From: Pseudomonadota bacterium
Lineage (GTDB): Bacteria > Pseudomonadota > Gammaproteobacteria > Burkholderiales > Sulfuriferulaceae
Direction of reading: 5' to 3'
DNA length: 64,000 bases
NCBI GenBank assembly: GCA_021801025.1
Contig: JAJYYK010000003.1
Span: forward strand, 1-64,000
Shown here: positions 1 to 64,000 of the stretch, in pieces
How positions within the stretch are numbered: position 1 is the stretch's first letter
Layout: every line of letters starts with the position of its first letter
The notes under the pieces: model-generated
What the model saw: only the letters and a program-made list of their open reading frames with translations
What the model was told of the DNA's origin: nothing
Database searches by the model: none
Position numbers and translations under genes: made by a program

Positions 1-587
1 TTGGCCAATATCGATACTTTGACATCGCCCATCAGCCCTAATTCAGTCACTAAAGCCTCAACGTCGCGTTGCGGGGTGACGGGCAATGTCACGGTGTATT
101 GATGCATACCCGCAGCCAGTGGGAGGGGTGCTTCAACCTGAACAACAGCTGGCGGGGCTGCTTCAACGGCCGCGACCGTGCCTTGCACAGGTTGGGGCGC
201 TTGTGCCGAAAGCTGATTCAGGCGTTTGCTGACTTCCGCCACCAGATCGTGCTCCACTGCGCTGCCGTGCCGATGTCCATCAATGAGCATGGTGAGCACA
301 TCTTTTGCGGCAAGAAAAGCATCGACATGGTCGGCAGTGAGTGTGATTTCGCCTTTGCGTATCCGGTCTAACAGGGACTCCAGCACATGCGTCATCTCGG
401 TAATGTCAACAAAACCGAATGTTGCCGCGCCGCCTTTAATCGAATGCGCAGTACGAAATATCGCATTCAATTCCTCCGTATCAGGGGCAGACACGTTGAT
501 GTTGAGTAATAAACGTTCCTTTTCGGCCAGCAACTCCATCGCTTCATCAAAAAAAGTCTCGTAAAACTGGCTCATATCTACTGTCAT
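1..587 (-). CDS. cheA: Chemotaxis histidine kinase CheA, N-terminal part (runs off window edge)
   Basis: This is the N-terminal 195 residues of CheA, the cytoplasmic kinase that passes phosphate from chemoreceptors to CheY and CheB. The frame stays open to base 1. The Hpt domain (about residues 5-105) holds the motif RTAHSIKGGAATFGF, with the phospho-accepting histidine at residue 48, the same number as in E. coli CheA. A Pro/Ala-rich linker follows (about 128-155), then the start of the next domain. The ATG at 587 is preceded by a very purine-rich Shine-Dalgarno stretch (AGGGGGGAA). No gene lies directly upstream, but a c-di-GMP riboswitch on the same strand lies about 600 bases upstream. 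The kinase and CheW-like domains are outside the window. Confidence 0.93.
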   Translation of the reverse strand, partial: MTVDMSQFYETFFDEAMELLAEKERLLLNINVSAPDTEELNAIFRTAHSIKGGAATFGFVDITEMTHVLESLLDRIRKGEITLTADHVDAFLAAKDVLTMLIDGHRHGSAVEHDLVAEVSKRLNQLSAQAPQPVQGTVAAVEAAPPAVVQVEAPLPLAAGMHQYTVTLPVTPQRDVEALVTELGLMGDVKVSILA

Positions 588-1184
588 TATTCCCCCCTGT
601 TTTACAGGCTGATCTCTAATGGTGTTGTTGTACAAATTAATTTTAATCAATACAGGCATATCCCTATATTCGTCTTAATGTTACGTCTGGCTACAGCGCC
701 GCAGAAATACCGGTCTCCGTCTTCATAACCTGCGTCAGAAAATCCACCAAGACTTCAATCAGGGGCGTCACAGATGAAGTTTTTACCAAATTAACCCGGG
801 AGTCTGTCGCAGCAGCAGAATACGCTTGCGGGGAATCACAAGAACTTGTCTTCGATGGACGTTATTTTGTGATGACATCTTCAATAACCCAAAGTGTAAA
901 GTCACCACGTCACCATAATGTTGCGCAATATTCAGATCAATTTGCCGCCTTGTAATGGTTGTGACAGTAGTTTTTTATGATGTTTATACGGCATACATAT
1001 GCTATAACACATTAATTACATTATATAATTAAAAATAACTTATCTTCATTGCCAGGAAATAACGGGTATAATAATGCTACAAAAAATCGAAATTTATTTT
1101 TTGTATCTTAAAGGCTGGAAGGCCATAAGACCTTCTATTATGAAGAGCTGGAGAATGGAGAATGCAGAAACGGCGCACACGACA
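588..1184. other. Gene-poor stretch between the riboswitch and cheA
   Basis: No convincing gene is present. Reading toward cheA there is a 7-bp hairpin (GAAGGTC-TTAT-GGCCTTC, about 1117-1134), an AT-rich 8-bp inverted repeat ending in T6 (about 1079-1102), and a very AT-rich block (about 970-1075). Further on, a 55-codon open stretch on the minus strand ends at 691 and resembles the last residues of a LysR-type regulator. This may be the long leader of cheA or the scar of a lost gene. Confidence 0.5.
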
Positions 1185-1185
1185 A

Positions 1186-1278
1186 GGTACGCCTTCGGCA
1201 GTCTCGCTATCATGAGGCTCACACCTTTTAGACCGAAAACTTTGCGTCTCTGACTTTCGTACAGATTTGCCTTTAAAT
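1186..1278 (-). ncRNA. Cyclic di-GMP-I (GEMM) riboswitch aptamer
   Basis: Read on the minus strand, the segment carries the GEMM-I signature elements in order: GGCAAA, a stem closed by a GAAA tetraloop (CTGTAC-GAAA-GTCAG), the invariant GACGCAAAG, a paired arm TCGGTCT, a short hairpin (GTGAG-CC-TCATG), the conserved ATAGCGAGACTGCCGA, and closure of the second arm. In this class the aptamer binds c-di-GMP at the junction of the two helices. A -10 box lies just upstream at 1287-1292. No canonical terminator or gene follows at once; the next same-strand gene is cheA, about 600 bases on. Motif order and spacing make the class assignment strong. The regulated gene is inferred. Confidence 0.85.
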
Positions 1279-1286
1279 ACAGCTTG

Positions 1287-1316
1287 ATTGTACCAGACCT
1301 GACTTTAAACTTCCAG
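1287..1316 (-). promoter_or_regulatory. Likely promoter for the riboswitch transcript
   Basis: On the minus strand a TACAAT -10 hexamer (1287-1292) sits 10-15 bases before the aptamer start, where a riboswitch transcript should begin. The -35 region, 17-18 bases further upstream (around CTGGAA), is a weak match. Confidence 0.5.
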
Positions 1317-1448
1317 CCCTCATCTTTACGTCATCAAGTTAGTGGTATAAATGAAACTGGACTAATTAAGACGCTGGCAAACCCCGGCAAATGAGAGTAT
1401 TCAAAAAGGAGAATTTTCTTGAGACTTGATGATTTTTTAGCAATAAGG

Positions 1449-1543
1449 CCATCGCCCATACGGGCGATGGATGTTCAGTTGGGAAGAGGTGCGCGTCCCC
1501 TTCCCAACCGCGCCCTAAAGGACGAGGTCTTAAACCGGCAAGG
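1449..1543. repeat. Palindromic repeat cluster (two hairpins plus CCTTGC-GGTTTAA motif)
   Basis: A perfect 9-bp hairpin (CCATCGCCC-atac-GGGCGATGG, 1449-1470) is followed by a second 9-bp hairpin (GTTGGGAAG ... CTTCCCAAC) and, in reverse orientation, CCTTGCCGGTTTAAGACC. The last motif resembles the repeat family found at 22003, 26467, 47228 and 59521. It is probably a non-coding mobile palindromic element. Confidence 0.5.
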
Positions 1544-1674
1544 AATTTCGATAAAGACAAGATAATGCCTTTTTGTGATAGCCAGATTCTGTAGATAATG
1601 AAACAGGTAAAGACAGATACACCTGAGCCTATCCACATTTTACAAATGACACGCCATCATGGAGCCATCCATGA

Positions 1675-1790
1675 TGGCGGTAACTATCAAGGAACTGGAA
1701 GATGAGCACCACCGACTCCAGAAGATATACTCAAAGCCGAGATGGTGCAGGAGGCGCTAGCAAAAAAGTGGTAAAGTTATCTCTGTGGCG
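1675..1790 (+). pseudogene. IS3-family transposase OrfA remnant
   Basis: The translation reads KELEDEHHRLQKIY and then, after a frame change, LKAEMVQEALAKKW followed by a stop. This order is typical of the leucine-zipper end of OrfA in IS3-family elements. At least one deletion or frameshift and a stop break the frame, and no intact OrfB or terminal repeats are visible, so this is a decayed scrap of an insertion sequence. Confidence 0.5.
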
Positions 1791-2113
1791 CGAGATGTCT
1801 GTACGATGCAAGTCAAACCAAACATGACCATCTTCGCAACATATGCTGCACTCAGCATCGGCCAAAGTGCTATCGTGCAGGCCAAGTTGTCATCGGGGAG
1901 TGGATATGTCGTTGATTGTCATAACGTACAGCAGGCAAATTGGCGATACCGTGCCTGATGAAGGAAGAAAAGCCGTAGAAATAATGTTTAAAAAAGCTGC
2001 CATAAAGCTGCCGAAATTTTGGCAACAATTGCCATACTTATGTCACGCCATACCAACTTTTTTGGCATTGTTTAAAACACAATACGTTAAACTAAACAAG
2101 TCACATAAAAAAA

Positions 2114-2200
2114 TGGTGCCGGGAGGGGGACTCGAACCCCCACAGTGTCACCACCGGCGGATTTTGAGTCCGCTGCGTCTACCAATTCCGCCATCCCGGC
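2114..2200 (-). tRNA. tRNA-Leu (CAA)
   Basis: An 87-nt cloverleaf read on the minus strand. It starts GCCGGGATGGCGG, has the D-loop AATTGGTAGAC, anticodon loop CTCAAAA (anticodon CAA), a long class II variable arm as expected for leucine, the T-loop GGTTCGAGTCC and a 3' end CCCGGCACCA with CCA encoded. Acceptor arm GCCGGGA pairs with TCCCGGC. It lies downstream of the fab genes, where acpP is usually found. Confidence 0.95.
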
Positions 2201-2533
2201 ATGATTTCAAGCAAAGACACTCGCTGAATCAAGCTGCGCATTATGCACGTAAAAATCGTTTTCCGCAATAGCCATCCCACCACAAAACCGCCACTTGAAA
2301 CCTGAAATTTCAGGGGTATACATCAAGCCGCTACGCGCAGGAAAATTTTGAAACAGAAATGATGTGTGAGTTTCGCATCAACAAGAAATGCCTTGCCGAA
2401 ATCCCGGTCTCCAACGTCTGGTCAGCACGGAATTGACGGGACAAGATTCGTACCAACCAGAAAAAAACGTCTTGATGTGGCATATACGTTATCCGGGTTG
2501 ACGGCATCCCCACCCGGATGAATTGCGCCATCC
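2201..2533. other. Intergenic region after fabG; acpP absent
   Basis: No acyl carrier protein or other recognisable product is found in any frame. A 68-codon frame on the minus strand starting at 2537 shows no family features. The only clear structure is an inverted repeat at 2491-2519. Confidence 0.5.
2491..2519 (-). terminator. Hairpin after fabG, possible transcription stop
   Basis: A perfect 8-bp inverted repeat (ATCCGGGT ... ACCCGGAT, 13-base loop) lies 15 bases past the fabG stop. It lacks a T-run, so it may be a Rho-associated or mRNA-stabilising hairpin rather than an intrinsic terminator. Confidence 0.35.
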
Positions 2534-3274
2534 TCAATCCATCACCATACCGCCATTCACGTGCAAGGTCGTACCGGTGATATAACCTGCCTCATTAGAG
2601 GCCAGAAAACCCACTGCATGGGCAATGTCTTCAACACACCCCAACTTGCCGAGCGGAATCATATTAAGCAGACCGGTGCGTGCAGCTTCGGGCATGGCGC
2701 GGGTCATATCCGTATCAATAAAACCCGGCGCTACGCAGTTCACTGTAATATTGCGACTGCCCACTTCGCGCGCCAGAGATTTTGAAAAGCCGATCATTCC
2801 TGCTTTGGCCGCAGCATAATTGGTTTGTCCTGCATTACCCATCACACCCACTACCGAGGCAATATTCACAATACGACCATGGCGCGCCTTCATCATGGGG
2901 CGCAACACTGCTTTCGACAAGCGAAACACCGAATTCAAATTGGTATCAATCACCTGATTCCAATCATCCTCTTTCATGCGCATCAGCAAATCATCGCGAG
3001 TGATTCCTGCGTTATTGACCAAAACCGAAACATCTCCAATGCGTTGCTGAATGTCGACCAAACCGGCTTCTATCGTTGCGGCATCAGTCACATCCAGCAC
3101 CATGCCATGCCCGACAAGACCTGCTGCGTGAAAATGTCGACTGATGGCTTCGGCTCCGGCGAGACTGGTTGCAGTCCCGACAACATAGTGTCCCTGGCGC
3201 GCCAAATGCAAAGCAATCGCCAAACCAATGCCGCGACTGGCCCCAGTAATTAATGCGATATGTTGCGACATCAT
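2534..3274 (-). CDS. fabG: 3-oxoacyl-[acyl-carrier-protein] reductase FabG
   Basis: FabG performs the NADPH-dependent first reduction of fatty-acid elongation in the cytoplasm. The 246-residue protein is a standard short-chain dehydrogenase: nucleotide-binding TGASRGIG at about 10-17, NNAG at 87-90, and the catalytic triad Ser140, Tyr153 and Lys157 (NYAAAKAG). The C-terminus ends GGMVMD, usual for FabG. Its ATG overlaps the fabD stop (ATGA), so translation is probably coupled. It closes the fab series here; acpP and fabF, the usual next genes, are missing. Confidence 0.96.
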   Translation of the reverse strand: MMSQHIALITGASRGIGLAIALHLARQGHYVVGTATSLAGAEAISRHFHAAGLVGHGMVLDVTDAATIEAGLVDIQQRIGDVSVLVNNAGITRDDLLMRMKEDDWNQVIDTNLNSVFRLSKAVLRPMMKARHGRIVNIASVVGVMGNAGQTNYAAAKAGMIGFSKSLAREVGSRNITVNCVAPGFIDTDMTRAMPEAARTGLLNMIPLGKLGCVEDIAHAVGFLASNEAGYITGTTLHVNGGMVMD

Positions 3275-4212
3275 AGCCCCCGATTCAAATTGCCTGAAAA
3301 TTCAATCATCGCCCCGTGATCGATCAGCGCAGTGCCCACCACCCGGCTATCAATACGTTTGATGAGTCCAGCCAACACTTTGCCAGGACCACATTCGCCA
3401 ATTTGGGTCACCCCGCTATCCGCCATGCGCACGATGGTTTCCACCCACCGCACGGGGGAGTACAGTTGCCGCGCCAAAGCGTCACGAATCGCGCCTGCGT
3501 CAGTGTGGGTCAATACATCTGCATTGTGGATCACAGGAACTGTCGGTGTTGAGATATTTGTGGCTGCCAGCGCATCCGCCATGGCATCGGCAGCATCCCG
3601 CATTAAGGCGCAATGCGATGGCACCGAGACCGGTAGCAACAATGCACGCTTGGCACCCCGCTCTTTCGCCAATGCCATGCCACGTTCCACTGCAGCTTGA
3701 TGACCAGCGATCACAACCTGTCCAGGCGAATTAAAATTCACGGCCTCCAGCACCAAACCTTCTGCCGCATCACGACACACGCCGCGTACAACCTCATCGT
3801 CCAAACCGAGTATTGCCGCCATCGCGCCGACGTTTTCCGGTACAGCGGATTGCATCAATTCAGCACGCAAGCGCACTAAACGCAAGGCATCACCAAATGA
3901 AATCGCGTCCGCAGCAACCAGGGCCGTGTATTCACCCAAGCTATGACCAGCAAGAAAATCAGGCTGTTGCCCCTGGATGGCCCGCCACACCCGCCACGTC
4001 GCTACGCCCGCCGCCAACATGGCTGGCTGAGTGTTCACCGTTAAATTAAGTTGTTCAACTGGGCCTTCATTCACCAATGCCCACAGATCCAGACCAAGGA
4101 CTGAAGATGCCTCAGAAAAGGTTTCCAGTACGAGGGGTGAATCAGCAATACCCTTCATCATACCCAGCGATTGTGAACCTTGACCCGGAAAAACGATTGC
4201 AAATTTATTCAA
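3271..4212 (-). CDS. fabD: Malonyl-CoA:ACP transacylase FabD
   Basis: FabD moves malonyl groups from CoA to acyl carrier protein to feed fatty-acid elongation. The 313-residue protein shows the oxyanion motif GQGSQ (10-14), the nucleophile elbow GHSLGEYTAL with Ser91, and the catalytic histidine in VPSHCALM. Length is normal. It lies 3 bases after fabH and overlaps fabG by four bases, in one transcription unit rpmF-plsX-fabH-fabD-fabG. Confidence 0.96.
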   Translation of the reverse strand: MNKFAIVFPGQGSQSLGMMKGIADSPLVLETFSEASSVLGLDLWALVNEGPVEQLNLTVNTQPAMLAAGVATWRVWRAIQGQQPDFLAGHSLGEYTALVAADAISFGDALRLVRLRAELMQSAVPENVGAMAAILGLDDEVVRGVCRDAAEGLVLEAVNFNSPGQVVIAGHQAAVERGMALAKERGAKRALLLPVSVPSHCALMRDAADAMADALAATNISTPTVPVIHNADVLTHTDAGAIRDALARQLYSPVRWVETIVRMADSGVTQIGECGPGKVLAGLIKRIDSRVVGTALIDHGAMIEFSGNLNRGL

Positions 4213-4215
4213 GAT

Positions 4216-5184
4216 TTAAACCATCCACTTTACTAGGGCGGATCCCCATGTGAATCCGCCGCCAAATGCTTCCATCAGCAACAGGTCTCCCGCACGGATA
4301 CGTCCATCACGCACGGCGGTATCCAGCGCCAGCGGAATTGATGCCGCCGAGGTGTTGGCATGGCGATCAACGGTCACCACCACCCTGTCCATAGACATAC
4401 CCAATTTTTTGGCAGTAGCTTCGATAATACGGATATTGGCCTGATGCGGCACCAGCCAGGTAATATCGGATTTTTGCAGATGATTGGCCGCTAAAGTTTC
4501 ATCAACAATTTCATCCAGCGTTTTCACTGCGATTTTAAATACCGAACTGCCTTGCATTCGCACAGCTGAAGACTTTTCCAAACCGCTTGAAACGCCTGCT
4601 TCGACATGGAGTAAATCACGATAACGGCCATCGGCATGCAAGTGTGTGGCGATCACACCCGCCGTATCACTGGCTTGCAAAATCACTGCGCCCGCGCCAT
4701 CTCCCCATAAAATACAATTGCTGCGGTCGCTCCAGTCGGTAATGCGCGACATGGTTTCCGCACCGACAACCAGTACACAACGCGCCTGACCTGCCCGAAT
4801 AAAATTATCTGCAGTCGCCAGTGCATAGACGAATCCGCTACACACAGCCTGCACGTCGAATGCCGGACACCGGTTTTCTATCCCCAGCTTCTGTTGTAAC
4901 AGACATGCGGTACTCGGAAATACCAAATCCGGCGTGGTGGTCGCCACCACAATTAAATCGATGTCTGCCGCATCAATTCCAGCCGCTTCGATCGCGCGTA
5001 AGGCAGCAGCATGGGCCAAATCGCTGGTGGTTTCATTTTTAGCCGCCAAATGACGCTGACGAATGCCGGTTCGCTCGACGATCCAATTGTCAGTGGTGTC
5101 GATTTGCTGCGCCAATTCGTGATTGGTCATAATTCTTTGGGGAAGGTAGGAGCCTGTACCCGTAATTTGAGCGTGTATTTTCAA
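4216..5184 (-). CDS. fabH: Beta-ketoacyl-ACP synthase III FabH
   Basis: FabH starts fatty-acid synthesis by condensing acetyl-CoA with malonyl-ACP. The 322-residue thiolase-fold protein has the catalytic cysteine in VQAVCSGF (Cys115), the histidine in VPHQANIRI and the asparagine in [12 protein letters not shown], the complete Cys-His-Asn triad. The [10 protein letters not shown] motif lies near the C-terminus. It begins one base after the plsX stop. Confidence 0.96.
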
Positions 5185-5185
5185 T

Positions 5186-6208
5186 TCAGGCAGCGTCCTT
5201 ATGTAGAATGGCTATTTTTTCAGTGATGCGTTGCAGCACCTGACTGCGCGCCTCTCGCACCGCCCGTTCAATGGCTTGTTCAAAGGCAAAGCGATCCGCC
5301 CCGCCATGGCTTTTAATGACTACGCCACGCAAGCCCAGTAACGTTGCGCCATTATAACTGCGCGGATCAACCCGACGTTTGAAAGCATTCAGCACCGGCA
5401 ACGCGATAACTCCCGCCAATTTGGTAAAGAAATTGCGATTAAATTCTTCTCGCAACATGGTAGACACCATTTTAGCCAATCCCTCGGAAGTTTTTAACGC
5501 AACATTACCGACGAAGCCATCGCACACCACCACATCCGTGGTGCCTTTATAGATATCATCGCCTTCAATATTGCCATAAAAATTCAGGCCGCTTTGTCGC
5601 AACAAATCAGCAGCAAGTTTGACCGTTTCATTGCCTTTAATGTCTTCCTCGCCAATATTGAGCAACCCCACTTTAGGTGCTTCAATGTGATCGATTGCTG
5701 CCACCAGCACGCTACCCATGATCGCAAACTGCAACAAATGTTCAGGGGTGCAATCGACATTGGCACCCAAATCCAGCATGACCGTATGGCCCTGTATGGT
5801 GGGTAACTCACTGGCAATCGCCGGACGGTCTATGCCCGGCAACATTTTCAATACAAACTTTGCCGTAGCCATCAACGCACCGGTATTGCCTGCGGAAACG
5901 CACGCGGCAGCATCACCTGTTTTAACCAGATTGATCGCTACACGCATCGAGGAGTCTTTTTTGTTGCGCATGGCAAAAGCGGGCGATTCGTCCATATCCA
6001 CCACTTCAGTGGCCGGATGAACAGACAAACGAGGGTTGTTCTGAGCGTGATGAGTATGCAATTCCCTTTCGAGAATATCGGGAATCCCAACCAGAATGAT
6101 GGTCAAAGCGGAGTCACGCGCCAGACATTTTAAAGCGGCGGGCACCACCACACGCGGTCCGTGGTCTCCCCCCATGGCATCTAGCGCAACAATCACCGAA
6201 TCGGTCAT
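5186..6208 (-). CDS. plsX: Phosphate acyltransferase PlsX
   Basis: PlsX converts acyl-ACP to acyl-phosphate, the substrate of PlsY in phospholipid synthesis. The chosen ATG (6208) gives 340 residues beginning [18 protein letters not shown], the conserved family start. An in-frame extension to 6301 is possible but has no family similarity. The motifs [17 protein letters not shown] and [11 protein letters not shown] are typical. It sits between rpmF and fabH in the standard order and links membrane lipid and fatty-acid synthesis. Confidence 0.93.
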
Positions 6209-6385
6209 GGAATTAAAAAGTACTGTAGTAGAAGATTCGGGCATTTTGCATCGGGCTGGGCAAACACACCGATGCATACGGAATTCAAATTGCCGCGCCA
6301 AATCAAAGCAATCAAAAATATCGCAAAATCAGAAACCTTGTACGACGAACGCATCTTCGCGGTCGCGCAAAGATCTCAAATGCGA

Positions 6386-6565
6386 TCAATCACCCTTGGT
6401 TGCCACCACTTTACGCCCACGATAAAAGCCAGTTGGGCTGATGTGATGACGCAAATGTATCTCGCCTGTGGTGGGTTCAACCGCCAAAGGAGGATTGGTC
6501 AAAAAATCATGTGCACGATGCATCCCACGTTTGGACGGGGATTTTTTGTTCTGTTGTACGGCCAT
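6386..6565 (-). CDS. rpmF: 50S ribosomal protein L32
   Basis: This 59-residue protein begins [20 protein letters not shown], the classic bacterial L32 start, and continues with a basic middle and the [18 protein letters not shown] tail. Zinc-binding cysteines are absent, as in the cysteine-free L32 type. The ATG at 6565 was chosen because upstream residues in the frame do not fit L32. It heads the plsX-fab series, a common arrangement. The yceD gene that often precedes rpmF is not here. Confidence 0.95.
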
Positions 6566-6789
6566 TGTAATACTCCATTTATCAATTTGATCAGCAACGC
6601 AATGTACATAACGCAACAACTCAAAGCACACCAGATTCAGTGCCTCCATTCTGCGCGACATGCCAATTTATGAGCAAGGTCTGTTATCATAGATACCAGC
6701 AGGCATTTCCACCTACCTGGTCAATTTAGGCCAACAAGTTCGGCCAAATTGCTAAAGTTCATCCACCTCGCCTCAACGCAAGCCGTGGA

Positions 6790-6798
6790 TGATATAAT
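6790..6798 (+). promoter_or_regulatory. Extended -10 promoter for pycA
   Basis: TGATATAAT (TG at 6790-6791, TATAAT at 6793-6798) matches an extended -10 element about 40 bases before the pycA start. The -35 region is weak, which fits the extended -10 class. Confidence 0.5.
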
Positions 6799-6840
6799 TT
6801 ATAAGTATTTTTGTCAAAAAATTGAAGATGGATTAAGCGC

Positions 6841-8259
6841 GTGATCAAAAAAATTCTCATTGCAAACCGGGGTGAAATCGCTGTGCGTATTGTTCGTGCG
6901 TGCTCCGAGCTCAATATCACTTCTGTAGCAATTTATGCTGACGCTGACCGTCACGCACTGCACGTCAAGAAAGCGGATGAAGCCTATAACATCGGCTCCG
7001 ACCCGGTTCAGGGGTATCTCAATGCCCACAATATCGTCAATCTCGCTGTCGCCAGTGGCTGTGATGCGTTGCATCCCGGATATGGATTCTTGTCTGAAAA
7101 CCCACTGTTAGCCGAAATTTGCGCCCGCCGTGGTGTGCAATTTATCGGTCCCAATGCGGATGTCATTCGTATGATGGGTGACAAAATTGAAGCGCGTAAA
7201 GCGATGATCAAAGCAGGAATCCCTGTCACTCCCGGTAGTGAGCACAACCTTGAAGATGTAGAAGAAGCCCGTCTGCTGGCCAATAAAATTGGTTACCCAG
7301 TGATGCTCAAGGCGACAAATGGTGGTGGTGGGCGCGGTATCCGTCGCTGCGATTCCGAAGCTGAATTGCTCAAAAATTACGACCGCGTGGTGTCGGAAGC
7401 GGGGAAAGCTTTCGGCAAACCCGAAGTATTTCTGGAAAAATGCGTGTTGAATCCCCGCCATATCGAAGTTCAAATTATGGCCGATCAACATGGCAATGTG
7501 ATCCACCTGTTTGAGCGTGACTGCTCCATTCAGCGGCGCAACCAGAAACTGATCGAAATCGCACCTTCACCGCAACTGACTGAAGCTCAACGCCAGTACA
7601 TCGGGAAACTGGCTGTCACGGCTGCGCGTTCCGTTAATTATGAAAACGCGGGTACAGTAGAATTTCTCCTTGATCAGGACAATCAATTCTATTTTATGGA
7701 AATGAACACCCGTTTACAGGTCGAGCACACCGTGACGGAAACCATCACCGGTGTAGACATTGTCCAGGAACAAATCCGCATCGCCAGCGGATTACCCCTG
7801 CAGTACAAGCAGGAAGATATTCAGCATCGTGGCTTTGCCATGGAGTTTCGTATCAATGCTGAAGACCCCCAAAATGGCTTTTTGCCCAGTTTTGGTCGCA
7901 TCACCCGTTACTATGCCCCAGGTGGCCCCGGTGTACGCACCGATGCGGCCATGTACAGTGGTTATGTCATTCCCCCTTACTATGATTCCATGTGCGCCAA
8001 ACTGACTGTCTGGAATTTAAGCTGGGAAAGCGTCATTGAACGGGGCCGCCGCGCACTTAATGACATGGTGGTATTTGGCGTCAAAACCACAATCCCTTAT
8101 TACCTGGAAATTTTGGGTAATGAGACTTTCCGCAGTGGACATTTCGATACTTCATTCGTCGAAACCCACCCGGAACTGATAAACTATCACACCCGCAAGC
8201 CACCAGAAATTTTGGCGGCTGCTATTGCCGCTGCCATTTCAGCCCACAACGGATTGTAA
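6841..8259 (+). CDS. pycA: Pyruvate carboxylase subunit A (biotin carboxylase)
   Basis: The 472-residue ATP-grasp enzyme carboxylates biotin using ATP and bicarbonate. It shows the biotin-carboxylase start (IKKILIANRGEIAVRI), the glycine-rich ATP loop GGGGRGIR, HIEVQIMAD, and the catalytic EMNTRLQVEHTVTE region. Start is GTG at 6841. The next gene, 17 bases on, encodes the carboxyltransferase with biotinyl domain, so this is the A subunit of a two-subunit pyruvate carboxylase rather than the acetyl-CoA carboxylase AccC, whose partner accB is absent. The role is anaplerotic oxaloacetate supply. Confidence 0.88.
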   Translation: MIKKILIANRGEIAVRIVRACSELNITSVAIYADADRHALHVKKADEAYNIGSDPVQGYLNAHNIVNLAVASGCDALHPGYGFLSENPLLAEICARRGVQFIGPNADVIRMMGDKIEARKAMIKAGIPVTPGSEHNLEDVEEARLLANKIGYPVMLKATNGGGGRGIRRCDSEAELLKNYDRVVSEAGKAFGKPEVFLEKCVLNPRHIEVQIMADQHGNVIHLFERDCSIQRRNQKLIEIAPSPQLTEAQRQYIGKLAVTAARSVNYENAGTVEFLLDQDNQFYFMEMNTRLQVEHTVTETITGVDIVQEQIRIASGLPLQYKQEDIQHRGFAMEFRINAEDPQNGFLPSFGRITRYYAPGGPGVRTDAAMYSGYVIPPYYDSMCAKLTVWNLSWESVIERGRRALNDMVVFGVKTTIPYYLEILGNETFRSGHFDTSFVETHPELINYHTRKPPEILAAAIAAAISAHNGL

Positions 8260-8276
8260 TTTTTTCGGACAGTATC

Positions 8277-10130
8277 ATGCCTAAAGTATTTATCACCGAC
8301 CTCGTCTTGCGAGACGGTCATCAGTCACTCATCGCCACACGCATGCGCACCGAGCACATGCTGCCGATCTGTGCCAAACTCGACAACATTGGATTCTGGT
8401 CGCTGGAGGCATGGGGCGGCGCAACATTTGATGCCTGTGTTCGCTTCCTCAAGGAAGACCCTTGGGAGCGCCTGAGCCTGTTGCGCAAGGCCTTGCCCAA
8501 CACCCCAATACAAATGCTGTTGCGGGGACAAAACTTGCTGGGTTACCGGCATTACGCCGATGATGTGGTGCGTGCTTTTGTGACCAAAGCGGCCAACAAT
8601 GGCGTGGATGTATTCCGTGTTTTTGATGCGATGAATGATCTGCGCAATATGCGTGTGTCCATTGAATCAGTAAAACAAGCCGGGAAACATGCAGAAGGTG
8701 CCATTTCTTACACCACCAGCCCTGTCCATGACATTCCACATTTTGTCGAAATGGCCAAAGGCCTGGCGGACATGGGTTGTGACTCCATCGCCATTAAAGA
8801 CATGGCTGGTCTGCTCACGCCCAGTGTTGCTTTTGAATTGGTGGCTGCAATCCGTACCGCCACAGATTTACCGGTCCACAACCACAGCCATGCAACTTCG
8901 GGTCTCGCCAGCATGGTACATTTAAAAGCCATTGAAGCGGGAGCGTCGATTATCGACACCTGCATATCAGCCTTTTCAGAAGGCGCCAGCCACCCCACCA
9001 CCGAAAGCATGGTTGCTGCACTGGCTGGCACGCCGTATGACACGGGAATTAAACTTGCCGATCTGGAAGAAATTGCCGCCTATTTCCGTGAAATTCGTAA
9101 ACTGTATTGGCAATTTGAAAGCGATTTCACTGGCGTCGATCCTCGCGTACTCATCAGTCAGGTACCGGGCGGCATGATCTCAAACTTGTCAAATCAGCTC
9201 AAAGATCAGGGTTCGCTTGATCGCATGGACGAAGTGCTGGCAGAGATTCCGCGTGTACGCGCCGATTTGGGTTTTCCTCCGCTGGTCACGCCCACTTCGC
9301 AAATTGTAGGCAGCCAGGCCGTGCTCAACGTACTGACTGGCGAACGCTACAAGACCATTAGCAATGAGGTGAAATTATACATGCAAGGCCGCTACGGCAA
9401 ATCGCCTGCCCCAGTTAATGCCGAGATTCGTGCTTTGGCGATTGGTGACCAGACTGTCATCACCTGCCGCCCAGCGGATTTAATTGCTGATGAAATGGAC
9501 AAACTGCGCAGCGAAATTGAAGGTATCGCTCAATCAGAGGAAGATATCCTTACCTACGCCATGTTCCCTGAATTGGGACGTACTTTTTTACAAGAGCGCA
9601 ACGCCCACACACTGTCCCCCGAAGTGTTGTTACCGATCAGCGCAAAAGAAGCCAGCAACCAATCCAGCCGGTACGCTGCCAATGAATTCCGCGTCACTTT
9701 GCACGGAGAAACTTACCATATTCACTTAACCGGAACCGGGCATGGCTCGCAAACCGAACGTCCCTATTATGTGTCTGTTGATGGTGTGGCAGAAGAGGTG
9801 TTTGTCGAGGCACTGAACGAAGTAGAAATCAACGGTTCAGGCAGCAGTAACGGCAACGCACCACGCAATGCTAAAAAACCGGCTTCCGGTAGCCGCCCTC
9901 GCCCCACGCACCCGGGGCACGTCACCACAGCGATGCCAGGAACGATCGTTGACGTGCTGGTTAAAACAGGACAAAAGGTCAAAGCAGGTGATCCCGTACT
10001 GGTCATCGAAGCCATGAAAATGGAAAATGAAATACAAGCTTCTATTTCTGGCGTCATCATCAATCTGTTTGTCACCAAAGGCGATGCGGTGACCCCGGAT
10101 CAGGCGTTACTGGAAATTCAACCTGAATAG
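8277..10130 (+). CDS. pycB: Pyruvate carboxylase subunit B (carboxyltransferase plus biotinyl domain)
   Basis: This 617-residue protein has an N-terminal carboxyltransferase TIM barrel (LVLRDGHQSLIATRM at the start, metal-binding HNHSHAT near 200), a conserved PYC/OadA region, a Ser/Gly/Pro linker near 520-540, and a C-terminal biotinyl domain whose EAMKMEN motif carries the biotin-accepting Lys581. The protein is homologous to oxaloacetate decarboxylase alpha (OadA). The adjacent pycA, and no oadB or oadG in the window, favour ATP-driven pyruvate carboxylation over sodium-pumping decarboxylation. Confidence 0.87.
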   Translation: MPKVFITDLVLRDGHQSLIATRMRTEHMLPICAKLDNIGFWSLEAWGGATFDACVRFLKEDPWERLSLLRKALPNTPIQMLLRGQNLLGYRHYADDVVRAFVTKAANNGVDVFRVFDAMNDLRNMRVSIESVKQAGKHAEGAISYTTSPVHDIPHFVEMAKGLADMGCDSIAIKDMAGLLTPSVAFELVAAIRTATDLPVHNHSHATSGLASMVHLKAIEAGASIIDTCISAFSEGASHPTTESMVAALAGTPYDTGIKLADLEEIAAYFREIRKLYWQFESDFTGVDPRVLISQVPGGMISNLSNQLKDQGSLDRMDEVLAEIPRVRADLGFPPLVTPTSQIVGSQAVLNVLTGERYKTISNEVKLYMQGRYGKSPAPVNAEIRALAIGDQTVITCRPADLIADEMDKLRSEIEGIAQSEEDILTYAMFPELGRTFLQERNAHTLSPEVLLPISAKEASNQSSRYAANEFRVTLHGETYHIHLTGTGHGSQTERPYYVSVDGVAEEVFVEALNEVEINGSGSSNGNAPRNAKKPASGSRPRPTHPGHVTTAMPGTIVDVLVKTGQKVKAGDPVLVIEAMKMENEIQASISGVIINLFVTKGDAVTPDQALLEIQPE

Positions 10131-10140
10131 TGCAGGGATA

Positions 10141-10722
10141 ATGTTACTGGTTCTGGCCTCCACCTCGCCCTATCGCCGCCAGCTGTTGGAACGGCTGCGC
10201 GTGCCATTTGAGGTAATATCCCCTGAAGTGGATGAAACCGCCTTGCCGAATGAAACACCGCACGACGCGGCATTAAGACTGTCTGCACTCAAAGCCCGCG
10301 CCGTCGCAAGGCAGTTCCCCAATGCGCTGATTATCGGTTCGGACCAGATTGCCAGCTTAAACGGCCAACACTTGGGCAAACCCGGAAACCATGTTGCTGC
10401 AACGGCTCAGTTGCACCTCATGCGCGGCCAGGAGATGATTTTTCATACGGGCTTAAGTCTGTATAACAGCCAGATCAAACGTCTGCAAAGTCAAGTTATC
10501 CTGACCCGCGTACGCATTCGCAATCTGACTGACCAGCAAATTGAAAATTACCTCTTGCGCGACCAACCCTATGACTGCGCAGGCAGCGCACGGTCTGAAG
10601 GCTTGGGCATCGCCATCATGGACAACCTGAGTGGTGATGATCCCACCGCACTCATCGGCCTGCCACTGATTACACTGAACCAAATGTTGTTCAATGAAGG
10701 GTATGATGTACTCTCGCAATGA
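10141..10722 (+). CDS. maf: Maf-family nucleotide pyrophosphatase (YceF type)
   Basis: The 193-residue protein belongs to the Maf/HAM1-related family, which hydrolyses modified or non-canonical nucleoside triphosphates in the cytoplasm. It begins LVLASTSPYRRQLLERL, with EVDET following and the family motif IGSDQIA and CAGSARSEGLG further on. The Pro-Tyr-Arg-Arg start and GSDQIA are like E. coli YceF, which acts on m7GTP. It starts 10 bases after pycB. In enterobacteria yceF is beside yceD-rpmF; here it is near rpmF but separated by the pyc genes. Confidence 0.87.
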   Translation: MLLVLASTSPYRRQLLERLRVPFEVISPEVDETALPNETPHDAALRLSALKARAVARQFPNALIIGSDQIASLNGQHLGKPGNHVAATAQLHLMRGQEMIFHTGLSLYNSQIKRLQSQVILTRVRIRNLTDQQIENYLLRDQPYDCAGSARSEGLGIAIMDNLSGDDPTALIGLPLITLNQMLFNEGYDVLSQ

Positions 10723-10787
10723 GCGCCCTCAAATCGCCATGCCATTGATGCACTCCCATTTCAAACCTGCACACCAAAGGAATTGAT

Positions 10788-11210
10788 ATGTCCAGAAAAA
10801 ATTTGATGCTGCGCATTATCATCGCCCTGCTTGCGACGTTCGCAATTTACTGGTTTGCTTTCCGAACTGACCCCAAAGTTGCCGCGCTGAATCAAGCGAT
10901 AGAACAACAGGCCAGCCCGGCCTTAAAAGCCTACCCTTACAAATTTCGGGTTCTCAGCTTGAAACATGGTGTTGCTGAAATGAGCACGCCGCGCTCAGAA
11001 GCGATGCCCGTTACGCTCATGATTGGTACAATTGACCCCAGCTTGGCTGGCAAGGATCAAACCGATCCTGATTTTGTGGCAGCAGAAAAACAGATTGGTG
11101 CATTGCAAGCCGAGGCCAGACAAATTGTGGTTAGCCAACCCGGTGTCAAGCAGGTCACATGGAAACTGGATGAGGACTGGTTATCGGAACACAATATTTC
11201 AACGCCCTGA
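10788..11210 (+). CDS. Small membrane-anchored protein of unknown function
   Basis: The family is not recognised. The 140-residue protein starts with a basic stretch and one hydrophobic segment (residues about 7-25, LMLRIIIALLATFAIYWFAF), followed by a soluble, mixed-charge domain, so it is probably a periplasm-facing anchored protein. A good Shine-Dalgarno (AAAGGAATTGAT-ATG) supports the start. It is in the same direction as maf and selO with short gaps, but nothing ties it to their functions. Confidence 0.7.
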   Translation: MSRKNLMLRIIIALLATFAIYWFAFRTDPKVAALNQAIEQQASPALKAYPYKFRVLSLKHGVAEMSTPRSEAMPVTLMIGTIDPSLAGKDQTDPDFVAAEKQIGALQAEARQIVVSQPGVKQVTWKLDEDWLSEHNISTP

Positions 11211-11280
11211 GGGATAAAGACGAAGCTCATATTACAATGTGTTCTATTTGAAACTTTAATCAGGAGCAATATTCTCCGCC

Positions 11281-12744
11281 ATGTCCAGCCTGGAACAACT
11301 CACCCTTGCACAGCGTTATGCCAGCCTGCCTGCCACGCATTACTCACCGGTGCAACCCGAAGTGCTGCCGGACGCCAAACTGCTGCACTTTAACGTTCAG
11401 GCTGCCAAATTAATTGGCTTGTCAGCAGATCAGACTTTGCACCCTGATGCCGCTGAATATTTGTGTGGCAATCGCTTGCTGCCGGGCTCTCAACCGCTTG
11501 CTGCGTTATATGCCGGACACCAGTTTGGTTATTACGTCTCCCAATTGGGTGATGGTCGCGCCATGCTGCTTGGGGATGTCGCGGGCACAGAGGAAAGATG
11601 GGAGTTACAACTCAAGGGCAGCGGTCCTACGCCCTACTCCCGCCGCAGTGATGGTCGCGCGGTATTGCGTTCCAGCCTGCGTGAATACCTGTGCTCTGAA
11701 GCCATGCATGGCTTGGGCGTTCCCACTACGCGTGCGTTGTCTTTGGTGGGGAGTCCGCTGGAAGTGCGCCGCGAAACTGTAGAAACGGCGGCCGTCGTAT
11801 TGCGTATGAGCCCAAGCTTCGTGCGTTTTGGTTCATTTGAAGTATTTTATCATCGCGGTCAGCATGACAACTTGCGTGCCCTCGCCGATTTTGTGATCAC
11901 TCACCATTTTCCGCAATACGCCAATTCGCCCGAACCTTATCTCATGATGTTGCGCGAAATTGCGCAACGCACGGCGCACCTGATGGCGCACTGGCAAGCC
12001 GTGGGGTTTACACATGGCGTGATGAACACCGACAACATGTCCATACTCGGGCTGACGCTGGATTACGGCCCTTTTGGTTTTCTTGATCGTTACGAACCGG
12101 GCTTCGTGTGCAACCACTCGGACGAAATGGGTCGCTATGCCTTCGATCAACAACCCGATATTGCCGGCTGGAATTTAACTCGCCTGGCGCAAGCTTTATC
12201 GCCTTTAATTAATGAGACTGCAGCCAAAGAAGCCCTGCAAGATTATCCCGGACTGTTTGCCACCCACTACATTAATTTAATGAGTGCCAAACTTGGGTTG
12301 CCAGCACAACGAGAAAATGCCCGGCTCATTCTGCCCATGTTAGATACCCTGCACAAAAATCGGGTTGATTACAGCCTGTTTCTGCGCCGCCTGTGTGATT
12401 TTGACCCCGCACCAGACGCACTCAACGCCCCATTGCGCGACATGTTTCTGGATCGCACTGCCTTCGATGCCTGGGCGATCACCCATCGTGCTGCCCTGGC
12501 AAAACACCCCCAGGACATCACCGTACGGGCAGGCGCCATGCGCGCCGTCAATCCAAAATTCATTTTGCGTAACTATCTGGCTGAAAACGCCATACGCGCG
12601 GTACGTGACAACCAGGACAACGGTGAAATTGAGCGTTTAATCACCCTGCTGCACGCCCCCTTCGACGAGCACCCCGGCATGGAAGCCTATGCCGCAGAAC
12701 CTCCCGAATGGGCGCATCATCTGGAACTGAGCTGTTCTTCATAG
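11281..12744 (+). CDS. selO: Protein adenylyltransferase SelO (YdiU)
   Basis: SelO is a pseudokinase-fold enzyme that transfers AMP to Ser/Thr/Tyr side chains of target proteins and is linked to redox stress. The 487-residue protein has YAGHQFGYYVSQLGDGRA near the N-terminus, the ELQLKGSGPTPYSRRSDGRAV block with the nucleotide-binding lysine, and the active-site segment GVMNTDNMSILGLTLDYGP with catalytic Asn and Asp. The C-terminus lacks a Cys/Sec tail: it ends LSCSS, so a cysteine is close to the end but not in the eukaryotic Sec position. Length fits the bacterial family. Confidence 0.94.
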   Translation: MSSLEQLTLAQRYASLPATHYSPVQPEVLPDAKLLHFNVQAAKLIGLSADQTLHPDAAEYLCGNRLLPGSQPLAALYAGHQFGYYVSQLGDGRAMLLGDVAGTEERWELQLKGSGPTPYSRRSDGRAVLRSSLREYLCSEAMHGLGVPTTRALSLVGSPLEVRRETVETAAVVLRMSPSFVRFGSFEVFYHRGQHDNLRALADFVITHHFPQYANSPEPYLMMLREIAQRTAHLMAHWQAVGFTHGVMNTDNMSILGLTLDYGPFGFLDRYEPGFVCNHSDEMGRYAFDQQPDIAGWNLTRLAQALSPLINETAAKEALQDYPGLFATHYINLMSAKLGLPAQRENARLILPMLDTLHKNRVDYSLFLRRLCDFDPAPDALNAPLRDMFLDRTAFDAWAITHRAALAKHPQDITVRAGAMRAVNPKFILRNYLAENAIRAVRDNQDNGEIERLITLLHAPFDEHPGMEAYAAEPPEWAHHLELSCSS

Positions 12745-12774
12745 CCGTCAGTATTTTACCTTGTGTTTTTACGG

Positions 12775-13323
12775 TTAAAACCAGATTTCCGGGTACTTTC
12801 TTGTCGCCGGGATATTATTCACCAGGACAGCCACCACTAAAAGGATCAATGGACCCAGTGTCGCGGGCATAATCACATACCAGAATCCCAGTTTGTGCAG
12901 CGCTGCCGAACCGATCACGGCGTTTAAGGCCGTGGCGCCGCCCGGTGGATGTAAAGTCCGTGTGAAATGCATGGTGGCAATGGCACTGGCAACCGCGATG
13001 GCTTGTGCAAGCGCGGGGTATGGGTGAAACAGTTTCCAGCAAATAACCCCAACGATGGCCGAGACAAAATGCCCGCCCACCAGATTACGCGGTTGCGCCA
13101 AAGGACTGCGTACTGCGCCGTAAACCAGCACGGCTGAAGCGCCAAAAGAAGCAATCATCAGTGATAAATCGGTGCCCGCAAAAAAAAGGTGGTCCAACCA
13201 GGCCACAACCGCAATGCCACAAAACCCGCCTATCCAGGACCAGATAATTTCGGAATTATTGACCCTTGGTAAATGGGTGTGTGTACTACCCCTCATTTTC
13301 TGAAAATATTCAGGAACTTTCAT
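12775..13323 (-). CDS. HPP-family integral membrane protein
   Basis: The 182-residue protein has four predicted hydrophobic segments and the family signature LHPPGGATALNA in its second half. HPP proteins are inner-membrane proteins; some members have been linked to nitrite transport in chloroplasts and cyanobacteria. Many homologues carry a fused CBS-domain tail. Here the next gene upstream on the same strand encodes a separate twin-CBS protein, so the pair looks like a split HPP-CBS system. It lies downstream of an NO-response region. Confidence 0.87.
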   Translation of the reverse strand: MKVPEYFQKMRGSTHTHLPRVNNSEIIWSWIGGFCGIAVVAWLDHLFFAGTDLSLMIASFGASAVLVYGAVRSPLAQPRNLVGGHFVSAIVGVICWKLFHPYPALAQAIAVASAIATMHFTRTLHPPGGATALNAVIGSAALHKLGFWYVIMPATLGPLILLVVAVLVNNIPATRKYPEIWF

Positions 13324-13432
13324 TTATTTTCCTTGTTATCAATATGCTTGGGTGTTTTGTTTATCCCCATCAATTCATTAGCCCGCCATGTCCACACAAG
13401 CGAAAATTCCGCAAAAAACGTCCGGTGAATGT

Positions 13433-13466
13433 GATAAAACAACGATGGTATTGATACTGTTTTATC
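13433..13466. repeat. 9-bp inverted repeat between CBS and HPP genes
   Basis: GATAAAACA ... TGTTTTATC with a 16-base spacer. It could be an operator or a hairpin. No T-run follows on either strand. Confidence 0.35.
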
Positions 13467-13560
13467 CCAATGAATTCTCAAGAATATTACTGTTTTTACG
13501 ACAAATTAAATCTATTATGCCCGTTGTCATAGCGTGCATGCCATGCATTACCTCAACCAG

Positions 13561-14193
13561 CTAACCCGTTATCAGCTTCCATGCACAAATAAAATCTTTG
13601 CGCATCAACAAACCCAGCAGATGGTTATCGGTATCGATGATGGGCATACTGCGCCGATCATGCAAATAAAATGCGTGAACAATTTCACCGAAACTGGCGG
13701 TCTCGCTCACCGTGATAGCGGGTGCAGTCATGATGGCACTGACAGATGTTTCGTGATAAACATGATTAAAGTCAAATGCATTGTCTGCCATGTTGAGTAA
13801 TATTTCGAGAAAAGTATTGGCTTTGTGCCAGCGTAAAAAATCGGTATCGGTCAGTATGCCCACTACGCAACCGTTTGCATCCAGCACGGGCAAGGATTTG
13901 AAGTCGGATCGAATAAGAATAGCCGCAGCTTGATCAAGTGGCATGTCTGCCAGGAGGGGCTCATTCACCACCCGCATCAGATTTTTGGGTTGGATTTTAG
14001 TGAGCAGGCGCTCTATGGCATGGTGATAAGCCAAGTGATAGAGTTCACGAAAATCTTCGGTGGTAATGTCGATGTAGCCAGAAATATGCTGCATGGCATC
14101 AATGATGTCCGTATCTGACAACTCAACCTCCAGAATTTCATTGTTGTGGGTACATCTGTTCGAGTTAGTTATATTTTCCATAGGCGATCTCAT
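13561..14193 (-). CDS. Twin CBS-domain protein
   Basis: This 210-residue soluble protein has an N-terminal alpha-helical stretch and two CBS domains (about residues 75-130 and 140-205; motifs SLPVLDANGCVVGILTDTDFL and SMPIIDTDNHLLGLLMRKDF). CBS pairs bind adenine nucleotides and often gate a partner protein. The partner is probably the HPP membrane protein encoded next, since HPP and CBS are fused in many bacteria. The start ATG overlaps the stop of the small upstream frame (14190). A Dnr-type box lies upstream at 14517. Confidence 0.87.
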   Translation of the reverse strand: MRSPMENITNSNRCTHNNEILEVELSDTDIIDAMQHISGYIDITTEDFRELYHLAYHHAIERLLTKIQPKNLMRVVNEPLLADMPLDQAAAILIRSDFKSLPVLDANGCVVGILTDTDFLRWHKANTFLEILLNMADNAFDFNHVYHETSVSAIMTAPAITVSETASFGEIVHAFYLHDRRSMPIIDTDNHLLGLLMRKDFICAWKLITG

Positions 14194-14387
14194 GTATTGT
14201 CGACATGATCAAAGTCACTGAACATGTTCGCACTTGCAGAGGATGCTGCGGCCTGCACTGCTTCAACGGGCGTGCCGCGCGACAAACCAAAATACTGGGT
14301 TTTACAATCACTCGTCAGGCTGGCTGGTGTATTTTCGTCCGCAAAAGCAAAAACTGCAGCAGCATCAATTAATGTCATCACCGTCAA
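14190..14387 (-). CDS. Possible small exported protein
   Basis: The family is not recognised. The frame encodes 65 residues from the ATG; its first 20 residues are hydrophobic (VMTLIDAAAVFAFA) and resemble a signal peptide, and the tail holds one cysteine and a GLSRGTPVEAVQAA motif. In-frame GTG and TTG codons lie just upstream, and a good Shine-Dalgarno (GGAG) near 14416 serves an ATGATG in another frame, so a frameshift may separate the native start from this body. It overlaps the CBS gene by four bases, which suggests coupling. Confidence 0.4.
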   Translation of the reverse strand: MTVMTLIDAAAVFAFADENTPASLTSDCKTQYFGLSRGTPVEAVQAAASSASANMFSDFDHVDNT

Positions 14388-14516
14388 GGCGATGGCAACC
14401 GTGTGTGTGACCCCCTGTCCATCATGATAAGTGACTCCTGTTAAATGTGTGATCCATTTCCGGCTTCAATTGCATCCATACCGGCTGCAGTCTACCAGAC
14501 AGATTGCCCCCTATCC

Positions 14517-14530
14517 TTGACTCAGGTCAA
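14517..14530 (-). promoter_or_regulatory. Dnr/FNR-type binding site
   Basis: TTGACTCAGGTCAA is a perfect TTGAC-N4-GTCAA palindrome of the Crp/Fnr (Dnr, NnrR) type. It lies upstream of the small protein, CBS and HPP genes on the minus strand. A box centred at -41.5 would put the transcription start near 14482. Confidence 0.6.
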
Positions 14531-14602
14531 GAATGGTAAAGTTTCGCTGCACACCTGAAGAATGAATCTGTCACGATGCCTCAGGCTCGACCAGACCTGA
14601 GG

Positions 14603-15904
14603 CTACGTTGAATTAGTCAGCGTGGCATATCGCGTTCGATACTGCCACGCTGCGCCTAACAAATTGCGCCACAACAATACACCTGATACACCCATTGCCA
14701 GCGCAGAGGGATAAATCAGTACCGGCCAAACGAGACTGCTCAAAAGTCCCAGCAAACTCGCGAGGTACACAAGCATCTGACGGTGGGCATGACGGTCTAA
14801 AATGAGTTGTTTCATATTTGGTGCAAACTGCCCTTTTGGCAGGCGACTTTGGAGATGAAACCAAACCAGAAAAGGAATAATTTTATACAGCATACCTTGT
14901 ACCAAAGCGGTAACAAAACCGTATAAAAACAGGATACCCAATAAAATTGAGGAATGAGACCAAGATGGCATCACTTGTAGAACAACCCATACGCCACAAG
15001 CAATCAGCAAGCTGAAAAGCCCAATACGCCAGAATTGTTGTGTCGCATCAAAAATTTTTCGGCGTCTTTTGTATTGCAACCATAAAGTCACTGTCGCAAA
15101 CAATGACAAACACATGGCGAGCATCAAACCGAACACGGTATGCCACCATACTGATCCAGCGACGGACAGCCAGCCCGTCACCGACCATGCGCCCAACAAT
15201 CCGCACAACGCGCCGCCTAACCAGCGTGTGATGCGTGCAGGATAGGCAGGTGTTAACAGAAACATCGGCACAACCTGATAAGAAATGCCAATAATCAGCC
15301 CACCCATCCATCCGACCAACCCCCAAGCCTGATGCATGGCAATGAATGACGTGACCACCAAACTGAAATCGCCGCTCAGGGTGCCAGCCAATGCGATACC
15401 CAATGTAAAAGCGAACAAAAAGGATAACAAGGCATAAGCCATGCTCAATACAGTGGCGTGTCGCATCGGCGCACGCGCCAGGCTGTATGCGCTGACCCAT
15501 AAGAAAAGGCCGATTGCCGCGCTGAGCAGCCCAACCCCTGTCCGAAGCAGAATGACGCCCCAACCGTACAAACCCAAAGCAAGACAAACCGTACCCAGCA
15601 GCCAGGACAGATGAATGACTCTGGCGATGCCTTGTACACGTGGCACGGGAGAACCCACGACGACAGGCAGCATTTGCAGCAATGCGCCAGCCATCGTCAT
15701 CGACAAAAACCCCAATGTCAGCAGGTGCGTGACAGCAAGCAAGGTACCAGACCAGCGAGATACCCACACTTGGGTTCCTGCATGCAACAACAGCACGGCG
15801 ATGCCAACGAGAAAAAATGGCGCGGTCAGAAAAAAACGAAACGGGGCATTGATTGGCGGCGCCTGATCCATAGAGAGGCTTGTCATGGTTTGACTCATCG
15901 CCAT
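14603..15904 (-). CDS. Polytopic membrane protein related to NnrS / haem-copper oxidase subunit I
   Basis: The 433-residue protein has about 12 hydrophobic segments. Conserved histidines sit in membrane segments, for example VTHLLTLGFLSMTMAGALLQMLPVV near residue 60 and the MHQAWGLVGWMGG region, a layout shared by NnrS-like and oxidase-subunit-I-like proteins that bind haem. It is the last gene of the NO-response series and its start overlaps the DUF2249 stop. A role in NO stress or respiration is inferred from neighbours. Confidence 0.72.
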   Translation of the reverse strand: MAMSQTMTSLSMDQAPPINAPFRFFLTAPFFLVGIAVLLLHAGTQVWVSRWSGTLLAVTHLLTLGFLSMTMAGALLQMLPVVVGSPVPRVQGIARVIHLSWLLGTVCLALGLYGWGVILLRTGVGLLSAAIGLFLWVSAYSLARAPMRHATVLSMAYALLSFLFAFTLGIALAGTLSGDFSLVVTSFIAMHQAWGLVGWMGGLIIGISYQVVPMFLLTPAYPARITRWLGGALCGLLGAWSVTGWLSVAGSVWWHTVFGLMLAMCLSLFATVTLWLQYKRRRKIFDATQQFWRIGLFSLLIACGVWVVLQVMPSWSHSSILLGILFLYGFVTALVQGMLYKIIPFLVWFHLQSRLPKGQFAPNMKQLILDRHAHRQMLVYLASLLGLLSSLVWPVLIYPSALAMGVSGVLLWRNLLGAAWQYRTRYATLTNST

Positions 15905-16119
15905 ATACAGATTTCATAATAGTCATCAGCGCCAATTTTCGTGGCGTAATGGTAGCCTTCGTCTTGCAGAATACCGTAGAGTGGAAAAGGTTCACGGTCA
16001 ATCAGCAGGCAAAGCCGATCCACACTGGACAAGTTTTCCAATGCCTGCAATGCGCGCGTCAATGGTTCGGGCGGCGCCAGCCCCCGAACATCAAGATGAA
16101 TACCATGCTTCATCGACAC
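15895..16119 (-). CDS. DUF2249-domain protein
   Basis: This 74-residue TusA-like domain begins with HLDVRGLAPPEPLTRALQAL, the family signature, and has the acidic tail DDYYEICI. DUF2249 domains are often found beside or fused to hemerythrin domains in denitrification and NO-stress loci, as here. The start may be the GTG at 16119 or the ATG at 16113. It lies just after the hemerythrin gene and overlaps the following membrane-protein gene. Confidence 0.82.
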   Translation of the reverse strand: MSMKHGIHLDVRGLAPPEPLTRALQALENLSSVDRLCLLIDREPFPLYGILQDEGYHYATKIGADDYYEICIWR

Positions 16120-16120
16120 C

Positions 16121-16567
16121 TCATGACTGTGCGCTTGAGGCAGTCTGCATGTACCCGATTAATTCTGTCACCTGCCCACTCAACATTTGATCTGACATCG
16201 GATAAAGCACTTGCTCCTCTTTGATATTATGTTGTTGCAGCAGAATCAACAAGGTCTCTGCAACCCCCGAATATTCTGTTTCATCCTGTGCACGCATGGC
16301 AGCTACCATGCGTGCACACAACCCAAGCATTTGTTCATGCTCCATACGCATCATGCGAGTGGGGCCCATCATATTACCGGTAAACTGTTCAAATGCCGGA
16401 AACAATACCTTCTCCTCCATGGAAAAATGGCGTGTTAAGGCAGAATGAAACTGAGAAAAATTTTCCTGGATCAATACCCAATCCGGCTTTGCTGACACTT
16501 CTGCTCCGGCAAAAAAATGATCGCAACGGCGATGGTCGGCCGTAAGAAACTGGCTAATTGTATTCAT
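16121..16567 (-). CDS. Hemerythrin-like domain protein
   Basis: The 148-residue four-helix protein carries the iron-ligand pattern of hemerythrins: DHRRCDHFF, HSALTRHFSMEEKVLFPAFE, MEHEQML and HNIKEEQVLYP. Such proteins bind a di-iron centre and sense or scavenge O2 or NO, or repair iron-sulfur centres. The ATG at 16567 has a good Shine-Dalgarno (AGGAG). It lies between nnrS and DUF2249. Confidence 0.87.
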   Translation of the reverse strand: MNTISQFLTADHRRCDHFFAGAEVSAKPDWVLIQENFSQFHSALTRHFSMEEKVLFPAFEQFTGNMMGPTRMMRMEHEQMLGLCARMVAAMRAQDETEYSGVAETLLILLQQHNIKEEQVLYPMSDQMLSGQVTELIGYMQTASSAQS

Positions 16568-16608
16568 ACACACTCCTGAAATAATAAGATCAAATTGGAT
16601 CAATACCG

Positions 16609-17844
16609 TCAATCCGCTTTGCCATCCGCCCGTGCGCGCCAATACATCGGCGCATAACGCGTTGCCCATAACACCCATACCATGAGCCAAATACCCGCTG
16701 CCAGCACATAGCCATAGACGGCATCATGTTGCCAGTCAGGCATCATGTCCGCCAGTACACGAATCACAGCAGTAAACTGTATGCCAACAAACAGCCCGAT
16801 AGTGAAGCGATCCAGTTTTAGTGGGCGACCGGCATGACCCAAAGTCACCCGTGATGCCATCCCCATTAACAGGCTGGTCATAAACCCGATTGTCAGGGCA
16901 TGCAGCGGTGCCAAACCAAAATGCAAACCATTCCACCGCAGGACAAGCGCCAGGTTTTGCAAGCCAAACAAAAGCATAGATAATCCCAACCAGGCAAATG
17001 CGGTGTGCAATACTGCCAACAAGGCCACTTGAAAACTTTCGGTTATCCGCCACGCCCAGGTGAAATACAAGGCACAAACGGCCAAGACGAAATCAACCGC
17101 CCATAACAGCGTATCCGCATGAAATAAAGTCAGCACACCCTGTGCAACAGAACAAGCCAGCATCAGCCAGAGTAGCCCATAGGGGCGCACGACAATATAA
17201 GACTTGATGACCCGACTGGAAAAAAACGGAATCATGCGATGGCTGACAGTCATCATGATGGGCAGCAGAAAAAACCAAATACCCGCAACACGAGAAAACG
17301 CCAACCATTCACCGTTCCCGGTGAGCCGCCACAACGCCGTGGCGGCCAGGCCCACCCCCCCTGCAATGAGTGCCGCGCTGGTGATGATGGGATGGCGTTT
17401 GTCCGGATGTCTGGCAGTCAAAAGCACATGCAACAATTGAAAGGTAGCCAGTGACCAACCCATCAGCATGAACACCAGGCCGGCAATCAACACCCATTCT
17501 GCCATCGCCAACCCCACATAGCACAACACCACACCCGTCGATAACAGGCCTGCGCTGAACAAGGCGCGTCGTGACGGTATTTTTGCGGCATTCATCCAAT
17601 TTGGGTAAGTGGTAAATAAAAATCCAAACATAAAAAACGGGAAAAAACCATAAATCATCCAGAAGGGATGCGCCCATGACGATCCTGCAGACCATAAAGG
17701 CAGGCCGATATCCGGATAACTGCGTGCCAGCAAAGCCAGACCCCACCAGAGCATCACCAAAACGCCCTGAATTGAACCGGCCAGAAACATGCCGCGATGG
17801 GGGGTTGCAGCCAATTGCCGCCAAAAAGACAAATGAGGCGTCAT
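16609..17844 (-). CDS. nnrS: NnrS-family haem/copper membrane protein
   Basis: The 411-residue protein has about 12 membrane segments and typical NnrS features: PHRGMFLAGSIQ at the start, WAHPFWMIYGFFPFFMFGFLFTTYPNW, and VSHRMIPFFSSRV, LHFGLAPLHALTIGFM further on. NnrS proteins are haem- and copper-containing inner-membrane proteins that protect against nitric oxide and are controlled by NO-responsive Crp/Fnr regulators. A dnr-like regulator and a matching site lie upstream. Confidence 0.9.
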   Translation of the reverse strand: MTPHLSFWRQLAATPHRGMFLAGSIQGVLVMLWWGLALLARSYPDIGLPLWSAGSSWAHPFWMIYGFFPFFMFGFLFTTYPNWMNAAKIPSRRALFSAGLLSTGVVLCYVGLAMAEWVLIAGLVFMLMGWSLATFQLLHVLLTARHPDKRHPIITSAALIAGGVGLAATALWRLTGNGEWLAFSRVAGIWFFLLPIMMTVSHRMIPFFSSRVIKSYIVVRPYGLLWLMLACSVAQGVLTLFHADTLLWAVDFVLAVCALYFTWAWRITESFQVALLAVLHTAFAWLGLSMLLFGLQNLALVLRWNGLHFGLAPLHALTIGFMTSLLMGMASRVTLGHAGRPLKLDRFTIGLFVGIQFTAVIRVLADMMPDWQHDAVYGYVLAAGIWLMVWVLWATRYAPMYWRARADGKAD

Positions 17845-17992
17845 ACCATTTTTTCCGAATCAATCATTTCAACGCCCCTGTCGCATGCGCCGGGATGAAA
17901 ACCCTTTATTGCCGACGTGAAACAACCTGCTGGAGGTCCGCACACCCGACCTGTCCGCACAACGCGATACGAATGCACGCACTGAGCGCGCA

Positions 17993-18316
17993 TCAACCCG
18001 TACTCCAGGTACGGGGGCGTTTCATGCCGGCAATCCGGCATGTCTGTTTCACATAGCCATAGGGAAATAACTCAAACAATTTGTTGCGTGAAGTGGGTCC
18101 CAAACGTTGCATCAAATGCTTGATGACAAAGCGGGCATCCGGCGCAACCTGATGCTCATCGAAATAAGTTCGAACAAACCGGATCACGTCCCAATGATCC
18201 CCGGTCAGCACAATGTTTTCCTGGCGCGCAAACTCTTCTGCTACAGATTCGCTCCATTCATTGGGGTCCAACAAATAACCCTCTGCATCAATTTCAGGCA
18301 ATTGAATTAATGTCAT
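17993..18316 (-). CDS. DsrC/TusE-family protein lacking the C-terminal cysteine
   Basis: The 107-residue protein matches the DsrC/TusE fold: DAEGYLLDPNEWSESVAEEFA, TGDHWDVIRFVRTYF, and LFPYGYVKQTCRIAGMKRPR. DsrC carries two cysteines on a C-terminal arm that handle sulfur; TusE keeps only the last one. Here the inner cysteine (QTC) is present but the arm ends RTWSTG without the terminal cysteine. The protein may thus be a regulatory or DsrC-like form rather than a sulfur carrier. It is the first gene of the NO cluster and divergent from the Crp/Fnr regulator. Confidence 0.87.
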   Translation of the reverse strand: MTLIQLPEIDAEGYLLDPNEWSESVAEEFARQENIVLTGDHWDVIRFVRTYFDEHQVAPDARFVIKHLMQRLGPTSRNKLFELFPYGYVKQTCRIAGMKRPRTWSTG

Positions 18317-18441
18317 AATTCATCTCCTTTTATCTGTCCGCAAATAGCGCCAATTGTCACAAACCAGCGATTGCACTTATGCATGAAACACCTCTGTGTG
18401 GTAGGATGTCGCCAGCTTAGACTGCTCATACCCAACGCGCC

Positions 18442-18455
18442 TTGACCTGGATCAA
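18442..18455. promoter_or_regulatory. Dnr/FNR-type binding site in the divergent promoter
   Basis: TTGACCTGGATCAA fits the TTGAC-N4-ATCAA consensus. The box lies only 16 bases before the ATG of the regulator gene, so for that gene it would repress or be neutral. For the divergent dsrC-like gene it could act at -41.5 with a leader of about 90 bases. Confidence 0.6.
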
Positions 18456-18461
18456 TTCACT

Positions 18462-19136
18462 TTGAATCAAATGCCTGACATCAGCCAATTCCGGCTTGCT
18501 CCCCTGTTCCGCGACATTGATCGCGGAACATTGACACACATCGCTGCGCATGCGCGCTGGACGGATCTGAATACAGGTGAAACATTGTTTACACAAGGAG
18601 AATCAGGCAAACAGTTCTTTCTGGTTAAAACCGGCACAGTCAAACTGTATTTGTTATCCGAAAGCGGTCAAGAACACACTTTGGAAATCCTGGGACGTGA
18701 ACAACTGTTCGCCGAAGCGGTCATGTTCATGGGAGGGTGTTATCCGGTCAATGCGGTTGCGCTTGAACCCAGTCGATTAATCGCTTTTGATTCAAATTAT
18801 TTTCGCCATATACTGCAAGAACAACCCAAACTGTGCCTTGGCCTGCTGGCCGCATTGAGCCGTCAATTGCATACACTGGTCGCAGACATCGATCGCATCA
18901 CACTGCAAAGCGGCACACGCCGTTTGGCGCAATACCTGCTTGCACAGCCTGTCCAACCAGCCATTCAAGCGCGTGTGGTAGTGCTCACCGCCAACAAACA
19001 GGAAATTGCCTCATTACTGGACATCCGGCCTGAGACTTTTTCACGTATTTTGACCCGACTCGCAGAAGATGGATTGATTCGTGTCCAGGGCGACACCATT
19101 GTGCTTGAGTCTCCTGAACGCCTCAAGCGCATCTGA
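18462..19136 (+). CDS. dnr: Crp/Fnr-family regulator, Dnr-like
   Basis: The 224-residue protein has an N-terminal cyclic-nucleotide-type beta barrel (GETLFTQGESGKQFFLVKTGTVKLYLLSESG), a dimerisation helix, and a C-terminal winged helix with recognition helix RPETFSRILTRLAEDG. Cysteines for an FNR iron-sulfur cluster are absent from the N-terminus, which fits Dnr/NnrR proteins that sense NO through haem. The start may be TTG 18462 or ATG 18471. It lies beside a matching binding site and the nnrS cluster, so a role as NO-responsive activator is likely. Confidence 0.84.
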   Translation: MNQMPDISQFRLAPLFRDIDRGTLTHIAAHARWTDLNTGETLFTQGESGKQFFLVKTGTVKLYLLSESGQEHTLEILGREQLFAEAVMFMGGCYPVNAVALEPSRLIAFDSNYFRHILQEQPKLCLGLLAALSRQLHTLVADIDRITLQSGTRRLAQYLLAQPVQPAIQARVVVLTANKQEIASLLDIRPETFSRILTRLAEDGLIRVQGDTIVLESPERLKRI

Positions 19137-19972
19137 TGTTAGCACTTTTGCTAAATCCTGCTCATCCCGGCGTCCCGGCTGCTTTGCTCACCGCATTGTT
19201 GCTGGGGCTGGTGCACGGGATCGTACCTGACGAACACACCTGGCCGATTACCTTCAGCTATGCCGTAGGCAGTTACTCCACACGCAGGGGGCTGTATGCC
19301 GGATTGCTGTTTTCGCTGACTTTTACCTTGCAACGCGCCATTGCCTGCGAATTGGCCTGGTTTGGACTGTCGCACTGGATGCAAAACGATTTGCTGAACC
19401 ACATCCTGTTAATTCCCATTGGCCTGCTGATGGCCTGGGGCGGCTGGATCATGCAGCGCAGGCAATTGGCCCATACCGCCAAAGGTGCCACATGGTCGCG
19501 TTTTATCACCGGAATGCCTGCCATACACGGATTTATTGCCGGCTGGGGCTTCGGCGCATTTGCGCTGATTTTGTACACCACCCTGGCACCTGCCATGCCC
19601 AGTGCCGCCTGGGGCTGGCTACCCGGTGCCCTGTTTGGCTTGGGCACTACCCTGATTCAAGGCATCGCCGGTGCGGCTTTCGGCCATCTGGCTGCCAGCC
19701 GCCAGCTATCACCGGAAGCATTGCGCCAACTGGCTTTATTTACCGCTTCGCGCACATTGCGCTGGGGAGGCATCGCGTATATGCTGGCCGGTGTATTCAG
19801 TCTGGCATTTCCACCGTTGGCACATTGGGAATTGGCTACAGGTGTACATATTTTAGGCCTGGATCACATTGACCTGCCCCTCATTATCGCCGTCATTGGC
19901 GTATTGGGCGTTGGGCTGGGCAGTTTTTTTACCCGCCTGCATACGTTGACGCGTTCATCATTACCCCCTTGA
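19136..19972 (+). CDS. Polytopic membrane protein, NicO/UreH-like
   Basis: The 278-residue protein has six or seven hydrophobic segments. The motif LVHGIVPDEHTWPITFSYAVGS near residue 25 recalls the His/Asp metal motif of NicO-type Ni/Co transporters and UreH-like proteins, and a second HILGLDHIDLP motif lies near residue 245. A transition-metal export or delivery role is possible but not shown. The start overlaps the regulator stop (TGATG), suggesting co-translation. Confidence 0.65.
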   Translation: MLALLLNPAHPGVPAALLTALLLGLVHGIVPDEHTWPITFSYAVGSYSTRRGLYAGLLFSLTFTLQRAIACELAWFGLSHWMQNDLLNHILLIPIGLLMAWGGWIMQRRQLAHTAKGATWSRFITGMPAIHGFIAGWGFGAFALILYTTLAPAMPSAAWGWLPGALFGLGTTLIQGIAGAAFGHLAASRQLSPEALRQLALFTASRTLRWGGIAYMLAGVFSLAFPPLAHWELATGVHILGLDHIDLPLIIAVIGVLGVGLGSFFTRLHTLTRSSLPP

Positions 19973-20026
19973 AAATCGGCCCGATCACCCCCATGTAGCC
20001 GACATCGTTCAATTTTTCAATGGAGT

Positions 20027-21937
20027 ATGGCGCAAATGACCGCTACTGCACAAAAAGAAACTTTAGGCTTTCAAACTGAAGTGAAGCAACTGTTACAACT
20101 GATGATTCACTCCTTGTACAGCAACAAGGAAATTTTCCTGCGCGAACTCATTTCCAACGCCTCCGATGCCGGCGACAAATTACGCTTTGAGGCTTTGTCA
20201 GACAATGCGCTGTGGGAAGACGACAGCGACCTGAAAATCCACGTCAGTTATGACAAAAATGCCAGCACGATCACTATTCGCGACAACGGTATCGGCATGA
20301 CCCGACAAGAAGTCATCGATCATATTGGCACCATTGCCCGCTCCGGCACACGCCAGTTTTTTGATAATTTGTCAGGCGATCAAGCGCGTGACAGCAACCT
20401 GATTGGCCAGTTTGGCGTTGGTTTTTATTCTGCATTTTTAGTGGCCGATAAAGTCACCTTGATCACCCGCCGAGCCGGTCTGGGCGTGGAACACGGTGTA
20501 CATTGGGAATCCGCAGGCGAAGGTGAGTACACCCTTGAAAATGTAAACAAACTTGCACGCGGGACTGAAATCACCCTGCACTTGCGCGCCGACAATGCTG
20601 AATTGCTGTCCAGCTATCGTATTCAATCCATCTTGCGCAAATATTCAGATCACATTACCCTGCCGATCATGATGCAAAAAGAAGAATGGGATGCTGAAGC
20701 ACAAACCACCGTTAAAAAAGACGAGGAAGAGGTGGTTAATCAGGCCTCTGCCTTGTGGGCTCGTCCACGCAATGAGATCACCCCGGAACAATATGAAGAA
20801 TTCTATAAACACATCGCGCATGATTTTGAAGCGCCTTTGGCACACGTCCACGCCAGGGTAGAAGGTAAGCAGGAATACACCCAATTGCTGTACATTCCTG
20901 CCCGTGCTCCGTTTGATCTGTGGGATCGCGAACAACGCCACGGCATTAAATTATACGTGCGGCGGGTGTTCATCATGGATGATGCCAAACAACTGATGCC
21001 AGTTTATCTGCGTTTTGTACGCGGCGTGATTGATTCCAATGATTTGCCGCTCAATGTGTCACGCGAAATTCTGCAGGAAAGCAAAGATATCGACGCCATT
21101 CGCGCCGGTTCGGTGAAAAAAGTGTTGGGCATGCTCGAAGATCTGGTCGCCAATCAGGCGGACAAATACACGGCTTTTTGGAAAGAATTTGGCCAGGTTC
21201 TGAAAGAAGGGGTAGGCGAAGACCACGGCAATAAAGAACGTCTTGCCAAATTGCTGCGCTTTGCTTCTACTCATCTGGATACCGAAGAACAAAGCATTTC
21301 GCTGGCTGATTATGTCGCCCGCATGAAAGAAGGTCAGGACAAAATTTACTATGTGACGGCCGAAAGCTTCGCGGCCGCCAAACACAGTCCACATCTGGAA
21401 TTTTTCCGCGCCAAAGGCGTGGAAGTACTGTTACTGTCTGACAGAGTGGATGAGTGGATGTTGTCCCACCTGACTGAATTTGACGGCAAAACCCTGCAAT
21501 CCGTTGCCAAGGGTGATCTGGACATCAGCAAGCTGACCGATGAAGAGGAACAAAAGGAACAGGCCGCTGAAGCGGATACCTATCAGTCATTAATCGAGCG
21601 TATCAAAACTGCTTTGGGTGAACGGGTCAAAGACGTGCGCATCACCCATCGCTTAACCAGCTCTCCTGCCTGCCTGGTGGCTGACGAACACGACATCAGT
21701 GGCAATCTGGAACGCATGTTGAAAGCCGCAGGACAAAAAGTGCCTGACAGCAAACCTATTTTGGAAGTTAACCCAAAACATGGCCTGCTGCAACGCCTGC
21801 TTAACCAGCAGGATGAAGACAAATTCAAAGACTGGAGTCATATCCTGTTTGATCAGGCCTTGTTGGCGGAGGGCGGGCAACTGGAAGACCCTGCAAGTTT
21901 CGTACAGCGACTGAATGCATTGTGGTTGACGCTTTAA
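20027..21937 (+). CDS. htpG: Chaperone HtpG (Hsp90)
   Basis: The 636-residue cytosolic ATP-dependent chaperone has the GHKL ATPase signatures: [20 protein letters not shown] (with Gly where Ala is usual in DAADKLR), [13 protein letters not shown], and [17 protein letters not shown]. The middle domain catalytic segment NVSREILQ and a C-terminal dimerisation domain complete the usual length. It is followed by a strong terminator. Confidence 0.97.
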
Positions 21938-21966
21938 GGGATAGAACTGAAGTTGTCCTCAAATCC

Positions 21967-22001
21967 AATCGGCAGGTGTGGCAAACACCTGCCGATTTTT
22001 T
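21967..22001 (+). terminator. Rho-independent terminator of htpG
   Basis: AATCGGCAGGTGT - GGCA - ACACCTGCCGATT forms a long GC-rich hairpin followed by TTTTT, 30 bases after the htpG stop. Confidence 0.9.
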
Positions 22002-22002
22002 C

Positions 22003-22107
22003 ATCCTTTTCCCTTGCTGGTTTAAAACCCCGGCCTTCAGGCTGGCAGGAGCGCCGAACCCCGCCCTGACTAAATATCCACCGGCCTGAAGGCCGGTGAC
22101 CTCATTG
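22003..22107. repeat. Palindromic intergenic repeat, full-length copy
   Basis: The copy runs from ATCCTTTTCCCTTGCTGG to GGTGACCTCATTG. It contains GGCCTTCAGGC and, 50 bases on, the inverse CCGGCCTGAAGGCCGG, so the single strand can fold. Near-identical sequence is at 47228-47332, with shortened copies at 26467-26520 and 59521-59572. Confidence 0.85.
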
Positions 22108-22167
22108 TTGGCAAAACCCTGCACTCTGGCGCAAAATCCGGGTTAGGTTAAACTAAAAGGAAATCCC

Positions 22168-22551
22168 ATGAATTTAATTGGTAACATCATCTGGTTCATG
22201 TTGGGCGGTTTCGTCATGGGGCTGGCTTGGTGGTTTGCCGCATTACTGGCCGCTATCACAATTGTCGGGATTCCTTGGGCGATTGCCGCTTTTCGTATCG
22301 GCACATTCAGTTTCTGGCCATTCGGTCGCCAAATCGTCGAACGCCAATCCACACCTGCCGGAGCAGCTGGAGCTGCTTTGGGTAACTTGATCTGGGCGTT
22401 ACTGGCAGGTTGGTGGTTAGCGCTTGGGCACCTGATCGCAGCGGCGCTGTGCGCCGTCACCATCATCGGCATCCCTTTTGCATTTCAGCACCTCAAACTG
22501 GCCAATCTCTCATTTTTCCCCTTCGGCAAAGAAATCGTCACAATCAATTGA
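22168..22551 (+). CDS. yccF: YccF-domain membrane protein
   Basis: The 127-residue protein consists of two repeats of the YccF (DUF307) domain: NIIWFMLGGFVMGLAWWFAALLAA with ITIVGIPWA, and NLIWALLAGWWLALGHL with VTIIGIPFA, each followed by an aromatic FxPFG motif. Function is unknown; homologues are inner-membrane proteins. It stands alone between a repeat and a DUF2252 gene. Confidence 0.9.
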   Translation: MNLIGNIIWFMLGGFVMGLAWWFAALLAAITIVGIPWAIAAFRIGTFSFWPFGRQIVERQSTPAGAAGAALGNLIWALLAGWWLALGHLIAAALCAVTIIGIPFAFQHLKLANLSFFPFGKEIVTIN

Positions 22552-22608
22552 TTACCATCATCGGTGATCCACTTAAGCGAGGTTCAGGTTCAATAACTGG
22601 AGGAATTG

Positions 22609-23811
22609 ATGGACATTGTTCGTGCTATAAAAAACTATAACGCACCACGCGAACCGGAACGTCTTGGGTATAAATACCGCAACATGCGAACGAACCCTTT
22701 TGTATTTATGCGCGGTACCTGCCATTTGTATTATGACCGTTTACCACGCGAACCGGTACTGGACAAGGCACCACCGTCCTGGATATGCGGTGATTTGCAT
22801 ATTGAGAACTTCGGTAGTTACAAAGGGGACAATCGCCTCATTTATTTTGATCTCAATGATTTTGATGAGGCCGTGCTGGCACCGTGCAGTTGGGATATGG
22901 TGCGTTGTTTAAGCAGTATATTGGTCGCGGCAAAAACCATGTCGATCGTACGTACTGAAGCTTTGGCCCTATGTCATGCGTTTCTGGACGGATATACTGT
23001 AGCGATATTAAAAGGAAAAGCCAGATGGCTGGAGAGAGACACCGCTGAAGGTATGGTGAAACAACTGCTCGATGGGTTGCGTACCCGAACCCGCTCACAA
23101 TTTCTTGACACCCGTACGGTGAAAAAAAACAAACAGCGTCTCATTCGGCTGGATGAAAAAAAAGCATTACCGGTCAACGATCAACAGCGCAGCGACATCA
23201 CTACCTTCATGCATGAGTTTGCCAGCAGACAAGCCAATCCACAGTTTTATCACATCCATGACGTGGCACGCCGTATCGCAGGCACCGGCAGTTTGGGCGT
23301 AGAGCGTTATGTGATTTTAGTCGAGGGCAAAGGTACGCCAGATGGAAACTACTTGCTTGATTTGAAACAGGCACTGCCATCATCTCTCGCGCCACACCTG
23401 ACGATCAGACAGACGCACTGGACATCAGAGGCTCACCGTGTTGTGAGCATACAACAACGCGTGCAGGCTGTGTCCATGGCGTTTTTGCAACCCGTCATCA
23501 TGGGCAGCAAATCTTATATATTGCGTGGATTGCAACCCAGTGAGGACCGGGTGACTATCAACCATACACTCGCGCCAAAATTAATTGAAGGGGCACTCAT
23601 GACCATGGGAGAATTGGTCGCTTGGGGTCAGTTACGCAGCAGTGGTCGGGAAGGCTCAGCCAGTGCCGATGACTTCATCGCCTACGCACAGCGGAAAAAA
23701 TGGAAGCGGAAATTGTTGGATGTTGCGGAAGCCTGCAGCGCACAAACTGAACAAGACTGGCATCTTTACACAGAAGCATATGATGATGGGGTATTCTCGC
23801 CAGCCTCATAA
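22609..23811 (+). CDS. DUF2252 family protein
   Basis: The 400-residue cytosolic protein carries the DUF2252 signature: FMRGTCHLYYDRL near residue 35, ICGDLHIENFGSY near 65, and FDLNDFDEAVLAPCSWDMVR near 85, an arrangement resembling aminoglycoside-phosphotransferase-like kinases (His-x-Asn and Asp-Phe-Asp). The substrate is not known. The ATG at 22609 follows a strong Shine-Dalgarno (GGAGGA). Confidence 0.87.
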   Translation: MDIVRAIKNYNAPREPERLGYKYRNMRTNPFVFMRGTCHLYYDRLPREPVLDKAPPSWICGDLHIENFGSYKGDNRLIYFDLNDFDEAVLAPCSWDMVRCLSSILVAAKTMSIVRTEALALCHAFLDGYTVAILKGKARWLERDTAEGMVKQLLDGLRTRTRSQFLDTRTVKKNKQRLIRLDEKKALPVNDQQRSDITTFMHEFASRQANPQFYHIHDVARRIAGTGSLGVERYVILVEGKGTPDGNYLLDLKQALPSSLAPHLTIRQTHWTSEAHRVVSIQQRVQAVSMAFLQPVIMGSKSYILRGLQPSEDRVTINHTLAPKLIEGALMTMGELVAWGQLRSSGREGSASADDFIAYAQRKKWKRKLLDVAEACSAQTEQDWHLYTEAYDDGVFSPAS

Positions 23812-23919
23812 TCCGGGTTCATCCGCCGCAAGCAGTTGATTGCCTGTTTGTACGATACGAAACGGCATTGCCTCACCGTTTTGGGATTTGATACCCTTTT
23901 TCTCGTTCAGGTTAGACAT
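23806..23919 (-). CDS. Possible 37-residue small protein
   Basis: A short frame between DUF2252 and the deaminase encodes MSNLNEKKGIKSQNGEAMPF and a further 17 residues ending AADEPGL. No family is recognised. It overlaps the end of the DUF2252 gene on the other strand and may be a gene fragment or chance. Confidence 0.25.
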   Translation of the reverse strand: MSNLNEKKGIKSQNGEAMPFRIVQTGNQLLAADEPGL

Positions 23920-23973
23920 CAAAAATGGTCATCTCATGTATAATTCAAAAAACCATGAATTCACACAATATTT

Positions 23974-25302
23974 ATGCCCATCCCCGTTGACACCCTGATT
24001 GAAGCCCGCTGGATTATCCCTGTAGAACCTGCGAATCAGGTATTGGAAGACCACAGCCTCGTCATTCATATGGGACGTATCCATGACATTCTGCCCACTG
24101 CTGAAGCGCGTGAACGCTATTCGCCTGCCATCCGTCATCGACTCCATCAACATGCATTGATGCCCGGGCTTGTCAATTTGCACACCCATGCCCCAATGAG
24201 TTTGTTACGTGGTTATGCCGATGATTTATCCTTGATGCAATGGTTAAAGGGACATATCTGGCCGGCTGAAACCCGTCATGTGGATGAGGAGTTCGTTCGA
24301 GACGGGGCGCGCCTGGCCTGTGCAGAAATGCTCAAAGGGGGCATTACCTGCTTCAATGACATGTATTTTTTTCCCGAATCCGTAGCTGAAACGGCCCTTG
24401 CCTGCGGGATGCGGGCTGCCATCGGGATAATTGTGGTTGATTTTCCCACGGCTTATGCCCAAGACACAGATGATTATTTGCACAAGGGTTTGTCACTGCG
24501 TGACCGCCTGAATGATGAGTCTTTACTGAGTTTTACCCTGGCACCCCATTCGCCCTACACGCTCAACAATGCCGGTTTTGAAACAGTCATTGCGCTGGCT
24601 GAACAGCTGGATTTACCCATTCACCTGCATTTACATGAAACTGAAGAAGAAATTGTACACAGCTTGGTCACCTATCAACAGCGACCACTCGCTCGCCTGC
24701 ACGAATTGGGATTGACTGGCCCCAGATTGATTGCTGTCCATGGTGTACACCTCAATCTTGACGAACAAACCCTGCTGGCTGAATATGGCTGCCACATCGC
24801 GCACTGTCCGGCTTCCAATCTTAAACTTGCCAGCGGTATCGCTCCGATTGCATCCCTGTCAGCGCTGGGCGTCAACATCGGCCTCGGAACTGATGGTGCG
24901 GCCAGCAACAATAAATTAGACTTGTTCGACGCCATGCGCATGGCGGCATTGCTGGCCAAAGGACTATCCGGAGATGCCAGTGTCTTACCTGCTTTCACCG
25001 TGCTGCAAATGGCTACACTCAATGGCGCACGGGCGCTGGGTTTATCGGAGGAAATTGGTTCTTTACTGCCTGGCAAACAAGCCGATGTGATTGCAGTGGA
25101 TATGTCTTCACTCAATACGCTCCCCTGCTATGATCCCATTGCCAGCCTGGTATACTGTGCCGGACGTGAGGCAGTCAGCCATGTGTGGGTTCAGGGGAAA
25201 CTGTTGCTGGAGCACGGCCAATTCACTCAATTGGACGAAGCCGCATTACGGCGCAGCATTCACATCTGGCAAAACAAAATCCACCCTCATTTTCTTTCCT
25301 GA
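23974..25302 (+). CDS. mtaD: Amidohydrolase: 5-methylthioadenosine/S-adenosylhomocysteine deaminase type
   Basis: The 442-residue TRZ/ATZ-type amidohydrolase shows metal ligands in LVNLHTHAPMSLLRG, the acidic HLHETEEE, the histidine in IAVHGVHL and the aspartate in GLGTDGAASNN. This pattern is typical of MtaD, which deaminates MTA or SAH; related deaminases act on other purines or guanine, so the substrate is inferred. The DedA gene starts 7 bases after its stop. Confidence 0.84.
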   Translation: MPIPVDTLIEARWIIPVEPANQVLEDHSLVIHMGRIHDILPTAEARERYSPAIRHRLHQHALMPGLVNLHTHAPMSLLRGYADDLSLMQWLKGHIWPAETRHVDEEFVRDGARLACAEMLKGGITCFNDMYFFPESVAETALACGMRAAIGIIVVDFPTAYAQDTDDYLHKGLSLRDRLNDESLLSFTLAPHSPYTLNNAGFETVIALAEQLDLPIHLHLHETEEEIVHSLVTYQQRPLARLHELGLTGPRLIAVHGVHLNLDEQTLLAEYGCHIAHCPASNLKLASGIAPIASLSALGVNIGLGTDGAASNNKLDLFDAMRMAALLAKGLSGDASVLPAFTVLQMATLNGARALGLSEEIGSLLPGKQADVIAVDMSSLNTLPCYDPIASLVYCAGREAVSHVWVQGKLLLEHGQFTQLDEAALRRSIHIWQNKIHPHFLS

Positions 25303-25309
25303 GCACGTT

Positions 25310-25975
25310 ATGCTACACACCGCCATTAATTTCATCGTACAAACCGTTCAAAACTGGGGTTATTGGGGTGTTTTTATCCTGACTTTACTGGAATCGACCG
25401 TCGCACCGGTTCCCTCCGAACTCATTCTTATCCCCGCAGGCTACCTCGCCTTTCAAGGAAAAATGAGCCTGCCGCTGATACTGGGATGCGCCATGTTAGG
25501 CGGGCTCACTGGCGCATCGATCAACTATGCCTTCGCATTATGGGTAGGACGTCCCTTCCTGGAGCGTTGGGGAAAATATTTTTTTGTGCAGGCGGCCCTG
25601 TTGCATAAAACCGATCGCTTTTTCCGGGACTATGGCGCAGTCTCCACGTTCACTGGTCGGCTGATTCCGGGAATCCGTCATCTTATTTCACTGCCGGCCG
25701 GATTAACCAGAATGAATGTGTTCAGCTTTGCTTTCTATACTTTGTTGGGCATCGGTCTGTGGGCACTTGTCCTGACTCTGATCGGCTACAGCATCGGCAA
25801 CAACACCGCCCTTATTCAGGAGTACTTGCATCGGATTACCCTTGGCGTCATACTCGGCTCGGTGTTTATGTTTGCCCTGTATGCCTTGTGGCGCAGACAC
25901 CTGGCGCAGCGGGAGGCGATCAAACAGTTGAAACGGCAGGCCCAACATCAAAAACAATCCGGCAAGCCGCTTTGA
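25310..25975 (+). CDS. DedA-family inner-membrane protein
   Basis: The 221-residue protein shows the DedA pattern: ESTVAPVPSELILIPAGYLA, then GASINYAFALWVGR, and the conserved FTGRLIPGIRHLISLPAGL. DedA proteins act in lipid flipping (undecaprenyl phosphate, phosphatidylethanolamine) and envelope homeostasis. The ATG at 25310 was chosen because the frame extends far upstream into the mtaD gene. Confidence 0.92.
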   Translation: MLHTAINFIVQTVQNWGYWGVFILTLLESTVAPVPSELILIPAGYLAFQGKMSLPLILGCAMLGGLTGASINYAFALWVGRPFLERWGKYFFVQAALLHKTDRFFRDYGAVSTFTGRLIPGIRHLISLPAGLTRMNVFSFAFYTLLGIGLWALVLTLIGYSIGNNTALIQEYLHRITLGVILGSVFMFALYALWRRHLAQREAIKQLKRQAQHQKQSGKPL

Positions 25976-26007
25976 GAGCCTCCTGAACCGCTTTAATCAG
26001 TACCCGC

Positions 26008-26460
26008 CTAAACCCAGGACACGCCCAGCGTGGCCACGGTCACCGTCAGCAAACCCAGAGCCAGGTTCAACGCGATGAGTTGACGCATTTTTCCCAGGAC
26101 AATGCCACCGGTTGGCCAATCCTGCGCCGCCACAGCACGTTTTAACTTCCCATACAAGGCAAAATACAGGTGCGCAAATAACAACATCATGATGATGCCC
26201 AAGGTCGCCATGATCATGACGTACAAGCCAGGCTGACCCAATTGCCCCATCATGTACAAACCGCTCAGCAAAATCAGCACCACCGCTGTCCACACCCAAG
26301 GGAAAAAACGGGTGAATACGCCTTCCCAAACCTGCAAGCGTTGTGGTGGTTCCAAACATTCAGCTGCGGTAGGTCGCAGTACCATATAAGCGAAAAACAT
26401 ACCGCCAACCCAAATCACCACGCTGATGACATGAAAAAATTTTGCGAAAATCATATTCAT
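26008..26460 (-). CDS. CopD-domain-like membrane protein
   Basis: The 150-residue protein has four hydrophobic helices with histidines at membrane edges (FFHVISVVIWVGGMFFAYMVLRP and LLFAHLYFALYGKLKRA). It matches the short CopD/YkvI-like group. The function may involve copper or haem; direct evidence is lacking. It stands apart from the rnhB operon, separated by a repeat. Confidence 0.75.
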   Translation of the reverse strand: MNMIFAKFFHVISVVIWVGGMFFAYMVLRPTAAECLEPPQRLQVWEGVFTRFFPWVWTAVVLILLSGLYMMGQLGQPGLYVMIMATLGIIMMLLFAHLYFALYGKLKRAVAAQDWPTGGIVLGKMRQLIALNLALGLLTVTVATLGVSWV

Positions 26461-26466
26461 TCCTTA

Positions 26467-26520
26467 ATCCTTTTTCCTTGCTAGTTTAAAACCCCGCCCT
26501 TCAGGCCGGTGACCTCATTG
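26467..26520. repeat. Palindromic repeat, internally deleted copy
   Basis: ATCCTTTTTCCTTGCTAGTTTAA at one end is joined directly to CCTTCAGGCCGGTGACCTCATTG at the other. About 50 internal bases found in the full-length copies (22003, 47228) are missing. Confidence 0.8.
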
Positions 26521-26528
26521 CTTTGGGT

Positions 26529-27113
26529 TTAAATCAGCGCACCCGAATTCATATACAAAATTCGTTTCACTGGCGCATAGCTTAAACGATATTCAGACAT
26601 CACACCATAACAGGCCAGGGCATTCAGATGCGCCGCTGTAGGATAACCCTTGTGCCGATCAAAACCATACTGTGGATAGTGAGCATGCAAGCCCATCATT
26701 GCCCGGTCACGCGCCGTTTTGGCCAAAATGGATGCCGCTGAAATCGCAGGTTCCAGGCTGTCGCCTTGCACAATGGCCCGCCCCGGCAAGTCCACATTCG
26801 GCAAATACAACCCATCCACCAGCATTTCATCCGGCACACACGGTAATGCCCGAATAGCGCGCTGCATCGCCAGCAGGGAAGCTTGCAGAATATTCAATTG
26901 ATCGATTTCAACGGCGCTGGCACTGGCCACAGCGTAGGCATACGCATGTTGTTGTATCCGGGTTTCCAGATCAGCACGTTTCCTGGCGGTGAGTTTTTTG
27001 GAATCGGCCAAACCAGCAATCGGTTGCTTGGAATCGAGAATCACTGCTGCGGCGTACACACCGGCCACCAGCGCACCGCGCCCCGCTTCATCCACACCGC
27101 AAATTAAACGCAT
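26529..27113 (-). CDS. rnhB: Ribonuclease HII
   Basis: RNase HII nicks RNA-DNA hybrids and removes misincorporated ribonucleotides. The 194-residue protein has [14 protein letters not shown] at residues 5-18 with the first Asp-Glu pair, [12 protein letters not shown], and a standard C-terminus. The start overlaps lpxB by 10 bases. This is the last gene of the large envelope operon. Confidence 0.95.
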
Positions 27114-28264
27114 GAGGTATGTTGCAGATAAGGTAACACGGCTTCAGCAATCCGCTCTGCCGTACCCTGCTTCAAACTCCGGTGCATCCGGGCAAACTCT
27201 GCTTCAATCGCCGCACGGCGTGCTGTATCGACCAACAAAGCTTCCAGTGCCTCAGCCAATTGGGGTGCGGTGGCCTGTTCCTGCAACAATTCCGGCACCA
27301 CTGTGCGCTGAGCAAGAATATTGGGTAACCCTACCCAAGGCAAATAAGCGCCTTGACGCATCCACCACGCCGTCAGTTTCGCCAACCGGTAAGTAATCAC
27401 CATCGGACGCTTGAGTAATGCCGCCTCCAGCGTGGCCGTGCCTGACGCCACCAGCACCACATCCGCCGCAATCATGGCCTCATCGGCATGGCCATCCATG
27501 ATGTGCATAACAGGCGCATGGGGCGAGGCATTCAAGGCTGAAACAAACAGGGCTCGCGTACCGGCATTTACCAAAGGCACCACACAGCACAGGTCTGGGT
27601 GACGTTCATGCAGCAACCTGGCAGTGTCGATGAATAATTGGGCGTGTTGGCGCACTTCACCCTGACGACTGCCCGGCAACAAAGCCAATATGGGCGCATA
27701 AGGCGGCAAGTTTAATTTGGCGCGAGTCGCTTGGCGATCAGGGGAATCGGGCAACACATCGGCCAAAGGATGCCCCACATAGGTGACAGGCAAACCGGCT
27801 TTGCGATAAATTTCAGCTTCAAACGGGAAGACCACCAGCATATGCGATACCGCACGCAGAATTTTTTTGATGCGTTCGCCACGCCACGCCCAAATAGATG
27901 GGCTCACGAAATGCAACGTGATTATATCCTGCTGTTTTAAATCGCGCTCAAGCCCAAGATTAAAATCCGGCGCATCGATACCGATGAACAAGTCGGGTTT
28001 GTCAGCCAGAATAGCTTGCTTTAGGTGACGGCGAATACCCAACAATTCAGGTAAATGGCGCAACACTTCTACATACCCGTTGACGGATAACTTTTCCATC
28101 GCGAACAGGCTGCGTGCGCCTTCAGCGATCATTTTAGGTCCGGCGATGCCAAAAAACTCGGCATCCGGACAATGTTCGCGTACGGCACGGATGAGATGAC
28201 TTCCAAGCATATCCCCGGAAGCCTCACCCGCAACAATCGCAATCCTGGGTGGACGTTTTGTCAT
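27104..28264 (-). CDS. lpxB: Lipid-A-disaccharide synthase LpxB
   Basis: LpxB joins UDP-2,3-diacylglucosamine and lipid X to form the lipid A disaccharide at the inner membrane. The 386-residue GT-B enzyme begins [23 protein letters not shown] and shows [28 protein letters not shown] and [10 protein letters not shown] motifs. The ATG at 28264 follows the end of a MITE by only four bases, so the native upstream sequence and ribosome site were displaced; an in-frame extension into the MITE is unlikely to be native. Confidence 0.95.
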
Positions 28265-28268
28265 CTTA

Positions 28269-28534
28269 GGGCTCGTTAATAAATAACTGTAACATACGTT
28301 GCTGCGTATTCGGGATAGATGCAAGGCGAGAGGCGCAGCGAATGGTGATTCCCTTTGCAAGCCTCGCAACGCCGCAGACGCCCGAATACGCGGCAACCCG
28401 CTGGGCTGGGACTACTTTGGGCACATCCCGGCGTTGCAAGCCGCTTGTTGTGAATAACACAACCGCTCGTCTTGCGCCTTGGCCTGCGCCCAAAGCAGCC
28501 CCAGCGTATGTGATAGTTATTCATTAACGAGCCC
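28269..28534 (-). mobile_element. MITE-like element, copy 1, inserted at the lpxA stop codon
   Basis: The element is 266 bp with imperfect terminal inverted repeats of about 30 bases (GGGCTCGTTAAT..AATAACT at both ends). It is flanked by a 3-bp direct repeat, TTA on the plus strand (28266-28268 and 28535-28537), which is the lpxA stop TAA read on the minus strand. It encodes no recognisable protein. A related, shorter copy lies at 41186-41332 in the opposite orientation. Confidence 0.8.
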
Positions 28535-29311
28535 TTAACGTATGATTCCACGCTCAGTTCGACTCACAAAATCCAGCAATGGCTGGACCTCCCCAACCTT
28601 ATTTGCCAGCAGTTGCAATTGCTGAATCGCTTCGGCAAGGGTCAAGCCTTCACGGTAGAGTATTTTATAAGCCCGTTTGAGCCCCACCAGACTTTCTGTA
28701 GAAAATCCCCGACGTTTTAAGCCCTCACTGTTAATGCCGTGTGGGGCAGCAGGTTGACCAGCGGCCATGACATACGGCGGAATGTCTTTAAACACCACGC
28801 TGGAAATCCCCGTCATGACGTGTGCGCCAATTTTACAAAATTGATGCACACCAGTAAAACCACCTAAAATTGCGTAATCCCCTACCTGCACATGCCCCGC
28901 CAATGAAGCATTGTTCGCAAAAATCGTGTGGTTGCCAACATGACAGTCGTGTGCGAGGTGAACATAGGCCATCAGCCAGTTATCATTCCCAATATGGGTA
29001 ATACCGCCATCTTGCACCGTACCGATATTAAAAGTACAAAATTCCCGGATCGTGTTGCGATCACCAATATGCAATTCAGTCGGTTCCCCCGCATATTTTT
29101 TATCCTGCGGGACTTCACCCAGCGAACAAAACTGAAAAATCTGATTGTCACGACCGATACGCGTGTGCCCATGCAAGACCACATGGGGACCGATTTGCGT
29201 ACCCTCACCAATTTGCACGTGCTCACCGACAATACTATAAGGCCCTATGCTCACCCGCTCCCCCAACGAAGCCTTTGGGTGAACGATTGCTGTATCATGA
29301 ACAGTCGTCAT
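28535..29311 (-). CDS. lpxA: UDP-N-acetylglucosamine acyltransferase LpxA
   Basis: LpxA starts lipid A synthesis by adding a hydroxyacyl chain to UDP-GlcNAc. The 258-residue protein is a left-handed beta helix of hexapeptide repeats (IGPYSIVGEHVQIGEGTQIG onward), with the catalytic histidine in AYVHLAHDCHVGN near residue 120 and a helical C-terminal domain. Its stop codon TAA is also the target-site repeat of the MITE that follows. Confidence 0.95.
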   Translation of the reverse strand: MTTVHDTAIVHPKASLGERVSIGPYSIVGEHVQIGEGTQIGPHVVLHGHTRIGRDNQIFQFCSLGEVPQDKKYAGEPTELHIGDRNTIREFCTFNIGTVQDGGITHIGNDNWLMAYVHLAHDCHVGNHTIFANNASLAGHVQVGDYAILGGFTGVHQFCKIGAHVMTGISSVVFKDIPPYVMAAGQPAAPHGINSEGLKRRGFSTESLVGLKRAYKILYREGLTLAEAIQQLQLLANKVGEVQPLLDFVSRTERGIIR

Positions 29312-29318
29312 GCCAGTC

Positions 29319-29780
29319 TCATACGCGTATCGTAGCCATCATTTCAGCCTCAGCCACACGCTGACCATTCACTTCAGCATAGGTAGCATATTTCCAGATT
29401 CCTCTGATCTGGCGCAAAATCGTCGCATGCAACTTCAATTGATCTCCCGGCACAACCGGTTTTTTGAACCGGGCATTATCGATGCCGGCAAAATACACCA
29501 CGGCATCACTGTCCGGCACATGACCAACCGTTTTGAAAGACAATAACGCTGCGGCTTGCGCCAGGGCTTCCAGCACCAGCACGCCTGGCATGACGGGATG
29601 TTTGGGGAAGTGCCCTGTAAAAAAAGGTTCGTTAATCGTCACATTTTTAATGGCCACCACACTTTTCCCCAATTCAATGGAGTCCACCCTGTCTACCAGC
29701 AAAAATGGATAACGATGAGGAAGATAGGTCATTATTTCATTGATTTCCATCGTAATTATTTGTGCTTCTGGTGCTTCCAT
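29319..29780 (-). CDS. fabZ: 3-hydroxyacyl-ACP dehydratase FabZ
   Basis: The 153-residue hot-dog-fold enzyme removes water from 3-hydroxyacyl-ACP in fatty-acid elongation. Motifs: [13 protein letters not shown] with the catalytic His and [19 protein letters not shown] with the catalytic Glu. The ATG at 29780 overlaps the lpxD stop (TGATG) with Shine-Dalgarno AGGAGA, implying coupling. Confidence 0.95.
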
Positions 29781-30814
29781 CAATCTTTCTCCTGTGCTTC
29801 CAGTTTTTTTTCCAATGCACGCAACCGTTTAGCCATGCTGTCCAAATGCCGCATGTGCACGGAATTTTTAAGCCATACGCTGTGTTCAACAAAAGGCGTG
29901 GCTGAGGTATATGTCCCGGCCTTTGGCAGAGATTTGGTAATGAGCGTGTTGGTCGAAATATTCACATGATCGGCGATTTCGATATGCCCGAAAATCATTG
30001 AAGCCCCACCCAAAGTACAATGTGCGCCAATATGAGCACTGCCTGCAATCCCTGCGCAGGCCGCAATGGCTGTGTGTGCACCAATGTGGACGTTGTGGGC
30101 AATCTGAATCAGGTTGTCCAGCTTCACACCGTCATGAATCAGCGTGTCATCCAATGCGCCACGATCAACTGTCGTGTTTGCACCGATTTCCACATCATCG
30201 CCAATCACCACACGACCAATTTGGGGGATTTTGATCCAGCGTCCTGCTTCAAGTGCTAAACCAAAACCATCAGAACCAATCACACAACCACTGTGAAGGA
30301 TGACCCGATCACCAATGACACAACGGTGATAGATCGTTACATTTGCATAAATCAGTGCCTGATTTCCGATCACTGTACCCGCACCAATCACCGCGCCCGC
30401 CCCAACACGAGCACCTTCGCCAATCACCACATCACGCTCAATGACCGCATTGGAGGCTATACGCACATCAGCCCCCAATTGCGCTGTGGGATGCACGATG
30501 GCGCCCGGCCCGATTCCTGGCTCACTCTCGGGCGGCGGATTAAACAAAGCCGATACCCTGGCAAAATAGGCATAGGGATTCGCCGAAATGATGCGAGGCT
30601 TGTCCGTGGCGTCAGCCATGTTGGGTGCAAGAATAAATGCTGCGGCACGACTACTGGCCAATTGGCCGCGCAATTTTTCATTCGTTAAAAAGGACAGTTC
30701 TTGTTCATCGGCCTGTAACAGACTGGCGATTTGACTGACTTGGGTTTGTGCATCACCCTGAACAGTGCCGCCAAATCGGAGCACCAAATCAGCCAGGGTA
30801 TAGTGGCTTGACAT
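29780..30814 (-). CDS. lpxD: UDP-3-O-acylglucosamine N-acyltransferase LpxD
   Basis: LpxD adds the second acyl chain in lipid A synthesis. The 344-residue protein has an N-terminal substrate domain ([12 protein letters not shown]), a beta-helical hexapeptide region (from [14 protein letters not shown]), the catalytic histidine in [11 protein letters not shown] and a C-terminal helix rich in Lys/Glu. The ATG at 30814 with Shine-Dalgarno AAAGGT was chosen over an upstream GTG. Confidence 0.94.
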
Positions 30815-30825
30815 GAAAGTACCTT

Positions 30826-31317
30826 TCACTGATTCAACAAATGAATAATACGATCCGTAATATCGATTTTCGGATTGAAATACACGGCATCTTCTACAAT
30901 CAAATCGTATTTTTCATTTGCAGCATAGGATTGAATGACTTTACGTGCCCGGTCTTGCACTTTAACCATTTCTTCATTGCGGCGGAAATTTAAATCTTCG
31001 CGAAATTCACGTAATTTTCTTTGGTAGTCGAGGTTAGCATTCGCCAAAGCACGTTCTTTATTTAAACGATCCGCATCACTCATGGCTGCACCATCACGAT
31101 CCAGCTGCATTTGCATGTCTTTGGCCTGTTTTGCCATTTTCTGCAGATCCGCATCACGCGGGGCAAACTCTTTTTCCAGCTTCTTCTGTGCAATCAAAGC
31201 GATCGGCGCTTCACGAAACACCCGGTCTGTGTTCACAAAACCGATTTTTCCATCGGCCTGAGCTGCTGCATGAGACAACAACAAAAAGACGCTCATCACC
31301 ATCAGAACAAAACGCAT
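30826..31317 (-). CDS. skp: Periplasmic chaperone Skp (OmpH)
   Basis: Skp carries unfolded outer-membrane proteins across the periplasm. The 163-residue precursor has a signal peptide ([21 protein letters not shown]), then the beta body [15 protein letters not shown] and a long charged coiled coil. The ATG at 31317 has Shine-Dalgarno AGGAGA. It is placed between bamA and lpxD as in most proteobacteria. Confidence 0.92.
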
Positions 31318-31327
31318 GCCATTTCTC

Positions 31328-33667
31328 CTAAAATACCTGACCCATCGTGAACTGAAATTTTGCAATTTGATCATAGGGTTGAGGATTAAGCGGCTGCGCC
31401 AAACTAAACTTGAGCGGTCCCATTGGCGATATCCAGTTCAGTGCGACACCCGTTGAAAAACGGAATGGCTCGGCAGACAAACTATTACCGCCACCTAAAA
31501 TATAATTGGGGCCACCAACAGGTCCGCTTCCCGAAGGCCCAAACACAGTACCCGCATCCACAAAGGTACTGACACGCACGGTGTGCTTGTCTTCCATACC
31601 CGGCATGGGGAACATTAATTCGGCACTGCCGAGGAAACGTTCATCACCCCCCGTTGCGACATAGCCGCCATAGATCGGATCCAGGTATTTTGGACCCAGG
31701 GTTGAAATATCATAACCGCGCACCGAATCCACGCCACCAGCATAAAAGTTATCGAAAAACGGTAAATTTTGACCGTTGTAACCGCCGCCGATACCTGCCT
31801 GACCATTCAGCATCAAAGTAAATGTTTTGCTCAGTGGCGCAAACCATTGCTGCTGGTAATTGATTTTGTAATAGTTCAAGCTGCCCAAAGGCGTACCGAT
31901 CTCGCCATACACCCGTTCCAGCATCCCTGATGTGGGATAAATCAAACTGTCTCGCGTGTCATGTGCCCAACCCAGATTCAACTTCACATTGGTATAGTTA
32001 TTACCATCCTGCGCCACAAACTGTGTGTACTGAAGCGGGCTTTGCTGCGTCACATTAATGCTTCCAAACTCAAATGCCACACCCAGGCTCAGCGTATCCT
32101 TTTCATTCAGTGGTATCGCCAATCGCCCACCGACACCGTTTACAGCCTGATAATAAGGTGCCAGGGTGTACAACTGGGTGGTGTCCGTGACATTCCTGTA
32201 CAGATCATACCCCGAGCTCAGTCCATCTGCAGTGGAGTAGGGGTTAGTGTAAGACAAGGAATAAACTTGACTGAACAGGCCTGTGCTCACATTCAATGAC
32301 AAGGCATTACCACTGCCAAACACATTGTTCTGTGAAATCGAACCGGATAAAATCAACCCCTCCTGCGAGGCGAATCCCACACCGGCCATGATGCTACCGG
32401 TAGGCATTTCGGTCACGCTGACATTGACATCCACCTGGTCATTGGTATCGGGAACTGCCGGAGTTTCAACGTTGACATCACTAAAATAGCCCAAACGTTG
32501 CAAACGCTCGCGTGAAAGCTGAATCAGGGCCGCATCATACCAACTGCCTTCCAGTTGACGAAATTCGCGCCGCGCCACCTCATCCCGGGTAATTTTATTC
32601 CCTGTAAAATTAATATGATTCACGTACACCCGGTGTCCTGGATCGACCATAAAGGTAAAGGCAACGGTGTGTTTGTCTTTGTCAATTTCCGGCACAGCAT
32701 TCACATTGGCAAAAGCATAACCGTCATTCCCCAGACGGTCGCCAATCTTCTTGGAGGCATCGGTAATTTTTTGACGCGAAAACACGTCACCAGGTTGAAT
32801 ATCAATCAATTTGCGCAACTCTGCCTCAGGAACCAGTAATTCACCAGCCAATTTCACGCCAGTGACCTTGTAAATCGGCCCCTCCGTCATGTTAATATTG
32901 ACAAAAATACTTTGCCGGTCAGGGCTGATAGACACCTGAGAAGAATCAATGTTGTATTCCAGATAGCCCCGGTTCAGATAATACGCACGCAAAGTTTCCA
33001 GATCGGCTGCCAGTTTCTCACTGGAATACTGGTCGTTTTTACTGTACCAGCTTAACCAGTTTGGTGTTCCCAACACGATTGCCGCACGAAGTTTCTTTTC
33101 GGAAAAAGCATTGTTTCCCACAAAATTAACCTGTTCAATTTTGGCTGGCTTACCTTCCTGAACATCGAAATTAATCGAAACGCGATTGCGTGCCAAAGGC
33201 GTCACAGTGGTGTTAATCACGACAGAATAAAATGCGTGGCTGTAATACAAGCGCTTGATTTCTTGTGTCGCGCGATCAAGCATGGATTGATCGAAAATTT
33301 TACCCGTAGACAAACCAGCCTGTTTCAAACCGTCTGTAATTTGCTCTTTCGTAAACTCTTTGCTGCCATGAATATCGATCTGATTGATGGCAGGTCGCTC
33401 TTTCACTGCAACCACCAGCACGTCTCCTTCTCTTTCGAGATCGATGTCTTTAAAAAAACCTGTGGCATAGAGCGCTCGCATGGCTTGCTCAGATTTGTCG
33501 ATATCGAATAAATCCCCCACCTTAACGGGAAGATAACTAAACACTGTACCCGCCTCAGTGCGTTGAATACCCTCCACACGAATATCTTTCACGACGAAGC
33601 TTTCCATGGCGTGGGCAGCCGTAGCCCACGCTGCTGACACCAGTATGGCGGCAATTTTTTTGTGCAT
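31328..33667 (-). CDS. bamA: Outer membrane protein assembly factor BamA
   Basis: BamA is the core of the beta-barrel assembly machine of the outer membrane. The 779-residue precursor has a signal peptide (MHKKIAAILVSAAWATAAHA), five POTRA domains (about residues 22-420, beginning FVVKDIRVEGIQRTEAGTV) and a C-terminal barrel with the conserved VRGY motif (SVRGYDIS) and a terminal aromatic signature (FQFTMGQVF). Confidence 0.96.
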   Translation of the reverse strand: MHKKIAAILVSAAWATAAHAMESFVVKDIRVEGIQRTEAGTVFSYLPVKVGDLFDIDKSEQAMRALYATGFFKDIDLEREGDVLVVAVKERPAINQIDIHGSKEFTKEQITDGLKQAGLSTGKIFDQSMLDRATQEIKRLYYSHAFYSVVINTTVTPLARNRVSINFDVQEGKPAKIEQVNFVGNNAFSEKKLRAAIVLGTPNWLSWYSKNDQYSSEKLAADLETLRAYYLNRGYLEYNIDSSQVSISPDRQSIFVNINMTEGPIYKVTGVKLAGELLVPEAELRKLIDIQPGDVFSRQKITDASKKIGDRLGNDGYAFANVNAVPEIDKDKHTVAFTFMVDPGHRVYVNHINFTGNKITRDEVARREFRQLEGSWYDAALIQLSRERLQRLGYFSDVNVETPAVPDTNDQVDVNVSVTEMPTGSIMAGVGFASQEGLILSGSISQNNVFGSGNALSLNVSTGLFSQVYSLSYTNPYSTADGLSSGYDLYRNVTDTTQLYTLAPYYQAVNGVGGRLAIPLNEKDTLSLGVAFEFGSINVTQQSPLQYTQFVAQDGNNYTNVKLNLGWAHDTRDSLIYPTSGMLERVYGEIGTPLGSLNYYKINYQQQWFAPLSKTFTLMLNGQAGIGGGYNGQNLPFFDNFYAGGVDSVRGYDISTLGPKYLDPIYGGYVATGGDERFLGSAELMFPMPGMEDKHTVRVSTFVDAGTVFGPSGSGPVGGPNYILGGGNSLSAEPFRFSTGVALNWISPMGPLKFSLAQPLNPQPYDQIAKFQFTMGQVF

Positions 33668-33669
33668 AT

Positions 33670-35022
33670 TCAGGAACCGGACAAACGAGAAATATCGTTA
33701 TAAAAAGCCAAAAACATCACAGTCAACAAAACCATTATGCCCACACGTTGTGTTAATTCAACAACACGTTGAGGCACGGGTGAACCGCTGACCACCTCTA
33801 TAATATAATACATCAAATAACCGCCGTCCAATAAAGGTATGGGTAATAAATTCAGCACACCGAGACTGATACTGATCACAGCAAGAAAACTGACAAAAGA
33901 AATCATGCCCATGCGTGCTGATTGTCCGGCATAATCGGCGATTGTCAGTGGTCCTGACAGATTGTGCCAGGATACATGTCCCGTTAGCATTTGCCCCATC
34001 ATGACCAGATTAAGGTCTATCGTTTGACCACACTTTGTCAATGCCTGCCACAATGCAGCAGGCCATGGATAGCGCACTGTTGTGATTAAATCATCCAGCA
34101 TTTGCGCACTGATTTGCGGTCCCGCACCGATACGACCTACCTGAACCCCTGCCTCATTGCTGACACCCGGCACCAGTAACACATCGAAAACCCGTCCGGC
34201 ACGCTCGACATGCACCACAAGTTCTTTCCCCGCATGCAGGCGCACAGCGCTCACCACATCCTGCCAGCGCGTCACGCTCTTACCGTCTAACGCCAATATC
34301 CTGTCCCCAACACGCAAACCGGCACGCGCGGCAATGCTATCGGGAACAATTTCGCCAATTATCGGCTGAATAGCGGGATCATACCTCAGCAAGCCCAACT
34401 GTTCCGGGAGTCCCTGCTGAGTGTTACCCAACCGAATCCCTGCACTGGATATTTGGGTACTCCGTCCATCAGTCAAGCGTACATTTAAAAGGGTTTGCTT
34501 GTCAGCATGGCGCAGCAGCACCCAATTCACATCATCCCAACTGCGTACAGAATCGCCCGCAATACGTCCAATTTCATCATGTTCATGCAGCCCCGCAATA
34601 GCAGCTGCGCTACCTGGCGGGGGTTCTGCCAGAATGGGCTTCACGGCTGGCACACCATGAAAAAACATAAACCAGTACAACAGAACGGCCAATAACAGGT
34701 TGGCCAAAGGACCTGCACTGACAATCGCCATTTTCACCCATACCGATTTGCGGTTAAATGCACGTTCGCCATCCTCCAAAACCAGCCCAGTTTCCGATTC
34801 ATCCAACATTTTCACATAGCCGCCCAAGGGCAGCAGCGAGATAGACCACTCCGTTTGATCTTTACCAAATCGGCGACTCCACAACACAGGACCGAAACCC
34901 AGAGAAAAGCGCAACACTTTCACCCCTGCCGCACGGGCGACCAGATAGTGTCCCATTTCATGAAAAGTAATCAGTATTCCCAGCGTCAAAACAAACGCCA
35001 GAGCGGTTGAGAGCATGGGCAT
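33670..35022 (-). CDS. rseP: Site-2 metalloprotease RseP
   Basis: RseP is an intramembrane zinc protease that cleaves the anti-sigma factor RseA in the envelope-stress response. The 450-residue protein has the HExxH motif in ITFHEMGHYLVARAAG, two PDZ domains in tandem (about residues 110-290) and the second metal motif in NLLPIPLLDGGYL. The ATG at 35022 lies just after the dxr stop; an alternative ATG lies 6 bases on. Confidence 0.94.
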   Translation of the reverse strand: MPMLSTALAFVLTLGILITFHEMGHYLVARAAGVKVLRFSLGFGPVLWSRRFGKDQTEWSISLLPLGGYVKMLDESETGLVLEDGERAFNRKSVWVKMAIVSAGPLANLLLAVLLYWFMFFHGVPAVKPILAEPPPGSAAAIAGLHEHDEIGRIAGDSVRSWDDVNWVLLRHADKQTLLNVRLTDGRSTQISSAGIRLGNTQQGLPEQLGLLRYDPAIQPIIGEIVPDSIAARAGLRVGDRILALDGKSVTRWQDVVSAVRLHAGKELVVHVERAGRVFDVLLVPGVSNEAGVQVGRIGAGPQISAQMLDDLITTVRYPWPAALWQALTKCGQTIDLNLVMMGQMLTGHVSWHNLSGPLTIADYAGQSARMGMISFVSFLAVISISLGVLNLLPIPLLDGGYLMYYIIEVVSGSPVPQRVVELTQRVGIMVLLTVMFLAFYNDISRLSGS

Positions 35023-35024
35023 GG

Positions 35025-36209
35025 CTAAATGCTCATCCGCTTCAAACACGCACTGGCGTACTGACGCGCCTGATGATCGACTTCGTGCAAGGCGTCCAAC
35101 GATTCAGCCTCCCGATGATAGTCCTGCGCAAGCACCTCTTCAATGCTGGTTGCAATCTGGTCGTATCTGATCTGCCCCTGCAAAAATCCTGCCACCGCCA
35201 CTTCATTTGCAGCATTGAGTACAGCAGGCATCACCTCACCATGAAGCAACGCATCAAATGCCAGCTTCAGACATGGGAAACGTATGTTATCCGGCTGTTC
35301 GAAAGTGAGCTGGCGTCCAAACAAGTCTAACGGATCCACACCCGAATTGATGCGATCGGGGAAACCCAGTGCATGCGCAATGGGTGTACGCATATCAGGA
35401 TTCCCCAATTGCGCAATCACTGAGCCATCCAGGTAATCCACCATAGAATGAATCACGCTCTGGGGATGAATCACCACTTCTATTTGCGCCGGTGACGCAT
35501 TGAAAAGCCAATGTGCTTCAATGACTTCCAGACCCTTGTTCATCATGGTCGCGGAATCGACGGAAATTTTCTTTCCCATCACCCAGTTGGGGTGTGCGCA
35601 AGCCTGTTCCGGCGTCACTTTAGGTAAATCGATCAACGGCAAGGTGCGAAATGGACCACCCGAAGCGGTCAGAAGAATGCGCCGCACGCCACATTGCTGT
35701 AAATTGCCCGGATATGGTTGGGGCAAACTTTGGAAAATCGCATTGTGCTCACTGTCTATGGGCAACAACTCAGCCTTGTGTTCAGCAACCGTCTGCATGA
35801 ACAACTTCCCTGCCATGACGAGGGTCTCCTTGTTGGCCAGCAAAATCCGTTTGCCGGCGCGGGCAGCGGCCAGAGTCGGGCGCAAACCCGCTGCACCCAC
35901 AATGGCAGCAACCACTGTATCCACATCTGATGCCGACGCAACAAGTTCAAGTGCCTCAATACCACTGAGCACCTCAGTATCCAGCCCCATCGCTTGCAAA
36001 GCGTTGCGCAATTGTTCTGCATGGTCATTTTTGCGTAGCACAGCATATTTTGGGCGATATTGCCGACATTGTTCAGCCAGTTTTTGCCATTGCGAATGAG
36101 CCGTTAACGCAAACAGATCAAACCGGTCCGGATGACGAGCAACCACATCCAGGGTGCTCACTCCGATGCTTCCGGTAGAGCCCAACAAGGTAATAGATTG
36201 TTTTCGCAT
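35025..36209 (-). CDS. dxr: 1-deoxy-D-xylulose 5-phosphate reductoisomerase
   Basis: Dxr makes methylerythritol phosphate in the non-mevalonate isoprenoid pathway. The 394-residue protein starts [20 protein letters not shown] (NADPH site) and shows [21 protein letters not shown] with metal ligands, and [17 protein letters not shown]. The ATG at 36209 follows the cdsA stop by one base. An upstream in-frame extension is ignored because family members begin here. Confidence 0.96.
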
Positions 36210-36210
36210 G

Positions 36211-37023
36211 CTAAAAAATATGTCTGAGGACATCAGGATGGAGCAGAATCAACGTGCCCACGGGCAAACTGGATGTCAGCGCATCCACACGATCCAGCAT
36301 ACCGCCATGGCCGGGCAACAAGTTCCCACTGTCCTTGACCTGTGCTAACCGTTTCATCCATGATTCGAATAAATCGCCCAATATACTTAAATACAACATC
36401 AGCACCACCAAAAGCATGACCGGCAATACCCACGCAACCGGGCTAAAAGCGGGGCCTGACAGCACATATAATACAAGTCCGCCATAAACCATGACCGCAA
36501 ACAGGGCGCCCAGGACGCCTTCCCATGATTTACCGGGACTGATGTCTGGTGCAAGTTTGTGCCGCCCAAACAACCGGCCAGAGAAATAAGCCGCGCTGTC
36601 AGCCACCCACACCACACCCATCATCAACAACACCCACCATGGGCCATGCGCGCGCAACTCCACCAAAGCGAACCACATGGGTGCCAGAACAAAATAACCC
36701 AGCGGCACATTAATCCAAACCGACTTCATTCGCCATGCTGACACCAACCAGACAGGCACAATCAATAGCCACAATAACGCGGCACAAACATACAACCAGA
36801 CAAATTCGTGGGAATAATAAAACAATCCATTCAGCGCTATCCCCAACAGGGTATACAGCATCGACATACGGATAGACAAACCGGACAACTTTCCCCACTC
36901 CAACAAGCCGCCACCGAGAGGGAGCAACATCAGGATTGCCCAACCCGTCTCATTCAATCGAAATAAGCCGAGCAGCAAACCACCCAGAAGTACAATGGCA
37001 GTCAAGATACGTTGAGCAAGCAT
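36211..37023 (-). CDS. cdsA: Phosphatidate cytidylyltransferase CdsA
   Basis: CdsA makes CDP-diacylglycerol for phospholipid synthesis. The 270-residue protein has about eight hydrophobic segments and the family signature [20 protein letters not shown] with [17 protein letters not shown] near the C-terminus. It lies between uppS and dxr. Confidence 0.95.
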
Positions 37024-37054
37024 GTTGTGGGGAGCGTCCTGTAAAATAATTCAG

Positions 37055-37804
37055 CTAAGTAAGCTGATCGCTGGTGCGCCCATAACGACGCTCTCGTTGT
37101 TGAAAAGAAGTGATTGCCAAATCCAGTGCGCCTTCATCAAAATCAGGCCACAGACATGGGGTAAAGTACAATTCCGTATAGGCCAATTGCCACAACAAAA
37201 AATTACTGATTCGTTGTTCTCCGCCTGTGCGCACAAACAGATCGGGTTCCGGCGCATAGTTCATGCTCAGATAGGGTGAAAAATGCTGTTCGGTGATGAC
37301 TCGCCCAGCCAAATCAGGCTGATCGGTTAGCATGCGTTCGAACGCCTGAAGCATATCCCAACGCCCACCATAATTGGCCGCAATCGTTAAGGTCAAACCT
37401 TGATTTTCAGCGGTAACATCCTGAATTTGTTTTATTAAATGTTTTAATCGTACATCAAACCGCGACATATCACCAATAATTTTAACCCGCACCTGCATCG
37501 TTTGGAGTCTTTTTATTTCATGCTCCAATACATAGCAAAACAATTCCATCAACAAACCGACTTCCTCTGCGGGTCTGCGCCAATTTTCGGAACTAAAAGC
37601 AAATAAGGTCAAAAATTTGATGCCACGGTCAGCACTGGCTTTCACCACCTTGCGCACCATGTCCACCCCACGTTTATGTCCTGCGATACGGGGTAAAAAA
37701 CGTTTTTTTGCCCAGCGACCATTGCCGTCCATGATAATCGCTACATGTCCCGGCACAATGCTGTGCAAAGGAATCTCTTGAGTAGAACTGTTAAAGTTGG
37801 GCAC
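37055..37804 (-). CDS. uppS: Undecaprenyl diphosphate synthase
   Basis: UppS makes the C55 carrier lipid for cell-wall synthesis. The 249-residue cis-prenyltransferase shows [15 protein letters not shown] (catalytic Asp), [23 protein letters not shown], and the C-terminal [19 protein letters not shown]. The start is GTG at 37804, three bases after the frr stop. Confidence 0.95.
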
Positions 37805-37807
37805 CGT

Positions 37808-38365
37808 TTAAACTGCCAGCAGATCTGCTTCTTTAACAGCCAGAGTCTTATCAACCTCAGCAATATATTTGTCAGTCAGCTTTTGAACCTCATCCTGCGC
37901 CCGACGCTCATCATCAGTACTGATCAGTTTATCCTTCAGCGCCTTTTTCAAATGCTCGTTTGCGTCTCTGCGCACATTACGTACCGCCACTTTCGCATTT
38001 TCGCCTTCAGTTTTAACCACCTTGATTAAATCACGCCGACGTTCTTCGGTCAGTGCCGGCATCGGCACGCGAATGACATTGCTCTGGCTGGATGGATTTA
38101 ATCCCAAATCCGCATCACGAATCGCCTTTTCAATTGCACCGGTCAGTTTGGGTTCCCAGGGCTGCACGGAGATCGTGCGCGCGTCCATCAAGTTAATATT
38201 GGCCACCTGGGTAATTTGCGTTGGCGTACCGTAATAATCTACCATCACGTGATCCAGCAAGCCGGTATGTGCCCTGCCCGTTCGAATTTTCCCCAAATCG
38301 GCTCTTAAAGCATCCAGGCTTTTTTGCATACGTTGATCAGCGGATTTTTTAACTTCATCAATCAT
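37808..38365 (-). CDS. frr: Ribosome recycling factor
   Basis: RRF splits post-termination ribosomes together with EF-G. The 185-residue protein starts [20 protein letters not shown] and shows [12 protein letters not shown] and [20 protein letters not shown], all typical. The ATG at 38365 has a good Shine-Dalgarno (CAGG after AAGGAAAT). Confidence 0.96.
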
Positions 38366-38378
38366 CCTGATTTCCTTT

Positions 38379-39095
38379 TCAACAGCGCACGATCGTGCCC
38401 ACATTGCCACCACAAACAAAACTGGCCAGCGCCCCCGGGGTAAATATCCCCAACACGGCCAAAGGCATTTTTTGATCCCGACAAAGTGTGAACGCCGTGG
38501 CATCCATGACTTGCAAGTTATTATGAATCGCCTCATCAAAAGTCAGTGTTTGATAACGCACAGCATCTTTATTCTTAACAGGATCTGACGTATAGACCCC
38601 ATCTACTTTGGTGGCTTTAATCACAATGTCCGCATTCATTTCCATACCGCGCAAAGCGGCTGCCGTATCCGTAGTAAAAAATGGATTACCAGTTCCGGCA
38701 CCAAAAATGACCACACGCCCTTCTTCGAGGTAACGCATCGCCTTGCCTCGTATATAGGGTTCAGCAACTTGTTCGATATTCAATGCCGACTGCACGCGAC
38801 TGGCCACACCGACCACACGAAATGCATCCTGTAAAGCCAGGGCATTCATCACCGTAGCCAGCATTCCCATATAATCTGCCGTCGCACGATCCATACCCGC
38901 TGCTGCCGGTGCAACGCCACGAAAAATATTGCCGCCACCAATGACAACCGCCACTTGCACACCCATATCAATCACAGACTTTACTTCATTGACAATGCCG
39001 ACAATGGTGTCACGATTGATACCATAACTGTCGTCGCCCATCAAGGCTTCGCCAGAGAGTTTAAGTAAAATGCGTTTGTAAACAGGTGTCGGCAT
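38379..39095 (-). CDS. pyrH: UMP kinase
   Basis: PyrH phosphorylates UMP to UDP. The 238-residue amino-acid-kinase-fold protein has [30 protein letters not shown], and [17 protein letters not shown]. It lies between tsf and frr, the standard order. Confidence 0.96.
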
Positions 39096-39097
39096 GT

Positions 39098-39970
39098 TCA
39101 GACTTTCGCCGCAGCTGCCACTTCAGCGGCATAGTCCACTGACTTTTTCTCTATACCTTCACCCACTGTAAACAGAGTAAAGCCATTGACACGCGCTTTG
39201 CGTTCAGCCAGCAGTTTTTCCACGGTTTGATCCGGGTTTTTAACGAAGGCTTGTCCCAGCAAAGTCACTTCGGCCAGAAATTTGGCAACCCGGCCTTCTA
39301 CCATTTTTGCAACAATATCTGCCGGCTTGCCCGATTCAGCCGCCTGCGCAGCGTAAATTTCACGCTCTTTTTCGATCAATGCGGGTGCAACCTGCTCTTT
39401 CGACACACACACCGGCTTGCTGGCAGCAATATGCATGGCAAGATCCTTGCCCAAAGCTTCATCACCGTGCACATCCACCATCACGCCAATTTTGCTGCCG
39501 TGCAAATACAATGCCAGCTGCGCATCGGTACGATAACAGGCAACGCGGCGCACACTCAGATTTTCACCCAGCTTCATAATCAGTGCCTGACGAATTGCTT
39601 CCAGCCCGCCTTCAGGCTGAGTCATCGTCATCAGTTGCGCCACATCAGAAATCTGATGCTCTGCCGCCACTTTTGCAAGCGCTTTTCCGAAAGCAAGGAA
39701 CTCTTCATTACGTGAAACAAAATCGGTTTCACAATTAATTTCGACCAGCGCACCTGATTTACCATCCGCACTGATCCATGCACCGACAATACCCTCTGAA
39801 GCAACACGTCCAGCGGCTTTGCTGGCTTTCGCACCACTTTTAATCCGCAACAAATCTTCCGCTGCTGTCATTTCCCCACCGGTTTCGGTCAATGCTTTTT
39901 TGCATTCCATCATGCCCAAACCAGTGCGCTCACGCAATTCCTTGACCATACCTGCTGTAATTTCAGCCAT
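39098..39970 (-). CDS. tsf: Elongation factor Ts
   Basis: EF-Ts recharges EF-Tu with GTP. The 290-residue protein has [21 protein letters not shown] at the N-terminus with the UBA-like domain and the [10 protein letters not shown] core motif. Shine-Dalgarno GAGGGTAG precedes the ATG at 39970. Confidence 0.97.
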
Positions 39971-40125
39971 TTTTTTCTACCCTCATCAACTTCATTACTC
40001 AATTAGACAAACCAGCGCATCACACCGCCTGGTAAAAAAACATGACCATTTGATCATGTGATCACAGCACGCGCTGATTGCACTTTTAAATGATGTCACA
40101 TACATCAAGCCCAGAATACAAACCA

Positions 40126-40158
40126 TTAAAAAAGGGAGCAAAAATTGCCCCCTTTTTC
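40126..40158 (-). terminator. Hairpin with T-run between rpsB and tsf
   Basis: On the minus strand GGGGGCAA-TTTT-TGCTCCC is followed by TTTTTTAA, a good intrinsic terminator 42 bases after the rpsB stop. It probably makes tsf expression partly dependent on readthrough or its own promoter. Confidence 0.8.
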
Positions 40159-40199
40159 AGGCTCAGATGAACCGCGCTTCCATCAATTAATGTGCGACA

Positions 40200-40952
40200 T
40201 TATACCGCATCCGTGTTTTCTGCGACTTCATCCATTTCTACAAATTCTTCGCCTTCGCCCAGAATTTCACCGAGTGATTCACTGCGACCTTCCAGCACCG
40301 CATCGGCAACACCGCGAGCATACAAACGTATCGCACGGTTAGAGTCATCATTCCCGGGAACAATATAAGTCACGCCCAAGGGACTGTTGTTGGTATCCAC
40401 CACGCCGATCACCGGAATACCCAAGGCATTGGCTTCGACAATGGCACCTTTCTGGTAACCCACATCAATCACAAAAATCGCGTCTGGCAGTGCAGCCATA
40501 TCGCGAATGCCACCCAAGCTACGGGTCAATTTATCCAGTTCGCGCCGCAACATCAGTGCTTCTTTTTTTGGTAATTTCGCCACGTCATCTGCCAGCAAAA
40601 CTTCCAAATCTTTCAGTCGCTTGACTGATTGACGTACCGTTTTGAAGTTGGTCAGCATGCCACCCAGCCAGCGGTTGTCCACATAGGGCATCCCCGCACG
40701 CTCAGCTTCTTCTTTCACGATTTCGCGCGCTGTCCGTTTCGTCCCCACAAATAACACGGTCCCTTTGTTGGCCGCCAATTTGTGCACGAACTTCAGCGCA
40801 TCCTGGAACAAAGGCAGGCTTTTTTCCAGATTAACAATATGAATTTTATTACGGTGACCGAAAATATAAGGTGCCATTTTCGGGTTCCAGAAGCGGGTTT
40901 GGTGACCGAAGTGCACACCGGCTTCCAGCATTTGTCTCATTGTAACGGACAT
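40200..40952 (-). CDS. rpsB: 30S ribosomal protein S2
   Basis: The 250-residue protein starts [20 protein letters not shown] and has the S2 motifs [42 protein letters not shown] and [20 protein letters not shown]. The ATG at 40952 has Shine-Dalgarno GGAGAAAA; the frame upstream of it is not S2-like. Confidence 0.96.
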
Positions 40953-41185
40953 GACAATTTTCTCCAGGGTTAAGCCTCCAGCCACCATCTATTTAAGGTA
41001 TTACTACCCAAAACACCCAAGAATGAGCGGCTGTGCGAATTTTGACGCCAGGCGGCCCGCTGTTGCGAGCGCATTAAAAAGACCCACTGCACCAATCCCT
41101 GCGAGGATAGCACAGATTAGTGCAATCAAACAAGAAATTGTTGTCTGTTCATCACGCATTTAAGGTCGCGTAAATCACATTGTCA

Positions 41186-41332
41186 GAGCTCGTAAATCAA
41201 TCACCTGAACTTGTGCTGGGTCACTTTGGGATGCAGTCCAAGGCGCGAGACGTGTGGTTGAGCCGTTCCCAACAAGCGGCTTGCAACGCGGGGGCGCCCA
41301 ATATTAAGCCCATGTGATTGATTTGCGTGCCC
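41186..41332 (+). mobile_element. MITE-like element, copy 2, ending at the gltA stop codon
   Basis: This 147-bp copy begins GAGCTCGTAAATCAATCAC and ends GTGATTGATTTGCGTGCCC, an inverted repeat related to copy 1 (28269). Its interior shares long stretches with copy 1 in the opposite orientation (TTTGGG..GCAG.CCAAGGCGC and CAACAAGCGGCTTGCAACGC). It is shorter because the second half is deleted. Flanks are TCA (41183-41185) and TAA (41333-41335), a degraded 3-bp target repeat. Its last base forms the third base of the gltA stop codon TAG. Confidence 0.75.
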
Positions 41333-42627
41333 TAACGCTGATTGATTGGCACATAATCGCGCGGCATGGCGCCTATATACTGCTGGCGGGGCCGGCCGAT
41401 CCGGTGCGCGCTGTCCGACAACATTTCATTCCATTGTGCCACCCAGCCTGCTGTACGCGCCAGTGCAAAAATCGCTGTGAACATCGATTCAGGTATTCCC
41501 AATGCCCGGAACACAATACCCGAATAAAAATCCACATTCGGGTAAAGCTTTTTACTGATGAAATACTCATCCTGCAAGGCAATGCGTTCCAACTCAAGGG
41601 CGATTTGAAACAGGGGGTCGCCATTCAGGTCCAATTCATCAAGCACTTCATGACAGGTTTTCCGCATCACCGCCGCACGCGGATCCATATTTTTATACAC
41701 GCGATGACCAAACCCCATCAAACGGAAAGGGTTGCTTTTGTCTTTGGCCCGCTTGATGAACTCAGGAATCCGTGACACATCGCCAATTTCCGCCAACATT
41801 TTTAACACCGCCTCATTCGCGCCGCCGTGCAATGGCCCCCACAATGAAGCCATGCCTGCCGCAACACACGCGAAGGGATTGGCGCCTGAGGAACCTGCCA
41901 GACGCACAGTAGATGTTGACGCATTTTGTTCATGATCGGCATGCAAAATTAAAATGCGATCCAGGGCCCGGGCCAGAATGGGATTCACTTGATAAGTTTC
42001 ACATGGCGTCGAAAACATCATGTGCAAGAAATTTTCTGTGTAATGGTGACGATATTGCGGGTATGCAAACGGTTCGCCCATGTTGTATTTATAAGACATC
42101 GCCGCGACAGTCGGAATTTTTGCGATCAACTGCAACGCCGATTGCTCACGATTTGCCGCATCGAACACATTGGTAGAATCATGGTAAAACGCTGACAACG
42201 CGCCAGTGACCCCCACCATAACCGCCATAGGGTGCGCATCGCGCCGAAAACCACGAAACACTGTGTGAATCTGGTCATGCAGCATTGCATTGCGCCGCAT
42301 TTCTTCCTCAAATACCGATTTTTGCCCGCTATTGGGCAATTCCCCGTAGAGCAACAGATAAGCCACTTCCATAAAAGTGGATTGGCTGGCCAGTTGCTCA
42401 ATCGGATAGCCGCGATAGCACAACAATCCCGCATCGCCATCAATATAAGAGATACGGGAAGCGCAACTGGCCGTAGCCATGAATCCTGGATCATAAGTCA
42501 AATAACCATGCTGTCCCAAGCTGCGAATATCAATGACATCAGGCCCCATTGTGCCTGACAGCACCGGAAACTCTATCGGTGGTGCGCCATTGTCGAATGT
42601 CAAAGTGGCTTTGGTGGCTCGTGTCAT
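41332..42627 (-). CDS. gltA: Citrate synthase
   Basis: GltA condenses oxaloacetate and acetyl-CoA at the entry of the TCA cycle. The 431-residue protein shows [55 protein letters not shown], and [15 protein letters not shown] with the catalytic His and Asp residues. Length is that of type II bacterial enzymes. The stop codon is formed with the end base of a MITE. Confidence 0.97.
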
Positions 42628-45698
<3,071 letters not shown>

Positions 45699-45746
45699 TG
45701 CGGTCTTTGTGCGCTGTCGCAAGCAAAGTCAACGTGCAAAGACCAG

Positions 45747-46610
45747 TTAACCCAATAAAGCATCCGCTTTGCTGACTGCACGCAAGGTGTTTTCCAGCAA
45801 CATCGCCACAGTCATGGGACCTACACCACCCGGAACCGGCGTAATCCATGCAGCCCGTTCGGCAGCCACATCAAACGCCACATCGCCGCACAGACGACCA
45901 TCTTCCAACCGGTTGATCCCCACATCCACCACCGTCGCACCCAGTTTAATCCATTCGCCGCGCACCAGACCCGGTTTCCCGGCCGCAGCAATCAAAATAT
46001 CCGCCCGTGCCACATGCGCGGCCAAATCCACCGTAAAACGATGGCAGGTCGTTACTGTGCAACCCGCCATCAACAGCTCCAGACCCATTGGCCGACCGAC
46101 GTGATTGGATGCGCCCACCACGACCGCATGCTTTCCTTTCAAATCGTCATGCGCCAGCGCCAGCAAACGCATGACGCCATAGGGCGTACACGATCTCATA
46201 TCCGGCAAACGAACAGCCAGACGACCAATGTTATAAGGATGAAACCCATCAACATCCTTATGGGGATGAATGCTCTCCAGCACAAGCGTTGAATCAATAT
46301 GTGACGGCAAAGGCAACTGCACCAGAATGCCATGTACCGCATTGTTCCGGTTTAATTCGCTGATCAGCGCTAACAAGACTTCCTGTGTCGTGACTTCGGA
46401 TAAATCATACATCAGTGAATGAATGCCTGCCCGTTCACAAGCATGGCGTTTATTGCGCACATAAATACTGGAAGCGGGGTCGGACCCCACTAAAATTACC
46501 GCCAGCGCAGGCGAGGACTTTCCTTGCTGCACACGCTTTGCCACTTGCAACGCCAAATTATCGATCAATTCAGCCGCCAATTTTTTTCCATCCAACATCA
46601 ACGCAGACAT
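45747..46610 (-). CDS. folD: Methylenetetrahydrofolate dehydrogenase/cyclohydrolase FolD
   Basis: FolD interconverts methylene- and formyl-tetrahydrofolate with NADP. The 287-residue protein has [17 protein letters not shown] with the catalytic Lys and Tyr, [12 protein letters not shown], the PYGVMRLL segment, [16 protein letters not shown] (NADP loop; N replaces the usual S-x-I-V pattern) and [16 protein letters not shown]. It lies between trhP and the tRNA cluster, facing trhP. Confidence 0.95.
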
Positions 46611-46722
46611 AGCTTCTCTAAATAAGTGTGTACAAGAACGGCTATCATCGCATTAGTTCGCCCTAATGTTCAATCTCTTTTAACCATGTCACAGGTTTTT
46701 TCACATCCCTGACACACACATC

Positions 46723-46751
46723 TTGACGTAATGATGGTTTATCCGTATAGT
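46723..46751 (+). promoter_or_regulatory. Sigma70 promoter of the tRNA cluster
   Basis: TTGACG (46723-46728) and TATAGT (46746-46751) are separated by 17 bases and lie 11 bases before tRNA-Pro. This is a near-consensus promoter. Confidence 0.85.
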
Positions 46752-46761
46752 GACCACCTTT

Positions 46762-46838
46762 CGGGGCGTAGCGTAGTCTGGTAGCGCGCCTGGTTTGGGA
46801 CCAGGATGTCGGGAGTTCAAATCTCTCCGCCCCGACCA
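46762..46838 (+). tRNA. tRNA-Pro (TGG)
   Basis: A 77-nt cloverleaf: acceptor CGGGGCG pairs with CGCCCCG, D-loop AGTCTGGTAGCGC, anticodon loop TTTGGGA with anticodon TGG, T-loop GTTCAAAT and an encoded CCA end. Confidence 0.95.
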
Positions 46839-46946
46839 AGAATTTTTAGTTTGGTAAAATAAGGTTGTCATATTGAAGCTCACACGATATGTACAACTCA
46901 GCCTCAAATTGCGTTTCCAAATCAAATTCGCAATACCGGTGTGTAG

Positions 46947-47023
46947 CTGCCCGTAGCTCAACCGGATAGAGCACCAGCCTTCTAAGCTGGGGGTTACAGG
47001 TTCGATTCCTGTCGGGCAGGCCA
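46947..47023 (+). tRNA. tRNA-Arg (TCT)
   Basis: A 77-nt cloverleaf: acceptor CTGCCCG pairs with CGGGCAG, anticodon loop CTTCTAA with anticodon TCT, T-loop GGTTCGATTCC, discriminator G and encoded CCA. Confidence 0.94.
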
Positions 47024-47048
47024 AACAAATCTAATGTGACACCTCAAT

Positions 47049-47125
47049 GGTGGATGTAGCTCAGTTGGTAGAGTCCCGGATTGTGATTCCGGTTGTCGTG
47101 GGTTCGAGCCCCATCATCCACCCCA
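47049..47125 (+). tRNA. tRNA-His (GTG)
   Basis: Acceptor GTGGATG pairs with CATCCAC; an extra G (47049) gives the G-1 base typical of tRNA-His opposite discriminator C. Anticodon loop TTGTGAT has anticodon GTG; T-loop GGTTCGAGCCC; encoded CCA. Confidence 0.94.
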
Positions 47126-47227
47126 ACAATTCAGCATACCAAACTCGCCAATTTAGAAACTTGACAGTTTTTTATGCCCTTTACCCGCGCAGGTTTAAAT
47201 CCCCGATCTTGACTGAATATCCACTTT

Positions 47228-47332
47228 ATCCTTTTTCCTTGCTGGGTTAAAACCCTGGCCTTCAGGCCGCCAGAAGCGCCGAACCCCTCCCTGACTAAAT
47301 ATCCCCCGGCCTGAAGGCCGGTGACCTCATTG
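47228..47332. repeat. Palindromic intergenic repeat, second full-length copy
   Basis: This copy matches the one at 22003-22107 along its whole length, with a few differences (GCTGGGTTAAAACCC for GCTGGTTTAAAACCC). Its end overlaps the HDOD-GGDEF gene: the last 12 codons and stop of that gene are repeat sequence. Confidence 0.85.
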
Positions 47333-49256
47333 CTTCAGGTGCGCACGGCGCCGATATCACAAGATTACGTCCTGACTCCTTGGCGCGGTACAGTGCCGTG
47401 TCCGCAGCCTTGAGCAGCGCATCAACGGAACAAATGTCCTTACCTTTCTCCGCCAGGCCAATACTGACCGTCAAATGAAATTGATGTTCCGATGCCAGAA
47501 TGACATGACCCGCGATAACCAGGCGAATACGTTCGGCCAGTTGCAGCGCTTTCCGTGTGTCCGTATTCGGCGCAAGCACCAGAAACTCTTCGCCGCCATA
47601 GCGAAAAACCATGTCTTGCATGCGCACGGCTAAACGCAAAGTGTCGGCAATTTGTTTAAGTGCCACATCGCCCATCTCATGACCATAGCCGTCATTGATG
47701 GCCTTAAAATGATCAATGTCCAGAATCATCAGCGAAAACGGCTTGCCCCCGCGCTCAGCATCCGACCATGCCTGGGCAAGACGTTGCATCGCAGCGCGAC
47801 GGTTATTGAGACCAGTGAGCATATCGGTCAGAGAAGCCTCTTGTGCGCGCTGATTCGCCAGAGACAAGTCCAAATATTGCTGGCTAAGCACTTCTTGTGC
47901 GTCCTTGATCTGTTGTCGCTCATGGATCGCGCGCATGCTTACTTTCAGACGCGCCTGCAGCAGATCGGTATCAACAGGTTTGGTGATGAAATTATCAGCC
48001 CCGATATCAAAAGCGTGCTGCAAGGCTTCAGGGTGATCAAGGACGGAGGGCACACTGATATAAATGTAAATATATCGTCCCATCTGAGTCTTGCGCAGCT
48101 TGCGGATCAAATCCATTGCGTCCGGATGAGGCATCATCAGACCGATGATCACCAACTGCGGCGCATATCGCAACACGTTCTCAAGTGCGAGCCTCCCGTT
48201 GTGAGCGATACTGACTTGATAACCCGTTTTTCTCAGGAGATTTTCCAATGCCAGGCATGAAGCAGGATCATCATCAACCACCAATACATCGATGCCATTT
48301 AAAATTTTGGCTTGAATTAATTCTCCGCTGCCTTCCGTCAATTGAGAGGGATGAGTCAAAGCAGAAAACGGGCTGACGTCAGGCACAGGCAACATCAGCA
48401 CACTGCTCCATTTTTTCCATTCACTCAACATTTGATCGCCGAGCAATTTTAAATTCACGTCGTCAATATCCAGCGTTCGCGCCAGAGGTGACAAGGCAAT
48501 CAGTCCTTCGGCGTGTGTGCTTTCCGGTTGAAAGCACAGGCTAGCCAGTTTCTGGCTGAGCATCAAACAAGCCAATAGTTTGGCGCTGCGCGAACCCTCT
48601 TCAAAGCCCGCCTGTCCCGGATTTTCACAATACAAGACACTGTCCGTAAATAATTTCGGCAACCCCCAATCACGCATCATGGCCACACCGATGTCAACGT
48701 GATCATACCCAAAGCTTTCGTTTTCCCAGGCAGCCAGCAGCTCAGCATACATGTCATCCACTTCACGCAGAATTTCGTTGTAACGCGGCGCATTCAGTGT
48801 TGCCAAAGCCAAACGTCCAATATCGGCCAACAAACCCAATATAAACATTTCCGCAGCCGGCGCCACCTGCGTACTGGCACCCAACAGTTTGGCCGCGAGC
48901 CCGGTCGCCAGAGAGCGCGACCAAAACAGATCAAAATTAAAATTGGCACATTGTCCGTTCCGATACTCAGTGATCAGTGAAAAACATAACACCACCTGCC
49001 TGACGGCTTGCAAACCGATTGACATTAACACGCTAAGGGTCAACCCCGCAGCTGGGCGAGCGCGATGACCGGCTGCGGAGTTGGCCAGCCTTAAAATTCG
49101 GCCTGCCATGGCAGGATCGGTACACAACACATCGATCAATTCCGAAAGGGGCGTATCTTCCTTCTGGCTGAGTTCGATATATTTCAGTGCGGCGCCTTTT
49201 GGCGAAGGGAGGCTGCCACTGGCTTTGATGTCACAAAATTGTGATAGGGTTAACAT
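47295..49256 (-). CDS. HDOD - pseudoreceiver - GGDEF diguanylate cyclase
   Basis: The 653-residue cytosolic signalling protein has an N-terminal HDOD domain (about 15-210), a receiver-like domain (about 322-440) and a C-terminal GGDEF domain (about 475-635) with GGEEF at 554-558 and the inhibitory I-site RMQD at 545-548. The receiver keeps the acidic pocket VVDDD (326-330) and the lysine in ITKPVD, but the phospho-accepting Asp is Gly372 (IIGLMMP), so normal phosphorylation is not possible. The last residues (AMRSPAFRPGDI) are encoded by the palindromic repeat. The product is likely c-di-GMP. Confidence 0.9.
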   Translation of the reverse strand: MLTLSQFCDIKASGSLPSPKGAALKYIELSQKEDTPLSELIDVLCTDPAMAGRILRLANSAAGHRARPAAGLTLSVLMSIGLQAVRQVVLCFSLITEYRNGQCANFNFDLFWSRSLATGLAAKLLGASTQVAPAAEMFILGLLADIGRLALATLNAPRYNEILREVDDMYAELLAAWENESFGYDHVDIGVAMMRDWGLPKLFTDSVLYCENPGQAGFEEGSRSAKLLACLMLSQKLASLCFQPESTHAEGLIALSPLARTLDIDDVNLKLLGDQMLSEWKKWSSVLMLPVPDVSPFSALTHPSQLTEGSGELIQAKILNGIDVLVVDDDPASCLALENLLRKTGYQVSIAHNGRLALENVLRYAPQLVIIGLMMPHPDAMDLIRKLRKTQMGRYIYIYISVPSVLDHPEALQHAFDIGADNFITKPVDTDLLQARLKVSMRAIHERQQIKDAQEVLSQQYLDLSLANQRAQEASLTDMLTGLNNRRAAMQRLAQAWSDAERGGKPFSLMILDIDHFKAINDGYGHEMGDVALKQIADTLRLAVRMQDMVFRYGGEEFLVLAPNTDTRKALQLAERIRLVIAGHVILASEHQFHLTVSIGLAEKGKDICSVDALLKAADTALYRAKESGRNLVISAPCAPEAMRSPAFRPGDI

Positions 49257-49499
49257 GCCTTCTCCAGGGATTATCTGTATGTTTTCATGGTAGCTATTAA
49301 ATTAAATGGCAATCGGCTGTGACCCTAACTGATCGAAGCTGTATTTTACCGGCTTTGCAGAACAATAGTGATCCATGACCTAAAATACAGCTGGAATAAA
49401 TCAGCATCAAGTTTATTTTCAGGTCATAACCCGAGCTGGCGATATTCCGGCTACAGGTGTAAAATGCGACCAGAGTGACCCAAGCCAGGAGAAATACAA

Positions 49500-49877
49500 G
49501 TGCTTCAATCCAAAAATAAAAAGACCCTGCTTATCGTCGATGACAGCCGTGTTTCACGCATGATGATTCGCTCCTTTGTTCTCGCCAAACATCCGGAATG
49601 GGGCATCCTCGAAGCCATAAACGGCACTGACGCACTGGAAATGATCGGTCGAATCCCTCCCAATTTCTGCACCATGGATATCAATATGCCGGGAATTACC
49701 GGTATTGATGCCGCAGAGCAAATGCTGAAAAAATGCCCGGATATCCGTGTTGCCATTTTTTCAGCCAATATTCAGGAAAGTTTTCAGTCACGGTCTGCCG
49801 CGCTGGGTGCGCAATTTGTCGCTAAGCCCGTTACTGAAAAATCTGTCGAACAAGCGCTTGTTTTTTTCGAAAGTTAA
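49500..49877 (+). CDS. Single-domain CheY-like response regulator
   Basis: The 125-residue protein is a stand-alone receiver: Asp14-Asp15 in LIVDDSRVSR, phospho-acceptor Asp60 in TMDINMPGITG, Ser88 in FSAN and Lys109 in VAKPV. The start is GTG with Shine-Dalgarno AGGAGAAA. It is followed three bases later by a CheC gene, so the CheC product may dephosphorylate it. Confidence 0.9.
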   Translation: MLQSKNKKTLLIVDDSRVSRMMIRSFVLAKHPEWGILEAINGTDALEMIGRIPPNFCTMDINMPGITGIDAAEQMLKKCPDIRVAIFSANIQESFQSRSAALGAQFVAKPVTEKSVEQALVFFES

Positions 49878-49879
49878 CC

Positions 49880-50491
49880 ATGCGTCTTTTGTCGGAATTG
49901 CAGCGCGATTCGCTCAGCGAAGTGTTTAACATTGGCGCAGGGCGGGCGGCCTCTTCCTTAAGCGAAATCGTCGGCGAAGAAATAAAACTGTCCGTGCCCT
50001 GCCTCCGGGTTTTGCATCCGTCAGAAATCAACCTGGAATTTCTGTCGCTCAGCAGTATGCGACTGGGTGCAGTGAAACAACATTTCAGCGGGCCGTTCAG
50101 TGCTGATGCCATGTTGCTTTTTACCGAAGACCGCACCCTGGAGATCGTGCGCGACATGATGGGTTCCCAGATCAGTCTGGATGAGCTGGCCGATTTCGAA
50201 GAAGAGGCCATGTGCGAACTGGGCAACATCATCTTGAATGCCTGCCTTTCCGCCATGGCGGACATTCTTGAGCTTTCGCTGGAAAGCTCACTGCCTGTTT
50301 ATTCCGTCGATTCTTCGGAAGCTATTCTGCAGCAAATCATTGCCAGCGGAAATGAACCCATCATATTGTTTCTCCATATTAATATGGAAATAGAAAGACG
50401 TCGTTCGCAAGGCTACCTTGTCTTTTTACTGAGCTCGACATCACTCGACACGTTACTTGAGCACATTGATCGTTTCCTTGCCGTGATTTGA
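49880..50491 (+). CDS. CheC-type CheY-P phosphatase
   Basis: The 203-residue protein has the two CheC active-site repeats: DSLSEVFNIGAG (Asp/Glu/Asn followed by Pro 22 residues on) near residue 10, and EAMCELGNIILN near residue 110. CheC proteins remove phosphate from CheY-like receivers. It lies between a receiver gene and a GGDEF gene; the three are close together and in one direction, so they probably form one signalling unit. Confidence 0.87.
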   Translation: MRLLSELQRDSLSEVFNIGAGRAASSLSEIVGEEIKLSVPCLRVLHPSEINLEFLSLSSMRLGAVKQHFSGPFSADAMLLFTEDRTLEIVRDMMGSQISLDELADFEEEAMCELGNIILNACLSAMADILELSLESSLPVYSVDSSEAILQQIIASGNEPIILFLHINMEIERRRSQGYLVFLLSSTSLDTLLEHIDRFLAVI

Positions 50492-50503
50492 CAACAGACC
50501 CTT

Positions 50504-51475
50504 ATGAACTTACCGCTTCAGTTGAATTCAATTTGCTCCAAAATTTGGGACACCGTCAAATTCGGACTCATCCTGATCGATGATAAAGGCGAAATACTCT
50601 TGTGGAACCAATGGATGGTGAAACACAGCGGCATCTCAGTCGACATCGCAATCAACCACCCCATCGAATCGTTATTTCATGAAGGCATCACCCCCTCACC
50701 TTCCTTCAGGACGGCAATCAAAAACGCATTGTCCTACAAGTTACCCATCGTGCTCTCCTCCGCGCTGCATCAATCCCCCCTGCCGCTTTATGCCTCACCG
50801 GTCGCAGCGCATGAACAAAACCGCATACATCAATCCATCACCATCTCGCCGATTACGTGGGACGAAAATACACATCGCTTTCTGATCCAGATTGTAGATG
50901 CCAGCATACATGTCAAACGCGAACGGGTATTAAAGTCGCAATCGGATCAACTCAGCAAGGATGCCACCACAGACAGCCTGACCGGCGCACGCAACCGGCG
51001 TTACTTTGATGACCGGTATGAAGTTGAGTTTGGTCGCGCCAAACGGCAGGGCACCCCCATTTCACTGCTCATGCTGGATGTTGATTTCTTCAAGCAATAC
51101 AATGACCATTACGGTCACCAGGCAGGCGATGACGCACTGATTTTTATCGTCAATATTATCAAGACGCAATTGCATCGCGCGACCGATATCGTCGTGCGTT
51201 ATGGCGGAGAAGAGTTCCTGGTTATGTTACCGGATTGCACAGAAGAAGGCTGCATTCACCTTGCGGACAAACTGCGCACCGCCGTTTTCGACCAAAAGAT
51301 TCCCCATCATGGTTCAGGCATCGCCGATTGCATTTCCATCAGCGTGGGCGTAGCCACCAAACTGCCTGAGACAGACTGCACTTCCGCTAAGTTGTTACAA
51401 ACTGCCGATGCCGCGCTCTATGATGCAAAAAGAAAAGGACGGAATTGCGTTCGACATCGCGTGGTCTCTGTCTGA
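50504..51475 (+). CDS. PAS-GGDEF diguanylate cyclase
   Basis: The 323-residue protein has an N-terminal PAS-like sensor domain (about 12-135, GLILIDDKGEILLWNQWM) and a GGDEF domain (about 155-320) with GGEEF at 234-238 and I-site RATD at 225-228. The metal aspartate lies in LMLDVDFFKQYND. It is therefore an active-looking, product-inhibited c-di-GMP synthase. It is 12 bases after cheC and precedes the MSHA locus. Confidence 0.92.
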   Translation: MNLPLQLNSICSKIWDTVKFGLILIDDKGEILLWNQWMVKHSGISVDIAINHPIESLFHEGITPSPSFRTAIKNALSYKLPIVLSSALHQSPLPLYASPVAAHEQNRIHQSITISPITWDENTHRFLIQIVDASIHVKRERVLKSQSDQLSKDATTDSLTGARNRRYFDDRYEVEFGRAKRQGTPISLLMLDVDFFKQYNDHYGHQAGDDALIFIVNIIKTQLHRATDIVVRYGGEEFLVMLPDCTEEGCIHLADKLRTAVFDQKIPHHGSGIADCISISVGVATKLPETDCTSAKLLQTADAALYDAKRKGRNCVRHRVVSV

Positions 51476-51794
51476 CGGGTACGGTTCGCAAACCTGCTGG
51501 TTGCAAGGTTTGCAGAGACGCGATGACACTTACCCTTTCCTGAAAAGGAGGCAACGATTTCAGGGAAAACCTTGCAATACATAAAAGTTTAACCGCCGAA
51601 CACACAAAATATTAACGCTTAAATAATCATATTGTTACAGAGTTGAGCCCCAGAAACCTCAAGCCATTGACAGGGCAAATGATGAAAGCAGGTTAAAGAT
51701 TCACTGGAATCGTGCCGTATAACCAGTTATGCTGGGGCTTTACCCAGCATGACCGGTGGGTATGCACTGTGTTTAAACTGAAGAGGAAATAACC
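51476..51794. other. Hairpin-rich gap between the cyclase gene and a small gene
   Basis: Structures seen: GCAAACC ... GGTTTGC (about 51489-51514), CCTGAAA ... TTTCAGG, and a perfect 8-bp hairpin ATGCTGGG-gcttta-CCCAGCAT (51729-51750). None has a T-run. No other gene is seen. Confidence 0.5.
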
Positions 51795-51995
51795 ATGTCA
51801 ACAATTAGCGCTGCAACGCCACAAACAAATCCCATACTTTCTTCCAACCACAGTACGGTACGTCAACCAGGCGCCAGGGATGGAGACGGAGACCATGGTA
51901 TCGAACCCACCACCTCCGGCACCGCTGGCGCCAGCGCTGAGAAAACCATCATACCGCCCGGTCAGCCAGGTGCGATCATCAACACAACCGCTTAA
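51795..51995 (+). CDS. Small disordered protein of unknown function
   Basis: The family is not recognised. The 66-residue product is rich in Thr, Ser, Gly, Pro and Asn (ARDGDGDHGIEPTTSGTAGA) with no hydrophobic segment, so it is probably disordered. A plausible Shine-Dalgarno (GAAGAGGAAATAACC) supports translation. It lies between c-di-GMP genes and mshE. Confidence 0.5.
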   Translation: MSTISAATPQTNPILSSNHSTVRQPGARDGDGDHGIEPTTSGTAGASAEKTIIPPGQPGAIINTTA

Positions 51996-52009
51996 GTACG
52001 GCAGTACCG

Positions 52010-52050
52010 CCTTGCCAGTTTAAACCCACGCCCTTCAACTGGCAGGCGTA
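52010..52050. repeat. Degenerate palindromic-repeat fragment
   Basis: CCTTGCCAGTTTAAACCCACGCCCTTCAACTGGC resembles the first half of the repeats at 22003 and 47228, with several changes. Confidence 0.45.
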
Positions 52051-52211
52051 CCCTACCTGCTCTCAAACAGAAAATTAAAGGTTCAACAAGAAAAAAGGGC
52101 TCGCATCCTCTTTTTTGACTGAGATATCTGCACCCCAAAGACCCATAACCTGATTACTTTATCCTGAATTCAGGTTAAGATGATGCACACAAACTTGATG
52201 AAGGATCATGC

Positions 52212-53915
52212 GTGGCCCGCCCAGAAAAAATTCGCCTCGGTGAATTGTTGCTTCGACAAAAATTACTCTCCGAGGCCCAACTCCAACTCGCGCTCGATGA
52301 ACAAAAAAAATCTGGTCGCAAACTGGGCCGGTTTCTGGTTGAAAATGGTTTGGTCACCGAAGACCAGATTGCGGAAGCCATTGCCAAGCAACTGAATATT
52401 CCCTTTATTCATCTCAAAAACTTCCACATCAAACCCGACACCACCCGTTTACTGACAGAAATGCAGGCGCGCCGGTTTCGCGCCATCGTGCTAGAAAGCA
52501 GGGATGATCAAATTTTCATCGGCATGGCGGACCCTACCGATCTGGTGGTTTATGATGAAATTTCACGCATCATTAAAAACAACATCGAACTGGCGGTTAT
52601 TAACGAAACCGAGCTACTGCAAACGATCGATCGCATCTATCGCAAAACCAATGAAATAAATGACCTGGCCAGTGAGTTGGGACAAGATCTGGGTGACAGC
52701 GTCATTGATTTCGCCAGCCTGAATACCCTGTCTGGTGCAGAAGACGCCCCAGTGGTGAAATTATTGCAATCAGTTTTCGATGATGCCACGCAAGTGCATG
52801 CTTCCGACATACACATCGAACCGCAGGCCGACGCCTTGCATATCCGGTTCCGCATTGATGGCGTGCTGAATTTGCAAACACGCGCCGACATTAAAATCGC
52901 TGCAGCGCTGGCTTTACGTTTAAAGCTGATGTCAGGCCTGGATATTTCTGAAAAACGTCTGCCGCAAGATGGACGATTCTCAATCAAGGTGAAACAGCAG
53001 CCCATTGATGTGCGGATATCCACCATGCCCACCCAATATGGCGAATCCGTGGTTATGCGCTTGCTCAATCAAAGCGGAAACACCCTTAATCTCAACGCCA
53101 TCGGCATGTCACCCGCCATGCTGGCACGTTTTCGCAGCATCTTGCAGCGTCCGAACGGGCTCATTCTGGTGACCGGCCCCACCGGTAGCGGAAAAACCAC
53201 GACCCTGTACGGCGCGCTGTCTGAACTCAACAGCCCTGGGCGCAAAATCATCACCGTGGAAGATCCGGTGGAATATCGGCTGGCCGGCATTAACCAGGTG
53301 CAGGTTAACGAAAAAATTGGGCTCGATTTTGCCCGTGTACTGCGCTCCGCGTTGCGCCAGGACCCGGACGTGGTGCTGGTCGGCGAGATGCGCGACCAGG
53401 AAACCGCTCAAATCGGCATGCGCGCGGCCATCACCGGACACCTGGTCTTATCCACCTTGCACACCAATGATGCCGCCAGCACACCCATCCGGTTGATGGA
53501 CATGGGCGTGCCGCGATACATGGTCGCCACTTCCATTCAGGCTGTCGTGGCACAACGTCTGGTCCGTCTTGTCTGCGACAACTGTCACGAACCCTATACC
53601 CCTACACCGACAGAACAGATCTGGCTCGATAACCAGAGCCTCCAGAGCAACACAGACAAGCACTATCAGAAAGGACGGGGTTGCGCATATTGCAACCAGA
53701 CCGGTTTCCGTGGCCGTGTCGGCGTATACGAAATGCTGGAGGTCACTAACGCGGTTGCGGAAGCCGCCAGCCATGCCGACCCTGCGACATTTATCCGTGC
53801 CGCCGAAACCCAGATGGCGGGAAATACCCTGGCCCGTCAAGCGGCCGAACTCGCCGCTGCAGGTAAAACCACCGTTTCTGAAGCCATGCGCGTCAGCAAT
53901 CAGTTTGATGATTAG
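52212..53915 (+). CDS. mshE: MSHA pilus assembly ATPase MshE with c-di-GMP-binding N-terminus
   Basis: MshE is the hexameric ATPase that powers extension of MSHA type IV pili. The 567-residue protein begins with a two-part MshEN domain: RLGELLLRQKLLSEAQLQLAL and, 28 residues on, KLGRFLVENGLVTEDQIAEAI, the repeats that bind c-di-GMP in this family. It then has Walker A GPTGSGKTT (322-330), Walker B with Asp-box DPDVVLVGEMRD (384-395) and a zinc tetracysteine (CDNC, CAYC). The start is GTG at 52212. Confidence 0.92.
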   Translation: MARPEKIRLGELLLRQKLLSEAQLQLALDEQKKSGRKLGRFLVENGLVTEDQIAEAIAKQLNIPFIHLKNFHIKPDTTRLLTEMQARRFRAIVLESRDDQIFIGMADPTDLVVYDEISRIIKNNIELAVINETELLQTIDRIYRKTNEINDLASELGQDLGDSVIDFASLNTLSGAEDAPVVKLLQSVFDDATQVHASDIHIEPQADALHIRFRIDGVLNLQTRADIKIAAALALRLKLMSGLDISEKRLPQDGRFSIKVKQQPIDVRISTMPTQYGESVVMRLLNQSGNTLNLNAIGMSPAMLARFRSILQRPNGLILVTGPTGSGKTTTLYGALSELNSPGRKIITVEDPVEYRLAGINQVQVNEKIGLDFARVLRSALRQDPDVVLVGEMRDQETAQIGMRAAITGHLVLSTLHTNDAASTPIRLMDMGVPRYMVATSIQAVVAQRLVRLVCDNCHEPYTPTPTEQIWLDNQSLQSNTDKHYQKGRGCAYCNQTGFRGRVGVYEMLEVTNAVAEAASHADPATFIRAAETQMAGNTLARQAAELAAAGKTTVSEAMRVSNQFDD

Positions 53916-54282
53916 GGCGACCACCCTGAAGACAGGCTGTCATGTATTTTGGCAAGACCGTTTTTTAAAATGGTTTGCAAACAAATGACGTGTAACAAAT
54001 TTCTTGACAAATATTGCGAAAAATACATAATGGGCACTCTACCCGGATTTTGCATAAATTCGCGTGATGATTGCGCAGGATATTGATTGATTGGGAAGTT
54101 TTGAGAGGGAGTGGCGTAGTTATTCATACGCCCGACTGAATAAAATCTTTTATATCAATCAAGCGAGGGCGCGTGCAAAACTCGGGTCTATTCGGTGTCC
54201 AAAAACACCCATCTATACAGGTGCCCCAAAGGCACCTGTACCAGCAAGGGCGCCCCGGCGCCCTTCTGCATTTCCGGAGAAA
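53916..54282. other. Gap between mshE and mshG with three tandem hairpins
   Basis: The gap holds three consecutive hairpins near its end: GGTGT-CCAAAA-ACACC (about 54195-54210), TACAGGTGCC-CCAAA-GGCACCTGTA (about 54217-54241) and AAGGGCGC-CCCG-GCGCCCTT (about 54246-54265). The rest is AT-rich with no gene seen. Confidence 0.6.
54195..54266 (+). repeat. Three tandem perfect hairpins upstream of mshG
   Basis: Three stem-loops of 5, 10 and 8 bp stand side by side. The second and third are strong and perfectly paired. They lie in the leader of a short frame and of mshG, so they could set transcript stability or termination between mshE and mshG. Confidence 0.6.
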
Positions 54283-54429
54283 ATGATGCATAGAATTGCT
54301 GTATTTGTCGATGCCGGTTATTTTCTGCTGAAAGACCATGAAAATAAACAACGAACCCTTCGGAAGGCCACCCGCCTGTTTGCTCACCCGATATTAAGCC
54401 GTCAAGCCAAGCCGCCCAAAACAGCCTGA
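54283..54429 (+). pseudogene. Truncated NYN-domain (PIN-like nuclease) start
   Basis: The frame encodes 48 residues beginning MMHRIAVFVDAGYFLL, the standard start of NYN-domain nucleases (usually over 200 residues), preceded by a good Shine-Dalgarno (GGAGAAA). The similarity stops soon after, and the frame ends 3 bases before mshG. It is either a gene remnant or a small upstream peptide that couples translation to mshG. Confidence 0.45.
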
Positions 54430-54432
54430 ATC

Positions 54433-55662
54433 ATGCCATTTTTTGCTTATAAAGCCCGCAACGCCCAAGGCGAACTGGTCCAGGGCACGCTGGAAGGCAA
54501 CGACAGCAGCAGCATCGCCGCATTGCTCATCAACACGGCCATGACGCCGATCGACATCAAACCAACTGCCGCGCCAGGCATCAGCTTGACTGACAATTGG
54601 TGGCGCATACTGACCGAAGAAAAAGTCACTCAGCTCGATGTGCAAATGTTCAGCCGTCAGCTCTACACCCTGCTCAAGGCCGGTGTGCCCATTATGCGCG
54701 GACTGGTCGGCCTGCAAGAATCAGCCACCAACAAAACATTTGCCCGTGTCATACAGGACCTGCGTGAGTCGCTGGATGCGGGACGCGAGCTCTCCGCCGC
54801 AATGAGCCGCCATCCCAAGGTGTTCTCTCCGTTTTATTTGAGCATGATCCGTGTCGGCGAAATGACTGGCCGACTGGACAATATTTTCCTGCGGTTATTC
54901 GACCACCTTGAGTTTGAACGCGAAATGGGTAACCGGGTGCGTTCTGCGTTGCGATATCCGATGTTTGTGGTCATCGCGATGGCCGTCGCGATCACGGTAA
55001 TCAACCTGTTCGTCATCCCGGCCTTCGCCAAAGTGTATGCCGGGTTTCACGCCAAACTGCCTGTGATGACCCAAATCCTCATCAACAGCTCCAGTTTCAT
55101 GGTGCACTACTGGCTATTACTGCTGGTGGGTCTGATCGGTAGCGGCGTGGGATTCAAATTTTATATCGCCACCGCCAGTGGCCGCTACCGCTGGGACAAG
55201 CTGAGGTTACATTTCCCCATCGTCGGAAAAATCGTCATCAAGGGCACCCTCGCCCGTTTTGCCCGCAGTTTTGCGCTGTCCAGCAAAAGCGGCATACCGA
55301 TCATACAAAGTCTGAGTGTCGTCGCACAAACCGTCGACAATGCCTACATTGCCAACCGCATCGAGCAAATGCGCAACGCCATCGAGCGCGGCGAAAGTAT
55401 TTTGCGCGCCTCGGCAGCCACCAATGTATTTACGCCGGTGGTCCTGCAAATGATCGCTGTTGGCGAAGAGACCGGAGACCTGGATGGCCTGATGGAAGAA
55501 ATTGCGGAAATGTATGAACGCGAGGTGGACTACGAACTCAAAACCCTGTCATCCCAAATCGAGCCGATCCTGATCCTCGGTCTGGGCGCGCTGGTACTGG
55601 TGTTGGCGCTGGGCGTATTCTTGCCGATCTGGAATCTCGGTCAGGTTGCGTTGCATAAGTAA
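54433..55662 (+). CDS. mshG: MSHA platform protein MshG
   Basis: The 409-residue inner-membrane protein has two copies of the T2SS F domain (about 70-190 and 270-400) and three hydrophobic segments, as in PilC/GspF. Typical motifs are FSRQLYTLLKAGVPIMRGL, IRVGEMTGRLDNIF, and AVGEETGDLDGLMEEIAEMYEREV. It anchors the MshE motor to the pilus base. Confidence 0.93.
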   Translation: MPFFAYKARNAQGELVQGTLEGNDSSSIAALLINTAMTPIDIKPTAAPGISLTDNWWRILTEEKVTQLDVQMFSRQLYTLLKAGVPIMRGLVGLQESATNKTFARVIQDLRESLDAGRELSAAMSRHPKVFSPFYLSMIRVGEMTGRLDNIFLRLFDHLEFEREMGNRVRSALRYPMFVVIAMAVAITVINLFVIPAFAKVYAGFHAKLPVMTQILINSSSFMVHYWLLLLVGLIGSGVGFKFYIATASGRYRWDKLRLHFPIVGKIVIKGTLARFARSFALSSKSGIPIIQSLSVVAQTVDNAYIANRIEQMRNAIERGESILRASAATNVFTPVVLQMIAVGEETGDLDGLMEEIAEMYEREVDYELKTLSSQIEPILILGLGALVLVLALGVFLPIWNLGQVALHK

Positions 55663-55792
55663 ACCAACAAAATTATTTTGGCAGGAGATGTTTAAAATGA
55701 GCGCACAAGTAAAATCAGGGCAAATTTTTATGCCCGCGTTCACAGCAGCCCCTATTTCATGCATAATCAGGCAAGATGCCTCAGGAGTGAAT

Positions 55793-56293
55793 ATGAATCG
55801 CAAACAAACCGGTTTCACCCTCATCGAACTGGTGGTGGTCATTACCATCATCGGTATTCTGGCCGCTATCGCACTGCCCCGCTTCGCTGCGCTGCAAGGC
55901 GATGCGCGACTGGCCAAAATGAACGGCGCCATGGGCGCGGTCAAAAGTGCGGCTGCCATGGCGCATGCCACCCTGATCAGCCGTGGCTTTAGCAGTGATT
56001 ACAGCGACACGGGCAACACCAACGCAACCGGCATCGTGATCGAAGGCATCTCCGTGGTCTATGTGCACGGTTATCCCAATGCAACCACCATAGTACCTTT
56101 GGCAGGCATCACCTCGCCGGATTACGTGATCAACGGCTTAACCGCGGTATTGACTGATCCCAGCGCCATTGCCGGGGCAGACATCAACCACATCGGCGGC
56201 GCCACGGACTGCACCATCAGCTATACGCCACCCATTGCTTCCAATACGCCGCCGACCTACGTCGTCAATGCGAATTTAATCAATTGTTCCTGA
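55793..56293 (+). CDS. mshB: MSHA minor pilin MshB
   Basis: The 166-residue type IV prepilin has a short leader MNRKQTG cut before Phe, then FTLIELVVVITIIGILAAIALPRF, with the conserved Glu5. The C-terminal half holds two cysteines near the end (DCTISY and INCS) that may form the usual D-region disulfide. The ATG at 55793 has Shine-Dalgarno CAGGAGTGA. The position before mshA supports mshB. Confidence 0.85.
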   Translation: MNRKQTGFTLIELVVVITIIGILAAIALPRFAALQGDARLAKMNGAMGAVKSAAAMAHATLISRGFSSDYSDTGNTNATGIVIEGISVVYVHGYPNATTIVPLAGITSPDYVINGLTAVLTDPSAIAGADINHIGGATDCTISYTPPIASNTPPTYVVNANLINCS

Positions 56294-56380
56294 ATAATAT
56301 TTGCCAGAACAGAAGGTTCATTGCTACAATGAACTCATTGTATTAGCGGTTTTTAACTTTCGTCGGTAAGGGATTAAAAA

Positions 56381-56800
56381 ATGAACATCCAAATGAAGTC
56401 CGCCCAAAGCGGTTTTACCTTGATTGAACTGGTGGTGGTGATTGTGATTCTGGGGATCCTGGCAGCGACGGCTTTACCGAAGTTTATTGATTTGACCGGC
56501 AATGCCAATCAGGCTGCCGTTCAGGGCGTGGCCGGCGGTTTGAGTTCCGCATCTTCCATCAACTATGGGGGGTGTGCTGTTGCGAATAATGCGGTAGGTG
56601 CAACTTGTACGAAGGTCAGCTCGTGCGCAGATGCCGGCAGTCTACTGAACCCGCCGTTAACACTGTCTAGCTCACCAGCTCAATATTCTGCTACCGGCAC
56701 TAGTTCTGCAGCAAATGGAACTTCTATGGCATGCACACTGGTACTGAATTCATCACCCGCAGTGTCAGCAGCATATACGGCTATCGCCGCAGGTAACTAA
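56381..56800 (+). CDS. mshA: MSHA major pilin MshA
   Basis: The 139-residue prepilin has leader MNIQMKSAQSG, then FTLIELVVVIVILGILAATALPKF. The mature part has cysteines at GGCAVANN, ATCTKVSSCAD and MACTLV. A Shine-Dalgarno (TAAGGGA) precedes the ATG, and a perfect 19-bp hairpin follows the stop, as expected for a highly expressed structural subunit. The order B-A-C-D matches Vibrio MSHA loci. Confidence 0.85.
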   Translation: MNIQMKSAQSGFTLIELVVVIVILGILAATALPKFIDLTGNANQAAVQGVAGGLSSASSINYGGCAVANNAVGATCTKVSSCADAGSLLNPPLTLSSSPAQYSATGTSSAANGTSMACTLVLNSSPAVSAAYTAIAAGN

Positions 56801-56805
56801 ACCGG

Positions 56806-56846
56806 GAAGCAGCGTGCCTGATACGCTGTATCAGGCACGCTGCTTC
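56806..56846 (+). terminator. Perfect 19-bp hairpin after mshA
   Basis: GAAGCAGCGTGCCTGATAC, a GCT loop, and its exact reverse complement. There is no T-run, so it probably protects the mshA message from 3' decay or partly reduces readthrough into mshC. Confidence 0.6.
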
Positions 56847-56881
56847 AATCCAGGCGACCGGTTCCTTTGTACCCCAAAAAA

Positions 56882-57367
56882 ATGTCAAAGCGGCCTGAAC
56901 CACACCCTGCTTGTTTTACTTTCCCACCTGCCGGGTTCACATTGGTTGAACTGGTTGTGGTGTTGATGATTGTGGGGATACTCGCCGTCGCGGCCATGCC
57001 CCGCTTCTTTGACCAGAACGCCTTCAAAAATCGCGGCTTTTCCGATCAAACCCTCTCCGCCCTGCGCTATGCACAAAAAGCCGCGATTGCGCAACGGCGC
57101 GATGTCTGCGTCAGTTTCACCGGCACCAGCCTCACCTTAAGTACCGCTTCCGCGCCCGATTCCAGTGCTTGCGACACGCCGCTGGCCAGCCCCGCCGGCG
57201 GCAGCCCGTTTACCGTCACCAGCACCACCAACGCAACCTACACCACCGTACCCACTGCCTTTTATTTTGACGCGCTGGGCCAGGCTTCCACGGGGCAGAC
57301 CATTGGTATCACAGGGGTGGCGGGCAACATCGTCATCGAGCAGGAAACCGGCTATGTGCACACTTAA
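56882..57367 (+). CDS. mshC: MSHA pilin-like protein MshC
   Basis: The 161-residue pseudopilin has a leader ending PPAG, then FTLVELVVVLMIVGILAVAAMPRFFD, the usual type IV N-terminal helix with Glu5. The rest is Ser/Thr-rich. An upstream in-frame TTG (56867) is an alternative start. Its stop lies 14 bases inside the start of the next gene, suggesting coupling. Confidence 0.82.
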   Translation: MSKRPEPHPACFTFPPAGFTLVELVVVLMIVGILAVAAMPRFFDQNAFKNRGFSDQTLSALRYAQKAAIAQRRDVCVSFTGTSLTLSTASAPDSSACDTPLASPAGGSPFTVTSTTNATYTTVPTAFYFDALGQASTGQTIGITGVAGNIVIEQETGYVHT

Positions 57368-57929
57368 AAACGGCCCGCAAGCCGGTATCTCGCTGGTCGA
57401 GCTGATTATTTTCATCGTCATCGTCAGCGTCGCGGTCGCCGGGGTGTTGTCGGTGATGAACATCACCACCCAGCACAGCAGCGATCCGCTCATCCGCAAG
57501 CAGGCGCAGGCCATTGCCGAATCGCTGCTGGCGGAAATCGAACTGCAACCGTTTACTTACTGCGACCCCACCGACGCCAATGCCGCCATTGCCACCAGCA
57601 ACTCCAATGGCAATCCGGTGGGCAGTACGGCAGGCTGCAACACCACGCCCGAAGCCATGGGGCCGGAAACCATCAACGGCGTCACCCAGTCGCGTTACAG
57701 CGCCACCACGCCGTTTAACAATGTAAACGATTATAACGGCTTCAGCATGTCGCCCATTCTCGACATCACCGGCACCCCGGTCGCCGGCCTGAACAATTAC
57801 AGCGCCACCGTCGCCATCACTGCAATAACCCCCAGCGAATTGCAAATTGACGTCACCGTCACTTCCGGCAACACCAGCCTGACCTTGACCGGTTTCCGTT
57901 ACCGTTACGCCCCGGATGCAGTGCCATGA
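57354..57929 (+). CDS. mshD: MSHA pilin-like protein MshD
   Basis: The 191-residue pseudopilin has a leader MCTLKNGPQAG and the helix ISLVELIIFIVIVSVAVAGVLSVM; Ile replaces the usual Phe at mature position 1 but Glu5 is kept. The ATG at 57354 overlaps mshC. Its stop overlaps the next start (ATGA). Confidence 0.85.
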   Translation: MCTLKNGPQAGISLVELIIFIVIVSVAVAGVLSVMNITTQHSSDPLIRKQAQAIAESLLAEIELQPFTYCDPTDANAAIATSNSNGNPVGSTAGCNTTPEAMGPETINGVTQSRYSATTPFNNVNDYNGFSMSPILDITGTPVAGLNNYSATVAITAITPSELQIDVTVTSGNTSLTLTGFRYRYAPDAVP

Positions 57930-58909
57930 TCAGAGGACAGAATGTTGTGAACAACACCCCCCGCAGGTCGGGCTTTAGCCCGATACAGCGCCGTATCTTT
58001 CACCACCCCGTCAGGTTAAAGCCTGACCTACCCAACGTTCCTCGTAGGTCAGGCTTTAGCTTGGCTGCTCCCTCGCCCCATTGGGGAGAGGGCCGGGGCG
58101 AGGGGGTTTTCAGACAACGGGGCTTCACCCTGATCGAAGCCATCATCGTCATCACCATTACCGCGATCATCGCTGCCGTGGTGGCGGTATTTATCAAATC
58201 GCCGATCCAGGGCTATTTCGACAGCTCGCGTCGCGCCGAAATGACCGACATCGCCGACACCGCCCTGCGCCGCATCAGCCGCGATCTGCATCTGGCATTG
58301 CCTAACAGCGTGCGCGTGACCAACGTGGGTAACGTGTATTATCTGGAGTTTCTGGAAACCAGCGCAGGCGGCAGATACCGCGCCGATACCGGCACCGGTG
58401 CAGCGGATTTGGCTTGTAACACCCCGCTAGACTTTACCACTAACACCAGCAGTTTTTGTGTACTGGGACCGCCCATTCCAGCCACGACCACCGGTTGGGT
58501 CGCCGTCTATAATCTGGGCATCCCCGGTGCCGATGCTTACACCGGCGTCAACACCAGCACCATCACCTCAGTCAGCGGCGCGCAAATCAACATCCTGCCC
58601 AAACTGTTCCCCTTCGCCTCGCCCAGCAGCCGCTTCCAGGTGATCAGCACCCCAGTCAGTTATGTATGCGATCCCACCGCAGGTACGCTCACCCGCTACT
58701 GGGGTTACCCCATTTCAGCGGCCCAGCCCACCAGTTTCAGCGGCGCTTCCAGCGCATTGCTCGCCACCCATGTCAGCGCCTGCACGTTCAGTTATACTCA
58801 ACAGGTCATCACCCAACAGGCCGGCCTGGTGGCCGCCACGCTCCAGCTGACGGAAAGCAATGAAACCATCTCGCTGTATGAAGAAACCCATGTCAGCAAT
58901 GCGCCGTAG
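57926..58909 (+). CDS. mshO: MSHA pilin-like protein MshO with a repeat-expanded leader
   Basis: The 327-residue protein has a normal prepilin core (RQRG, then FTLIEAIIVITITAIIAAVVAVF) but the ATG coupled to the mshD stop lies 66 residues before the cleavage site. Usual leaders have under 20. The extra leader is encoded by inserted repeats: two GTAGGTC-GGCTTTAGCC-type units with an inverted copy and one CCCTCGCCCC/GGGGAGAGGG palindrome. The frame is kept. Peptidase action on such a long leader is uncertain. Confidence 0.85.
   Translation: MIRGQNVVNNTPRRSGFSPIQRRIFHHPVRLKPDLPNVPRRSGFSLAAPSPHWGEGRGEGVFRQRGFTLIEAIIVITITAIIAAVVAVFIKSPIQGYFDSSRRAEMTDIADTALRRISRDLHLALPNSVRVTNVGNVYYLEFLETSAGGRYRADTGTGAADLACNTPLDFTTNTSSFCVLGPPIPATTTGWVAVYNLGIPGADAYTGVNTSTITSVSGAQINILPKLFPFASPSSRFQVISTPVSYVCDPTAGTLTRYWGYPISAAQPTSFSGASSALLATHVSACTFSYTQQVITQQAGLVAATLQLTESNETISLYEETHVSNAP
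57962..58107. repeat. Repeat block inside the mshO leader
   Basis: GCAGGTCGGGCTTTAGCCCGA (57962-57983), its inverse-type GTCAGGTTAAAGCCTGACCTAC (58009-58031), CGTAGGTCAGGCTTTAGCTTGG (58043-58064) and CCCTCGCCCCATTGGGGAGA with GGGGCGAGGGGG (58069-58107). The last is the same family as the two repeats in mshP. Confidence 0.75.
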
Positions 58910-59408
58910 ACAGTCCCCTCACCCCGGCCCTCTCCCCAACGGGGCGAGGGGGTTAAAGGTTGCGCATGCCCCTCACTCCAGCCCTCTCCCCGATGGGGCG
59001 AGGGAGTTAAGGGCCTGTCAGCGCGGATTTTCCATTGTCTCGGCGATTTTTCTGCTGGTGGTGCTGTCCGCCATGGGCGCATTCATGCTGACCTTCTCCA
59101 ACGTCCAGCAAATGACTTCCGCGCAAGACCTGCAGGGTGCCAAGGCGTACCAGGCCGCACGCGCCGGGATCGACTGGGGTGCGTATCAGATTTTACAGGG
59201 CAGCAATCATCCGTCTTGCACTGGCGCGCCGGCACTGGGCGGCAATCTGTCCAGTTTCACTCTGGTGGTCCAATGCCAATTCTACGGCCCTTATACTGAA
59301 GGTGCCAACACATTCCACCTGTACCAAATCACTGCCACCGCCAATTCAGGTACACTGGGCAGCACGACTTATGTTAAACGGCAGATACAGGCCACGATAG
59401 CGAATTAA
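58899..59408 (+). CDS. mshP: MSHA accessory protein MshP with a repeat-expanded leader
   Basis: The 169-residue PilX-like protein has MRRRQ, then two in-frame repeats, and resumes with QRGFSIVSAIFLLVVLSAMGAFM, where the usual start would be MRRRQRGF. The ATG at 58899 overlaps the mshO stop. The leader is 43 residues. The body (ANSGTLGSTTYVKRQIQATIAN at the end) is duplicated at its 3' end past the island at 63704. Confidence 0.83.
   Translation: MRRRQSPHPGPLPNGARGLKVAHAPHSSPLPDGARELRACQRGFSIVSAIFLLVVLSAMGAFMLTFSNVQQMTSAQDLQGAKAYQAARAGIDWGAYQILQGSNHPSCTGAPALGGNLSSFTLVVQCQFYGPYTEGANTFHLYQITATANSGTLGSTTYVKRQIQATIAN
58914..59011. repeat. Two tandem palindromic repeats inside the mshP leader
   Basis: CCCTCACCCCGGCCCTCTCCC-(C)AACGGGGCGAGGGGG (58914-58956) and CCCTCACTCCAGCCCTCTCC-CGATGGGGCGAGGGA (58969-59011). 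The combined insertion keeps the mshP frame. Confidence 0.8.
59334..59406 (+). repeat. Left 73-bp direct repeat of the island (3' end of mshP)
   Basis: GCCACCGCCAATTCAGGTAC and the following 53 bases to the mshP stop region recur at 63704-63776 with 6 differences. The two copies bound the 4.3-kb inserted region. Confidence 0.85.
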
Positions 59409-59456
59409 GCATAAAATCATTTTTAGCGCCCAAAAATGCTTGCCATACAGCAAGTT

Positions 59457-59500
59457 TTGACATCCTCGTCCCCTGAAAGGGGTGAAGGATATCAACGTGA
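59457..59500 (-). repeat. Solo IS200/IS605-type right-end palindrome
   Basis: On the minus strand CCCCTTTCAGGGG is followed by ACGAGGATGTCAA, which matches the right end of the IS element at 60714 (GGGGAGGATGTCAA). No transposase gene is attached. It is probably a leftover or non-autonomous end. Confidence 0.55.
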
Positions 59501-59520
59501 CAATTTCATCGTTCCGTTAC

Positions 59521-59572
59521 CCTCTTTCCTTGCAGGTTTAAAACCCCGGCATGAAGGCCTATGACCTCATTG
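59521..59572. repeat. Palindromic repeat, short copy
   Basis: TTTCCTTGCAGGTTTAAAACCCC followed by GGCATGAAGGCCTATGACCTCATTGC, an internally deleted variant of the 22003/47228 repeat. Its CAATGAGG end supplies the TGA stop of the nucleotidyltransferase gene. Confidence 0.75.
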
Positions 59573-60091
59573 CTTGTTGCTGACCCAACGCTTGAGCCTG
59601 GTTTTCATCTCATCATCAACAGTTAACAGATCTATCCTGTCAGCCAAAACAGACGGTTCAATAATTGATTGGCGCAACATTTCTCCGACGAATGTCCAGT
59701 CTTTTTCTCTCCCGGCAACAAGTTTAGCCGCCGCCATATCGTGAGGGTCTAAACACAAACCGACCTTGTTGTCAGTGTTTTTGTTCTGTATGCGGATCAA
59801 TCTTTTTTCCCATTCGACCGGCAGGGTAGATGTTTCTGGTGCCACACCCTGTGCGTAGTAGCCGTAAGTGGTATCAAAAACTGATAACTCACCAATGGTT
59901 CCGTCAATTAAATCAGAAAGTTTTTCTGAATATTTTAATGTAAAAATATCGGCTTCCATTGACATCAGAAGCAACCCTTCAGCTTCTGGGGCGGCTCCCA
60001 GTATGGACTGGCTTCCCACAACAACAATTTCGTATTCGTTGGTAATCGCAGCGGCAGCCCGAATAATATGTTCCAGATCATTCCTGGTCAT
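59567..60091 (-). CDS. Nucleotidyltransferase-like protein (DUF6036 type), possible toxin
   Basis: The 174-residue protein has the start of a nucleotidyltransferase fold (EIVVVGSQSILGAAPEAEG then MSMEADIF, with Gly-Ser and a later Asp) and DPHDMAAAKLVAGREKDW, a pattern seen in AbiEii-like and DUF6036 proteins. The stop codon lies in a palindromic repeat, so the original C-terminus may have been trimmed. The start ATG at 60091 overlaps the end of the upstream gene by 14 bases. The pair may be a toxin-antitoxin unit; direct evidence is lacking. Confidence 0.72.
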   Translation of the reverse strand: MTRNDLEHIIRAAAAITNEYEIVVVGSQSILGAAPEAEGLLLMSMEADIFTLKYSEKLSDLIDGTIGELSVFDTTYGYYAQGVAPETSTLPVEWEKRLIRIQNKNTDNKVGLCLDPHDMAAAKLVAGREKDWTFVGEMLRQSIIEPSVLADRIDLLTVDDEMKTRLKRWVSNKQ

Positions 60092-60410
60092 GACACTTCC
60101 AGTTTTTAAAAAAATCGGATCGCTCTTTATTGGATATCGCAACACCAAATGGCGACGATTGACGCATCGCATTGCCATCTTCGGATTCTTCTACCGCCTT
60201 TGCCAAAAAGACATCAATACCCTGATTTGCCAAGTCATCCCACTGCCTGACATAAGGCTGTGATGATTTGGCAACAATGACGAGCCACCTATCTAATGTT
60301 TTTCTTATCTCATTGAACAGCAATGGATTATCCAAAACATTTTTAACAGCAATACGGTGGAGGGCTAATGACCTTCGATCTAATGTCTGATGAGTTCTTG
60401 TGCTTGACAT
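60078..60410 (-). CDS. Partner protein of the nucleotidyltransferase, possible antitoxin
   Basis: The 110-residue protein has the pattern LDRRSLALHRIAVKNVLDNP ... PYVRQWDDLANQGIDVF ... MRQSSPFGVAISNKERSDFFKNW. Similar small proteins are commonly encoded just before DUF6036-type nucleotidyltransferases. It is all-helical in appearance. Its end overlaps the start of the nucleotidyltransferase gene, so translation is probably coupled. Confidence 0.68.
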   Translation of the reverse strand: MSSTRTHQTLDRRSLALHRIAVKNVLDNPLLFNEIRKTLDRWLVIVAKSSQPYVRQWDDLANQGIDVFLAKAVEESEDGNAMRQSSPFGVAISNKERSDFFKNWKCHDQE

Positions 60411-60537
60411 TTTTCCGCCCTCCGCGCAGATGACAAGCTATTTATTATAGGCGAGCCATCTATGCTGTCAACAGTGTGAAAACGGGGTCGACCCGATTAA
60501 ACAATTGCAGGTAATCGAGTCCTCATGTCAAAAATAA

Positions 60538-60713
60538 TTAGAATTTTTCTGGCTCAGGAATACCAGGAGCGCGGCAAATTTTGCCTGCCAACAGATTGTT
60601 AATTTCAGTATGTCCTGGAATGGCACTTCGTTTATTTGTTATTGAATGACGCCACCAGGAGTGATTCCCACCTTTGCGAAGTAAGCCGCAACCATGCACA
60701 GTGGGGTGGCTTA
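60538..60713 (-). pseudogene. hicA: HicA toxin gene, 3' part (interrupted by IS)
   Basis: Read on the minus strand this encodes HGCGLLRKGGNHSWWRHS, KRSAIPGHTEINNLL and KICRAPGIPEPEKF, the hallmarks of HicA mRNA interferases with the active His in GGNHS. The first 6 codons are missing here and lie beyond the insertion at 62504-62522. Together they make a 64-residue frame. Confidence 0.85.
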
Positions 60714-60812
60714 TTGACATCCTCCCCGTCCTTGGCCTGCGGCCACCGCTTGCGCGGGAAGGGCGGAGATTCCTACGGCGCCCCTTCAGGCATTGAGCTT
60801 GAAGGAGTCGCA

Positions 60813-61994
60813 TCAGTGGGTTCCTGCTGCTGGCGGCATTACTGCACCGCTCACTTCACAGGCTAACCGGGCGTGTCCCGCCCTTAGTACATTAATTGCA
60901 CCGACCATGTCGGCATTTTCCTCGAAACCACATTTCACACACTCAAACTGAGCTTGTGTCTGGCGGTTGCCCGCCGACACATACCCGCAGCACGGACAAG
61001 TCCGGCTGGTATTCTGCGGTGGCACGGCAATGAGCCAGCCGCCACGCCATGCCAGCTTGTAGTCCAGCTGGCGACGGAACTCGAACCAGCCTTGATCGAG
61101 GATGGATTTGTTCAGGCCAGACTTGGCACGAACGTTTTTACCCGGTTTCTCGGTTGTGCCTGCTGCCGATCTGGACATGTTCCGTACCTGCAAATCTTCG
61201 ATACACACCATCGCGTGGTTTTTGCTGATCGCGGTCGAGGTCTTGTGTAGGAAGTCGCGGCGGGCGTTGCCGATACGGGCGTGAATGCGTTGAACGCGGG
61301 CTTTTTCCTTCTTCCAGTTGTTGCTGAACTTCTGTTTGCGGCTCATGGCCTGCTGCGTCTTACGCAAGCGTGTTTCATGCTGTTTGAAGCTGTTGAGTGG
61401 TGCGACGAAGGTTCCATCCGAGAGTGTGGCAAACCGCGCCACGCCCATGTCGATGCCGACCGCTTCGCCCTGCGGAATCGGCTGCTCGACTTCGCGCTCG
61501 GTCTGGATCGAGACGAACCACTTGCCTTGTTTGCCGGACACGGTGACTTTTTTCACAACACCCAACACGTCTCGGCTGTTGCGGTAGCGCACCCAACCCA
61601 GTTTTGGCAAGAATATTCGACAATTGGCCTGATCGAGTTTGCAGCCTTGTGGATACCGGAAGCTATCCGACTGGCCTTTCTTCTTGAAGCGCGGGAAGTC
61701 GGCTCGCTTGGCGAAGAAATTGCTGTAGGCTCGCTCAAGGTCTTTCAGCGTTTGTTGCAAGGGTTGGGAATGGGTTTCAGATAGCCATTGCGTTTCGCTA
61801 CTCTTCCGCCACTCGGTCAGGTGTTTGCACAAATCGGCATAAGACAGCTTCTTTTTGCCTTCTGCATAATGTGCTTGCTGCAACGCCAACGCCTTGTTGA
61901 ATACAAAACGGCACGACCCGGCGAAACGGCGCATATTGCGCTGTTGTTCGCCGTCCGGCATTAATTCATATTTGAAGGCTTGAAGTCGTAGCAT
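60813..61994 (-). CDS. tnpB: TnpB, RNA-guided endonuclease of IS605 type
   Basis: The 393-residue protein has the RuvC triad: Asp182 in GIDMGVARFATLSDG, Glu266 in VCIEDLQVRNMS, and Asp362 in ENADMVGAINVL, plus a zinc finger with Cys333, Cys336, Cys352 and Cys355. All catalytic residues are present and the frame is open, so the enzyme may be active. TnpB uses an RNA from the right end (omega RNA) and cuts sites next to a TAM. The 99 bases after the stop to 60714 would form the RNA scaffold, with hicA sequence beyond as guide. Confidence 0.93.
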   Translation of the reverse strand: MLRLQAFKYELMPDGEQQRNMRRFAGSCRFVFNKALALQQAHYAEGKKKLSYADLCKHLTEWRKSSETQWLSETHSQPLQQTLKDLERAYSNFFAKRADFPRFKKKGQSDSFRYPQGCKLDQANCRIFLPKLGWVRYRNSRDVLGVVKKVTVSGKQGKWFVSIQTEREVEQPIPQGEAVGIDMGVARFATLSDGTFVAPLNSFKQHETRLRKTQQAMSRKQKFSNNWKKEKARVQRIHARIGNARRDFLHKTSTAISKNHAMVCIEDLQVRNMSRSAAGTTEKPGKNVRAKSGLNKSILDQGWFEFRRQLDYKLAWRGGWLIAVPPQNTSRTCPCCGYVSAGNRQTQAQFECVKCGFEENADMVGAINVLRAGHARLACEVSGAVMPPAAGTH

Positions 61995-62015
61995 GATTCA
62001 ATCATACTCTGGTCT

Positions 62016-62432
62016 ATGAGCAACGACAATGATATTAGACACGGCAGACATTGCGTTTTCAAGATGCACGTCCATTTGGTCTTTGTGACAAAATACCGCC
62101 GTGGCGTATTCACAAAAGCCGTTCTGGATGACCTTAAAGAAATCTTCACCAGCGTGTGTACCGATTTTGAAGCCGAGTTGGTGGAATTCGACGGCGAGGA
62201 CGACCATGTGCATCTTTTAGTGGAATATCCGCCCAAGATGGCGGTGTCGAAACTGGTTAACAGCCTTAAAGGTGTGTCCAGTCTCCTTATCCGAAAAAAG
62301 AACTATCCCAGCATTAAGAAGAAACTATGGGGCGGCGCTCTTTGGTCGCCCAGCTACTTCGCCGGAAGTTGCGGTGGTGCGCCGATTGAAATCATTCGGC
62401 AGTACATCGAGCAACAGCAAACCCCACATTAG
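62016..62432 (+). CDS. tnpA: IS200/IS605-type Y1 transposase TnpA
   Basis: The 138-residue HUH transposase has the metal-binding HVHLLV (His64, His66) and the catalytic Tyr130 in IRQYIEQQ. The opening CVFKMHVHLVFVTKYRRGVF is typical. The start is 21 bases from the divergent tnpB start. It is intact and should cut single strands at TTAC and TCAA. Confidence 0.93.
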   Translation: MSNDNDIRHGRHCVFKMHVHLVFVTKYRRGVFTKAVLDDLKEIFTSVCTDFEAELVEFDGEDDHVHLLVEYPPKMAVSKLVNSLKGVSSLLIRKKNYPSIKKKLWGGALWSPSYFAGSCGGAPIEIIRQYIEQQQTPH

Positions 62433-62503
62433 ATTCAAAGGACGGCGCTGCCGTCCGCGCTATTCATCCCCGCCCTGAACGACGGGGCTTTTCGCGCATT
62501 CCG

Positions 62504-62522
62504 GTAAATTCCATCGTTTCAT
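62504..62522 (-). pseudogene. hicA: HicA toxin gene, 5' part (19 bases before the IS left end)
   Basis: ATGAAACGATGGAATTTAC (minus strand) encodes MKRWNL plus one base of the next codon and is joined in frame to the 3' part at 60713 when the IS is removed (MKRWNLLSHPTVHGC). It ends with the TTAC target of the element. Confidence 0.85.
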
Positions 62523-62643
62523 ACTGCTATCAATAATTCTTCAAAATCATCACCAACAGATGTATCGGTTTGCCACTTGATTGAAAATCATGATTATTTT
62601 GTGATAAAATTGCACACCACACTGAGCGCTGTCAGGAGTAAAA

Positions 62644-62830
62644 AATGAACGCAACACTGGCGTCAGGGGTATCTGAATTTGGCATTTGAATTTAAAATGG
62701 AAGAACGGGAAGCGAGTGACACCGCCTGACTAAAAACAAAAGCAGCGGATAGCTTGAGCGATACGCGCCCAAACATACCTCACGATCAAGTGATGGCAGA
62801 GATGAGCGCTTTACTTACTTCGTGCAACAG
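62644..62830 (+). pseudogene. Decayed copy of the RelB/StbD-like antitoxin gene
   Basis: The leader GAGCGCTGTCAGGAGTAAAAA and ATGAAC match the intact copy at 63383, and downstream pieces EREASDTA and RPNIPHDQVMAEM keep the family pattern, but a stop after 14 codons and small indels break the frame. It arose by tandem duplication, with the DUF4160/DUF2442 pair now between the copies. Confidence 0.7.
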
Positions 62831-62862
62831 CGAGAAACGATGCTTACACTATAGGGTAAAAA

Positions 62863-63105
62863 ATGCCTGTCATTTTTCGCTACAAAGGATTTCGATTTTT
62901 CTTCTACTCGAACGAAGGCAGCCCAAGAGAGCCTGTACATGTGCATGTTCGTGGCGCAGGAGGCGAAGCGAAATTCTGGTTGAACCCCACCGTTTATTTG
63001 GGGGATAGCAATGGTTTTGATGCGCAAACGTTGCGCGAACTGGTGGAAGCCATTGAGCAAAATGCCGCGCTTATTGAAAGGGCATGGAATGAATACTTCA
63101 GCTAA
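62863..63105 (+). CDS. DUF4160 protein, probable toxin of a toxin-antitoxin pair
   Basis: The 80-residue protein has the DUF4160 core: MPVIFRYKGFRFFFYSNEG, PREPVHVHVRGAGGEAKFWL with the HVHV motif, and a helical tail. In many genomes it is directly followed by a DUF2442 gene, as here with a 17-base overlap. The pair is considered toxin-antitoxin-like; direct evidence for the activity here is lacking. Confidence 0.83.
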   Translation: MPVIFRYKGFRFFFYSNEGSPREPVHVHVRGAGGEAKFWLNPTVYLGDSNGFDAQTLRELVEAIEQNAALIERAWNEYFS

Positions 63106-63337
63106 ATCAGTACGGTTTGATAATCACAGCATGTGGATTGAATTATCGGATGGGCGTACGCTCGGCATTCCTCTGGCGTGGTTTCCCCGGTTGTTGCACG
63201 CGATGCCTGAACAGCGTCAGAAATGGGAGTTGTCGATCGCAGGCATTCATTGGGACGAACTGGACGAAGACATTTCAGTGGCAGGACTTCTGGCCGGGCG
63301 TGGTGACGCTACGCACAGCACAGGCATTGCGGCTTGA
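63089..63337 (+). CDS. DUF2442 protein, probable antitoxin
   Basis: The 82-residue protein shows the DUF2442 pattern: VRFDNHSMWIELSDGRTLGIPLAWFPRLLHA, then WELSIAGIHWDELDEDISVAGLLAG. The start ATG at 63089 lies inside the end of the DUF4160 gene, so the two are translated together. Confidence 0.83.
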   Translation: MNTSAKSVRFDNHSMWIELSDGRTLGIPLAWFPRLLHAMPEQRQKWELSIAGIHWDELDEDISVAGLLAGRGDATHSTGIAA

Positions 63338-63382
63338 TCTGGTTGCTGCTTAATCCACGCTGAGCGCTGTCAGGAGTAAAAA

Positions 63383-63577
63383 ATGAACACAACATTATCG
63401 CCACTCGTATCCGAATTTGAAACGGAAGAACAGGAAGCGAGTTACACCGCCTGGCTGCGTGCCAAGGTCACGTCAAGTTTGGCCGATCAGCGACCAAACA
63501 TTCCGCATGACGAGGTGATGGCCAAAATGGACGCGATTATTGCAGAAGCGAAAGCAATAGCCCAGAAGAGGAAGTGA
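63383..63577 (+). CDS. RelB/StbD-like antitoxin, no toxin partner seen
   Basis: The 64-residue protein reads MNTTLSPLVSEFETEEQEAS, YTAWLRAKVTSSLADQRPNI and PHDEVMAKMDAIIAEAKA, the pattern of small antitoxins paired with RelE/ParE toxins. Shine-Dalgarno AGGAG precedes. The 126 bases downstream encode no RelE/ParE toxin, so it is an orphan unless it acts with the neighbouring DUF pair. Confidence 0.75.
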   Translation: MNTTLSPLVSEFETEEQEASYTAWLRAKVTSSLADQRPNIPHDEVMAKMDAIIAEAKAIAQKRK

Positions 63578-63703
63578 TTTGCTACCGCTGGCAATCCACT
63601 CAGAAAAAAACACCTTTCATAATCTTACCTTTGAAACATTTATTAAAATTCCTTGCTGGTTTACCAAAAATGTCAAATGTAATGCCTGACCCTGTTTCTT
63701 TCA

Positions 63704-63776
63704 GCCACCGCCAATTCAGGTACACTGGGCAGCACGACTTATGTTGAACGGCAAATACAAGCCACAATTGCGAATT
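63704..63776 (+). repeat. Right 73-bp direct repeat of the island (second mshP 3' end)
   Basis: Nearly identical to 59334-59406. The first 41 bases are the same, then six scattered changes. It encodes a second version of the MshP tail (TYVERQIQATIAN, stop TGA). Confidence 0.85.
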
Positions 63777-63794
63777 GAAATGGAAGGGAAACGG

Positions 63795-64000
63795 GTGAAA
63801 CAAACGGTCTGCCGCATGAGACAATTTTTGTTATTCGGTTTGGGTATGCTGCTGGCACACACTGCGCTGGCGACCAACTACAGTTTTCCAAGTAATATGC
63901 CTGCCGGATGCAGCAATGCAGGTGGAGGTAACTATACCTGTGGTAGCGTCAGCCTGAACTGGGGCGACACGATAACCATCAGCGGCCAAAAACTCGCCAG
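63795..64000 (+). CDS. mshQ: MshQ-like surface protein, N-terminal part (runs off window edge)
   Basis: The frame is open to the last base. The product has a signal peptide (MRQFLLFGLGMLLAHTALA) followed by TNYSFPSNMPAGCSNAGGGNYTCGSVSLNWGDTI, a Cys-Gly-Asn-rich exported region as seen at the start of MshQ. The GTG at 63795 with Shine-Dalgarno GGAAGGGA was chosen; ATG 63780 and 63816 are in-frame alternatives. It follows the mshP tail by about 20 bases, so it was the original next gene of the msh operon. Confidence 0.72.
   Translation, partial: MKQTVCRMRQFLLFGLGMLLAHTALATNYSFPSNMPAGCSNAGGGNYTCGSVSLNWGDTITISGQKLA

Follow-up and report, generated by a model that had tools for sequence, protein, structure and literature searches.

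A c-di-GMP-I riboswitch of a sub-type that heads chemotaxis genes in related genomes was found upstream of a second copy of cheA in the window analysed here, a 64-kb piece that opens contig C12, edge included, of a genome labelled G000. The riboswitch class is ordinary, and its new neighbour, cheA, is an instructive rearrangement. Judged from the sequence, the original target of the riboswitch appears to be gone, with the duplicated cheA now in its place. The most likely reading, to which we give a probability of about 0.55, is that c-di-GMP still controls this cheA copy, transcription presumably running on from the riboswitch into the gene. Contig C12 starts inside cheA, which is thus cut by the contig edge, and the gene occurs twice in the genome; both facts lay beyond the view of a preliminary description of this DNA.

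The genome comprises 2.38 Mb in 20 contigs, and its genus was taken to be that of Sulfuriferula. Riboswitches were surveyed in 100 genomes, G000 among them, with a genus subset of 18 genomes that also includes it. The chemotaxis and flagellar names cheZ, cheV, cheY, cheR, cheD, cheB and flgL were assigned by eye, without Pfam.

Table 1. Features around the riboswitch, in window coordinates
Feature	Position	Strand	Basis
Second cheA copy, 5′ portion, truncated at contig edge	1..587	-	Hpt PF01627
Junction zone	596..606	-	End of similarity: 596 vs C2 copy, 605 vs G004 (blastn)
Leader, no gene found	588..1193	-	Frames, composition, homology searches
Pyrimidine-rich stretch, possible Rho-loading region (weak)	1135..1175	-	Base composition, without chance control
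Post-aptamer hairpin, probable switching element	1158..1205	-	GAGA.UGC.GAA.GGCGUAC pairs with GUGCGCC.UUC.GCA.UCUC
c-di-GMP-I (GEMM-I) aptamer	1194..1281	-	RF01051, 75.7 bits, E 4.5e-13, model 1-87 of 87
TG-extended -10-like box TGGTACAAT	1287..1295	-	Read by eye, not in consensus promoter scan
Terminator-like hairpin, inside dispersed repeat	1449..1470	-	Terminator scan
tRNA, upstream neighbour	2117..2200	-	RF00005, 60 bits

An intact c-di-GMP-I aptamer

A cmscan over the whole window matched the Rfam GEMM-I model over its full length on the minus strand (1281-1194), the score of 75.7 bits lying well above the gathering score of 35, and this is the single RF01051 match in G000. The riboswitch that had been proposed at 1186-1292 is thereby confirmed, since that span encloses the aptamer together with a TACAAT box. 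In the covariance alignment the aptamer carries a G at model position 11, which we take to be the ligand-selecting base, G20 in Vc2 and G11 in Cd1. The equivalence of G11 in Cd1 with G20 of Vc2 as the ligand-selecting position is given in PMC9262584. The window aptamer has the highest score within its sub-type, the other four members reaching 72.7, 71.3, 70.0 and 61.9 bits, and is therefore not decayed. In its letters it is a normal, intact and working-looking c-di-GMP-I aptamer, which would be expected to bind the ligand. The surrounding RNA region (1060-1300) folds with a z score of -2.95, two of 200 shuffles being equally stable.

Regarding the promoter, the -10-like TACAAT at 1292-1287 stands just upstream of the aptamer and is preceded by a poor -35, as read by eye. 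A -10 box had been described at the right distance from the riboswitch; it is present to the eye and was not listed by a consensus scan for sigma-70-type promoters across 560-1500, which found none where 2.5 are expected by chance.

The first gene downstream had been named as cheA, behind a leader of some 600 bases, and both statements hold. The stub at the contig edge encodes 195 residues (frame 587-3) with an Hpt domain (PF01627, E 3e-18), its relative in G004 being a full frame of 670 residues. It lies on the strand of the riboswitch, with 606 nt between the aptamer end and its ATG at 587.

A sub-type that heads chemotaxis genes

In the survey, 42 of the 100 genomes have c-di-GMP-I matches with E no higher than 0.001, and the cut-off is exceeded in 41. 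Within the genus, 15 matches were found in nine of the 18 genomes, one of them under the cut-off. Apart from that of the window, eight of these stand before DUF1631 genes (loci L031, L033, L034, L036, L038, L041, L042 and L044; by Pfam for L031 and by like N-termini for the other seven), two before other genes, and four belong to the sub-type of the window. The two other genes are a hybrid histidine kinase identified by Pfam (L032, the riboswitch match being under the cut-off) and the first gene at L035.

The sub-type is defined by the window riboswitch and four others, at 81-88% DNA identity to it, which were found in G011, G014 and G012 when the 18 genus genomes were searched. G011 and G014 have the riboswitch followed by cheW, mcp and a GGDEF/EAL gene. 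G012 contains it twice, the first place being followed by cheW and mcp, and the second by a truncated cheW-like frame and then a GGDEF/EAL gene. Pfam confirmed CheW, MCP and GGDEF-EAL in G011 and GGDEF-EAL at the second G012 place, the remaining assignments being made by sequence likeness. The distance from the aptamer to the start codon of cheW, or of the cheW-like frame, is 267 nt in G011, 169 nt in G014, and 273 and 392 nt in G012. With chemotaxis genes behind the sub-type in three congeners, a chemotaxis target is also expected for the window riboswitch; in the window the first gene is cheA instead of cheW. The locus had been described as lacking an obvious target, which is now largely explained: the usual target is missing and a second cheA copy sits there, downstream of a sub-type that heads chemotaxis genes in congeners.

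A search of named genomes with the exact sub-type pattern gave one match, a Sulfuriferula MAG (an exact match was required, and G000 itself may be outside the set searched). An orthologue of the GGDEF-EAL gene of the sub-type was also sought in G000; the best of 23 matches (57%) lies inside a frame of 1210 residues and was read as non-orthologous.

In the wider order, Pfam was applied to 11 of the 58 first genes outside the genus, picked by eye and hence non-random, and returned four MCPs, one MotB with OmpA, two response regulators with PilZ, two DUF1631 proteins, one subtilase and one adenylate/guanylate cyclase. The automatic choice of first genes was crude, with five rows empty and several doubtful. 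DUF1631 is also found behind c-di-GMP-I riboswitches in other families (L154, L020), hinting that the DUF1631 protein may have a role linked to c-di-GMP. At L008 and L018 a c-di-GMP-I riboswitch precedes a response regulator fused to PilZ, so that a c-di-GMP sensor RNA heads a probable c-di-GMP-binding protein.

The leader and the upstream region

The leader of 606 nt compares with 169-392 nt in the sub-type relatives. Past the hairpin that follows the aptamer, the leaders of the sub-type do not align convincingly, and that of the window is like none of the loci compared; against those loci, blastn gave one 22-base match (E 0.12) and tblastx nothing at E 1. A search of the leader for remnants of cheW, mcp and GGDEF-EAL by tblastn had a best E of 0.18. 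A decayed target in the leader thus found no support; a LysR-like tail (VTPLIEVLVDFL...) suggested by reading the frames also received nothing from Pfam for its 34-residue piece at E 1. The scan for terminator-like sites listed no intrinsic terminator on the minus strand from 1194 to 588, and the arrangement of an intrinsic-terminator riboswitch, with a G+C-rich hairpin and a T run before the gene, is absent. An A+T-only hairpin in the leader fold was judged by eye not to be a terminator. From about 1114 to 975 the leader has 75-80% A+T and holds a perfect TATAAT (1025-1020), which could provide a separate cheA promoter.

Upstream of the riboswitch, the terminator-like hairpin at 1470-1449 was the only such site found in 560-1500, where 0.7 are expected, so that the count is no higher than chance; it may shield the riboswitch from the upstream tRNA and fab genes. 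The tRNA is, by eye, a leucine tRNA, from its CAA anticodon and long variable arm. An island bounded by a repeat of the tRNA 3′ end was rejected, as the tRNA alone matches within the window. Part of a dispersed intergenic palindromic repeat occupies 1436-1555 on the minus strand and has 16 further matches on nine contigs, C12 included; in a C11 copy the repeat halves are 40 nt apart, and the inner part is missing in the window copy. It looks like a non-coding mobile repeat. Beyond it, an IS3-like relic (1633-1797), with short frames only, has 66-79% DNA identity to eight plasmid records, in two of which the region is annotated as an IS3 transposase.

These features bear on the main rival reading, in which the riboswitch has been stranded: its cheW-mcp target was lost by insertion and decay, the leader RNA stops early or is broken down, and the second cheA copy is silent or has a promoter of its own elsewhere in the A+T-rich leader. 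The TATAAT is the main support for such a history, and the lack of any target remnant in the searches, the relic and repeat just upstream, and a leader exceeding those of the relatives would also fit it. We nevertheless regard it as less likely than continued control by c-di-GMP, given that the aptamer, which has the top score of the sub-type, and its hairpin are intact, and that no terminator-like site precedes cheA. In addition, the second cheA copy has just two amino acid changes among 17 nucleotide changes, which implies that it is, or recently was, under selection or gene conversion.

Two options had been offered for the locus, namely that c-di-GMP controls the chemotaxis operon by way of a long leader or that the target in between has decayed, and a mixture of the two is favoured. 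The chemotaxis target is what the three congeners lead one to expect, and the original target does seem to have gone; a duplicated cheA has come to occupy its place, and the searches of the leader found no remnant of it.

A second copy of cheA

A search of the genus with the 195-residue stub as query found two near-identical cheA starts in G000, C12:3-587 and C2:337128-337712, which differ at 17 of 585 nucleotides and 2 of 195 residues. They differ from the G004 gene at 45 and 43 nucleotides. Being closer to each other than to G004, the two copies separated, or underwent their last conversion, once the lineage of that genome had branched off. Window positions 1-596 match C2 at 97.1%, and positions 1-605 match G004 at 92.2% (blastn), so that the similarity ends 9 nt and 18 nt, respectively, before the cheA ATG. 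The sequences there show a one-base difference in a G run and a few more like letters beyond it, which places the junction at about 596-606. Upstream of the Shine-Dalgarno region the two G000 copies share almost nothing. C2 has the same pair of genes upstream of cheA as G004, the closest relative, in which the gene is the only close cheA; C2 is therefore taken as the ancestral cheA place and the window as the new one.

The last 127 nt of C2 are identical, as reverse complement, to the first 127 nt of C12, at which point both contigs stop, and this is the behaviour of a two-copy repeat in an assembly with k=127. Altogether, eight pairs of G000 contig ends meet in a 127-nt match. The 3′ part of cheA, and what follows it into cheZ, is absent from the G000 assembly. 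When the G004 che operon was used as a query, C8 matched at 93% only from 6251 onward; positions 607-6251 gave matches of 70-80%, which were read as other che genes, with nothing for 608-3259. No close CheW was found in the G000 contigs, the best match having 31%. As the smallest contig has 17.9 kb, short contigs were probably dropped from the assembly. The start of C8 within cheZ would suggest a shared repeat extending from cheA as far as cheZ, and the duplicated part is perhaps a whole che operon.

Duplication of cheA was observed in two of the 18 genus genomes, the other being G013, which consists of three contigs and has two copies with equal scores (G013:C1:2029165 and 2996126), each followed by a like cheW, suggesting gene conversion or a recent duplication. 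Regarding gene order, the G000 flagellar cluster at the start of C16 has flgL and then mcp, with no cheA or cheW between them, and G004 (C97) has the same flgL-mcp order, with an 89% match over 2872 of 3000 nt. In G009, G011, G013 and G014, cheA is downstream of flgL. Genes named by eye as cheR, cheD, cheB, cheY and cheZ stand at the end of G000 C7. At the starts of C14 and C15 there are two similar GGDEF-EAL-like genes near contig edges that share 127 nt, probably another collapsed repeat.

The adjacency of riboswitch and cheA might in principle come from chimeric assembly or from mixed strains, as the contig breaks 587 nt into the gene and the assembly lacks the shared repeat. We consider this very improbable, because the cheA ends, with 17 differences in 585 sites, run into an exact overlap of 127 nt, which is how true repeats behave in de Bruijn assembly, because the contamination of the genome is listed as 0, and because G013, with its three contigs, also has two equal-scoring copies at different places.

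A hairpin predicted to compete with the aptamer

All five sub-type members, the window being one of the five that define it, have a stem of 7-8 pairs at a fixed place directly after the aptamer. Compensatory changes on both sides of the stem occur at positions 11, 13, 15, 16 and 19 (at position 15, for example, C-G, T-A and G-C); four of these five positions depend on one diverged member, either L040 or L039, with the partners taken from the fold of each sequence instead of from an independent alignment. The 52-nt piece of the window has a folding energy of -20.9 kcal/mol, where mononucleotide shuffles have a mean of -12.0 (sd 2.8), and across the sub-type the energies of such pieces are 2.1 to 4.4 sd lower than those of mononucleotide shuffles. 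No stem is rare when taken singly, since 153 to 904 of 5000 shuffles reach it. The 5′ arm of the hairpin shares bases with the 3′ strand of the aptamer. The lower part, which takes up that strand (GAGACUGC), has one form shared by three of the five members (window, G011 and G014) and a different form in both G012 members. With the Rfam pairs of the aptamer forced, the fold has -50.4 kcal/mol, against -61.5 for the free fold, and thus gives up about 11 kcal/mol of stability when the energy of ligand binding is left out of account; the hairpin is mostly kept and loses the GAGA/UCUC pairing plus one more pair. Aptamer and full hairpin therefore exclude each other in part.

That the RNA acts freely, as a small regulatory RNA or a c-di-GMP sponge without a target in cis, would suit the stretch of 606 nt without a gene and the structured 5′ part, but it is the least credible of the readings, since all four relatives have a frame on the same strand within 400 nt, in one case a truncated frame resembling cheW, and no terminator-like 3′ end is found near the hairpin.

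Under the preferred reading, that of continued control of cheA by c-di-GMP, the old chemotaxis target of the riboswitch (cheW, mcp and GGDEF-EAL) would have been replaced by the second cheA copy, probably followed by further genes of the che operon. The incoming cheA would have brought its own ribosome site and left its old upstream region behind. Since the junction lies just upstream of the Shine-Dalgarno sequence, the promoter of the riboswitch is the most likely origin of transcription. With ligand bound, the aptamer 3′ strand (GAGACUGCC) would be kept in the aptamer; without ligand, it would lengthen the downstream hairpin by pairing with UUC-U-GCA-UUCUC. Because no intrinsic terminator follows and the gene is too far away for direct masking of its start, our guess is that the hairpin governs access of Rho. 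Bound c-di-GMP might then leave the pyrimidine-rich stretch free for Rho, leading to early termination and less CheA. In the first 60 nt past the aptamer the window has 30% C and 20% G, the four relatives having 25-40% C and 13-17% G, and the window shows a smaller excess of C over G than any of them; control by Rho, and its OFF direction, are offered as a guess, weakly inferred. The fuller picture, which we put forward tentatively, is that a c-di-GMP riboswitch with adaptor and receptor genes as ancestral targets captured a duplicated core che operon, which might place one of the two near-identical CheA kinases under c-di-GMP through a terminator-free switching hairpin and leave the other independent, as a form of gene-dose control of the chemotaxis core.

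Comparison with known systems

As far as is known, the second messenger c-di-GMP mostly acts on chemotaxis through proteins. If the preferred reading is correct, a riboswitch before a duplicated cheA would link the level of c-di-GMP in a simple way to how much of the chemotaxis core is made, and the pair of copies, only one of which lies behind the riboswitch, would provide a natural control. The locus would also illustrate how a riboswitch gains a new target, through a duplicated gene landing behind a pre-existing leader, and the terminator-free hairpin of the sub-type is open to direct testing. Our literature search found no paper combining a riboswitch with Sulfuriferula.

With respect to the c-di-GMP-I family (RF01051), the window aptamer is alike, being full-length with the G at model position 11, and no difference in the aptamer was noted; the window differs in the sub-type-specific part downstream, after which there is no terminator-like site. 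The riboswitches of G011, G014 and G012 have the same post-aptamer hairpin in addition to their 81-88% identity, but theirs precede cheW at 169-392 nt, whereas that of the window precedes cheA at 606 nt. PMC11218506 describes Bc1 of Bacillus thuringiensis, like the window element a c-di-GMP-I riboswitch with a long expression platform. According to that paper, Bc1 has two intrinsic terminators, in contrast to the window, where no terminator-like site was found, and is frequently upstream of MCP genes, so that c-di-GMP-I riboswitches before MCP genes are already known in print. Four riboswitches of the same order (L177, L182, L183 and L186) share the link to chemotaxis, in that a chemotaxis receptor (Pfam MCPsignal) comes first; these receptors are different ones, their leaders are shorter, with frames starting 49-223 nt downstream, and cheA, the first gene in the window, comes first in none of the four.
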